NCBI GenBank assembly: GCA_027030425.1
Contig: JALVEW010000010.1
Coordinates: 1 to 48,079 of the forward strand
Reading direction: 5' to 3'
Origin: Sedimenticola sp.
GTDB lineage: Bacteria > Pseudomonadota > Gammaproteobacteria > Chromatiales > Chromatiaceae
DNA: 48,079 nt
Shown here piece by piece: positions 1 through 48,079 of the stretch. How positions within the stretch are numbered: position 1 is the stretch's first letter; the number at the start of each line of letters is the position of its first letter. Under the pieces are notes generated by a model. The model had not been told where the DNA came from. It did not search any database and was given only the letters and a program-made list of their open reading frames with translations. The translations under genes were made by a program, and so were the position numbers.

Positions 1-8
1 TTTTGCCG

Positions 9-209
9 ATGCGTCGTTTTTTCTTTTTGCTGCTCCTGCTCCCGGCCATGGCGTTCGCCACAAGCGCGCCCGGGAACACCGATGACCGGATCGTGTCTTC
101 CTGGCAGGTCGACCATCCGGTGGCCACCGGCATGCTGTCCGCGCTCGCCCTGGGGGTTTGGCCTGCGCGTTTTGGGAGCGATGCGGTGGAAAAATCCGTC
201 ACCCTCGCA
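9..209 (+). pseudogene. Possible truncated start of an exported protein
   Basis: From the ATG at 9 the frame encodes a textbook Sec signal peptide: an Arg pair, a run of Phe and Leu, then an Ala-rich cleavage region ending AMAFA. About 45 further residues follow before the frame runs into the 3' end of the antisense TumA-like gene. The frame stays open to 353, but that part is only the antitoxin read backwards. The simplest reading is a secreted-protein gene cut by insertion of the toxin-antitoxin module. I do not recognise the product. The window edge prevents seeing the promoter. Confidence 0.3.
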
Positions 210-590
210 TCAGGCCGCCTGTTCCTGCTCTGCCAAGGGTTGTGGCGAAATGATGATTTGAAAATCCGTGTTCCTGACTACCGGCCTTACCCGCCGGCCA
301 TTCTTATGCAACTCCACCAGCCCATAGTGGGACAGGGTATGCAAGGTGCGTGAAAGATTGCTCGCATGGCGTCCGGTCATCCTTGCCAGTTCCGCAATGG
401 CACTTGGTTTTTTCTCCTGGATGATCCGCAACAGAGCCTGGTTGTCGTCGCTGAGCACCTCGGCCAGGGAGCGCATGGAGGCAAACCAGATTTTCGGTTC
501 GTTTCTTTGGGGCTTGTAACGGCCGCTGGCAATGGCCAGCATCCGTTCGCGGATTTTGTGCTGTGGCATGACGCCAATGAGAACCTTCAT
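210..590 (-). CDS. TumA-like HTH antitoxin and regulator
   Basis: A 126-residue protein with a winged-helix segment at about residues 55-105: an ALLRIIQ-type helix, then SAIAELARMTGRHASNLSRTL as helix-turn-helix, then a wing ending in GLVELHKNGRR. This matches the MarR/HVO_A0114-like HTH proteins that partner TumE toxins. Its start codon overlaps the toxin stop by 4 bp (ATGA), so translation is probably coupled. In such pairs the antitoxin neutralises the toxin and represses the shared promoter. A 15-bp palindrome at 957-971, just upstream of the toxin, is the likely operator. The family assignment comes from fold and partner, not from an alignment. Confidence 0.7.
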   Translation of the reverse strand: MKVLIGVMPQHKIRERMLAIASGRYKPQRNEPKIWFASMRSLAEVLSDDNQALLRIIQEKKPSAIAELARMTGRHASNLSRTLHTLSHYGLVELHKNGRRVRPVVRNTDFQIIISPQPLAEQEQAA

Positions 591-946
591 TTCTGCAGCT
601 CCTTCAGAACCTGGTCAACCTCTTTGAAAAAATCTTCCATGAGTTGATAGGCGTTTTGAAAATGATAGGGCACACCCTTGTCTCTTGAATGACGGTGCCG
701 GTGATCATAAGGCAAACGGTTACCCGCGTATTTGAATTTCTTCGGCGGCTTGACGGCATGAGCATTGTCATAGCCCATCAAGCGGATTCCCGAAGGCGCA
801 TGCAGGCTCAGGGAGTAGCGGATGCCATGGGGGATGCCTGGGGTTTCCGGCACCCTCCAGGCATCAATCTTTATCCAGTAGCCATCGCCTTGATCGATAA
901 TGACGCCGTTCAGTTCAAGTAAATTGCTTATGCCATCCCTGTGCAT
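587..946 (-). CDS. TumE-family toxin (putative RNase)
   Basis: About 119 residues beginning MHRDGISNLLELNG. The order is a short beta region with an IDQGDGYWIKIDAWRV segment, then GIRYSLSLHAPSGIRLMGYDNAHAVK, then a basic and His-rich KFKYAGNRLPYDHRHRH stretch and a C-terminal helix. This is the pattern of the DUF6516/TumE toxins, which act as RNases in toxin-antitoxin pairs. The ATG at 946 is preferred to the in-frame TTG at 952, because the TTG start adds only two residues. The toxin precedes the antitoxin, as expected for tumE-tumA. The small module, next to a truncated secreted-protein start, looks like an acquired accessory locus. Confidence 0.7.
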   Translation of the reverse strand: MHRDGISNLLELNGVIIDQGDGYWIKIDAWRVPETPGIPHGIRYSLSLHAPSGIRLMGYDNAHAVKPPKKFKYAGNRLPYDHRHRHSRDKGVPYHFQNAYQLMEDFFKEVDQVLKELQK

Positions 947-956
947 GACCAAATAC

Positions 957-971
957 TATCATCAGATGATA
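957..971. promoter_or_regulatory. Candidate TumA operator palindrome
   Basis: TATCATC A GATGATA is a perfect 15-bp dyad. It is centred at 964, about 18 nt upstream of the toxin ATG on the minus strand, in an AT-rich stretch where the promoter should lie. Its position suggests autorepression by the TumA-like HTH protein. This is inference from symmetry and location. Confidence 0.5.
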
Positions 972-994
972 ATAAATGAAAATTGCAACCCCAA

Positions 995-1060
995 GGGTCG
1001 GAGTCAAATCACCCCAAGCTGTTGAAATTGCACGACATCACCTGGTTTGACTCCGACCCC
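995..1060. repeat. Palindromic-arm repeat, short subfamily (66 bp)
   Basis: The left arm GGGTCGGAGTCAAA (995-1008) pairs perfectly with the right arm TTTGACTCCGACCC (1046-1059). The interior is about 37 bp. It lies between the toxin-antitoxin locus and dnaE. Read in the opposite orientation, its interior is about 65% identical to that of the element at 14580-14646, so the two form a diverged subfamily of the GGGGTCGGAGTC elements found across this window. Confidence 0.85.
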
Positions 1061-1095
1061 TTGCCCAGACCCCTTACGCCCACCCCTTTCCCTCT

Positions 1096-1103
1096 GACAT
1101 AAT
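1096..1103 (+). promoter_or_regulatory. Candidate extended -10 of dnaE
   Basis: TGACATAAT at 1095-1103 resembles an extended -10 (TGnTATAAT). It ends only 6 nt before the dnaE ATG at 1110, and no Shine-Dalgarno sequence is visible in the C-rich gap. If it is used, transcription would begin at or next to the start codon and give a leaderless mRNA. Transcription could instead begin upstream. Confidence 0.3.
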
Positions 1104-1109
1104 CCCCCC

Positions 1110-4100
1110 ATGGAACCCCGCTTCGTACACCTGCACCTGCACACCGAATACTCCATGGTGGACAGCGTGGTGCGTATTCCCGGCCTGGTTTCGGCTCTCA
1201 AGGAGCAGGGGGACGCCGCGGTGGCGGTGACGGATCAGTTCAATCTGTTTTCCCTGGTGAAGTTCTACCGCGCTACTACAGGCGCGGGCATCAAGCCCAT
1301 CTTCGGCGTGGATCTGCATCTGCGCAATCCCGAAAACCTCAATCAGCCGGACCGCCTCATTCTCCTGGCGCGCAACGACACGGGGTATCGCAACCTGCGC
1401 GAGCTGGTATCCCGGGGCTACCAGGAAGGGCAGCATCTGGGGCGTCCCATGCTGGAGCGGGACTGGCTGACCAGGGAGAGCTGTGAGGGGCTCATTGCCC
1501 TGTCCGGCGCCCGGGACGGCGATGTGGGGCGGGCCCTGCTGGCGGGCAATGAGGCGCTGGCGGAGGAATTGCTGGAACACTGGCTGGCCCTGTTCGGCGA
1601 CGGTTATTACCTGCAGCTGGTGCGCACGGGCCGTCCCGACGAGGAAGACTGCCTGCACCTGAGCGTGGAGCTGGCGGCCCGCCGTCAGGTTCCCGTGGTG
1701 GCCACCAATGAAGTCTGTTTCCTGAAGGAAGAAGATTTTCAGGCCCATGAGGTGAGGGTGTGCATCAACCAGGGGCGCACCCTGGACGATCCCCGCCGGC
1801 CCCGGGACTATTCTCCCCAGCAGTACCTGCGCAGCGCCGAGGAGATGGCGGAACTCTTCGCCGATATCCCCGAGGCCCTGGAAAACAGCGTGGAGATCGC
1901 CCGCCGCTGCAACGTGACCATGCGCTTCGGCGAGAACTTCCTGCCGGATTTCCCAGTGCCGGAAGGTCTGACCATGGATGAGTTCTTCCGCCAGCTGGCC
2001 CGGCAGGGACTGGAGGAACGCCTGGACCGCATCCTGGACCGGAACGCTCCGGATTTCGAGGAGAAGCGCAAGCCCTATGACGAGCGCCTGCAGACCGAGC
2101 TGGACGTCATCATCGAGATGGGCTTCCCCGGCTACTTCCTCATCGTGGCGGACTTCATCCAGTGGGCCAAGGACAATGACATTCCCGTGGGGCCGGGGCG
2201 AGGTTCAGGCGCGGGCTCCCTGGTGGCCTACGCCCTGAAGATCACCGATCTCGACCCCCTGGCCCTGGAGCTGCTGTTCGAGCGTTTCCTCAATCCCGAG
2301 CGGGTTTCCATGCCGGATTTCGACATCGACTTCTGCATGGACCGCCGCGATGATGTCATCGAGTATGTGGCGCGGAAATACGGGCGGGAAGCGGTGTCCC
2401 AGATCATCACCTACGGCTCCATGGCTGCCAAGGCCGTGGTGCGTGACGTGGGCCGGGTGCTGGGCCATCCCTACGGCTTCACCGACCGGGTGGCGAAAAT
2501 GGTGCCCTTCGATCTGGGCATCACCCTGAGCAAGGCTCTGGAGGAGAGCGAGGAGCTGAAACAGGCCTATGATACGGACGAGGAAGTCACCCAGCTCATC
2601 GACATGGCCCTGCAGCTGGAGGGCCTGACCCGCAATGCCGGCAAGCACGCCGGGGGCGTGGTCATCGCCCCCGGCAAGCTCACGGACTTCACCGCCCTGT
2701 ACTGTGACGCCGACGGCGGCAACCTGGTGACCCAGTTCGACAAGAACGATGTGGAGGCTGTGGGCCTGGTGAAGTTCGACTTCCTGGGCCTGCGCACCCT
2801 GACCATCATCGACTGGGCCCTGAAGACCATCAACCGCCAGCGCCGGGAGCAGGGGCTGGAGCCCGTAGACATCAACGCCATTCCCATGGACGACCCCGAG
2901 TCCTTCGCCCTGCTCAAGTCGGGGGCCACCACGGCGGTGTTCCAGCTTGAATCCCATGGCATGAAGGAGCTGATTCGCAAGCTGCGCCCGGACAATTTCG
3001 ACGAGATCACCGCCCTGGTGGCCCTGTACCGTCCCGGCCCTCTGGGCACGGGCATGGTGGACGATTTCATCGCCTGCAAGCATGGCCAGAAACAGGCCGA
3101 ATATCCCCATCCCAAGCTGGAGCCCATACTCAAGCCCACCTATGGCGTGATTCTCTACCAGGAACAGGTCATGCAGATCGCCCAGGTGCTGGCGGGCTAT
3201 TCCCTGGGGGGCGCGGACCTGCTGCGCCGGGCCATGGGCAAGAAAAAACCCGAGGAAATGGAAAAGCAGGGGGAAATCTTCCGCAAGGGCGCCGTGGAGC
3301 GGGGCGTGGATGAGGCCCTGGCCACGCGCATCTTCGATCTCATGGCGCACTTTGCCGGTTACGGCTTCAACAAGTCCCATTCCGCGGCCTATGCCCTGGT
3401 GTCCTACCAGACCCTGTGGCTCAAGACCCATTATCCCGCGGCCTTCATGGCGGCGGTGCTCTCCGCGGACATGGACAACACGGACAAGGTGGTGCATCTC
3501 ATCGAGGAATGCCGGGAGATGGAACTGGAGGTACTGCCGCCCCGGGTGAACCGCTCCCAGTACATGTTCAACGCCGAGGGCGACAAGACCGTCATCTACG
3601 GCCTCGGGGCCATCAAGGGGGTGGGGGAGTCGGCCATCGAGGGCATCATTGCCGCCCGGGAAGAAGGCGGGGCATTCAAGGATCTGTTCGATTTCTGCCG
3701 GCGCATCGACCTGCGCAAATGCAACCGCCGGGTGCTGGAATCCCTGATCCGCGCCGGGGCCCTGGACGAGCTGGGCAGCAACCGCGCCACCCTCATGGTG
3801 CAGCTGCCCCTGGCCCTGAAGATGGCGGAACAGCATCATGCCCTGGAGGCGGCGGGGCAGACGGATCTGTTCGGCATGAGTGAACCCGAGGCGCCGCCGG
3901 CCATGGGCATCATTCCCGACGACGTGGAGGACTGGAGCGACGAGCAGCGCCTGCGGGGGGAGAAGGAAACCCTGGGCCTGTTTCTCACCGGCCATCCCAT
4001 CGACTTCTACGAGGCGGAGCTGAAGGGCTTTGCCACGCGCATCGGCGATTTGTCCCTGGACGAGAACCAGAAGGGCTATGGCCGGGGCAAGGATGTCACC

Positions 4101-4646
4101 GTGGCCGGGCTGGTCATGGAAGTGAACAAGCGCAGCACCCAGCGGGGCATGATGGCTTCGGTGCTGCTGGACGACAAGAGCGGGCGCATCGAGCTGACCC
4201 TGTTCAACGAGGCCTTCGAAACCTGCCGGGATCTGCTGGTGGTGGACAGGGTGCTGGTGGTGCAGGGCAAGCTGGTGCATGACGAGTACCGGGGCGGCCT
4301 GGGCCTGCGCGCCAATGAAGTGAGCAGTTTCGAGGACTACCGGGAGAGCCGCCTGGCGGCCCTGGATCTGGTGCTGGACGAGCAGTTCATCCGCGGCCAA
4401 AAATGGACGGCGGTGGATTTGCGCGACCGGCTCCGTGAGCTGCTGGCCGATGCCCGGGGCGGCAGCGTCCCCGTGGCTGTGCGCTACCGCCGCGCCGGGG
4501 CCACGGCCCTCATCCGCCTGGGAGATGACTGGCGCATTAAACCCACGGATGAGCTGCTGCGCCGCCTGTACCGCTTTCTGGGCGAAGGCGGCGTGGTGCT
4601 GCATTTTGGCAATTTCGTTCAGGAACAGGCGGCAATTGGGGTATGA
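1110..4646 (+). CDS. dnaE: DNA polymerase III alpha subunit
   Basis: Replicative polymerase of 1178 residues, close to the E. coli length. It starts MEPRFVHLHLHTEYSMVDS, the N-terminal PHP domain. The catalytic Asp pair of the PDFDIDF motif is D403/D405, and the third catalytic Asp is D557 in KFDFLGL, each shifted by two from E. coli D401/D403/D555. A clamp-binding motif QTDLF occurs at 917-921. The helix-hairpin-helix and OB-fold regions follow, ending around 4640. The protein forms the Pol III core with epsilon and theta. No intein or break is present. accA follows 32 bp downstream, the common gammaproteobacterial order. Confidence 0.98.
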   Translation: MEPRFVHLHLHTEYSMVDSVVRIPGLVSALKEQGDAAVAVTDQFNLFSLVKFYRATTGAGIKPIFGVDLHLRNPENLNQPDRLILLARNDTGYRNLRELVSRGYQEGQHLGRPMLERDWLTRESCEGLIALSGARDGDVGRALLAGNEALAEELLEHWLALFGDGYYLQLVRTGRPDEEDCLHLSVELAARRQVPVVATNEVCFLKEEDFQAHEVRVCINQGRTLDDPRRPRDYSPQQYLRSAEEMAELFADIPEALENSVEIARRCNVTMRFGENFLPDFPVPEGLTMDEFFRQLARQGLEERLDRILDRNAPDFEEKRKPYDERLQTELDVIIEMGFPGYFLIVADFIQWAKDNDIPVGPGRGSGAGSLVAYALKITDLDPLALELLFERFLNPERVSMPDFDIDFCMDRRDDVIEYVARKYGREAVSQIITYGSMAAKAVVRDVGRVLGHPYGFTDRVAKMVPFDLGITLSKALEESEELKQAYDTDEEVTQLIDMALQLEGLTRNAGKHAGGVVIAPGKLTDFTALYCDADGGNLVTQFDKNDVEAVGLVKFDFLGLRTLTIIDWALKTINRQRREQGLEPVDINAIPMDDPESFALLKSGATTAVFQLESHGMKELIRKLRPDNFDEITALVALYRPGPLGTGMVDDFIACKHGQKQAEYPHPKLEPILKPTYGVILYQEQVMQIAQVLAGYSLGGADLLRRAMGKKKPEEMEKQGEIFRKGAVERGVDEALATRIFDLMAHFAGYGFNKSHSAAYALVSYQTLWLKTHYPAAFMAAVLSADMDNTDKVVHLIEECREMELEVLPPRVNRSQYMFNAEGDKTVIYGLGAIKGVGESAIEGIIAAREEGGAFKDLFDFCRRIDLRKCNRRVLESLIRAGALDELGSNRATLMVQLPLALKMAEQHHALEAAGQTDLFGMSEPEAPPAMGIIPDDVEDWSDEQRLRGEKETLGLFLTGHPIDFYEAELKGFATRIGDLSLDENQKGYGRGKDVTVAGLVMEVNKRSTQRGMMASVLLDDKSGRIELTLFNEAFETCRDLLVVDRVLVVQGKLVHDEYRGGLGLRANEVSSFEDYRESRLAALDLVLDEQFIRGQKWTAVDLRDRLRELLADARGGSVPVAVRYRRAGATALIRLGDDWRIKPTDELLRRLYRFLGEGGVVLHFGNFVQEQAAIGV

Positions 4647-4678
4647 TATGCCTCATCCGAAACCTGTGAGCGGCCTTC

Positions 4679-5635
4679 ATGGATCTCAATTTTCTTGAAT
4701 TCGAACAACCCATTGCCGAACTCGAAGCCAAGATCAGCGAATTGCGTCTGCTGGGCGACGATGCGGAGATCAACATCCAGGAAGAAATCGAACGCCTGGA
4801 AGAGAAGAGCCGCAAGCTTACCGAGTCCCTGTTCTCCTCCCTGAATCCCTGGCAGATCTCCCAGCTGGCGCGCCATCCCCTGCGGCCCTATACCCTGGAT
4901 TACATCGAGCGCATTGTGGACGACTTCGAAGCGCTGCACGGGGACCGCGCCTTTGCCGATGATCAGTCCATCGTTTCCGGCATCGGCCGCCTCGACGGCC
5001 GCCCGGTGATGATTATCGGTCACCAGAAGGGCCGCGATACCAAGGAAAAACTCAAGCGCAACTTCGGCATGCCGCGTCCCGAGGGCTACCGCAAGGCCCT
5101 GCGCATGATGGAGACCGCCGAGCGCTTCAAGCTGCCCATTCTCACTTTTATCGATACCCCGGGCGCCTATCCTGGCATCGACGCCGAGGAGCGGGGCCAG
5201 AGCGAGGCCATCGCCCGCAACCTGCGTGAGATGGCCGGCCTGCGCACCCCCATCGTCGCCACCGTCATTGGTGAAGGCGGCTCCGGCGGCGCCTTGGCCA
5301 TTGGCGTGGCGGACAAGCTGATGATGCTGCAGTACGCCACCTATTCGGTCATTTCTCCTGAGGGCTGCGCCTCGATTCTTTGGAAAAGCGCCGACAAGGC
5401 GCCCCAGGCAGCCGAGGCCATGGCCATCACCTCGGAGAAGCTCAAGGAGCTGGGCCTCATCGACGATATCGTCCCCGAGCCTCTGGGCGGCGCCCACCGC
5501 GATCCCGACGCCATGGCGGACAACCTCAAGCGCTCCCTCATTGCCGCCCTGGATGAACTGCAGGGCAAGCGCGAAGACGCATTGCTCGACAGCCGCTACC
5601 GGCGTCTGATGTCCTACGGAGTGTTCAGCGAGTAG
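4679..5635 (+). CDS. accA: Acetyl-CoA carboxylase carboxyltransferase, alpha subunit
   Basis: 318 residues, full length for the family (E. coli 319). With AccD it transfers carboxyl from carboxybiotin to acetyl-CoA to make malonyl-CoA, the first committed step of fatty-acid synthesis. The start [19 protein letters not shown] is the typical N-terminal helix. Characteristic crotonase-fold segments follow: [14 protein letters not shown], the DTPGAYPG loop and the glycine-rich [12 protein letters not shown]. The stop is 10 bp before tilS, so dnaE, accA and tilS are probably co-transcribed. Confidence 0.98.
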
Positions 5636-5645
5636 CGCTGCCGCC

Positions 5646-6956
5646 GTGGCGTTCTCACCAGCCAGCCTGTTATCCACCCTGCGGGCCCTGCCTGTCCCGA
5701 AAACCTACCGCCTGGCCCTGAGCGGGGGGCTGGATTCCGTGGTCCTGCTCCATGCCCTGCATGAAATCGCCCCGGAGCTGCAAGCGCCTTTTCAGGCCAT
5801 GCATGTAAATCACGGCCTCCATGGCGATGCCCTGGAATGGGAAAATTTCTGCGAGGAACTTTGCGCCTCCCTGGACGTGCCCCTGACCAGCCTGCAGCTG
5901 CAACTGGGGCCCGTGTCCGGCCTCAGCCTGGAAGCCCTGGCCCGGGAGGCGCGCTACAGCATCATGGCCGAGGAAATGGCCGAAGGGGAAATGCTGCTGA
6001 CGGCTCATCACGGCGACGACCAAGTGGAGACCTTTCTGCTGCAACTGCTCAGGGGCGCCGGGGTCAGGGGCCTGGCGTCCATGCCGGTGCTGCGGGAATG
6101 GAACGCGGGGTGGCTGGCCCGTCCCCTGCTGGCCTTCAGCCGGGCCGAGCTGGAGGACTGGGCCAGGGCGCGGGGGCTGAACTGGCGGGAGGACCCCAGC
6201 AACCGGGAGACGGACATCCGCCGCAACTATCTGCGCCATGAAGTCATCCCCCTGCTCAAGGAACAGTGGCCCGGCCTGGTGGCCACCACCGGGCGCAGCG
6301 CCGGGCACTGCGCCGAAGCGGCCCGCCTCCTGCGCCAGCTGGCGGAAGACGACCTGGCGCCGCTGCTGGATCCCGCCCGGCCATGGCAGCTGCCCCTGCA
6401 AGGGCTGGCGGCCCTGTCCGCGGAGCGCCAGAAGAACCTCCTGCGTCACTGGATAGGCAGTCATAGCCTGCCCGTGCCCCCTCAGAAGCCCCTGGCCCGT
6501 ATCCTGGGGGAGGTGATTCCCGCGCGGGAAGACGCGCTCCCCCAGGTGGACTGGGAGGGCGGCCAGCTGCGCCGTTACCGCGGGCGGCTGTACCTGATGC
6601 CTTCCCTGCCGCCAGCGCCGGAGGCCACCCTGAGGCTGGACTGGGACGGGCGTGACAGGCTGGCGCTTCCCTCCGGGCTGGGCGGCCTTCGAGCAAGGGA
6701 GGCCGTGCCCTGGCTGCAAGGCGGCGTCACCGTGATGTTCCGCCAGGAGGGCATGAGCTGCCGTCCGGCCGGCCGTCAGGGCGAGCGCAGCTTCAAACGC
6801 CTGTGCCAGGATCTGCACATTCCGCCCTGGCTGCGCCCCCGTCTGCCCCTGCTGGTGCGCGACGGCCGCCTGCTGGCGGTGGCGGACTACTGCCTGTGCG
6901 CGCCCCACTCTGGCGAGATGCCCCTGGCCTGGGAACGCCCCCAATGGCTGTACTGA
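5646..6956 (+). CDS. tilS: tRNA(Ile)-lysidine synthetase
   Basis: 436 residues from a GTG start. The enzyme converts C34 of the CAU-anticodon tRNA-Ile to lysidine with ATP, so that it reads AUA. The PP-loop is SGGLDS at residues 26-31. The ATP-binding N-terminal domain continues through HVNHGLHGDA and TAHHGDDQVETFLL, with the DPSNRETDIRRNYLRHEVIP segment typical of TilS. The C-terminal TilS_C domain ends near GEMPLAWE. The last 13 bp overlap the PqiA-like gene. The GTG is chosen because no ATG precedes the first conserved strand. Confidence 0.97.
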   Translation: MAFSPASLLSTLRALPVPKTYRLALSGGLDSVVLLHALHEIAPELQAPFQAMHVNHGLHGDALEWENFCEELCASLDVPLTSLQLQLGPVSGLSLEALAREARYSIMAEEMAEGEMLLTAHHGDDQVETFLLQLLRGAGVRGLASMPVLREWNAGWLARPLLAFSRAELEDWARARGLNWREDPSNRETDIRRNYLRHEVIPLLKEQWPGLVATTGRSAGHCAEAARLLRQLAEDDLAPLLDPARPWQLPLQGLAALSAERQKNLLRHWIGSHSLPVPPQKPLARILGEVIPAREDALPQVDWEGGQLRRYRGRLYLMPSLPPAPEATLRLDWDGRDRLALPSGLGGLRAREAVPWLQGGVTVMFRQEGMSCRPAGRQGERSFKRLCQDLHIPPWLRPRLPLLVRDGRLLAVADYCLCAPHSGEMPLAWERPQWLY

Positions 6957-7450
6957 ACTTTCACCGCAGCTACGCCGCCCGTCATCCCCTGGCCGGGGTG
7001 CTGGTCAACCTGCTGCTCCTGCTGGCGGCGGCCCTGCTGGCCCTTGGGCTGAAGCTGCCCCTGGTCAGCGTGGAAAAATTCTGGTTCTTCGGCAACAGTG
7101 TGAGCCTGCTTTCCGCCATATCCCAGCTGTGGCAGGGCGGCGAACAGGGCCTGGCGCTGCTCATCGGCGCCTTCAGCCTGCTGTTTCCGGTGCTCAAGCT
7201 GCTGTTGCTGCTGGTCATCTGGAACCTGGAGGACAGCGGCAGTCCCCGTCACAAGATGCATCTCAAATGGCTGGACACCTATGGCAAATGGTCCATGCTG
7301 GATGTCTTCGTGGTGGCCCTGCTGGTGGTCACTCTCAAGCTGGGCATGCTGGCCCATGCTCGGGTGGAGTTTGGCCTGTATGCCTTTGCCGCCAGTGTCG
7401 TCCTCACCATGCTGGTGTCGGCATGGATCAGCCGTTACACGCGGGAGTAA
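6944..7450 (+). CDS. PqiA-like four-helix inner-membrane protein
   Basis: 168 residues with four predicted membrane segments, at about 15-36, 60-75, 88-108 and 138-160. The start MAVLNFHRSYAARHP overlaps the end of tilS by 13 bp. The FWFFGNSVSLLSAISQLWQGGEQGLA and HLKWLDTYGKWSMLDVFVVALL segments are the signature of the paraquat-inducible protein A domain. Canonical PqiA carries two such domains and works with MCE proteins PqiB and PqiC in envelope lipid transport. This is a single-domain version with no MCE neighbour here, so its partner is unknown. Confidence 0.8.
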   Translation: MAVLNFHRSYAARHPLAGVLVNLLLLLAAALLALGLKLPLVSVEKFWFFGNSVSLLSAISQLWQGGEQGLALLIGAFSLLFPVLKLLLLLVIWNLEDSGSPRHKMHLKWLDTYGKWSMLDVFVVALLVVTLKLGMLAHARVEFGLYAFAASVVLTMLVSAWISRYTRE

Positions 7451-7520
7451 TGATCCCGGTCAATGGCGTTCCTGCTGTTCCGGCGCACAATAGGTATGAG
7501 CATCGGAGAGGAGAGCTGCC

Positions 7521-7922
7521 ATGAAAGATCTGGTCTGGGACAATACCCTGAGCGTACAGGTGTCGGAAATCGACGAGGACCACCGCCGGCTGGTGGAACT
7601 ATTCAACCTGCTGGGCCACGCGGTGGAGGAAGATGCTTCGCCGGAATACATCGACGCCCTGCTGGAAGAACTCATTACCTGCACCCAATGGCATTTCCGT
7701 CACGAGGAGCGGCTCATGGTTCAGTATGCCTACGAGGGGCTGGACGAGCACCGCGCGGAACATGATGAACTGGTGCGGAGTGTAAAGGCCCTGCAGGAGC
7801 AGCGCAGGCAGGAAGGCGCGGGGATTTCCACGGAGGATGTGGAATTCCTGGAATACTGGCTCACCGGGCATATCCTGGGGCTGGACATGGACCTGGGAGC
7901 TTTCCTGTCCGAGGTTATGTAG
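7521..7922 (+). CDS. Bacteriohemerythrin (single-domain)
   Basis: 133 residues with the full di-iron ligand set: H21, H58, E62, H77, H81, H117 and D122. These lie in the motifs H...E, HxxxH and HxxxxD spaced as in hemerythrins. It should bind O2 reversibly for storage, delivery or sensing in a microaerophilic cell. The ATG follows an AGGAGAG-type ribosome-binding site. The stop is 6 bp from the stop of the convergent HD-domain gene, with no obvious terminator. No signal peptide is present, so it is cytoplasmic. Confidence 0.95.
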   Translation: MKDLVWDNTLSVQVSEIDEDHRRLVELFNLLGHAVEEDASPEYIDALLEELITCTQWHFRHEERLMVQYAYEGLDEHRAEHDELVRSVKALQEQRRQEGAGISTEDVEFLEYWLTGHILGLDMDLGAFLSEVM

Positions 7923-7928
7923 GAGAGG

Positions 7929-8516
7929 CTAACGCAGCAGCCCGTCGGCGGCGGCCTGTTCAAGTTGTTCTTGCAGCACCTGCCACAGCAGTTCGCTGCC
8001 CAGGGCAATGCGGCTGTTCAGTTCCAGTACCCTGGTTCGGGAGATATTGTTTTCCTTCCAACTGTGTCCGCCGCCGTACAGGTTATGCAGCAGGGGAGGA
8101 ACCCTGTCGATGGCGCGGGCATAGCGGGATTCGGCTGACTCCCCTGCCTCGAATTCCTCCCACAGGGCCAGATATTCCTCGGCCATGTTCCCGGGGAGTA
8201 TTGCCAGCACCCGCATCACCCCCGCCCGTTCTTCCTGGTAGCGGGATTCCGTGTGCTCGGCATAGACGATCTGGTCGCCGGCATCGATCTCGCCCAGGTC
8301 ATGAATGAGCAGCATGCGGATCACCTTGTCGATATCGATATCCTTGTTGGCGAATTCCCGAAGCATCAATGCCGCCAGACACACGTGCCAGCTGTGTTCG
8401 GCGGAATTTTCGTAACGATCCAGGCCCACGGGGCGGGTTTTGCGCAGCACGGCCTTGAGCTTTTCCACCTCCACGATGAAATCCAGAATTTGTGTGATGT
8501 CTTGCAGGGCGTTCAT
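7929..8516 (-). CDS. HD-domain phosphohydrolase (YfbR/HDDC2-like)
   Basis: 195 residues of the HD_3 family. The N-terminal LKAVLRKTRPVGLDRYENSA segment is followed by EHSWHVCLAALML, carrying the first metal His. MLLIHDLGEIDAGD then carries the HD pair, and AIDRVPPLLHNL the last metal Asp. Relatives such as YfbR are 5'-nucleotidases for deoxynucleoside monophosphates, but substrate cannot be read from sequence. The start overlaps the stop of the sulfatase-fold gene by 4 bp (ATGA), so the two are translated together although no shared pathway is evident. Confidence 0.9.
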   Translation of the reverse strand: MNALQDITQILDFIVEVEKLKAVLRKTRPVGLDRYENSAEHSWHVCLAALMLREFANKDIDIDKVIRMLLIHDLGEIDAGDQIVYAEHTESRYQEERAGVMRVLAILPGNMAEEYLALWEEFEAGESAESRYARAIDRVPPLLHNLYGGGHSWKENNISRTRVLELNSRIALGSELLWQVLQEQLEQAAADGLLR

Positions 8517-10549
8517 GGATGTTTTTGCTCCTGTTTGGGCAGCCCGGTGCGGTTTTCCACCAGGGCGCGCATGGCGGTGCTCACATAGGCTTTCAGGTCC
8601 TTGAGCATCCGTTCCTTCTCCGGCGGCTGCTCATCCGGCGTGAAGGAAGGCTCGGGATAGAGCTGGTAACGCCCGAACACCGCCTTGCCATGAGGCGGCT
8701 TGATGACGATGTGGTTGCCGCGGAAATGCGCTACCGTATGGTCGCTGCCCGATGGCTTGATGATGCCGAAGCCGGGATCGTCATCCGGCAGGGAGAGCAA
8801 ATCCCGTCCCCAGCACTGGTGGGTGAATGGCCTGCCCAATAGCTGGCTGACAGCGGTGGGCACGATGTCCTGCTGGGTGGCGGCGGTGTGGATGCGCTTG
8901 CCGAATGTTTCCTGGATGCCGGGGGCCAGCAACAGCATGGGCACGTGAAAGCGCAGCAGATCGATTTCCCCCAGCTGTTTTTTTACGCCGAAGCCGTGAT
9001 CGCCCACCAGCACGAACAGGGTGTCCTTGTACCAGGGCTGTTTCTTTGCCTCGTCGAAGAAGCGTCCCAGGGCCCAGTCGGCGTAGCGCATGGCGGTGAG
9101 ATGTTCGTCCAGGCCGCCAAATCCCTTCACCGGAGTCACCGGCAGGGGATGGGGCAGGGCGTAGGGTGTGTGGTTGGACAGGGTCTGCAACACGGCGAAG
9201 AAGGGTTTGTCCGCATCCAGACGGCTGAACTCGCGCAGGGCCTGGTCGAACATATCCTGATCGGAAACCCCCCAGGTGGGATCGGTGAATACCGGGTTCT
9301 CCACCTGGTTGCGGCCGATGAAGCGGGTCATGCCCTGGTTGCGGAAAAAGCCCTTCTGGTTGTCCCAATTGAAGGCGCCGTTGTACACATAGACGTCCTG
9401 GAAACCCAGGGGCTTGAGCAGGGCGGGCAGGCCGGAGAACTGGTGCTGACCCTCGGGCTCCTGCATCAGGTACTCAAAGCCCGGCAGGTTGGGAAAGCAG
9501 GCCACGGTGGCGAACATGCCCTGGTGTGTATGAGTGCCGTTGGAGAACACGCGGTCGAACAGCAGGCCCTCCCGGGCCAGTTCATCGAAGTGGGGCGTGA
9601 TGCCGTGGTCGTTGCCCAGAGCCCCGGTGAACTGGCCGGAGAAGCTTTCCATGATGATGAATACCAGGTTTTTCGGCCGGGGGGAAAGGGTTTTCGCGGG
9701 GGCGTGGCTGCGCAATACCGGGTACTCCTCCGGCAGCTCCAGGGTGTCTCCCGGGGCCAGCAGCAGCTTGCGGGTCCGGTTCAGGGCCTGGTCCGCCGCC
9801 ATGGCCTTGAGCCAGGTCTTGCCGGCGTCCTTTTTCTTGTTGCCCATGGCGGCCTTGGCCAGGGACCAGGTGCCGTTCAGGGCGAGATGGTTGGCGAACA
9901 GGTTCTGGCTGTGGAAGGCGTCACCCCAGCGCAAGGGCGCCCCATGGCGCAGGGTGCCCCTGGCGCCCAACGCCACCAGAAAGGCGCAGAGCAGGAACAC
10001 CGGCAGGCGCAGCCACCAGGCCGGGTAGGTTTGACCGAACTTGCGTGTCCAGCGATCCGCCAGGGACAATCCCCAGGCGAGCAGTCCCAGCAGCAGGGCC
10101 CAAAGCAGCAGGTAGCGCACCACGGGAAAGCCGTGCCAGATCATGCTGCTCACGGTGGCCGGGTCTTCCTTGAGATACTGAATGGCCAGGCTGTTCAGGC
10201 GGGTGTGGAACTCATGGTAGAACTCCGGCTCGGAAACCCCCAGGAACAGCACCATGCCGCCGGTGACAAGCAGCCACAGGCGCGCCAGGCGGCGTTTTCC
10301 CAGGCCGCTGGGCAGCAGCAGGCTCAGTACCAGGGGCAGCACCATGTAGCTGGTGATGATGAGATCGAAGCGGATGCCCACCACGAAAGCCCAGGCGAGA
10401 TCTGCGTTGGAGGTGCCTGCCGCCAGCTCCGGGTTGCGTACCAGTAACAGGGCACGTAGCAATGCCTGCAGGAACAGCAGCAGAAAAGCGCTCAGAATGA
10501 TGAAGCTGGTATCGGCCAGAAGGGGGCGAAATCGCCAGGTTTTTTGCAT
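8513..10549 (-). CDS. LTA synthase family phosphoglycerol transferase-like membrane enzyme
   Basis: 678 residues: about five N-terminal membrane helices in the first 220 residues, then a periplasmic alkaline-phosphatase/sulfatase-fold domain. Visible metal and catalytic positions are E301 in IIMESFSG, T339 in SNGTHTHQG as the probable nucleophile, and D517-H518 in LVGDHGFG. Gram-negative relatives transfer phosphoglycerol or phosphoethanolamine to periplasmic glucans or lipids. The acceptor here is unknown. It is the first gene of a two-gene unit with the HD phosphohydrolase. Confidence 0.88.
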   Translation of the reverse strand: MQKTWRFRPLLADTSFIILSAFLLLFLQALLRALLLVRNPELAAGTSNADLAWAFVVGIRFDLIITSYMVLPLVLSLLLPSGLGKRRLARLWLLVTGGMVLFLGVSEPEFYHEFHTRLNSLAIQYLKEDPATVSSMIWHGFPVVRYLLLWALLLGLLAWGLSLADRWTRKFGQTYPAWWLRLPVFLLCAFLVALGARGTLRHGAPLRWGDAFHSQNLFANHLALNGTWSLAKAAMGNKKKDAGKTWLKAMAADQALNRTRKLLLAPGDTLELPEEYPVLRSHAPAKTLSPRPKNLVFIIMESFSGQFTGALGNDHGITPHFDELAREGLLFDRVFSNGTHTHQGMFATVACFPNLPGFEYLMQEPEGQHQFSGLPALLKPLGFQDVYVYNGAFNWDNQKGFFRNQGMTRFIGRNQVENPVFTDPTWGVSDQDMFDQALREFSRLDADKPFFAVLQTLSNHTPYALPHPLPVTPVKGFGGLDEHLTAMRYADWALGRFFDEAKKQPWYKDTLFVLVGDHGFGVKKQLGEIDLLRFHVPMLLLAPGIQETFGKRIHTAATQQDIVPTAVSQLLGRPFTHQCWGRDLLSLPDDDPGFGIIKPSGSDHTVAHFRGNHIVIKPPHGKAVFGRYQLYPEPSFTPDEQPPEKERMLKDLKAYVSTAMRALVENRTGLPKQEQKHP

Positions 10550-10583
10550 GAAGGGAGGTTGGAGAACGGCAACAAAGATCGAA

Positions 10584-11006
10584 TTATAATGGATCGAAGC
10601 TTATCTTTTCCTTATCCCAGTGAACAACTTCAATTTCGTACCCGGTCGGATCCTTGATATACCAGCTGTCGGAATGAGGCCAGCGGTACTTTCCTCCATA
10701 GAGAATTTCGATTCCCATTTCCCTGGCAATCCTTTGCCATTTCTCCGGGTTGCTGATGCGCAGGCCGAAATGTGCCATACCATGAAGCTTGTGCTCCGCC
10801 AGTTGGTGGCGATCCAGCAGGGTAAAGTCCGGTGCCTCATACAGGCACAGCATGCAGTCCGCCGCGCGGAGGATACCCCATAGAACACCATCGGTAACAG
10901 CTTCCTCGACGACTTCAAAACCGAATGCCTGCTTGTACCAGCGGGCTGATTCACGAAAGTCGTTGACGGTAAGGTTGATGTGGTCAATGCTGTGGATCAG
11001 GCACAT
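10584..11006 (-). CDS. VOC-superfamily (glyoxalase/bleomycin-resistance-like) protein
   Basis: 140 residues. The start MCLIHSIDHINLTVND carries the first metal-site His, MAHFGLRISN the second half, and GYEIEVVHWDKE the C-terminal metal Glu, giving the two beta-alpha-beta-beta-beta modules of the VOC fold. A strong AGGAGAGAGG ribosome-binding site sits 5 nt before the ATG. The fold covers glyoxalases, dioxygenases and resistance proteins, so the substrate is open. It stands alone, 34 bp upstream of the sulfatase-fold gene. Confidence 0.85.
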   Translation of the reverse strand: MCLIHSIDHINLTVNDFRESARWYKQAFGFEVVEEAVTDGVLWGILRAADCMLCLYEAPDFTLLDRHQLAEHKLHGMAHFGLRISNPEKWQRIAREMGIEILYGGKYRWPHSDSWYIKDPTGYEIEVVHWDKEKISFDPL

Positions 11007-11053
11007 TTACCTCTCTCCTGGTGGAGTTGGAGGGGTGATCAGAGCTTCCTTAA

Positions 11054-11623
11054 TCACGATCCGCACCATTGGCTTTCACAAGGAATGCCATCGCCATCGC
11101 CGTCCATCTTTGTTCCCGGGCAATGACGCAGGTAAAATTTAGCCTCCTCACATGAGCTCATTTCAGAACAATATACTTTTCCCTTGCAACTATAGTTTTC
11201 TGTATTATGTTCTTCAATCATATGGTTAGGTGTTGATGTGGTTGCTATTCTCTTTGGGCTGCTGTCATCGAAATATTTTGCATATATAACAAACCCAATC
11301 CCGGCTATCATGACAGTATAAATGGTTTTGGAGATCAAGTTGTTTTCTCTGTTCCGCCTAACCTGCCTTTGTGTGTGGTGTAAATTTACTTCTAAAACGC
11401 CTTCAATCTTGGCGTTAACAGCTCGTTTTTTTCCATCGTTGTCCGTATGGATCTGGTAAATTATTGTGTCACCAACTCTTGGACGGCGGCTCATTCGTTT
11501 TAATGCTGAAATGTGGATAAAAATGTCCTGCCCTCCATGTTCTGGACAAACAAATCCAAATCCTTTGCTGTCATTCCAGCGCTTCAGTATTCCTTTCTGA
11601 GGATGATCATTAATTGAGTGCAT
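11054..11623 (-). CDS. Cold-shock domain / membrane helix / excalibur domain protein
   Basis: 189 residues in three parts. Residues 8-75 form a cold-shock nucleic-acid-binding domain with RNP1 KGFGFV (20-25) and RNP2 DIFIH (33-37). A single membrane helix spans about 100-117. Residues 146-189 form a Cys-rich excalibur domain with the Ca-loop DGDGDGIPCE. The CSD would be cytoplasmic and the excalibur domain periplasmic. The architecture recurs in proteobacteria but the function is not established. The gene is clearly more AT-rich than its neighbours and borders a repeat-rich gap, which suggests transfer. Confidence 0.85.
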   Translation of the reverse strand: MHSINDHPQKGILKRWNDSKGFGFVCPEHGGQDIFIHISALKRMSRRPRVGDTIIYQIHTDNDGKKRAVNAKIEGVLEVNLHHTQRQVRRNRENNLISKTIYTVMIAGIGFVIYAKYFDDSSPKRIATTSTPNHMIEEHNTENYSCKGKVYCSEMSSCEEAKFYLRHCPGTKMDGDGDGIPCESQWCGS

Positions 11624-11694
11624 TTGTCAAAGTATTAACATTTTACTAGAAATGAGTGTCCATCTGTGTTCCAGTCTGAGTATTTTACATGGTT

Positions 11695-11994
11695 GCTGAA
11701 AAAATATTCTAGCTTACTGTATTTCCTGGAGCATATTTGGAATGTTAGCAAAGTGCAAAATGTTACCGGGCATCGCTGAACGCGCCCTCGCACCGGTCTC
11801 GCCGTCCATCCGTGGTATTGGTGGTCGGGGTCGGAGTCATATGGAAAGGATGTTGGGAAGATCCGATGGCATGGAACAGCTTGATTCCGTTCCTTGTGAC
11901 AATTGGGTGGAATTTGACTCCGACCCCTTCGCAAATCCGCACCTGAACGCCGATCCCGGCACCATCATCGCGTTCCCGGGTGAAATATCTGGGC
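11695..11994. repeat. 300-bp inverted repeat arm A, containing a 101-bp dyad core
   Basis: This 300-bp block recurs inverted at 31843-32141 with about 90% or better identity by eye. The core at 11827-11927 has arms GGGGTCGGAGTCATAT and ATTTGACTCCGACCCC and is 101/101 identical to the other arm. The flank at 11695-11760 is AT-rich, and differences are concentrated outside the core. A 36-kb-type coding reading is not supported: the frames across it are not conserved in the third copy. The block lies between the CSD/excalibur gene and the SLH cytochrome gene. Confidence 0.9.
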
Positions 11995-12326
11995 TAGGCC
12001 CGTTTGGTAGGCGAAAATATAAAGAACCCCGGTTCATCGTAATAGGCGCAAAGTTTCCGTCTATGCTGTGAGAAAGTAAAGAGTATGGAAGTAATTATTG
12101 ACGTGGCTCAGCAGCATTGGGGATACTTGCAGCTTTTGGTAACCATAGCAAATCCCGGGGAGGGTTTCCATTCTTTCTGCCGGGTAATGTCCTCAATGAA
12201 GCTTCAGGATTATGTTGTAGGATAAGCCCCCGCAGGGAGCCCCGTCAGTTTGCGATGCACTTCTTTATCACCTGATATGGGTACAGTCCCAGGTGGCGGG
12301 CCAAACACAAAACACCAGTTAATGTG
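11995..12326. other. Non-coding gap before the SLH cytochrome gene
   Basis: No recognisable gene. A 46-codon frame at 12085-12225 (beginning MEVIIDVAQQHWGYLQ) has no convincing ribosome-binding site and no family I recognise. The stretch is AT-rich compared with the rest of the window and probably holds the promoter of the downstream cytochrome gene, but I cannot pick a clear -35/-10 pair. Confidence 0.4.
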
Positions 12327-14567
12327 ATGAAAAAATATATTCTTGTCTTGTTTGCGCTTTCGATCGCCGCAGCCGTGCATTCGGCCCCAACCGGCAATGC
12401 ATGGTTCGACAGCCTCTACTATTCAGGGTCTGGTAATTGCATAGATTGTCATTCTGGCCTGGTTGATTCCAAAGGGGCGGATATTTCCGTTGAAATGCAT
12501 TGGTCCACGAGCATGATGGCCAATGCGGTTCGTGATCCCTATTGGCGGGCCAAGGTCGCCTCGGAGCTTCACCGCACACCGGGGTTGGCGGATGAAATCA
12601 ACGACAAATGCTCGCGCTGTCATGCTCCCATGGCGAATGACAGCGCTATCAAGGAAGGTGACTTGCCGCTGATTTTCGATGCGGGCGTCGATCCGGGATT
12701 CCTGAACCCTGCGAGTCCCTATTTCGATCACGCCATGGACGGGGTCAGCTGTACCCTTTGTCATCAGATTCAGGACAATGGCAAGCTGGGAACCCTGGAA
12801 GGGGTTTCGGGCAAGTTTGAGGTACTGGATTATCTCCTTGCTGGTATCAACAAGATCGATCGCCCCCTGTTTGGGCAGTATGCGGATCCTCTGACGGGCC
12901 CCATGCGCAACAATGTCGGTTTTACCCCGACCCAGGGCGTCCATACCAGCACGTCAGAGCTTTGCGCCAGCTGTCATGATCTCAAGACACCATTCGTGGA
13001 TGCAGATGGAAATGTGGCCAGCACCACTCCGGAGAGCGAGTTCCCCGAACAGATGGTGTATTCGGAGTGGAGTCACAGCAGCTACGCGCAGTCCGGGGCT
13101 GGGTTCAGGGACTGTCAGTCCTGTCACATGCCCCGGCTTGAGGAATCTGTCAAGGTATCCACGCGTCCAGGCTGGTTGTCACCACGGCCGGATTTTGCCC
13201 TGCATTCCATGCTCGGGGCGAACACAGTCATGATGGATATGCTGGATCGAAACAGGGATGCCCTTGGTGTGAGTGCTACAGGTTTTGCAGAAGCCATTGA
13301 CCGCAACCGCAACTTTCTCCAGCAGGCAGCCGGGATCTCGGTGTTGTCTCATGTTCTGGATGCCGATGCCAGGCAGCTCCGTTTGAAAGTCAGAGTGGAT
13401 AACTTCACCGGGCACAAGTTCCCTTCCGGCTATCCGTCAAGACGGGCTTACCTGCACCTGCTGGTGAAAGATCAGAACGGGCGAATCATTTTTGAATCCG
13501 GCAAACTCAATGCCGATGGAAGCATCACTGGCGTGGCCTTGGATTCCGATTCCACCAGCTATGAGCCGCATTATGATCAAATCGACGACCCGTCCAAGGT
13601 GCAGGTTTATGAGCCCATCATGCAGAATACGGATGGTCAGGTCACCCATACTCTGCTAAGAGCGGCCAGTTACATCAAGGACAACAGGCTGCTTCCAACC
13701 GGTTTCGACAAGATCAGCGCCGCGCCGGATGTGGCGGTCCATGGAGCGGCAGAGGCTGATGCCAATTTCCTTGGAGGAGGAGATGAGCTGGAATATATTG
13801 TTGATCTGTCTTCACTGACCGGGCCTTTTACCCTGGACATTCAGGCTGAGCTTCGCTATCAGCCACTGTCTTTTGGGCACCTGCAGGATCTGTTCAGTGA
13901 CAGCAGTGCGGTTGGCCAGGTATCGTCCTTCAAGACATTGTTTGAGGATGTCGCAACCATTCGGGATGAGCTCGTTTCCTCGGCTTCCTACACGGTTGCG
14001 GGAGATTTTACACCGCCAGCGCGTTATGCGGATGTGCCAGCCACACACTGGGCGTACGATGAGATAGAGGCTATTTCCGTTGCAGGCATTACAGGAGGTT
14101 GTGCAGCCAATCTTTATTGCCCGGATGACATGACCAGCCGTGGTCAGATGGCGGTATTCATCGAAAGAGGCATGCGTGGGGAGCAGTTTGTACCTCCCGC
14201 GGCGTCCGGCACGCTGTTTGATGATGTGCCTGGGGATTACTGGTCGGCCGACTGGATAGAACAGCTTGTAACGGATGGCATTGCAAGCGGTTGTGATCCA
14301 AGTAACTATTGCCCGGATGAGGTTGTGACTCGTGCCCAGATGGCCATATTCTTACTGCGGGGCAGGCATGGGGTGGCTTATGTACCGCCGGCGGCTACGG
14401 GAGCCCGTTTTGATGATGTGCCCCAAGGGTTCTGGGCAGCGGATTGGATAGAGCAATTGGCCGCTGAAGGCGTAACCAGTGGTTGCGATTCCAGTAACTA
14501 TTGTCCCGATGCCCCGGTGACCAGGGCCGAAATGGCGGTGTTCCTTGCCAAAACTTTCCTCTATTGA
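12327..14567 (+). CDS. Pentahaem c-type cytochrome with three C-terminal SLH repeats
   Basis: 746 residues from the ATG at 12327; a GTG just before it is an alternative start. A signal peptide ends near SIAAAVHSA. Five CXXCH haem sites start at C39, C96, C143, C214 and C264 (numbering from the GTG), in a cytochrome c554-like arrangement with spaced distal His. Residues about 350-560 look beta-rich. Three S-layer-homology repeats begin near 568, 632 and 694, each with FxDVP...W and a Cys pair as in SGCDPSNYCP, followed by TRAQMAVF. The protein is exported and probably cell-surface. The substrate is unknown; relatives act on nitrogen or sulfur compounds or carry electrons. Confidence 0.85.
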   Translation: MKKYILVLFALSIAAAVHSAPTGNAWFDSLYYSGSGNCIDCHSGLVDSKGADISVEMHWSTSMMANAVRDPYWRAKVASELHRTPGLADEINDKCSRCHAPMANDSAIKEGDLPLIFDAGVDPGFLNPASPYFDHAMDGVSCTLCHQIQDNGKLGTLEGVSGKFEVLDYLLAGINKIDRPLFGQYADPLTGPMRNNVGFTPTQGVHTSTSELCASCHDLKTPFVDADGNVASTTPESEFPEQMVYSEWSHSSYAQSGAGFRDCQSCHMPRLEESVKVSTRPGWLSPRPDFALHSMLGANTVMMDMLDRNRDALGVSATGFAEAIDRNRNFLQQAAGISVLSHVLDADARQLRLKVRVDNFTGHKFPSGYPSRRAYLHLLVKDQNGRIIFESGKLNADGSITGVALDSDSTSYEPHYDQIDDPSKVQVYEPIMQNTDGQVTHTLLRAASYIKDNRLLPTGFDKISAAPDVAVHGAAEADANFLGGGDELEYIVDLSSLTGPFTLDIQAELRYQPLSFGHLQDLFSDSSAVGQVSSFKTLFEDVATIRDELVSSASYTVAGDFTPPARYADVPATHWAYDEIEAISVAGITGGCAANLYCPDDMTSRGQMAVFIERGMRGEQFVPPAASGTLFDDVPGDYWSADWIEQLVTDGIASGCDPSNYCPDEVVTRAQMAIFLLRGRHGVAYVPPAATGARFDDVPQGFWAADWIEQLAAEGVTSGCDSSNYCPDAPVTRAEMAVFLAKTFLY

Positions 14568-14579
14568 AGAACAAAATCA

Positions 14580-14646
14580 GGGGTCGGAGTCAAATCAGGA
14601 TGACGTTGCGCGAATTCAACGGATTTGGTTGATTTGACTCGGCCCC
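14580..14646. repeat. Palindromic-arm repeat, short subfamily (67 bp)
   Basis: The left arm GGGGTCGGAGTCAAATC (14580-14596) faces GATTTGACTCGGCCCC (14631-14646), which carries a small arm lesion. It sits 12 bp after the cytochrome stop and 63 bp before prfB. It is the inverted-orientation relative of the element at 995-1060. It could act as a transcript 3' end for the cytochrome gene. Confidence 0.8.
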
Positions 14647-14709
14647 CTCACTTCCAGTCGGGACACAAACTAAGTAAACTACCCGGTTTCCTGATTTCGA
14701 GGAACCAAA

Positions 14710-15808
14710 ATGCAGGACATCAACCCGATTACCAATAAAATCGCCGATCTGAAGGGACGTCTGGAATCCCTCAGGGGGTATCTTTGACTACCCTGAAAAG
14801 AAAGAACGCCTGACGGAAGTTCTCGCCGAGCTGGAAGATCCGGAGGTCTGGAACGACCCGGATAGGGCGCAGGCCCTGGGGCGCGAGCGCGCCGATCTTG
14901 AGGCCGTGGTGGAGAACATGGATGAGATTACCACCGGTCTGGAAGATGCCGCCGACCTGCTGGAAATGTCCGTGGAGGAAGGTGACGAGGAATCCGTGGC
15001 GGGCATTGCCGAGGAAGTGGAGGACTACGAGAAGCGGGTGGAGGAGCTGGAGTTCCGCCGCATGTTCTCCGGCGAGATGGACAGCAGCAACGCCTTCCTT
15101 GAGATCCAGGCCGGCTCCGGCGGCACCGAGGCCCAGGACTGGGCGGAGATGCTGCTGCGCATGTATCTGCGCTGGGGCGAGGCCCATGGCTTCAAGACCG
15201 AGCTGATGGAAGTGTCGCCCGGTGAAGTGGCGGGCATCAAGTCGGCGGCCATCCGCTTCGAAGGCCCCTATGCCTTCGGCTGGCTGCGCACGGAAACCGG
15301 GGTGCACCGGCTGGTGCGCAAGTCACCCTTCGATTCCGGCGGCCGGCGTCATACCTCCTTTGCCGCCGTGTTCGTCTCTCCAGAAATCGATGACAGCGTG
15401 GAGATCGACCTGAACCCGGCGGATATCCGCGTGGACGTGTACCGGGCGTCCGGCGCGGGCGGTCAGCACGTGAACAAGACCGAATCCGCGGTGCGCCTGA
15501 CCCATCTGCCCACCAATACCGTGGTGCAGTGCCAGAGCGGCCGTTCCCAGCACAAGAACAAGGATCAGGCCATGAAGCAGCTCAAGGCCAAGCTCTACGA
15601 GCTGGAGATGAAAAAGCGCATGGAAAGCCAGCAGGAGCTGGAAGAGTCCAAGTCCGATATCGGCTGGGGCAGCCAGATCCGTTCCTATGTGCTGGACCAG
15701 TCGCGGATCAAGGATCTTCGCACCGGCGTGGAAACCGGCAACACCCAGGCGGTCCTCGATGGCGGCCTGGATATGTTCATCGAGGCCAGCCTGAAAAGCG
15801 GTCTTTGA
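14710..15808 (+). CDS. prfB: Peptide chain release factor 2, with programmed +1 frameshift
   Basis: The reading frame is 25 codons from the ATG at 14710, an in-frame UGA at 14785-14787, then +1 shift and continuation from 14786 to the stop at 15808. That gives 365 residues, the same as E. coli RF2. RF2 reads UGA and UAA stop codons. The stop-recognition motif SPF occurs in [18 protein letters not shown] and the catalytic GGQ in [12 protein letters not shown]. Low RF2 lets ribosomes shift at the internal UGA, so the gene autoregulates. lysS follows, the common order. Confidence 0.98.
14773..14788 (+). promoter_or_regulatory. prfB programmed frameshift signal
   Basis: AGGGGGTATCTTTGAC is identical to the E. 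coli site: an internal Shine-Dalgarno-like AGGGGG, a three-base spacer, the slippery CUU codon, the UGA stop and the favourable following C. The ribosome slips +1 on CUU when RF2 is scarce. Confidence 0.98.
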
Positions 15809-15822
15809 GGATTTGTATGTGG

Positions 15823-15871
15823 GTTGGGTTTCAGCCCAACTTTGAAAACAGGCCGGACTCAAGTCCCGCCT
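15823..15871. repeat. REP-like pair of small hairpins between prfB and lysS
   Basis: Two hairpins lie head to tail in the 83-bp gap. GTTGGG-TTTCAG-CCCAAC occupies 15823-15840. A second dyad at 15852-15871, GGCCGGACT/AGTCCCGCC, has one mismatch. The arrangement resembles a BIME of REP elements. A related single hairpin occurs at 33061-33078. Confidence 0.6.
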
Positions 15872-15891
15872 ACAATTGGTGTTTGAAAAAT

Positions 15892-17373
15892 ATGAATGAT
15901 ACGACCCAGGAAGAAAACAAGCTCATTGCCCTGCGCCGGGAGAAGCTCCAGCGCAAGCGCGAGCAAGGCGTGGCCTTTCCCAATGACTTCCGCCGTGAGG
16001 ATCTGGCGGCGGATCTGAACGCCGAGCTGGGTGACAAGAGCAAGGAAGAGCTGGAAGCCCTGGACCGCCAAGCCAGGGTGGCCGGGCGCATCATGGCCAA
16101 GCGCGGGCCTTTCCTGGTGATTCAGGACATGAGCGGCCGCATCCAGTTGTACGTGGACCGCAAGGGACTGCCGGCGGAGCTGCTGGAAGACATCAAGACC
16201 TGGGACATCGGCGACATCGTCGGTGGCGAGGGGCCGGTGCACAAGTCCGGCAAGGGTGATCTGTACGTCAATCTGAAGAAGGCGGTGCTGCTCACCAAGT
16301 CCCTGCGCCCATTGCCCGAGAAATGGCACGGCCTTTCGGATACGGAGCTGCGTTACCGCCAGCGCTACCTGGATCTCATCATGAATCCCGAGTCGCGCAA
16401 GGTGTTCGAGCTGCGCTCCAAGATGATCGACTACATTCGCCGTTTCCTGGTGGAGAGGGGTTTCCTGGAAGTAGAGACGCCCATGATGCAGGTGATCCCC
16501 GGCGGCGCCACGGCGCGGCCTTTCATCACCCATCACAACGCCCTGGATCTGCCCCTGTACCTGCGCATCGCGCCTGAGCTGTATCTCAAGCGTCTGGTGG
16601 TAGGTGGTTTCGAGAAAGTGTTCGAGATCAACCGCAACTTCCGCAACGAGGGCCTGTCCACCCGGCACAATCCCGAGTTCACCATGCTGGAGTTCTACGA
16701 GGCCTACGCCACCTACCATGACCTCATGGATCTCACCGAGGCCATGCTGCGCGGCATCGCCCAGGATCTGGTAGGCAGCACGGTGATCGAATCCCAGGGC
16801 GAAACCTATGATTTCGGCAAGCCCTTTGCGCGCATGACGGTGAAGGAATCCATATTGCATTTCAATCCTGATATTCCGGCGGAGGATCTGGACGACCGCG
16901 ACAAGGCGGCGGCCCATGCCCAGCGCCTGGGTGTCGAGGTCAAGCCGGGCTACGGCCTAGGCAAGATTCAGATCGAGATTTTCGAGAAGACCGTGGAGCA
17001 CAATCTCAAGCAGCCCACCTTCATCACTGCCTATCCCACGGAAGTCTCGCCCCTGGCGCGGCGCAATGACGAGGACCCCTTCGTCACCGACCGCTTCGAG
17101 TTCTTTGTCGGCGGGCGGGAAATCGCCAACGGCTTTTCCGAGCTGAATGACCCGGAAGACCAGGCGGAGCGTTTCCGCAAGCAGGTGGAAGAAAAGGATG
17201 CCGGTGACGACGAGGCCATGCACTTCGATGAGGACTATGTGCGCGCCCTGGAGCATGGCCTTCCGCCCACGGCGGGCGAGGGCATAGGCATAGACCGCCT
17301 GGTCATGCTGTTCGCCGATGTGCCCTCCATTCGCGACGTGCTGTTGTTCCCCCACATGCGGCCGCAGGGTTGA
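15892..17373 (+). CDS. lysS: Lysyl-tRNA synthetase, class II
   Basis: 493 residues from the ATG at 15892 ([19 protein letters not shown]); an upstream extension of the open frame is only prfB read out of frame. The OB-fold anticodon-binding domain covers about 60-150 ([24 protein letters not shown]). Class II motif 2 is [19 protein letters not shown] and motif 3 is GIGIDRLVM near the C-terminus. It charges tRNA-Lys. The gene is full length (E. coli 505) and ends 70 bp before convergent ygfZ, with a terminator between. Confidence 0.98.
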
Positions 17374-17399
17374 TTACCGCGCGATTGCGCTGCCAAATT

Positions 17400-17420
17400 C
17401 CCTCTCCCCCGGGGAGAGGG
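17400..17420. terminator. Bidirectional hairpin between lysS and ygfZ
   Basis: CCCTCTCCCC-C-GGGGAGAGGG is a near-perfect 10-bp stem in the gap between the convergent genes. No strong T tract follows on either strand, so it may serve as a weak bidirectional terminator or mRNA 3'-end stabiliser. Similar sequences are dispersed repeats in other proteobacteria. Confidence 0.55.
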
Positions 17421-17443
17421 CCAGGGTGAGGGGGAACAGTACC

Positions 17444-18418
17444 TCAGCCCTCCAGTTCAGGAATATCATAGGGAGGAGGCGCCAAGCTGATGGCCGGCCC
17501 TTCCTCGTTCAGCAGGCGCATGCCTTCTGCGGCGGCCGCGCTGATTTCGGCCACTACCAGGGCTTCCTGCCCGGCGGCCAGCACCACCTTGCCGGCGCCC
17601 TGGGCGGACTGGCTGTGGGGGGACCAGAGACTGTCGCCGGGTGAAATGGGATGATTGCCTTCCGCCCGGGCCAGGTACATGCGCCGTTTCAGCTGTCCCA
17701 GGTATTTCATGCGCGCCACCACCTCCTGGCCGGTGTAACACCCTTTGGTGAAACTGATGCCGTCCAGTACGTCCAGGTTCACCATCTGGGGGATGAAGGT
17801 TTCCGCCGTGGCGTCCAGTACCTCGGGCAGTCCGGCGCGAATGTTTTGCAGGGTCCACCAGTTTTCCCCGGTTGCCGATGCCTTGTCCGCCATCTGCCGC
17901 CAGAAGGCGATGACGGCATCAGGCGCGCCCACGACCTGCGCCCGTGTCGGTTCGCCGGGAAAGCGGATCATGGTCAGGCCATCCGACGCGGCTGTGCCGA
18001 AATTCTTTTCCGGCAGGTTGGCAAGATGTGCTTCCACACATGCGCCTCCCGCGCCGGCAAGGGCCAGGTCCTCACTGGCATCCTCGAGGGTGACCTTGGC
18101 GCGCAACACGAACATGCGCAGGCGCTTGAGCACCGCGTCCAGACGCTCGCGGGGCAGCTGCAGGTAAAGCTCTCCCTGGTGCATGAAAACAAGAAACAAG
18201 GCCAGCATGCGGCCTTTGGGTGTGCACCAGGCACTCAGCTGCGCCTGTTCGGGGGTCACCGCCCTGATGTCGTTGGTGAGCTGTCCCTGGAGAAAGTCCC
18301 GGGCGTCGTCCCCGCTTACCCGGATCAGGCCCCGGGAGGGCAGGGGGCAGAGCACACAGTCCTCCTGGCCGGGGTGTTCATCCAGGGGTGTCTGCTGAAG
18401 AAAGTCGTTCCAGTTCAT
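17444..18418 (-). CDS. ygfZ: YgfZ/GcvT-like folate-binding protein
   Basis: 324 residues from the ATG at 18418 (MNWNDFLQQ). The open frame continues 20 codons further, but that leader is not family-like. The signature KGCYTGQEVVARMKYLG contains the conserved Cys. GLIRVSGDDARDFLQGQLTNDI is the typical N-terminal segment. YgfZ takes part in Fe-S cluster enzyme assembly and repair with tetrahydrofolate. It is convergent with lysS and divergent from the RNB ribonuclease gene, 120 bp away. Confidence 0.95.
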   Translation of the reverse strand: MNWNDFLQQTPLDEHPGQEDCVLCPLPSRGLIRVSGDDARDFLQGQLTNDIRAVTPEQAQLSAWCTPKGRMLALFLVFMHQGELYLQLPRERLDAVLKRLRMFVLRAKVTLEDASEDLALAGAGGACVEAHLANLPEKNFGTAASDGLTMIRFPGEPTRAQVVGAPDAVIAFWRQMADKASATGENWWTLQNIRAGLPEVLDATAETFIPQMVNLDVLDGISFTKGCYTGQEVVARMKYLGQLKRRMYLARAEGNHPISPGDSLWSPHSQSAQGAGKVVLAAGQEALVVAEISAAAAEGMRLLNEEGPAISLAPPPYDIPELEG

Positions 18419-18538
18419 CTCGTTCGTGTCCAATGAAGACGTCTTGGTTTCATTGTACCCAAAAGGAAGAGGCAACAACCCCGCAGGTTTTGCCCCCTTG
18501 TGCCGGGCAAACAGGTATCATTGCCGCCAGTTCAATCT

Positions 18539-20371
18539 ATGCGAAAACCTTACGTGGCTGAATCAGGAACAAGGGCCGGTGCCCTGGTGTTGTACAAGAT
18601 ACGTCCCGCCGTGGTGGAATCCGTGGCCGACAAGATCGAGATCCGCTTCGAGGACGGCAAGACCAAGCGGGTCAGGGAAAAGGATATCTCCCTGCTTCAT
18701 CCGGGGCCGGGCGTGGATCTGAAAGCCCTGGAGGCCGGCGAGGGCAACGTGGAGGAAGCCTGGGAACTCATGGAAGGTGAGCAGGCATCTCTGGAAGAAG
18801 TCGCCGAGCTGGTGTTCGGTGAATACACCCCCGCCAGCGCCTGGGGTGTATGGAAGCTGCTGCGGGACGGGCTGTATTTCGAGGGCTCGGTGCGCAACAT
18901 CCGCGGCCGCAAGTCTGACGCTGTGGAAGCGGACAAGGCCGCCCGGGAACAGAAGGCCAGAGAAGAGCAGGAATGGGCCGAGTTCCTGGCGCGCGTCCAG
19001 AACGGTCGCATGGAAGAACAGGACCGCGGCCGTCTCGGCGAGGTGGAGCGGGTGGCCCTGGGGCAGACCGCAAAGAGCAAGGTGCTCAGCGCCCTGAACA
19101 TCGCCGAATCCCCCGAAAGCGCCCATGCTTTTTTACTGCGCTGCGGCTACTGGCCGGAATCCCACAATCCCTGGCCCGCCCGCCAGGGCGCCAGCCTGGA
19201 GTCTCCGGATCTGCCCGTGCCGCCGCTGGAAGACGAGCCGCGGCGGGATCTCACTCACCTGGAAGCCTGGGCCATCGATGACGAGGGTAATACGGATCCG
19301 GACGACGCCATCAGCCTGGACGGCGACCGTATCTGGGTGCATGTGGCGGACGTGGCGGCCCTGGTGAAGCCGGACAGTCACCTGGACCAGGCGGCGCGGG
19401 CGCGCAGCGCCAATCTCTATCTGCCCGAGGGCATGGTGCAGATGCTGCCCCCGGCGGTTACGGACCTGCTGGGTTTGGGCCTGCAGGAGGAGTCCGTGGC
19501 CCTGTCTTTTGGCTTCCGCCTCAACGATGATGCTGAGGTCGAGGACATCGAGATTACGCCCAGCCGCGTCCGGGTGCGGCGCGTCAGCTATGAGGAGGCG
19601 GAGCAGCGGCTGGGCGAAAAAAGTTTTGCGCCCCTGCATGTTCTCACGCAGCGCTACCGTCAGGCGCGCCTGGCGCGCAACGCCGCCGAGATCGATCTGC
19701 CGGAAGTGAGCGTCAAGGTGATGGATGGCAAAGTGGTGATTCGTCCCCTGCCGCGGCTGGCGTCCCGGCAGATGGTCACCGATGCCATGCTCATGGCGGG
19801 GGAGGCGGCGGCCCGTTTTGCCGAAGCCAACGGCATCAGCATTCCCTATGCCGTGCAGCCTGAACCCCAGGAGATCCGCCAGCCCAGAACCATGTCCGAA
19901 TCCCATGCCTACCGCCGCCTGTTCAAGCCAAGCAACGCGGCCATGAGCGCCGGGCGGCATTTCGGGCTGGGCCTGGACTATTACGCCAGGGCCACCAGCC
20001 CCTTGCGGCGTTACATGGACCTGGTCGTGCATCAGCAGCTGCGGGCCTTCGTCACTGGCGGCACGCCTCTGCCCAAGGACAGGGTCACGGAAAGGGTGGC
20101 GGAAGCGGGGGCCGTGGGCGGCGTCATTCGCCGCGCCGAGCGTTTGTCCAATCTTCACTGGAAACTGATCTGGCTCAAGGAACAGCAGGACTGGCAGGGG
20201 GAAGCTGTGATTCTGGCGTTGGAAGAACGCAAGGCGGTTGTTATGATTCCGGAGCTGGCCCTGGAGACCCGGATTCGCCGCACCGATGACATGCAGCCGG
20301 ATCAGACCATCAGGCTGCGGGTTCAGGAAGTGGACGTGCCGGCACAGGAAGTTTATTTCCGCAGGATATGA
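18539..20371 (+). CDS. RNB-domain exoribonuclease (RNase II/R superfamily)
   Basis: 610 residues from the ATG at 18539 (MRKPYVAESG). An N-terminal SH3-like strand region (KIRPAVVESVADKIEIRFEDGKTKRV) is followed by a helical winged-helix region to about 230. The RNB catalytic domain carries the Asp set D247, D253, D255 and D256, with the same spacing as E. coli RNase II D201/D207/D209/D210. YYARATSPLRRYMDLVVHQQL is the RNA-contact and catalytic Arg motif. It lacks the long C-terminal S1 tail of RNase R. It should degrade single-stranded RNA 3' to 5'. A 65-aa gene and a Rad50-like ATPase follow. Confidence 0.93.
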   Translation: MRKPYVAESGTRAGALVLYKIRPAVVESVADKIEIRFEDGKTKRVREKDISLLHPGPGVDLKALEAGEGNVEEAWELMEGEQASLEEVAELVFGEYTPASAWGVWKLLRDGLYFEGSVRNIRGRKSDAVEADKAAREQKAREEQEWAEFLARVQNGRMEEQDRGRLGEVERVALGQTAKSKVLSALNIAESPESAHAFLLRCGYWPESHNPWPARQGASLESPDLPVPPLEDEPRRDLTHLEAWAIDDEGNTDPDDAISLDGDRIWVHVADVAALVKPDSHLDQAARARSANLYLPEGMVQMLPPAVTDLLGLGLQEESVALSFGFRLNDDAEVEDIEITPSRVRVRRVSYEEAEQRLGEKSFAPLHVLTQRYRQARLARNAAEIDLPEVSVKVMDGKVVIRPLPRLASRQMVTDAMLMAGEAAARFAEANGISIPYAVQPEPQEIRQPRTMSESHAYRRLFKPSNAAMSAGRHFGLGLDYYARATSPLRRYMDLVVHQQLRAFVTGGTPLPKDRVTERVAEAGAVGGVIRRAERLSNLHWKLIWLKEQQDWQGEAVILALEERKAVVMIPELALETRIRRTDDMQPDQTIRLRVQEVDVPAQEVYFRRI

Positions 20372-20437
20372 GATCCGCGGAACACCATCGCATCAAATTG
20401 ACGGGCATCCTGTCCGCAAGAGGTAAGGAACAACACT

Positions 20438-20635
20438 ATGTCTCTGGAAACAGAACTCGCACCCCACCCCGCGCAGCGCCAGACGGCCATTTCGGAGGAA
20501 TTCGTGGCCTACTGCAACGCGGAATTCGAACGCCGCCGGAATTCCGGCGAGGAATTCGACGAGGCCGCCTACAAGGAAGCCATGGAAATGGCCCTGGTGC
20601 GCCTGCGTCAGCTTGAAGAAGAGGGGCTGGCATGA
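20438..20635 (+). CDS. Small acidic helical protein of unknown function
   Basis: 65 residues, largely helical and acidic, with a coiled-coil-like C-terminal half (EFDEAAYKEAMEMALVRLRQL). An AGAGG-type ribosome-binding site precedes the ATG. Its stop overlaps the next start by 4 bp (ATGA), so it is coupled to the ATPase and is likely a subunit or regulator of it. No family recognised. YhaN-type ATPases are normally paired with a YhaO/SbcD nuclease, and this protein is far too small to be that. Confidence 0.75.
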   Translation: MSLETELAPHPAQRQTAISEEFVAYCNAEFERRRNSGEEFDEAAYKEAMEMALVRLRQLEEEGLA

Positions 20636-22524
20636 TTATCAAGTCAGTAAAGGCGGAAAACGTCCTCAAATATGCTTCCCTGGAGCTGAACGACATTCCC
20701 CAGCAGGGCATCATCGCCATCAGCGGCGAGAACGAGTCGGGCAAGAGCACCATTGGCGAGACCGTGTGTTTCGCCCTGTTCGGCCGTACCTTTTCCCTGG
20801 GACCGGACGACCTGGACAAGGTGCTGCGCTGGGGCGAGCACCATTGTTCCGTAGTGCTGGAGTTCACCGTGGACGGCGTGGACTATCAGCTGTCGCGTTT
20901 CCTGGACCGGGACGGCAACCACAGCGCCCGCCTGAGCAGGACGGACGATATGGACAACGCCGTGGCAAGGGGCGTGAAGAGTGTGGCGGACAAGCTGTTC
21001 GAGATTCTCGGCTACGAGTTCGACGAGTTTGTGGAGTCCTTCTACCTTGCCCAGCGGGAGATCACCACCCCTCATCCCCACAGCGTGGCGGTGAAGACCA
21101 TGGCCGGCGTGGCGCCCCTGGAGTATGTGGCGGCCAGCTTCGAGGAAGAGATCGCCCAGTTCGACGAAATGCGCGAGGAACTGGATGCCGAGGCCGAGGC
21201 CCTGCGTCAGGAGCTGGACGAGATGGATTTCCAGGAAGGCTACCTGGTGGAGCTGGAAGACGGAAAGAATGCCCTGGAAGCCGAGATCGGCGCCAACAAG
21301 TCCGCCGTGGAAAACCTGGAGCAGGCCGCGGACATCTATGCCGCGAACCAGCCCCAGATCCGCCGGGCCCGCGGTAAGCGGGGCAGGGCGCGTTTCTGGC
21401 GCTTCATCAGCTTCGTGCTGGCTCTTGTTGGTGGTGGCGCCTGGTTCATGCTGGCGCAGAAGCCGGAGCTGGCCCAATCCCAGCAGCTGCTGCAGCTGTT
21501 GCAACAGAAGCTGCCCAACTGGCAGGACGCCTGGATTCCCTATATCGGCTTCGCCGGCATCGGCTTTGCCGTGTTCATGCTGTTCTTCTGGATACGCGCC
21601 GCCTCCCATGGCGCCAGGGCCGAGCGCCTGGCCGAGGAAGCCCGGGTGCTGGGTGATGCCCTGGAGAAAGCCAGGGCGGTCACTGCTTTCGAAGGAGAAG
21701 CTGATGAGGAAGGCCCGGCAGAGGCGGCAGAGGATTCCGACATTGCCGCGGGTGAGGAAATGAACCTGTCCCTGGCGGACGCGCCGGAACGTCCCGAGGA
21801 AAGCCTGTATGCCGCTCTGCTGTCCCGGGTGGAAGACATGGCGGCGGAGGTTTCCGAGGTGCGCAATTACGTGGACCAGGAAGCCCGCTGGCTGCGCGAG
21901 CAGATCAACCGCAAGGAAGAGCGCTTCTGGGCCCTTGGGCAGGAAGTGGACCGGGAGATGGAGCGCGTGCGCCAGGTGGCCCGCCTGAGCGAAGTCATCG
22001 ACGGCCTGGAGGCCAAGATGGCGGATCTGGATGCCAACCGGGAAAAGCGGGTGAAGGCCATCGAGCTGCTGGAAGGGGCCTCCGGCTATGTGTCCAGCAA
22101 CTTCAACCGGGATATCCGCGATCTCGTGGCCCGCACCCTGCCGGTGTTCACCCAGGGGCGTTACGAGCACCTGCGCATCGACCCGGACCTGACCGTGCGC
22201 GTGTTCTCCAGCGACAAGCGGGATTTCATGGACCTGGACGAAGTGTCCAGTGGCACCCAGCGGCAGATCATGCTGGCCCTGCGCCTCGCCCTGTCCGAGA
22301 AACTGCTGGTGCGCCGGGTGCAGGGCGACCAGTTCGCCTTCCTGGACGAGCCCTTCGCCTTCTTCGACGAAGAACGCACCCGCTATGCCCTGAAGGCCCT
22401 CACCGGCCTCAGCGACAAGCTCACGCAGATCTGGATCGTGTCTCAGGTCTATCCCGAGGGGACGGACGTGGAGTTTGCCCGCAGCATTCGCTGCAGCCGT
22501 GACCTGGACGTGCTCAGCGCCTGA
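20632..22524 (+). CDS. Membrane-spanning Rad50/YhaN-like SMC-type ATPase
   Basis: 630 residues. Walker A GENESGKST is at 32-40, the ABC signature SSGTQRQ near 539-545 and Walker B FAFLDEPFAFFD with D572/E573. Between the heads lie coiled coils of about 165-245 and 375-500 and a pair of hydrophobic helices at about 254-274 and 301-323, so the hinge end is in the membrane instead of carrying a zinc hook. Members of the YhaN group also have membrane segments. These are DNA-end or DNA-processing-type ATPases, but no SbcD nuclease is adjacent. Instead the gene follows an RNB ribonuclease and the 65-aa protein. Confidence 0.85.
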   Translation: MIIKSVKAENVLKYASLELNDIPQQGIIAISGENESGKSTIGETVCFALFGRTFSLGPDDLDKVLRWGEHHCSVVLEFTVDGVDYQLSRFLDRDGNHSARLSRTDDMDNAVARGVKSVADKLFEILGYEFDEFVESFYLAQREITTPHPHSVAVKTMAGVAPLEYVAASFEEEIAQFDEMREELDAEAEALRQELDEMDFQEGYLVELEDGKNALEAEIGANKSAVENLEQAADIYAANQPQIRRARGKRGRARFWRFISFVLALVGGGAWFMLAQKPELAQSQQLLQLLQQKLPNWQDAWIPYIGFAGIGFAVFMLFFWIRAASHGARAERLAEEARVLGDALEKARAVTAFEGEADEEGPAEAAEDSDIAAGEEMNLSLADAPERPEESLYAALLSRVEDMAAEVSEVRNYVDQEARWLREQINRKEERFWALGQEVDREMERVRQVARLSEVIDGLEAKMADLDANREKRVKAIELLEGASGYVSSNFNRDIRDLVARTLPVFTQGRYEHLRIDPDLTVRVFSSDKRDFMDLDEVSSGTQRQIMLALRLALSEKLLVRRVQGDQFAFLDEPFAFFDEERTRYALKALTGLSDKLTQIWIVSQVYPEGTDVEFARSIRCSRDLDVLSA

Positions 22525-22535
22525 CTACGGGTTCT

Positions 22536-22561
22536 GCCGGGGGCTCATCGAGGCTCCCGGC
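22536..22561. terminator. Hairpin terminator between ATPase and kinase genes
   Basis: GCCGGG (22536-22541) pairs with CCCGGC (22556-22561), with inner GGC/GCT pairs making about 9 bp including wobbles. TTGTT follows on the plus strand. It lies just after the ATPase stop and overlaps the end of the convergent kinase gene, so it could terminate the plus-strand operon. Confidence 0.5.
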
Positions 22562-23837
22562 TTGTTCCTCTCAACGCAATGAGCGCCGACCCATGGGCGG
22601 GTTTCCCATGTGAGGCCGCCCTCACCGGCACTCCCAGCATGTCCTGGCGTATCTTTTCCCAGGTTTCATTCCCGGCTCCGGCGCCGCTGGTCATTACCTT
22701 CCGGGGATAACCGGCTCCCAGTTCTTCCAGACGCCGGTAGCCCAGTTTCTCGATGCGGGCGATGCCTTCCAGCATGCCTTGCAGGAAACGGGTTCTGTCC
22801 CTGGGGACAGGGGCAAGGCGCGGTTGTTTCTGCGGATCGTTGAAGGGGAAGCGCTCTCCGGGAGCGGGCAATGGATAGTATTCCAGGCAGGAACGCCTCT
22901 CCGGGTGAATTCGGCGGCTCAGCGCCTCGATTTCTGCGTCGGTGAAATGCCGGCGCAGCACGGCGCCGCCGCTGTTGGAGGCGCCCCCCGCCAGCCAGCG
23001 GCCAAAGATGCGATGGCTGTAGATGCCGTATCGGGGCGCCTGCACCGGGTGGTCCACCAGGATTTTGCATACCAGGGTGCTGCCCAGGGAAGTGAGGGCG
23101 TCGCCGGGGTGCTCGAGGCTCGCAGCCAGGGCGGCGGCGGTGCTGTCCGTGGTGCCGGCCACTACCTGGCAGCTGCCAGGCAGTCCCGTATGGGAAGCGG
23201 TGTCGACGCTGATCCGGCCCATGGGACTGCCCACGGGAAGCACTTGGGGAAGCAGGGTGGAGGGCAGATCCAGCTGTTTCATCCAGGCGGGCCAGTCCTG
23301 CTGCCGGGGGTCGTAACCCAGTTTCAGGCAGTTGTTCTCGTCTCCCAGTCCGAGCCGCCCGCAGAGCCTGCCGCTGACCCATTCGCTCTGGTGCAGGGCC
23401 AGGGCGTGGCGAGGGATGACGCCCTGCTTCTTAAGCCACAGCAGCTTGGGCAGGCTGGCGCCAGGACTGAGGATGGCCGTCTGATCCGGCGCCAGGGAGG
23501 CCAGCTGCCGGGCTTCCTTCAGGGCTCGCCGGTCGTCGTACATGATGCCGGGGCTCAGGGGATGTCCCCGGTCATCACTGAGCAACAGGGTGCCGGAGGT
23601 GCCGTCCAGGGCGATGGCCCGGATTTCATGACCCCTGGTGGCGCCGGCCAGTTCCGTCAATACGGCCAGAACCGCCTGCCACCAGTCGTCGGGGTTCTGC
23701 TCCGACCAGTCCGGCCTTGGATGCCTGGAAGGGGGCAGGGTGCGGCTGGCAGCCGCCAGTTGCCGTCCCTGAGCGTCGATGCACACACCGCGGCAGCCGG
23801 AGGTGCCAAGATCCAGGCCGATAAAGGCGTGGTTCAC
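22545..23837 (-). CDS. FGGY-family carbohydrate kinase
   Basis: 430 residues from a GTG at 23837 (VNHAFIGLDLGTSGCRGV); a TTG at 23843 is the alternative. LDLGTSG is the first phosphate-binding motif, WSEQNPDDWW is typical of the family and VAGTTDSTAAALAA is the second. GGASNSGGAVLRR and MTSGAGAGNETWEKIRQDMLG complete the C-terminal domain. Members phosphorylate sugars such as xylulose, ribulose or glycerol, and the substrate is not readable here. The frame continues upstream through the hairpin array, but that part has no kinase homology. No sugar transporter is near. Confidence 0.9.
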   Translation of the reverse strand: MNHAFIGLDLGTSGCRGVCIDAQGRQLAAASRTLPPSRHPRPDWSEQNPDDWWQAVLAVLTELAGATRGHEIRAIALDGTSGTLLLSDDRGHPLSPGIMYDDRRALKEARQLASLAPDQTAILSPGASLPKLLWLKKQGVIPRHALALHQSEWVSGRLCGRLGLGDENNCLKLGYDPRQQDWPAWMKQLDLPSTLLPQVLPVGSPMGRISVDTASHTGLPGSCQVVAGTTDSTAAALAASLEHPGDALTSLGSTLVCKILVDHPVQAPRYGIYSHRIFGRWLAGGASNSGGAVLRRHFTDAEIEALSRRIHPERRSCLEYYPLPAPGERFPFNDPQKQPRLAPVPRDRTRFLQGMLEGIARIEKLGYRRLEELGAGYPRKVMTSGAGAGNETWEKIRQDMLGVPVRAASHGKPAHGSALIALRGTSREPR

Positions 23838-23849
23838 TCTCAAGGGGAT

Positions 23850-23994
23850 GTCGTAAAAGCCCTTCCCTGGGCTTTCACGACTCGAAATCGGAAAAGTGCG
23901 ATTTTCCGATTCCTCCATTTTCAATGGCTTACCGCCATCGAAAATGGCGATGCGTCCCTGCATCGCGGAGGCTGTCGCCTTTTGCGACACCCTC
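23850..23994 (-). other. Array of five contiguous hairpins between queF and the kinase gene
   Basis: Plus-strand coordinates of the stems are: 23850-23862/23869-23881; 23886-23895/23902-23911 (extends by a wobble and a G-C); 23915-23928/23934-23947; 23947-23953/23960-23966; and 23968-23978/23984-23994 with one internal mismatch. The array covers about 145 nt with almost no unpaired bases between hairpins. In the first three stems every non-Watson-Crick pair is A.C on plus, hence G.U on minus, so the structure belongs to minus-strand RNA, the direction of queF and the kinase. It could be a composite REP-like element, a structured leader or a small RNA. Confidence 0.85.
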
Positions 23995-23995
23995 G

Positions 23996-24385
23996 TCAGG
24001 GCAGGGTGACCGTCTGGGGAGGCTGCCAGTCCGGGGCGCGGTGCTCGGCCACCACCGTGGTGTAGATGCCGCCGCGCACGTTGAACTCCGCCGTCAGGCG
24101 CATGAAGCGGGGCTGGGTGGCTGCCACCAGATCATCGAGAATCCGGTTGGTCACGGCCTCGTGGAAGGTACCTTCGTCGCGGAAGGACCAGACATACATT
24201 TTCAGGGCCTTCAGCTCCACGCACAGCCTGTCTGGCACATATTCCAGATGAAGCTCGGCGAAGTCCGGCTGGCCGGTCTTGGGACACAGGCAGGTGAACT
24301 CGGGAATGCGGATGCGGATGGTATAGTCGCGCTCCGGCTGGGGGTTGTCGAAGGTTTCCAGTTCTTTGCTGGGCTGGCTGGGCAT
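23996..24385 (-). CDS. queF: NADPH-dependent 7-cyano-7-deazaguanine reductase
   Basis: 129 residues, the short unimodular QueF type. It reduces preQ0 to preQ1 in queuosine synthesis using the tunnelling (T) fold. The nucleophile is C34 in [12 protein letters not shown], and the acid is D41, seven residues on as in B. subtilis C55/D62. The E(S/L)KALK substrate-binding motif is seen as [18 protein letters not shown] near-perfect -10 and a ribosome-binding site lie upstream. folE2, another T-fold enzyme, occurs at 32162. The kinase follows after the hairpin array. Confidence 0.96.
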
Positions 24386-24417
24386 GGTTGTTGCTCCGGG
24401 GAAAATTCAATGGCGGG

Positions 24418-24423
24418 ATTATA
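24418..24423 (-). promoter_or_regulatory. queF -10 element
   Basis: On the minus strand TATAAT matches the sigma70 consensus perfectly, 33 nt before the queF ATG. The -35 about 17 bp upstream is weak (TTCCTG). A CGGAG-type ribosome-binding site follows. Confidence 0.5.
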
Positions 24424-24491
24424 CCGGAGCCGCGTTTCCGCAGGAATGAATTTCCCGGGGTTGGAAAAACGCGCTGGCGGCGCAAATAACA

Positions 24492-24520
24492 TTGAAAAAC
24501 AAAAGCTAATGGAATATTTC
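24492..24520 (+). promoter_or_regulatory. Candidate smc promoter
   Basis: TTGAAA (24492-24497) and TATTTC (24515-24520) are separated by 17 bp in an AT-rich stretch upstream of smc. The spacing is ideal and both hexamers are close to consensus. Confidence 0.4.
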
Positions 24521-24586
24521 TGAAGTGTTTCATCATTCCATGTTCTGCTTGTCTCACCCCCCCTGGTTCCTGTATCTTTGCGCCCC

Positions 24587-27500
24587 ATGCGTCTGGAAAA
24601 AATCAAACTCGCCGGATTCAAGTCCTTCGTCGATCCCACTACCGTGCCATTTCCCAGTTCCCTGGTGGGCGTGGTGGGGCCGAATGGCTGCGGGAAATCC
24701 AACGTCATCGACGCCGTGCGCTGGGTCATGGGGGAAAGCTCCGCCAAGATGTTGCGCGGCGAATCCATGGCCGACGTCATCTTCAACGGCTCCAGTGCCC
24801 GCAAGCCCGTGGGGGTGGCCAGTGTCGAACTGATTTTCGACAACAGTGACGGCAAGGCCGGCGGCCAGTACGCCCAGTACGGCACCATCTCCGTGCGCCG
24901 CCAGGTGACCCGTGAAGGGCAGTCCACCTATTTCCTCAATGGCGTGCGCTGCCGCCGCCGGGACATCACCGACCTGTTCCTGGGTACCGGCCTGGGGCCG
25001 CGCAGCTATGCCATCATCGAGCAGGGCATGATCTCGCGCATCATCGAATCCCGCCCCGAGGAGCTGCGCGTCTATCTGGAGGAAGCAGCAGGCATCTCCA
25101 AGTACAAGGAAAGACGGCGGGAGACCGAAAACCGCATCCGCCACACCCGCGACAACCTGGAGCGTCTCACGGATCTGCGTGACGAAATCGAGAAGCAGCT
25201 GCGGCACCTGGAGCGCCAGGCCGCCACGGCGGAGAAATACAAGACCCTCAAGGCGGAGGAGCGCCAGGTGAACGCCGAGCTGCTGCTGCTGCGCCTGCGC
25301 GCCATGGAAGAGGAGCGGGAAGGAAAAGATCGCCTCATTGCCGAACAGAAGAACCGCTTTGAAAAAGCCCTGGCCAATCAGCGCCGGGTGGAAAGCGAGA
25401 TCGAGGCCCGGCGTGAAGCCCACCATGAGGCCAACGAGGTGTTCAACGAGGTGCAGGGGCGATTCTACGCCGCCGGGGCTGACATCGCCCGCATCGAAGA
25501 AGCCATCCAGTATGCCCGGGAATCCCGCCAGCGCAACGAGGCGGAGCTGCTGCGCGCCCGCCAGGCTCTGGAGGAGGCCCGCGCCCATCGTTCCCAGGAC
25601 GAGGGCAAGCTGCAGCAGATGGCCCAGTCCCTGATGCAGGACCAGCCCGAACTGGAGATGGCCCGCGCCCGGGCCGAGGAGCTGGCCGAGGGCCAGGCCG
25701 CCGCCGAGCAGGCCATGCAGGCCTGGCAGGATGAGTGGGACAGTTTCAACGCCACCGCCACCGAACCGGCCCAGACCGCCCAGGTGGAGCGCGCCCTCAT
25801 CAACCAGCTGGAACAACAGGAAAAACAGCTCAAGCTACGCCTGGCGCGCCTCGAAGACGAACACCATAAGCTGGCTGATCTCAAGCTGCAGGCGGAGATC
25901 GGGGAGCTGGAAGGCCGCGAGGCCGAGGGACTGGCCCTGCTGGAGGAACTGCGGGAAGGCGCGGAAGCGGTGCATCAGGCCATTGCCGATATCCGTACCC
26001 GCCTGGAGGACCAGCAGCAGGCTCTGGCCAATGCCCGTGGCGAACTGGAAACCGTCCGGGGACGCCTGGCCTCCCTGCACACCCTGCAGCAGGCCGCCAT
26101 GGGTGATGATGACGAGGCCTTTTCTTCCTGGCTGGAGCAGGCCGGCCTGAAAGATGCCCCCCGCGTCCTGGAGCAGATCCAGGTGGAGCCTCGCTGGCAG
26201 CAGGCCGTGGAGGCGGTGCTGGGGGATGGCCTGCAAGGCTTGCTGGTGGACGACCTGGCCGTGCCCGCCGCCCGCCTGGCTTCCCTGGAATCCGGTCACC
26301 TCAACCTGTTCCAGGCTGGTTCCATGGACCTGGGCGACGTCGGGAATACCCTGGCGGACGTGGTGCAGGGGCCTGATGCCCTGCGACAACTCCTCAGCCG
26401 CGTGCGCCTGGCGGAGAACCTGGACAGCGCCCTGGAGCAGCGCGACGGCCTGGCCCCCGGCGAGATGCTGGTCACCCCCGAGGGCGTCTGCCTAGGCAGG
26501 GGCTGGCTGATGCTGGAAAGAGGTGACGCCAGCGCCGGGGTGCTGGCCCGGGAGCAGGAAATCCGTGAACTGGGTGCCCGGGTGGAAGAACTCGAGCCCC
26601 TGGTGGAAGACCTGGAGCAGCGCCTGGCCCGGGACCGCCAGGCCCTGGCGGAGCAGGAGCAGCATCGCGTGGAGCAGCAGCAAAACATCGAGCAGGCCAG
26701 CAAAGACGTCGCCGCCATCCAGGCCCAGCTCAGTGGCAAGCGCGCCCGCGCCGATCACATCCGTCAGCGCATGGAAGGGCTCACCGGGGACATGGAAGAA
26801 ATCCGCCAGCAGCTGGAGCAGGACAAGGAAGCCATGGAGCAGGCCCGCCAGCGTCTGCACCGGGCCCTGGAGCAGATGGAAATCTTCAGCGTGCAGCGTG
26901 AACAGCTGACTGCCCGCCGCGAGCGTCTGCAGAAGGAGTTGGCGGATGCCCGGGAAGCGGCCCGCCAGGCGCGCAGTGAGGCCCATGAGATTGCCCTGCG
27001 GGTGGAGTCCATGCGCTCTTCCGAACAATCCTTGCGCGACGGCATCGAACGCGCCGCCCAGCAGCTGGCTCAGTATGAGGAACGCTGCCAGGTTCTGGAA
27101 GAACAGCTGGAGCAGGGCAGCGAGCCCCTGCAGGCCCAGCAGCAGGAACTCGAAGCCCTGCTGCAAAAGCGCGTGCAGGTGGAAACCGAACTCAAGGAGG
27201 CGCGCCGCAACCTGGAAGCCATCGATCACCGCTTGCGTGAGCTGGACAAGGAACGCCACCAGGCCGAGCAGCAGGTGCAGGAAGAGCGCGAGAAGCTCAA
27301 CCAGGCCAACCTCTCCCGCCAGGAAGTGGTGGTGCGTATCACCACCCTGGAGGAACAGTTGCAGCAGACGGGCAAGTCCCGGGCGGAGCTGGAGGAACAG
27401 CTGCCGGAGGCAGCCAATGTGGCGGAATGGAAGGAACGCTCCGAGGCCCTGGCGCGGCGTATCCAGCGCCTCGGAGCCATCAACCTGGCGGCCATCGATG

Positions 27501-28084
27501 AGTTCCGCGAGCAGAAGGAGCGCATGGAATACATCGATGCCCAGCATGCGGACGTGACCAAGTCCCTGGAAACCCTGGAAGAGGCCATACGCAAGATCGA
27601 CCGGGAGACCCGCACCCGCTTCAAGGAAACCTTCGACAAGGTCAACAGCGGCCTCAAGGCCATGTTTCCCAAGCTGTTCGGCGGCGGTCACGCCTACCTG
27701 GAAATGGTGGGCGAGGACCCACTGGATGCCGGCGTGGCCATCATGGCGCGACCGCCCGGCAAGCGCAATTCAAGCATTCACCTGCTTTCCGGCGGCGAAA
27801 AGGCCCTGTCCGCCGTGGCCCTGGTGTTCTCCATCTTCCAGCTCAATCCCGCGCCCTTCTGCATGCTGGACGAGGTGGACGCGCCCCTGGACGACGCCAA
27901 CGTGGGACGCTTCTGCGAGCTGGTGAAGGAAATGTCCGATGCCGTGCAGTTCATCTTCATTACCCACAACAAGGTCACCATGGCCATCTCCAACCAGCTG
28001 CTGGGCGTGACCATGAACGAGCCGGGGGTGTCACGTCTGGTGTCTGTGGACGTGGAGGAAGCGGTTCAGCTGGCGGCGGTGTAA
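24587..28084 (+). CDS. smc: Chromosome segregation SMC ATPase
   Basis: 1165 residues, full length, from the ATG at 24587 (MRLEKIKLAGFKSF); an upstream TTG would add three residues. Walker A GPNGCGKSN is at 31-39. Long coiled coils flank a hinge near residues 520-640. The signature LLSGGEKALSA is near 1066 and Walker B FCMLDEVDAPLDD near 1091. It compacts and segregates the chromosome with ScpA/ScpB, which are not in the window. In many gammaproteobacteria zipA and ligA follow smc; here a tandem repeat pair and an unrelated PEBP gene follow instead. Confidence 0.97.
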   Translation: MRLEKIKLAGFKSFVDPTTVPFPSSLVGVVGPNGCGKSNVIDAVRWVMGESSAKMLRGESMADVIFNGSSARKPVGVASVELIFDNSDGKAGGQYAQYGTISVRRQVTREGQSTYFLNGVRCRRRDITDLFLGTGLGPRSYAIIEQGMISRIIESRPEELRVYLEEAAGISKYKERRRETENRIRHTRDNLERLTDLRDEIEKQLRHLERQAATAEKYKTLKAEERQVNAELLLLRLRAMEEEREGKDRLIAEQKNRFEKALANQRRVESEIEARREAHHEANEVFNEVQGRFYAAGADIARIEEAIQYARESRQRNEAELLRARQALEEARAHRSQDEGKLQQMAQSLMQDQPELEMARARAEELAEGQAAAEQAMQAWQDEWDSFNATATEPAQTAQVERALINQLEQQEKQLKLRLARLEDEHHKLADLKLQAEIGELEGREAEGLALLEELREGAEAVHQAIADIRTRLEDQQQALANARGELETVRGRLASLHTLQQAAMGDDDEAFSSWLEQAGLKDAPRVLEQIQVEPRWQQAVEAVLGDGLQGLLVDDLAVPAARLASLESGHLNLFQAGSMDLGDVGNTLADVVQGPDALRQLLSRVRLAENLDSALEQRDGLAPGEMLVTPEGVCLGRGWLMLERGDASAGVLAREQEIRELGARVEELEPLVEDLEQRLARDRQALAEQEQHRVEQQQNIEQASKDVAAIQAQLSGKRARADHIRQRMEGLTGDMEEIRQQLEQDKEAMEQARQRLHRALEQMEIFSVQREQLTARRERLQKELADAREAARQARSEAHEIALRVESMRSSEQSLRDGIERAAQQLAQYEERCQVLEEQLEQGSEPLQAQQQELEALLQKRVQVETELKEARRNLEAIDHRLRELDKERHQAEQQVQEEREKLNQANLSRQEVVVRITTLEEQLQQTGKSRAELEEQLPEAANVAEWKERSEALARRIQRLGAINLAAIDEFREQKERMEYIDAQHADVTKSLETLEEAIRKIDRETRTRFKETFDKVNSGLKAMFPKLFGGGHAYLEMVGEDPLDAGVAIMARPPGKRNSSIHLLSGGEKALSAVALVFSIFQLNPAPFCMLDEVDAPLDDANVGRFCELVKEMSDAVQFIFITHNKVTMAISNQLLGVTMNEPGVSRLVSVDVEEAVQLAAV

Positions 28085-28101
28085 GTGTCGGCCCGTTGGA
28101 T

Positions 28102-28203
28102 GGGGTCGGACTCGAATGGGACTGGTGTTGGCGGATTCGAGGGTTTGGGGATATCCTGATCTCGTCTTTTTGCAACGGCGTGGAGTGATTTGACTCCGAC
28201 CCC
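28102..28203. repeat. 102-bp palindromic-arm repeat, tandem copy 1
   Basis: Arms GGGGTCGGACTCGAAT (28102-28117) and ATTTGACTCCGACCCC (28188-28203). The interior resembles copy 2 at roughly 88% by eye but not the 101-bp elements. It begins 17 bp after the smc stop. Confidence 0.85.
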
Positions 28204-28230
28204 CGGGGATTGGGGGGTGCTTCGTTGGGC

Positions 28231-28332
28231 GGGGTCGGAGTCGAATGGGGCTGATGTTGGCGGATTCGAGAGTTTGGGAATATCCTGATCTCGTCCTTTG
28301 CAATGGCGTGGGGTGGATTCGACTCCGACCCC
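28231..28332. repeat. 102-bp palindromic-arm repeat, tandem copy 2
   Basis: Arms GGGGTCGGAGTCGAAT (28231-28246) and ATTCGACTCCGACCCC (28317-28332), a perfect 16-bp dyad. It is a direct tandem of copy 1 with a 27-bp G-rich spacer. A further partial motif (GATTCCGACCCC) follows at about 28336. Together the pair fills the smc-PEBP gap. Confidence 0.85.
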
Positions 28333-28408
28333 AAGGATTCCGACCCCGGGGATTCGATCCCGTGGTTGCTGCTAGACTGTGAAGAGAAGCATATCAGGAG
28401 GCAGCGTC

Positions 28409-28939
28409 ATGAGAATTCGCGGTTTCTTGCCCAAGGCTCTTCTTTTCCTGGTTGTCGCAACGGAGGTCAGCGCCATGAGTTTCACGATTCACTCTTCTGC
28501 TTTTGAGGAGGGCGGCTTCATCCCGGTCCGCTATACCTGTGACGGGGAGGATGTTTCTCCTCCTCTCCGGTGGAGCGGGGTTCCGGAAGGCGCGCGCAGC
28601 CTGGCCCTCGTCGTGGATGACCCTGATGCCCCTGACCCCAAGGCGCCGAAGATGGTCTGGGTCCACTGGGTGCTCTACAACATGCCCGTCGACAGTGATG
28701 GCCTGGCCGAGGCGGTGAACGTGCTCCCCGCTGGCACCCTGGAAGGCCTGAATGACTGGAAGCGGACCGGCTATGGCGGTCCCTGTCCGCCCATTGGACG
28801 CCACCGCTACTTCTTCAAGCTCTACGCCCTGGATACGGAACTGCCCGACCTGGGCGCGCCCACCAAGGCACAGCTGCTTGAGGCCATGAAGGGGCACGTC
28901 CTTGACGAGGCGGTGCTGATGGGGACTTACGCCCATTGA
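28409..28939 (+). CDS. Exported YbhB/YbcL-type PEBP-family protein
   Basis: 176 residues. The ATG at 28409 is chosen because an AGGAGG ribosome-binding site lies 8 nt upstream and a signal peptide (MRIRGFLPKALLFLVVATEVSA) follows. The phosphatidylethanolamine-binding fold shows YTCDGEDVSPPLRWSGVPEGARSLALVVDDPDAP, with the Asp-Pro-Asp ligand site, and GYGGPCPPIGRHRYFFKLYALD. The bacterial role is uncertain; relatives are called Raf-kinase-inhibitor-like. PolX follows 79 bp later. Confidence 0.92.
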   Translation: MRIRGFLPKALLFLVVATEVSAMSFTIHSSAFEEGGFIPVRYTCDGEDVSPPLRWSGVPEGARSLALVVDDPDAPDPKAPKMVWVHWVLYNMPVDSDGLAEAVNVLPAGTLEGLNDWKRTGYGGPCPPIGRHRYFFKLYALDTELPDLGAPTKAQLLEAMKGHVLDEAVLMGTYAH

Positions 28940-29018
28940 CCATGAATCGGCTTGAAACAGGTCAGGTGTCGGGGTTCTCTTGACCGGGATGGCGCCTTTC
29001 TGTTTCCAAAGGTAAGAA

Positions 29019-30740
29019 ATGCCCGTCACCAACACTGAAATCGCCGCCATCTTCAACCGCATTGCTGATCTTCTCGAGATCCAGGAGGAGAATCCCTTCC
29101 GCATTCGTGCCTATCGCAATGCCGCGCGCACCATCCAGGGGCTTTCCCATAGCCTGGCGGAGATGGTGCAGGCGGGAGAGGTGCTGGAGGCGCTGCCGGG
29201 TATCGGCAAGGATCTGGCGGCCAAGATCCGCGAAATCCTGGCCACCGGCTCCCTGCGCAAGCTGAAGGCGCTGGAAGGAGCCGTCTCGCCGGACCTGGTG
29301 GAGCTGCTCCAGGTGCCGGGGCTGGGGCCGAAGCGGCTGCGGGTCCTGCGTGATTATCTCGATATTCACGGTCTGGCGGACCTGGAGCAGGCGGCCCGGC
29401 AGGGGCTGGTGCGTACCCTTCCGGGGTTTGGCGTCAAGAGTGAGCAGAACCTGCTGCGTGAGCTGACCGAGCTGAAGCAGCGCACCCGCCGCTGGCTCTG
29501 GTCCGAGGTGGAGGAGGTGGCCGGGCAGCTACTGGTTTACCTGCGTGGTGTGAAGGGGGTGAAGCGGGTGGAGCTGGCGGGCAGCTTCCGCCGCAGGAAG
29601 GAAACGGTGGGTGATCTCGATGTGCTGGCCATTGCGACCCGGGGAGCTGGGGTGATCGAGGCCTTCACCCGCTTCGAGGCAGTGGAGCGGGTGGTGTCCA
29701 AGGGAACCACCCGCTCCCAGGTGGTGCTGCGCGGCGGCCTGCAAGTGGACCTGCGGGTGGTGCCCCAGGCCAGCTTTGGCACCGCCTGGCACTACTTCAC
29801 CGGCAGCAAGGCGCACAGTATCGCGGTGCGTACCATGGGGGTGCAGAGGGGGCTGAAAATCAATGAGTATGGCGTCTTCGACCGGGCAGGCAGGCGCATC
29901 GCCGGCCGTACCGAGGAAGAGGTCTATGCCCGGCTGGGGCTGTCCTGGATGGAGCCCGAACTGCGCGAACAGCACGGAGAGCTGGAGGCGGCAGCCGAGG
30001 GCCGGTTGCCGAAGCTGGTGGAGCTGAAGGATCTCAAGGGGGACCTCCACTGCCACACCAGCGAGAGTGACGGCCGGGACGGCCTGGAGGCCATGGCGCG
30101 GGCGGCGAAGGCGCTGGGGCACCGCTATCTTGCCATCACCGAACACAGTCAGCACCTGGGCGTGGCCCGGGGGCTGACGCCCGAGCGGCTGCTGGCCCAC
30201 TGCGAGGCCATCGACAGGTTGAATGAGAAACTGAAAGGTATCCGCCTGCTCAAGGGGGTGGAAGTGGACATCCTCGAGGACGGCTCCCTGGACATGCCCG
30301 ACGAGGTGCTGGCGCGCCTGGATGTGGTGGTGGGCGCCGTCCACTTCGCCTTCGGCCTGTCATCGAAGAAACAGACCGAGCGCGTGATCCGTGCCATGGA
30401 CAATCCCCATTTCAACATCCTGGCCCACCCCACGGCGCGCCTTATCGGCAGGCGCCGGGCCTGCGACCTGGACATGGAGTGGATCATGGATGCCGCCCTG
30501 ACGCGGGGCTGTTACCTGGAACTCAACGCCCAGCCCCAGCGGCTGGATCTGAATGATCTCCATTGTCGCATGGCGAAAGAGCGGGGGCTTAAGGTGGTGA
30601 TTTCCACCGATGCCCACAGCAGCGGGCAGCTTGAATACCTGCGCCATGGCGTCGGCCAGGCGCGGCGTGGCTGGCTGGAGAAGGGGGACGTGCTCAATAC
30701 GCTGGGGCTGAAGTCCTTTCTCAATGCGCTGAAGCGCTGA
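29019..30740 (+). CDS. polX: PolX DNA polymerase/3'-5' exonuclease
   Basis: 573 residues. A helix-hairpin-helix region covers about 10-150 (ALPGIGKDLAAKI, VPGLGPKRLRVL). The family-X nucleotidyltransferase domain has GSFRRRKETVGDLDVLA with D199 and D201 and a third Asp D244 (QVDLRVV). The C-terminal PHP domain starts at DLHCHTSESDG with H344/H346 and holds the metal-dependent 3'-5' exonuclease. It acts in gap-filling base-excision or end-joining repair. Its stop is 9 bp from the convergent HAD gene. Confidence 0.95.
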   Translation: MPVTNTEIAAIFNRIADLLEIQEENPFRIRAYRNAARTIQGLSHSLAEMVQAGEVLEALPGIGKDLAAKIREILATGSLRKLKALEGAVSPDLVELLQVPGLGPKRLRVLRDYLDIHGLADLEQAARQGLVRTLPGFGVKSEQNLLRELTELKQRTRRWLWSEVEEVAGQLLVYLRGVKGVKRVELAGSFRRRKETVGDLDVLAIATRGAGVIEAFTRFEAVERVVSKGTTRSQVVLRGGLQVDLRVVPQASFGTAWHYFTGSKAHSIAVRTMGVQRGLKINEYGVFDRAGRRIAGRTEEEVYARLGLSWMEPELREQHGELEAAAEGRLPKLVELKDLKGDLHCHTSESDGRDGLEAMARAAKALGHRYLAITEHSQHLGVARGLTPERLLAHCEAIDRLNEKLKGIRLLKGVEVDILEDGSLDMPDEVLARLDVVVGAVHFAFGLSSKKQTERVIRAMDNPHFNILAHPTARLIGRRRACDLDMEWIMDAALTRGCYLELNAQPQRLDLNDLHCRMAKERGLKVVISTDAHSSGQLEYLRHGVGQARRGWLEKGDVLNTLGLKSFLNALKR

Positions 30741-30749
30741 TGGGCAATC

Positions 30750-31370
30750 CTACGGGGAATGCGGCAGAAGTCGCTTCAGTGCTTCCCTGAGCCTTTCCAG
30801 GTTCTTGAACTGCACTGCCCGCATCCCGGCTTGGCGGGCCCGCTCCACGTTGCCCGGCGAATCGTCGATGAAGAGCACTTCGCCGGGCTGCACGCCCATC
30901 CGGCAGGCCACCACTCTGAAGCTGCGTGGATCCCGCTTGCCCATGCCGAGGTGGAAACTGTTGAATACCCGATTGAAGTGGTGAAAGAAGCCGTCCCTTG
31001 CTTCCAGCCGGTCGAGCCAGTCGGTCTGGTCGCTGAGGATGGCCACCTGAAAGCCCTGGTCGCGCAACTCGTCCACCAGCCTCAGCATCTCCGGGCGCAG
31101 CCGGAAACGCTGGAGGATCTCCTCGCGCAACGGGGTTTCATTGCCGGTAATGCCAGTACGGGCCTTGAGGAGCCTCCAAAAGTCCGCCTCAGTGCCCCTT
31201 CCTGTCACGTAACCGCTGTCGTAAACCGCGTCCATGCCCTGGCGGAGCATCCAGTCGGGGGCCAAGTGCTGGCGACGGGCAATTTCCGCCAGCCCCTCGC
31301 GGAAGCCCTCCTCGGCAAGCACACCGCCGTAGTCGAACAGCAGGGTGGTCAGCTTCTCTTTGGGTTCCAT
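30750..31370 (-). CDS. HAD-superfamily hydrolase
   Basis: 206 residues from the ATG at 31370 (MEPKEKLTTLLFDYGGVL). Further upstream in-frame starts would overlap the divergent Nudix gene. Motif I is D13-Y-G with the second Asp replaced by Gly, as in the YihX-like group. Motif II is SDQTDW and motif III/IV GKRDPRSF and FIDDSPGNVERA. It probably dephosphorylates a small metabolite. Its promoter region is the 46 bp shared with the Nudix gene. Confidence 0.85.
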   Translation of the reverse strand: MEPKEKLTTLLFDYGGVLAEEGFREGLAEIARRQHLAPDWMLRQGMDAVYDSGYVTGRGTEADFWRLLKARTGITGNETPLREEILQRFRLRPEMLRLVDELRDQGFQVAILSDQTDWLDRLEARDGFFHHFNRVFNSFHLGMGKRDPRSFRVVACRMGVQPGEVLFIDDSPGNVERARQAGMRAVQFKNLERLREALKRLLPHSP

Positions 31371-31416
31371 GAAGAGTACATTGGGGCCTTTGGGGCTACC
31401 TTGCAAGGTCTGTTTC

Positions 31417-31836
31417 ATGGTTCTTTCCGCCGGTGTGGTTCTCATACGCAGAGAGGGCGAAAGCTGTTACTTTCTGCTGCTGCGGGTCTTCAACTACTGG
31501 GATTTCCCGAAAGGGGAAGTGGAACCGGGAGAGGATTCGCTGGCGGCGGCGACGCGGGAGCTGAAAGAGGAAACCGGTATTGCCGAACTCGACTTTCCCT
31601 GGGGGGATATCTTCATCGAGACCGAGCCCTATGGCAGCGGGCGGCGGCGCAAGGTGGCGCGTTACTACCTGGCAGAAACGGGGGTGCGGGAGGTGAAGCT
31701 GTCGATCAATCCCGAGCTCGGCAGGGCCGAACATGACGAGTACCGCTGGGTCACCTATGAGGAGGCGACGAAGCTGCTGGGTGAACGGCTAAGGAAAGTG
31801 CTGCGCTGGGCGACGCAGCGGAGTGGTTGTCGCTGA
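31417..31836 (+). CDS. Nudix hydrolase (MutT/diadenosine-tetraphosphatase type)
   Basis: 139 residues from the ATG at 31417 (MVLSAGVVLIRREG). The Nudix box reads G-x5-E-x7-REL-x-EETGI within GEVEPGEDSLAAATREL. The region WDFPKG and the C-terminal EHDEYRWVTYEEA resemble asymmetric Ap4A hydrolases. It would remove oxidised or signalling nucleotides. It is divergent from the HAD gene and ends 7 bp before repeat arm B. Confidence 0.9.
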   Translation: MVLSAGVVLIRREGESCYFLLLRVFNYWDFPKGEVEPGEDSLAAATRELKEETGIAELDFPWGDIFIETEPYGSGRRRKVARYYLAETGVREVKLSINPELGRAEHDEYRWVTYEEATKLLGERLRKVLRWATQRSGCR

Positions 31837-31842
31837 GGATTT

Positions 31843-32141
31843 GCCCGAATATTTTACCCGGGAACGCGATGATCGTGCCGGGATCGGCGTTCAGGTGCGA
31901 ATCTGCGAAGGGGTCGGAGTCAAATTCCACCCAATTGTCACAAGGAACGGAATCAAGCTGTTCCATGCCATCGGATCTTCCCAACATCCTTTCCATATGA
32001 CTCCGACCCCGACCACCAATACCACGGATAGACGGCGAAACCGGTGCGAGGGCGTGTTCAGCGATGCCCGGTAACATTTTGTACTTTGCTAATATTTCAA
32101 AATTCTTCACGAAATACAATAAGTTAGAATATTATTTCAGC
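31843..32141. repeat. 300-bp inverted repeat arm B, containing a 101-bp dyad core
   Basis: This is the reverse-complement partner of 11695-11994. The core is 31910-32010, identical at all 101 positions to the reverse complement of 11827-11927. The outer regions, including the AT-rich end at about 32090-32141, differ at roughly one base in ten. The block fills the gap between the Nudix stop and the end of folE2. Two 300-bp arms facing each other across 20 kb could support inversion of the intervening segment. Confidence 0.9.
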
Positions 32142-32161
32142 GGTCGGGTGAAATGTTCGGG

Positions 32162-32968
32162 TTAGTCCTTGACGCGTTCAATGAGGGCGTAGGCAGAGTG
32201 GTTGTGGATGGATTCGAAGTTCTCCGCCTCCACGGTGTAGGCGCGAATACGGGAATCCTCGTTGAGGCGGCCGGCCACGTCGCGCACCATGTCCTCCACG
32301 AACTTGGGATTGTCGTAGGCGTGCTCGGTGACGTACTTCTCGTCGGGGCGCTTGAGCAGGCCGTAGAGCTGGCTGGATGCCTCGCTCTCCACCAGGTCGA
32401 TGATGTCCTCGATCCAGACGAATTCGTCGCTGCTCACGGTGACGGTGACGTGGGAGCGCTGGTTGTGGGCGCCCCGGTCGGATATGGACTTGGAACAGGG
32501 GCAGAGGCTGGTGACGGGCACGGCCACCCGGGTGAACATGCTGGGCGTTCCGTCCTTGACCTCGCCGATGAGGGTCACCTCGTAGTCCAGCAGGCTTTTT
32601 ACCCCGGAGACAGGGGCGGTCTTTTCCACGAAGAAGGGGAAGGTCATCTCGATGTGGCCGGCTTCCGATTCCAGCCGCTCCACCATCTCCACCAGCATCT
32701 CCTTGAAGGAGTTTACGGAGATCTCCCGCTCGTGGTTGTTGAGAATGGCCACGAAGCGGGACATGTGCGTGCCCTTGAAGTTGTGGGGCAGGAACACATA
32801 CATGTTGAAGGTGGCGATGGTGTGCTGTTCGCCCTCGCTGCGATCCTTCACCCGTACCGGGTGACGAATGTCTTTGATGCCGACGCGGTTGATGGCGATC
32901 TGCCGGGTATCGGCGCTGCCCTGGACGTCCTCGATTTCCGGCGTTGAAGTGCTGCAGTGAGTGGTCAT
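32162..32968 (-). CDS. folE2: GTP cyclohydrolase FolE2 (MptA/FolE2 type)
   Basis: 268 residues from the ATG at 32968 ([17 protein letters not shown]). The open frame runs 38 codons further upstream, but that leader is not family-like. It makes 7,8-dihydroneopterin triphosphate from GTP for folate, and the same product feeds the preQ0 pathway used by QueF. The T-fold signature [21 protein letters not shown] contains the conserved metal Cys. The type IB enzyme is less zinc-dependent than FolE. No Zur box is seen in the gap. Confidence 0.95.
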
Positions 32969-33060
32969 GGTATGCGGTAGCTTTCGAGTGATAGCCGGGC
33001 ATTTTATCCCGGTTAGCCATATAAGGGAAATCTGAAATAACCCCAGCGATTCATTGGTAG

Positions 33061-33078
33061 GTCGGGCTGAAGCCTGAC
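33061..33078. repeat. REP-like hairpin
   Basis: GTCGGGCT and AGCCTGAC flank a 2-nt loop, with one wobble. It resembles the hairpin at 15823-15840. It lies between folE2 and the 101-bp element at 33103-33203. Confidence 0.5.
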
Positions 33079-33102
33079 GCACAGGGGGGCAGGAATAGCG
33101 AA

Positions 33103-33203
33103 GGGGTCGGAGTCATATTCCACCCAATTGTCAGAAGGAACGGAATCAAGCTGTTCCATGCCATCGGATCTTCCCAACATCCTTTCCATTTGACTCCGAC
33201 CCC
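33103..33203. repeat. 101-bp palindromic-arm repeat, copy C (core only)
   Basis: It is 98/101 identical to the core of arm B (3 differences). Two of the three differences are at the arm ends and are reciprocal: in B the arms are CAAAT/ATATG and here CATAT/ATTTG. The AT-rich flanks of A and B are missing. Identity continues about 13 bp past the right end (GACCACCAATACC). The copy lies between ispA and folE2, ending 21 bp from the ispA stop. Confidence 0.9.
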
Positions 33204-33224
33204 GACCACCAATACCGCGGGGGG

Positions 33225-34121
33225 TCAATGGACCCGCTGTACCACGTAACGGGCCAGATGGCGCAGCTGGTCGGCTTCCGGGCCGAAATCCGACAGGGCA
33301 GCCAGGGCTTCGTCCAGGAGTTCCTGGGCTTTCTCCCGGGCGCCGTCCAGGCCCAGGAGCCCGGGATAGGTGGGCTTGTTGGCGGCGGCGTCCTTGCCCT
33401 GAGTCTTGCCCAGGGTGTTGGTGTCGCTGACCACGTCCAGGATGTCGTCCTGTACCTGGAAGGCCAGGCCGATGGCCTTGGCGTAATGCCCCAGCTGCCG
33501 TTGTTGCTCCTCGCTGCCGCCTCCGGCGAGGGCACCCAGCTGCACGCTGGCGCGGATCAGGGCGCCGGTCTTGTGAATGTGCATGATTTCCAGCTCCGGA
33601 AGGCTCAGTTCCTTGTTCACTGCGTCGATATCCATGGCCTGACCGCCGGCCATGCCCCTGGAGCCGCTGGCGGAGGCCAGCAGCCGCACCATGCGCAGAG
33701 AGGTTTCCGCGGGCAGTTGTTGCTGTCCGTTGGTGAGCAGCCGGAAGGCCAGGGACTGCAGGGCGTCACCCACCAGGATGGCGGTTGCCTCATCGTAGGC
33801 GCGATGACAGGTCGGTTTGCCCCGGCGCAGATCGTCGTCATCCATGGCGGGCAGGTCGTCATGCACCAGGGAATAGCTGTGGATGAGCTCCACCGCGCAG
33901 GCGGCCATGTCCAGCTGTTCCGGGCGGCCGCCGCAGGCCAGGCCGCTGGCGTAGACCAGGATGGGGCGCACCCGCTTGCCGCCATTGAAGGTGGCATAGC
34001 GCATGGCTTCATGCAGCCGGGAAGGTTCGATGGCCGTGTCTGGAAGCTGTTGATTCAGAGCCTTGTCCACCCGGGACAGGCAGAGGGCGGAAAAATCCGC
34101 GAAGCTGGTGTCAGTCTGCAT
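33225..34121 (-). CDS. ispA: Farnesyl/geranyl diphosphate synthase
   Basis: 298 residues from the ATG at 34121 (MQTDTSFADF). The start overlaps the end of xseB by 11 bp. The first Asp-rich motif is LVHDDLPAMDDDD and the second is FQVQDDILD, the binding sites for Mg-diphosphate. The FARM-region small residues fit a short-chain (C15) enzyme. In many gammaproteobacteria the order is xseB-ispA-dxs. Here no dxs follows, and a 101-bp repeat sits just past the stop. Confidence 0.95.
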   Translation of the reverse strand: MQTDTSFADFSALCLSRVDKALNQQLPDTAIEPSRLHEAMRYATFNGGKRVRPILVYASGLACGGRPEQLDMAACAVELIHSYSLVHDDLPAMDDDDLRRGKPTCHRAYDEATAILVGDALQSLAFRLLTNGQQQLPAETSLRMVRLLASASGSRGMAGGQAMDIDAVNKELSLPELEIMHIHKTGALIRASVQLGALAGGGSEEQQRQLGHYAKAIGLAFQVQDDILDVVSDTNTLGKTQGKDAAANKPTYPGLLGLDGAREKAQELLDEALAALSDFGPEADQLRHLARYVVQRVH

Positions 34122-34356
34122 GGTCGGGATTGAATGCTTCCGGTTCCGCGTCCATGCTTTTTTCGCTAAGGATGCTGACCTTCTGCTCGGCTTCGGCGAG
34201 GAGCTTCTGGCAGTTGCGGAACAGGGCAACGCCCCGTTCAAAGGCTTTCAGGGATTCTTCCAGGGAAATATCCCCCTGCTCGAGTTGTTCCACGATGGCC
34301 TGGAGTTCGTCACGGGCGCTTTCGAAATCCAGGTTTTCCGGTTTTTTTCGGCTCAT
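34111..34356 (-). CDS. xseB: Exonuclease VII small subunit
   Basis: 81 residues from the ATG at 34356 (MSRKKPENLDFESARDELQ). The helical LEQGDISLEESLKAFERG segment is the XseB signature. It partners XseA, which is not in the window. Family length is about 80 residues. A plausible sigma70 promoter lies immediately upstream. Confidence 0.95.
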   Translation of the reverse strand: MSRKKPENLDFESARDELQAIVEQLEQGDISLEESLKAFERGVALFRNCQKLLAEAEQKVSILSEKSMDAEPEAFNPDHAD

Positions 34357-34387
34357 TGCTGGGTACTGGATGTATTGGGCAGGCTGC

Positions 34388-34416
34388 AAAATACCCCACT
34401 CAAGGGCTTGCTGCAA
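34388..34416 (-). promoter_or_regulatory. Candidate xseB-ispA promoter
   Basis: On the minus strand TTGCAG (34416-34411) and TATTTT (34393-34388) are separated by 17 bp. The -10 end is 31 nt before the xseB ATG. Both hexamers resemble sigma70 consensus. Confidence 0.4.
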
Positions 34417-34510
34417 TGATATGAGCAGGATTTGCGGTGCTCGCTATGTTCAAGGAGGGGCTGGGGCGGTAAACTTTCGCCCCTGACGTCATCCATATTT
34501 GGTGTGTGCC

Positions 34511-36997
<2,487 letters not shown>

Positions 36998-36998
<1 letters not shown>

Positions 36999-38029
36999 TG
37001 AAGCAATATCTGATTTTGTTGTTGCTGGCCCTGAGCCTGCCTCTGCATGCTGCGCCGGACGGCAAGGCCCTGTATGAAGAGAACTGCAGTGTCTGCCATC
37101 ATTTCAGGGGCAAGGGCGGTATCGGCCTGCCCCTGACACCGGAGATTCTATCCCAGGTGTCTGATGATTACCTGGCTCGCACCATACGCGTGGGTCGCCC
37201 CGGACGCATCATGCCCTCTTTCAATACCATGAGCGATGCCCAGGTGGAAGCCATCGTGCGCTACATCCGCAGCTGGTCCGGCAAGCCGGGGCCGGTGTTC
37301 GAGAAGACACGCATCAAGGGAGATGCCAGCAAGGGCAAGCCGCTTTATGAAAAGAATTGCGTGCGTTGCCATGGACAGGACGGCAGCGGGGAAGGGCCGG
37401 GTACCGGCGTGACCCTGTCCCGGGAGCGCTCGTTCATGGTCATGCCGGCGGCGCTGAACAATCCGGGCTTCCAGCAGTCCGCGTCCGATGCCATGATCCG
37501 TGACATCATTCGCTCCGGGCGCAAGGTGGGGGGTATGCCCTCTTTCAAGAGCAAGCTGACCGACGAGGAGATCGCCCACGTGGTGGCCTATGTGCGCACC
37601 CTGCAGCCGCCAAAGCAAAAGCAGGGCATGGAAGAATGGCGTGGCAAGCCGGCCTATATCATGGAATCTCCCTATGATTTCGACACCACGGTAGAGAATG
37701 TGAAGCAGGCCCTTACCGGCGCCAATTTCCGCATTTTTCCGCCGCGTTACCTGGAGCAGGGTCTGACAGACGAGTTCAGCGTGAACACCCGCCAGATCAG
37801 CATCCGCTTCTGTAATTTCAAGGAACTGTACCACCTGCTCAACATCGACCCCCGCCTGGGTACGGTGCTGCCCTGCCGCATCAACGTCATCGAGCGGGAT
37901 GGCAAGGTGCTGGTGATCTCCGCCAACGTGGCCCAGCTGGCCACCCTGTTCAACAACCAGGAGCTTTCCGAGGTGGGCGTGCTCATGGAGGAAATCATTT
38001 TTTCCGTCATGGAGGAGGCTACCCTGTGA
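36998..38029 (+). CDS. Dihaem cytochrome c fused to a DUF302 domain
   Basis: 343 residues. Signal peptide 1-18. The first haem site is C30-S-V-C33-H34 with axial M72 (GRIMPSF). The second is C121-V-R-C124-H125 with M180 (GGMPSF). The DUF302 domain covers about 219-343 (YIMESPYDFDTTVENVKQAL...VGVLMEEIIFSVME). The protein is periplasmic and probably carries electrons between a DUF302 partner and the respiratory chain. The start overlaps the parE stop by 1 bp, and the next DUF302 gene overlaps the stop by 4 bp. Confidence 0.9.
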
Positions 38030-38487
38030 AAAAGCTGCTTGCGATATTGATAATGCTGATGGCGGGTGTTGCTTCCGGCGCCGGGCAGACCCTGGTCATG
38101 GTGCGCAGCCCTGCCAAGGCGACGCATGTCATGGACGTGCTCAAGGAAACAATCCTGGAGTATGGTTATCAGACCGCCCATGTTCAGCGCTGCGATGGCG
38201 GCATGGCCGAATTCCACTACAAGTCCGATTTCTACCGCGTGGTGTTTTTCGGCAAGGTGGAGGAGGTGCGAGAAGTGCTCAGGCGCCATCCCGAGATGTC
38301 GCCCTATTTGCCCCTGAAGATTGCCGTGGTGGCGGAAGAAGAGGATACAGTGCTCGCCGCCGTGGATCCCCGCGCCCTGGCTCCCATGTTTCCCGATGAT
38401 CCCGGGCTGCAGGTGTTGCTTGCCCGCTGGTACAACGACATCAACTCCATGCTCGAAGAGATGCGTAAGCTGAAAATACACAGATGA
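38026..38487 (+). CDS. Exported DUF302 protein
   Basis: 153 residues from a GTG at 38026, overlapping the cytochrome stop by 4 bp. A signal peptide ends near GVASGAG. The DUF302 fold includes [27 protein letters not shown] and the C-terminal half of paired strands and helices. It is predicted periplasmic and the natural partner of the cytochrome-DUF302 fusion upstream. DUF302 is common in sulfur-metabolising and other bacteria but its reaction is not known. parC follows with a 4-bp overlap. Confidence 0.9.
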
Positions 38488-40727
38488 GCGAACACTATAC
38501 CGAGGAGGGCGTCGAGCGCATACGCCTCGCTGAATTCACCGAGAAGGCCTACCTGGACTATTCCATGTATGTCATTCTCGACCGCGCCCTGCCACATATT
38601 GGCGACGGGCTGAAACCCGTGCAACGGCGCATTGTGTACGCCATGTCCGAGCTGGGCCTGTCGGCGGCCAGTAAGCACAAGAAGTCCGCCCGCACCGTGG
38701 GCGACGTGCTGGGCAAGTTCCACCCCCATGGTGACACGGCTTGCTACGAGGCCATGGTGCTCATGGCCCAGTCCTTTTCCTACCGTTACCCCCTTATCGA
38801 TGGCCAGGGAAACTGGGGTTCGCCCGACGATCCCAAATCCTTTGCCGCCATGCGTTACACTGAGGCGCGCCTGACGCCCTATGCCAAAGTCTTGCTGGCG
38901 GAGCTGGGGCAGGGTACGGTGGAGTGGGTGCCCAACTTCGATGGCACCCTCAAGGAGCCCAGCCTGCTGCCGGCGCGCCTGCCCAATGTGCTGCTCAATG
39001 GCGCCACGGGTATCGCCGTGGGCATGGCCACGGATATCCCCCCGCACAACCTGCGGGAGGTGGTGAGCGCATGCATCCGCCTCATCGAGGCGCCCAGGAG
39101 CACCCTGGAGGAACTGTGTGAGCATGTGCCCGGCCCGGATTTTCCCACCGAGGCGGAAATCATCACCCCCCGAGCCGAATTGCTGAAGATCTACGAGACC
39201 GGCCGTGGCAGTGTCAAGGCCCGCGCCCGCTGGGAAAAGGAAGATGGTAACGTGGTGATCAGTGCCTTGCCTTACCAGGTGTCGGGTGCCAAGATCCTGG
39301 AACAGATCGCCAGCCAGATGCGCGCCAAGAAACTGCCCTGGATAGAGGACTTGCGGGATGAATCCGATCATGAGAATCCCACCCGCCTGGTGGTGGTTCC
39401 CCGCTCCAATCGGGTGGATCTGGAACGTCTCATGTCCCACCTGTTCGCCACCACGGACCTGGAACGCAGCTACCGGGTGAATCTGAATCTCATTGGCCTG
39501 GACGGCCGCCCCAAGGTGAAGAACCTGCGCGAGATTCTGGTGGAATGGCTGGAATTCCGTTTCGCCACCGTGCGCCGGCGGCTGCGGCACCGCCTGAACA
39601 AGGTGCTGGACCGCCTGCATCTGTTGGAAGGCCTGCTCATCGCCTTCCTCAATATCGATGAGGTCATTCACATCATCCGCACCGAGGACGAGCCCAGGCC
39701 CGTACTCATGGCCCGCTTCGATCTCACCGAGATCCAGGCGGACTATGTGCTGGACACCAAGCTGCGCCAGCTGGCGCGGCTGGAAGAAATGAAGATCCGC
39801 GCCGAGCAGGAGGAACTGGCCAAGGAAAGGGACCAGCTGGAAAAGACCCTGGGCTCGAAACAGCGTATGAAAACCCTGGTGCGCAAGGAACTGCAGGCGG
39901 ATGCCGAGGAATACGGTGACGATCGCCGTTCACCCCTGGTGGAGCGCGAAGCTGCCAGCGCCATGGATGAATCCGAGCTGACACCGAGCGAGCCCGTAAC
40001 CGTGGTGCTGTCGGAAAAAGGCTGGGTACGTGCCGCCAAGGGGCATGACATCGACCCGACGGGCCTCAATTACAAGGCAGGGGACGGTTTCCGCGACGCC
40101 GTGCGCCTGCGCAGCAACCAGCCTGCCATTTTTCTTGATTCCACCGGGCGCAGTTACTCCCTCATGGCCCATACCCTGCCATCGGCCCGGGGACAGGGCG
40201 AGCCCCTGACAGGGCGCTTCTCGCCGCCGGATGGGGCCGTGTTCGTGGCCGCCCTGGGGGGTGATCCGGAACAGCGCTGGCTGCTGGCCTCGGATGCCGG
40301 CTATGGCTTCATCACCCCGGCCAGGAACCTGCTGGCCAACACTAAGAAGGGAAAATCCGTGCTTACCCTGCCCAAGGGAGCGCGGGTGCTCAAGGCTCGT
40401 CCGGTGTCGGATGTGCACACGGATCGGGTGGTGGCCGTGACCAGCGAAGGCCGCATGCTGGTGATTCCCCTGAGCGACCTGCCCGAAATGGCCCGGGGCA
40501 AGGGCAACAAAATTATTGGCATTCCCGGCAAGCGGGTGGCCGAGCGCGAGGAATACGTGGTGGATCTACTGGTGGTGCCCGAGGGTGGCAAGGTGAAGCT
40601 GCTGTCCGGCAAACGCCATCTTAATCTCAAGGCGGCGGATCTCAATGCCTATGAAGGCGAGCGGGGACGCCGGGGCAACAAGCTGCCCCGGGGCTTCCAG
40701 AAGGTCGATGGTCTCGAACTTCTGTAA
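38484..40727 (+). CDS. parC: DNA topoisomerase IV subunit A
   Basis: 747 residues. The breakage-reunion domain contains [12 protein letters not shown], and the active-site Tyr is Y125 in [12 protein letters not shown]. The position aligned with E. coli ParC Ser80 is T85 here, a conservative Thr. A coiled coil and the C-terminal beta-pinwheel (about 500-740) follow. It is the fifth gene of the CNP1-parE-cytochrome-DUF302-parC operon. Confidence 0.97.
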
Positions 40728-40800
40728 GAGCGGCGTGCAAAACGGAAATGTGCCATAATACCGGGCTTGATGAACTCCAATCCTGTGGAGAAATGATCCG

Positions 40801-41136
40801 ATGAATTTCTTTATCAATGATGCCTGGGCCGAAGCAGCCCCCGCGGCGGCGGCCGGCCCCAATGGCCTGGCAGGCCTGATCTTTCCTATCGGCCTGATCC
40901 TGATTCTTTATTTCTTCATGATTCGTCCCCAGGTGAAGCGCCAGAAGGCCCATCGCGCCCTGGTGGAAAGCCTGAAGAAGGGGGATGAGGTACAGACCAT
41001 GGGTGGTCTCATGGGCAAGATCACCGAGGTGGGCGAGAATTTCGTCAAGGTGGAAGTGGCTGATGGCATGGAAGTCACCGTGCGCCGTTCCGCGGTGGAG
41101 GCGGTCATGCCCAAGGGTACCCTCAAGGAACTTTGA
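40801..41136 (+). CDS. yajC: Preprotein translocase subunit YajC
   Basis: 111 residues. A membrane helix (LAGLIFPIGLILILYFFMIRPQ) at about 22-44 is followed by the cytoplasmic YajC domain (VKRQKAHRALVESLKKGDEVQTMGGLMGKI). YajC joins SecD and SecF in the holotranslocon. A possible -10 (CATAAT at 40754-40759) precedes it in the 73-bp gap after parC. secD follows 56 bp later. Confidence 0.97.
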   Translation: MNFFINDAWAEAAPAAAAGPNGLAGLIFPIGLILILYFFMIRPQVKRQKAHRALVESLKKGDEVQTMGGLMGKITEVGENFVKVEVADGMEVTVRRSAVEAVMPKGTLKEL

Positions 41137-41192
41137 GCCCTCATTCTTTGTTCTTATTTCTTGTCACCAACCAATAATCACAATCCCTAGAC

Positions 41193-43049
<1,857 letters not shown>

Positions 43050-43063
43050 TTCGGTAAGCATCC

Positions 43064-43999
43064 ATGAGAACCCTGACTTCGAATCTGCATTTCAACTTCA
43101 TGGGCAAGCGCAAGCTGGCCATGACCTTTTCCATTGCCCTGGTGGTCATTTCCCTGGCATCCCTGCTCACCCGGGGACTGGTTTTCGGCATCGACTTTAC
43201 CGGGGGTACGCTCATCGAAGTGGGTTACTCGGAGGATGCCGATCTGGAAGCGGTGCGTGCCGCCCTGGCCGGGAACGGCTTTGCGGAGGCCCAGGTGCAG
43301 CAGTTCGGCACGCCCAGGGACGTGCTGATACGGCTGGCGCCTCGTGAAGGCGTGAAGAGTTCCGAACTTAGCGACAAGGTGTTCGGCATCCTCAGCGAGC
43401 AATCTCCCGGCAAGGTGGAACTGCGCCGGGTGGAGTTCGTCGGTCCCCAGGTGGGTGATGAACTCACCGAGGACGGCGCTCTGGCGGTGCTGGTGTCGTT
43501 GATGGCCATTCTCATGTACGTGGCGGTGCGTTTTGAATGGCGTTTCGCTGTGGGTTCCGTCATTGCCCTGGTGCATGACGTGACCATCACCCTGGGCTTC
43601 TTCTCCCTGTTCCAGATGGAATTCGATCTCACGGTGCTGGCGGCGGTGCTGGCGGTTATCGGTTACTCCCTGAACGACACCATCGTGGTCTTCGACCGCA
43701 TCCGCGAGAACTTCCGCAAGATCCGCAAGGGCGATTCCGAGGAAATCATCAATACGTCCCTGAACCAAACCCTGGCGCGGACCATCGTCACATCCCTGAC
43801 CACCCTCATCGTGCTCATCGCCCTGTTCATTCTTGGGGGAGAGATCATCCACAACTTCTCTCTGGCACTGATCCTGGGCGTGGTAGTGGGCACCTATTCC
43901 TCCATCTACGTGGCCAGCAGCGCCGTGCTCATGCTGGGTGTAAGCAAGGCGGATCTCATGCCGGTGCAGAAGGAAGGCGTCATCGACGACATGCCCTGA
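43064..43999 (+). CDS. secF: Protein translocase subunit SecF
   Basis: 311 residues. The N-terminal helix (AMTFSIALVVISLASLLTRGLVFGIDFTGG) is followed by a short periplasmic region and five helices at about 140-295 with the VIGYSLNDTIVVFDRIREN motif. It forms one SecDF complex with SecD. Its stop is 9 bp from the stop of the convergent TPR gene, and no terminator hairpin is obvious there. Confidence 0.98.
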   Translation: MRTLTSNLHFNFMGKRKLAMTFSIALVVISLASLLTRGLVFGIDFTGGTLIEVGYSEDADLEAVRAALAGNGFAEAQVQQFGTPRDVLIRLAPREGVKSSELSDKVFGILSEQSPGKVELRRVEFVGPQVGDELTEDGALAVLVSLMAILMYVAVRFEWRFAVGSVIALVHDVTITLGFFSLFQMEFDLTVLAAVLAVIGYSLNDTIVVFDRIRENFRKIRKGDSEEIINTSLNQTLARTIVTSLTTLIVLIALFILGGEIIHNFSLALILGVVVGTYSSIYVASSAVLMLGVSKADLMPVQKEGVIDDMP

Positions 44000-44008
44000 A
44001 CCGGGAAA

Positions 44009-45556
44009 CTACCAGGGGCGGGGTTCCCTCAGGGGGGCTGAACGGGTACTGATGGCCCGCTGTTCTTCCAGCATGAACTGGTTGCGCATCAGGTAGGCTG
44101 GATTGCCTTCCGCCTGCTCCAGCCATTGCTCCATGAGTCCCATGACGCCCCTGCCGGCCTTTTCCGCTTCCGAGCCCTGCATCTCCTGGTTGCTTTCTTC
44201 CATGGCCTCGGTATCAGGCTGGTTGCCCTGCTGGTCGAATTCTTCCACGGCGCCCTGGTCCTTGCCCGCCTCTTCGGCGTCGAAGGTTTCCGTTTCGCTG
44301 GCTGCTGGTCCGGCGCGGCGCGGCGGGGGAGCTTGCTCACCCGGCGGGGGCGGAGCGGGGCGCTGCTCTTCTTCGCCGGCGGCCCTGTCTCCCTGAGACT
44401 GCTCTTTCTCTGTCTCCCCGCTGGCTTCCTGTTCCCTGTCCTGGCCCTTGTCGCCTTGTTGTTCCTGCTCGGCTTCGCTGCCAGCCGATTCTTCCTGGGC
44501 TTTCTGCTCCTCGGGCTGCTTGCCCTTGTCTTCCTGCTCGCCGGGTTGTTCGTCCCTGCCGGTCCTGTCTTCCTGTTGCTTCTCGCCGCCAGCCTGGTCC
44601 TGCTGCTCCGATTCTTCTTTGCCGCTGTCGTCCTGCTGCTCTTTGACTTGCTGGTCGCCGGATGACGGCTGTTCCTGTTCTTGCTCGCCGGAAGCACTGT
44701 CCTGATGTTCTTCGGACTGCTGTTGCCCACTTGAAGATTCTTCTTCCGATTGTTGGTCTCCTGATGACTGCTGCTGCTCGGATTCCTGGTCGCCCGAGGA
44801 CTGTTGCTGGTCTGATTCCTGGTCCCCGGAGGACTGTTGCTGCTCCGACTCCTGGTCGCCCGAGGACTGTTGCTGGTCTGATTCCTGATCGCCGGAAGAT
44901 TGCTGTTCTTCGGATTCCTGGTCGCCAGAGGATTGCTGTTCTTCCGACTCCTGGTCGCCCGAGGATTGTTGCCGGTCTGATTCCTGATCGCCGGAAGATT
45001 GTTGTTCTTCGGATTCCTGGTCTCCGGAGGACTGCTGTTCCTCGGACTCCTGTTGTTCTTTGGATTCCTGCTCCTGTGATGACTGTTTTTCCTGTTCTTT
45101 TCCTTCCTGCTGTTTCTGTTTCTCCTCTTCCTGCTTCTGCTGTGCTTCCTTTTCCTTGCGCTGCTGCTCGGCTTCCGCGGCAAGGGCGGTGACCAGGGAC
45201 AGGTTGTAACGAGCATCGACGTGATCGGGCCGGTTCTTCAGCACCTGCCGGTAGTTGTCAGCGGCCTCCTGCAGGCGGTTCAGCTGGAACAGGCAATTGC
45301 CCAGGTTGTACAGGGCTTCGTCCCGCAATTCCCGGTCCTTCACCTCGGCGAAGCGTTGCGCCGCTGCTTCGTAACGGCCGGCGCGGTACAGGGCGACGCC
45401 CTGGCGGAAGGGATCAGGGAATTTTGTCGCGGCTTCCTCGTATTGACCCGCTTGGTAGGCTTCCACGGCCTGAAGCTTGCGGTTTTTGAACCAGTCGGCC
45501 TGACTTGTGGCGGATGCCAGCAGGAGAGAAAGCAAAAGCAGGCTCCGGGTCTTCAT
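44009..45556 (-). CDS. TPR protein with long acidic Gln/Glu-rich repeat region (BatC/Vwa-cluster type)
   Basis: 515 residues from the ATG at 45556. A signal peptide (MKTRSLLLLSLLLASATSQA) is followed by TPR repeats (about 25-120) with EALYNLGNCLFQLNRLQEAADNYRQVL. Residues about 135-400 are almost only E, Q, S, D, K and G, including nine 11-residue repeats. A conserved C-terminus MEQWLEQAEGNPAYLMRNQFMLEEQR resembles TPR partners of VWA proteins in MoxR clusters. It overlaps the upstream VWA gene by 4 bp. Its role is probably envelope or assembly-related. Confidence 0.8.
   Translation of the reverse strand: MKTRSLLLLSLLLASATSQADWFKNRKLQAVEAYQAGQYEEAATKFPDPFRQGVALYRAGRYEAAAQRFAEVKDRELRDEALYNLGNCLFQLNRLQEAADNYRQVLKNRPDHVDARYNLSLVTALAAEAEQQRKEKEAQQKQEEEKQKQQEGKEQEKQSSQEQESKEQQESEEQQSSGDQESEEQQSSGDQESDRQQSSGDQESEEQQSSGDQESEEQQSSGDQESDQQQSSGDQESEQQQSSGDQESDQQQSSGDQESEQQQSSGDQQSEEESSSGQQQSEEHQDSASGEQEQEQPSSGDQQVKEQQDDSGKEESEQQDQAGGEKQQEDRTGRDEQPGEQEDKGKQPEEQKAQEESAGSEAEQEQQGDKGQDREQEASGETEKEQSQGDRAAGEEEQRPAPPPPGEQAPPPRRAGPAASETETFDAEEAGKDQGAVEEFDQQGNQPDTEAMEESNQEMQGSEAEKAGRGVMGLMEQWLEQAEGNPAYLMRNQFMLEEQRAISTRSAPLREPRPW
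44753..45049 (-). repeat. Nine tandem 33-bp units inside the TPR gene
   Basis: Units of exactly 33 bp encode ESEEQQSSGDQ with EE, DR, DQ or EQ variants at positions 3-4. All nine are in frame, and the sequence changes are mostly synonymous or E/D/Q swaps. The array could expand or contract by slippage without breaking the frame. Confidence 0.95.
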
Positions 45557-46566
45557 GACAGCCTCCGGGAGAAACGGTTGCTGCGCCCAAAAAGATAGAG
45601 TATCAGGAAGATTACCGGGAACAGGAACAGGTAGAAACGCTCGTTCCACACGCGGGTGGGCATTGTCTCCAGTTGCTGTTGCTCGGCGTTGGCAAGAATC
45701 TGCTCCAGCAGATTGCGGGTGTCGTCCTCTCGGTAATCCGCCAGCTGGTACAGGCCGCCGCCATGTTCCGCCAGCTGCCTGAGTTCTTCTTCGTTGAGAC
45801 GGGACACGGGAGTACGGGCGCCTCGGGGGACATAGCGCTCCGGCACCAGGCCGCCCCCCTCCGTGCCCAGGGCCAGGACGTGCAGATGGATGTTATTCGC
45901 GCGTAGCGCATCCACCTTTTCCAGCAATCCGGGTTCATCGAAATCGCCATCCGTGACCAGCAGAATGTGCCGGGCCAGGGCATTGTCATCACCACGCAGC
46001 AGCAGGCTCGCCTTGTCCAGGGCATTGCCCAGGCGACTGCCGGGGAGGCTCACCAGGTCCGTGGACAGGCTGGGCAGGGTGCGCCCCAGGCTTTCCATGT
46101 CCTCGGTGACGGGGGAGACCACATGGGCCACGGTGGCAAAGGCCACCAGGCCCATGCGCAGACCGGGGTTCAGGCGCAGCAGGTCCTGGATTTCCTGCTT
46201 GGCTCTGTCCAGGCGGGAAGGACGCACGTCCCTGATGTTCATGGAGGCGGAAATGTCCAGCAGTACCACCAGCTCGGCGGCGGGGCGGAAGGCGCTGATG
46301 CGCTCGTAGTCCCAGCGTGGTCCGGCCATGGCCAGCACCATGAGCAGCCAGGCCATGCTCCAGGCCGCAAGCACCGGGGTGCTGTCGGGCATCTGGCCGC
46401 GCGCCTCGCCCGTGAGCCAGGGGAGCAAATGTTCATCCGCGTACAGGCTTTCCCGTCCGCGGCGCCGCACCGTGCGGCTGTAGCGTAGCCACAGCCACAC
46501 CAGGGGAATGGCCAGCAGTGCCAGGAGCCACAGGGGCTGGGCGAAATGGAAACCGCTCTCAGGCAT
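45553..46566 (-). CDS. VWA-domain membrane protein (BatA/BatB-like, second copy)
   Basis: 337 residues. Two N-terminal membrane helices (LLALLAIPLVWLWL, LAAWSMAWLLMVLAM) are followed by a VWA domain with the MIDAS motif DISASM near residue 100 and the VTDGDFDE and PGSRLGNAL segments. A membrane helix is near the C-terminus (FYLFLFPVIFLILYLFG). The gene overlaps both the previous and the next gene by 4-8 bp. Such proteins assemble with MoxR AAA+ ATPases in the periplasm or membrane. Confidence 0.85.
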   Translation of the reverse strand: MPESGFHFAQPLWLLALLAIPLVWLWLRYSRTVRRRGRESLYADEHLLPWLTGEARGQMPDSTPVLAAWSMAWLLMVLAMAGPRWDYERISAFRPAAELVVLLDISASMNIRDVRPSRLDRAKQEIQDLLRLNPGLRMGLVAFATVAHVVSPVTEDMESLGRTLPSLSTDLVSLPGSRLGNALDKASLLLRGDDNALARHILLVTDGDFDEPGLLEKVDALRANNIHLHVLALGTEGGGLVPERYVPRGARTPVSRLNEEELRQLAEHGGGLYQLADYREDDTRNLLEQILANAEQQQLETMPTRVWNERFYLFLFPVIFLILYLFGRSNRFSRRLS

Positions 46567-47596
46567 GTTTGCCTCCAGCGAGCCTTCTCATGCGCGCGCC
46601 GGGGAATAGGCCCAGGAGCAGCAGGGCCAGCAACGCCAGCCCCAGGGGCCAGCGATACAGGGGGCGGGGCACATAGACGGTGCGGGATTCGGCGCGGGTC
46701 TTTTCCAGCTCGTTGATGCGCGCGGAAATCTTTTCCAGGGCGTCGGTGTCGCTGGCGCGGAAGTAGGCGCCGCCGGTGATTTCGGCTATTTGGCGCATGA
46801 GGCTTTCGTCGAAGCCCAGATCCGTGCGCGTCACCAGCCGGCCTTCCTCGAAGATGGGCACCTCCTTGCGATGGCTGCCTACGCCTATGGTGTAAATGCG
46901 TACGCCTTCGGCGGCCGCCAGTTTGGCGGCTTCCAGGGGCGGAATGGTGCCGGCGGTGTTCTCGCCGTCGGCTACCAGGATGAGCACCCGGGAGCCTTCG
47001 GGACGTTCGCGCAGTTTCTTGATGCCCAGGCCGATGGCATCACCCATGGCCGTGCCGTCACCGGCGATGCGTGGCACCAGGTTGTCCAGCAGCTCGCGCA
47101 CGGCGTGGCGGTCCAGGGTGAGGGGTGAGAGCACGAAGGCCTGGTTGCCGAAGATGATCAGCCCCACGCGGTCGCTGTCGCGTTGCTCCAGGAAACGCCC
47201 CATGACGCCCTTCACCACCTGGATTCGGCTTACCTGTTGCCCCTGGACACTGAAATCCAGGGCTTCCATGGAATGGGAAGCATCCACCGCCAGCAGCAGG
47301 TCATAGCCTTCTATGCGTTCCTGGGTATAGGGTTGCAGCCACTGGGGCCGCATGAGGGCGAAGGTCAGGCCCAGCCACAGGAGGAGGATGAGCAACCGGT
47401 GCAGCCGGGAGCCGGCGCTGTCGCCGGGCCGGCTGGCGCTGAATGCCTGCTGCAGCTGAGCCAGGTTGGGATGCAGCAGGGTGGTATGGCGCTGGCGTTG
47501 CTCCTGACTGATTTCCGCAGCGCTTCGCCGCCACAGCCACTGCACGGCAGGCAACAGCAGCAAGAAGATCATCCATGGCCAGTGAAACTGCATCAT
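46559..47596 (-). CDS. VWA-domain membrane protein (BatA-like, first copy)
   Basis: 345 residues from the ATG at 47596 (MMQFHWPWMIFLLLL); the longer frame upstream is DUF4381 out of frame. Two N-terminal helices, then a VWA domain with the MIDAS motif DASHSM and metal Thr in DGTAMGDA, and ADGENTAG. A C-terminal membrane helix (LGLALLALLLLGLFPG) follows. It overlaps the DUF4381 gene by 4 bp and the second VWA gene by 8 bp. Confidence 0.87.
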   Translation of the reverse strand: MMQFHWPWMIFLLLLPAVQWLWRRSAAEISQEQRQRHTTLLHPNLAQLQQAFSASRPGDSAGSRLHRLLILLLWLGLTFALMRPQWLQPYTQERIEGYDLLLAVDASHSMEALDFSVQGQQVSRIQVVKGVMGRFLEQRDSDRVGLIIFGNQAFVLSPLTLDRHAVRELLDNLVPRIAGDGTAMGDAIGLGIKKLRERPEGSRVLILVADGENTAGTIPPLEAAKLAAAEGVRIYTIGVGSHRKEVPIFEEGRLVTRTDLGFDESLMRQIAEITGGAYFRASDTDALEKISARINELEKTRAESRTVYVPRPLYRWPLGLALLALLLLGLFPGARMRRLAGGKHA

Positions 47597-48079
47597 GACT
47601 GGAGTTTCCTGTCGTATCTGGCCCAGGCCAGGGCGGCCTGGATGAGTTTGAGCACGTCTTCCCGGGTGACGGGATATTGTCCCGGCGGCGCATAGGGGAC
47701 CTTGACCAGGGGCTGGCCCTGATCCGTCCAGGGAAAACCTTCGGGGTCCTGTGCTTCCAGCCAGCGCAGCCATTCCTCATCCACCAGGCCGGCGGCCTGC
47801 TCCCGTCCCAGACGGGTGATGGCGATGCGCCGCAGCAGTTCGGACAGCTCCCGCATGCTCTGTTCCGGCGCCAGCTGACGGGACAGGCGGCGCAGGGCCA
47901 GGAGCTGGTTGCGGGCGTCCCGGTGCCAGGTACCGGGAGGATAGGCGATGAGATTGCGCAGGCCCCACCAGGCGGCTAGCAGGGTCAAAATGACCGCGGC
48001 AGCCACCAGCCACCAGCCGGGGGCCGGGGGCCACCAGGAGGCCTGGTCCATGTGCAGTTCATGGATGTCGCGCATCCGG
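47593..48079 (-). CDS. DUF4381 protein, probably 5'-truncated by window edge
   Basis: At least 160 residues: one membrane helix (WWLVAAAVILTLLAAWWGL) at about 21-39 and a cytoplasmic helical domain ending in a conserved CLRWLEAQDPEGFPWTDQ-type region (here without the Cys). The frame begins LRDIHELH-like at the window end, so the real start may lie upstream, beyond 48079. DUF4381 genes sit between DUF58 and VWA genes in MoxR clusters. The DUF58 and MoxR genes expected next are out of view. Confidence 0.75.
   Translation of the reverse strand, partial: RMRDIHELHMDQASWWPPAPGWWLVAAAVILTLLAAWWGLRNLIAYPPGTWHRDARNQLLALRRLSRQLAPEQSMRELSELLRRIAITRLGREQAAGLVDEEWLRWLEAQDPEGFPWTDQGQPLVKVPYAPPGQYPVTREDVLKLIQAALAWARYDRKLQS

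Follow-up and report, generated by a model that had tools for sequence, protein, structure and literature searches.

A probable MITE-like element with putative CsrA-type hairpin loops between queF and a carbohydrate kinase gene in Sedimenticola sp.

Five adjacent hairpins separate queF from a kinase gene

What is the strongly folding block that lies between queF and the gene of a FGGY-family kinase in Sedimenticola sp.? The window analyzed here is a stretch of 48,079 nucleotides (contig JALVEW010000010.1, positions 1 to 48,079 of the forward strand). An earlier note on it described about 145 nt between the two genes as five contiguous hairpins whose imperfect pairs point to an RNA of the minus strand, and proposed a repeated composite element, a leader or N-terminal extension of the kinase, or a small RNA. 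The features of the locus, all on the minus strand, are as follows.

22545..23837, minus strand: gene of a FGGY-family carbohydrate kinase, probably starting with the GTG at 23837; co-directional with the element and downstream of it
23850..23994, minus strand: whole mobile element copy of the A subfamily, about 145-150 bp, from the BLAST family of its own genome and a covariance model match
23850..23881, minus strand: P5 hairpin, the left terminal inverted repeat, 13 bp, loop CAGGGAAG
23862-23869, minus strand: second GGA site, a candidate CsrA-type motif in the loop of P5
23884..23913, minus strand: P4, 12 bp, stem top A-rich/U-rich, loop of the form YCRCRY
23916..23946, minus strand: P3, a long hairpin without GGA, in which lineages differ on both sides of 12 of 13 modelled pairs
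23947..23966, minus strand: P2, 7-bp stem, hexaloop AGGGAC, C-G closing pair
23953-23960, minus strand: putative CsrA/RsmA-type motif CANGGANG of P2, position counted from the P2 coordinates
23968..23994, minus strand: P1 hairpin, the right terminal inverted repeat (GAGGGTGTCGC...); end hairpins are also found in other lineages
23996..24385, minus strand: queF (QueF-like), stop codon 1 nt from the element

Folding confirmed adjacent stems across 23850-23994, which read P1-P2-P3-P4-P5 along the minus strand, the RNA sense of this copy. The minus strand of 23846-24012 reaches -91.6 kcal/mol against a mean of -51.6 for shuffled sequences (z -9.3; 0 of 200 shuffles as good), and the plus strand gives z -7.2 in the same comparison. 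The minimum-energy fold is a series of separate adjacent hairpins, not one stem-loop formed by end-to-end pairing. On the family model, which comprises P2 to P5, all 45 pairs of the window copy form on the minus strand, 42 as Watson-Crick pairs and 3 as G.U, with no mismatch; P1, which lies outside the model, contains one mismatch, which is G.G on the minus strand and C.C on the plus strand. The covariance model scores the copy at 138 bits on the minus strand versus 28.5 bits on the plus strand. All three imperfect pairs that had been named are indeed A.C on plus and G.U on minus; since all three would agree by chance with a probability of 1/8, this wobble point is weak taken alone.

The block is one copy of a dispersed repeat

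The suggestion of a repeated composite element was borne out by a search of the organism's own genome (2.84 Mb, 278 contigs). With the window block as query we obtained 40 matching places (75 first-look candidates, 40 of them scored). A sister copy used as query returned 62 rows, 22 of which are opposite-strand matches inside places already known, while the other 40 add 14 new ones. The total thus stands at 54 places, whole or partial, among them at least one pair at contig ends that could be two parts of a single locus.

The copies form two subfamilies of common architecture, A, which includes the window copy and has the ends AGGATGTCGTAAAAGC / GCGACACCCT, and B, with the ends CAGGATGTTGAAAAA / TTTTTCAACAGCCTG. 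At about 150 bp between inverted ends, the element is too short for a transposase gene. B copies are flanked by YTAR-like 4-nt direct repeats that are exact in 9 of 23 cases and differ by one mismatch in 11 more (20/23 with at most one mismatch), against a chance level, estimated from mispaired ends, of 9% exact, 35% with one mismatch and about 45% with at most one. The window copy shows an imperfect target duplication, CCCTGA/CCTTGA (5/6 identical), at a junction that reads CTGCCCTGA - element - CCTTGAGAGTGAACC.

Several A copies adjoin another repeat. By eye, 4 of 9 full A-type copies (L002, L004, L007 and L009) are enclosed by the two arms of CCCTCTCCC...GGGAGAGGG-like palindromes; a further three (the second copy of L009, L005 and L010) adjoin one arm of such a palindrome; some are flanked by short CCTTGGG- or CCTACAGG-like repeats. 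A second repeat family may therefore be a preferred target of the A subfamily. In two 44-bp palindromes (L165 and L166, at G000:C43:5049-5092 and C222:13767-13810), B ends enclose just one P5-like loop, which in one case retains ATGGAA; these are probably internal deletion derivatives.

Empty sites in congeners identify an insertion

In 8 of 14 congeners (G003, G004, G005, G006, G009, G011, G012 and G014) queF is followed directly by the kinase gene with no element between them; in G004 the likely kinase GTG lies, by eye, 2 nt past the queF stop codon. Other sequence adjoins queF in G001, G007, G008 and G010, and G002 gave no queF match.

These empty sites bear on the proposal that the block is a leader specific to this locus, or an N-terminal extension of the kinase. 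The open frame through the element is real: it reaches 51 codons beyond the kinase start on the upstream side, to an element-borne GTG located 5 nt past the queF stop codon and in frame, so that a 51-codon extension of the kinase by re-initiation is possible as far as the sequence goes. As an account of origin, however, both the leader and the extension are refuted by the eight congeners that join queF to the kinase gene without the element, and the same sequence is present at dozens of other loci. We consider a dedicated leader or extension extremely improbable. Because the element is multicopy, has empty sites in congeners, carries inverted-repeat ends and, in the B subfamily, shows a YTAR-like duplication, we read it as a MITE. 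The window case is an ordinary insertion at its locus, but of an unusual element family. In G013, another species of the genus, a B-type element (L147) lies directly beside queF, which looks like a separate insertion event at this end of the gene.

The fold is conserved beyond the class

BLAST detected the element in 22 of 92 genomes, own genome included. A covariance model (R1) raised the number to 57 carriers, the own genome again counted, among 274 genomes of the class (Gammaproteobacteria, judged by SMC relatives); they represent 44 of 222 genera, and 18 of the 57 have at least 13 copies. With a second model (R2), 48 of 299 genomes across the phylum proved to be carriers, and 43 of these belong to other classes. 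Because the GGA letters contribute to the score in both survey models, the matches are biased toward copies that keep GGA. Two queries gave no match on plasmids, and 80 named SMC-gene loci yielded only two weak matches, both from Thiohalocapsa.

Whether homologues keep the stems was answered by strong covariation. In 39 rows from 36 genomes, aligned by fitting to the family model, 38 of 45 pairs have changed on both sides and 96.5% of cells are paired, with a covariation score of 0.572; shuffles give 0.19, and sliding the partners by 1-3 columns gives 0.05-0.12. A structure-free MAFFT alignment of 10 rows still gave 20 such pairs and a score of 0.363 (0.17 for shuffles, 0.05-0.12 slid). The set from other classes (A7, 12 rows, one of which is a weak antisense match) gave 34 of 45 pairs and 0.560 (0.16 for shuffles, 0.06-0.10 slid). 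Antisense covariance model matches below 40 bits in A5 and A7 were taken as artefacts and are outside the representative counts. By these alignments, the predicted fold is kept beyond the class while IS5-like ends and most stem pairs were replaced, the latter compensatorily.

Different ends on the same inner hairpins

The same inner hairpins are found with lineage-specific ends (GGAAGCTCTGA, CAGGCTGTTGAAAAA, GAGGGTGTCGCAAAA and GGGGACCTTGAAAAA). G316 contains a 1.2-kb insertion sequence with a DDE_Tnp_1 transposase and the ends GGGAAACGCTGA, and each end of the element in this genome is 1 of 12 letters off the GGGAAACGCTGA end of that insertion sequence; we take the insertion sequence to be of IS5 type. 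In the own genome of the window copy, no match to a PF05598 (DUF772) or PF01609 (DDE_Tnp_1) transposase was found, so the mover is either missing from this genome, a transposase of a different kind, or located in unassembled sequence. Most probably, the element would have been moved by an IS5-type transposase supplied in trans. Inspection by eye of about 90 nt at each end of the insertion sequence in L210 revealed no such inner hairpins.

Two conserved loops resemble CsrA-binding sites

The P2 loop reads CANGGANG in 38 of 39 aligned rows, the remaining row being short of one N. Within C-A-N-G-G-A-N-G the six fixed positions are invariant (39/39) and both N positions vary. We folded 41 representatives, 40 of which gave four hairpins; the one with five was dropped. 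GGA occupies the apical loop of P2 in 40/40 folds and of P5 in 38/40, and that of P3 and of P4 in 0/40; outside the class the counts are 9/11 for P2 and 11/11 for P5. Its absence from P3 and P4, together with the free N positions, is an internal control for the lean of the GGA-scoring models. The P2 hexaloop is open in 16 of 40 predicted folds, and most of the others close an inner A-U pair. P5 is looser than P2: among the 39 rows, 38 retain the first G and 38 the second, 37 retain the two together in the alignment used, and all 39 retain the A; the first loop base varies, and a strict hexaloop forms in 7/40 folds. Among close copies of the B subfamily the GGA letters vary less than other columns (3/142 versus 184/2803, p 0.03); among close A copies the figures are 3/90 and 90/1785 (p 0.62, not significant). 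The loop N positions are the most variable among close copies, with 21/95 changes in B and 12/60 in A.

According to the excerpted text of PMC7652899, the SELEX consensus for CsrA is RUACARGGAUGU and RsmE recognizes an ANGGAN hexaloop. Because the P2 loop matches both this consensus and the hexaloop, we interpret it as a candidate CsrA site; three rows match the SELEX string exactly. At 7 bp, the P2 stem is longer than the stems of most SELEX ligands, which in the same excerpts mostly have four bp or fewer.

These loops belong to what we regard as the probable identity of the block: a MITE-like element without transposase, inserted between queF and the kinase gene, with a fold of the minus-strand RNA in which the P2 and P5 loops are predicted to dock CsrA. 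As an alternative, the host could have domesticated the copies as small RNAs or could maintain them as CsrA sponges, in the manner of CsrB or RsmY. Such a role would suit the two GGA hairpins per copy and the dozens of copies, and in an Rfam search of 12 other loci at E up to 1 the only match was RsmV on L189 (E 0.49; 17.6 bits versus a cut-off of 100). Several observations speak against it. The window has 0 Rfam matches at gathering score, and a known Rfam RNA was rejected as identity on this ground and because RsmV is far under its cut-off elsewhere. No sigma-70-like promoter was found in 23700-24450, where two terminator-like stems compare with 0.7 expected, which leaves the stand-alone small RNA of the earlier note unsupported. 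Moreover, each unit has two GGA sites and not many, and the copies decay in a neutral-looking way. We consider host-kept sponges very unlikely.

A Shine-Dalgarno mimic was also considered as the meaning of GGA and rejected, because loops such as CACGGATG and CATGGATG occur.

The P4 loop has a form of its own. YCRCRY is kept with few exceptions in the 39 rows (8 are one base shorter; L252 departs from it) between A-rich and U-rich arms, and the apex of the window copy at 23892-23905 reads AAAA-UCGCAC-UUUU, the YCRCRY form being kept across lineages. Pairing of the P4 loop with P2 as a kissing interaction was examined by eye and dropped as inconsistent.

CsrA in carrier genomes

The own genome encodes one CsrA. 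Within the class, carriers and non-carriers do not differ, with a CsrA match in 50/57 and 185/217, respectively. The seven class carriers without a CsrA match are G064, G149, G179, G219, G238, G251 and G293, of which G251 is 98% complete. Outside the class, CsrA is found in 41/43 carriers versus 20/37 non-carriers (p 1e-5, uncorrected for kinship, with the first 37 non-carriers in listing order as the comparison set). In the complete block G328-G385, the counts are 14/14 carriers versus 20/37 non-carriers (p 0.002). At the family level outside the class, the element is present in 4 of 10 families with CsrA versus 0 of 10 without (p 0.087). This association outside the class is consistent with the CsrA reading, although it is not proof. 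In family f191, most tested members have both CsrA and the element; the well-covered G370 and G374 have neither.

Strand preference and the level of selection

Across lineages, wobble pairs in P2-P4 favor the RNA sense, with 46 G.U cells versus 8 A.C; 26 rows lean to G.U, 1 leans to A.C and 12 tie. Counted as distinct states, the wobbles are 16 G.U versus 7 A.C (p 0.09). Copies within genomes give another picture. B copies of the own genome have decayed to G.T 49 times and to A.C 48 times, with no preference; for A copies of the own genome and congeners, using a consensus fold that includes some flank pairs, the counts are 19 and 30. Orientation relative to the upstream neighbor, taken from crude gene calls for 48 copies, shows no bias: 19 are sense and 22 antisense, with 7 unknown. 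As copies show neither a G.U preference nor an orientation bias, it is apparently the spreading lineages that are under selection, and most single copies drift. The claim that the pairing pattern reflects selected RNA structure thus holds for the family, through covariation and the minus-strand wobble, and decay does not show such selection on the window copy.

G.T is favored over A.C in single-stranded DNA as well, so that wobble cannot separate RNA from single-stranded DNA of the same strand. This leaves room for an ordinary MITE in which the inner hairpins persist because of a role at the DNA level (as single strands or cruciforms, in transposition or replication) and the GGA loops are passengers. 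The anatomy of terminal inverted repeats and target duplications agrees with such a DNA-level role, as do the absence of wobble preference and orientation bias among copies and a wobble pattern that fits DNA equally well. On the other hand, P2-P4 are not the ends of the element, no comparable hairpins were seen by eye at the ends of the L210 insertion sequence, and the loops are kept strand-specifically as CANGGANG with two N free, which is the consensus of a protein-RNA contact. This consensus favors the RNA reading of the predicted loops over the DNA reading. We regard the DNA-level explanation as unlikely.

Proposed mechanism and relation to known elements

In the RNA reading, selection would act on the fold as a minus-strand RNA, whose loops in P2 and P5 would dock the dimeric regulator CsrA (RsmA). 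The window copy would be transcribed together with queF and the kinase gene, inside their mRNA. Its insertion would break the tight spacing between the queF stop codon and the kinase start and bring two candidate CsrA-type sites into the intercistronic RNA, the GGA of P5 being located about 25 nt upstream of the kinase GTG. Across the genome, copies that are transcribed would bring CsrA sites to many mRNAs and could also titrate the protein. A broader interpretation, which we advance tentatively and hold to be somewhat short of probable, is that of a phylum-wide mobile family with a conserved CsrA-docking RNA, repeatedly re-clothed in different IS5-type ends and writing CsrA sites into mRNAs.

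Like the bacterial MITEs ERIC, Correia/NEMIS, RUP and the Coxiella QMITE, the element is small, multicopy and devoid of transposase, with terminal inverted repeats and a target duplication; in the excerpted texts, bacterial MITEs have stable RNA structure and some are transcribed (PMC2229807, PMC10969869, PMC5896051). Most ERIC/Correia-type MITEs form one stem-loop by end-to-end pairing, as described in the excerpts of PMC2229807, whereas the window family has five separate hairpins. Unlike these MITEs, it keeps a covarying architecture across classes and two conserved GGA loops. The word CsrA has 0 occurrences in the excerpted texts of PMC2229807, PMC10969869 and PMC5896051, and no description of a MITE with CsrA sites was found in the open-access literature searched by title or start of abstract. 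With CsrA/RsmA sites and the RNAs CsrB, RsmY and RsmZ the family shares a GGA in an apical ANGGAN hexaloop, often with at least two sites per RNA in the part of PMC7652899 at hand. It differs from these RNAs in being carried on a mobile repeat with two sites about 80 nt apart and two other hairpins between them, as well as in the promoter and Rfam results given above. Its ends, close to GGGAAACGCTGA and GGAAGCTCTGA, and its 4-nt YTAR-like target sites resemble those of IS5-type insertion sequences, from which it differs by having no transposase gene and by inner hairpins that were not seen by eye at the ends of one such sequence.

If the RNA binds CsrA, transposition could rewire the regulons of a global post-transcriptional regulator, and a large hidden pool of CsrA sites would exist in genomes that hold tens of copies. 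The same reading, if true, would explain why a multi-hairpin RNA fold is kept over at least two classes in a transposase-less element despite the replacement of its ends and stems.

Two composite arrangements were observed among the copies. In L197 (773-946, G316), the P4 loop of an element copy is split by another hairpin repeat, which we take to be REP-like; REP and REPIN sequences are associated with RAYT transposases. L189 (1501-1871, G075) carries three element copies in tandem, with a further partial copy upstream.
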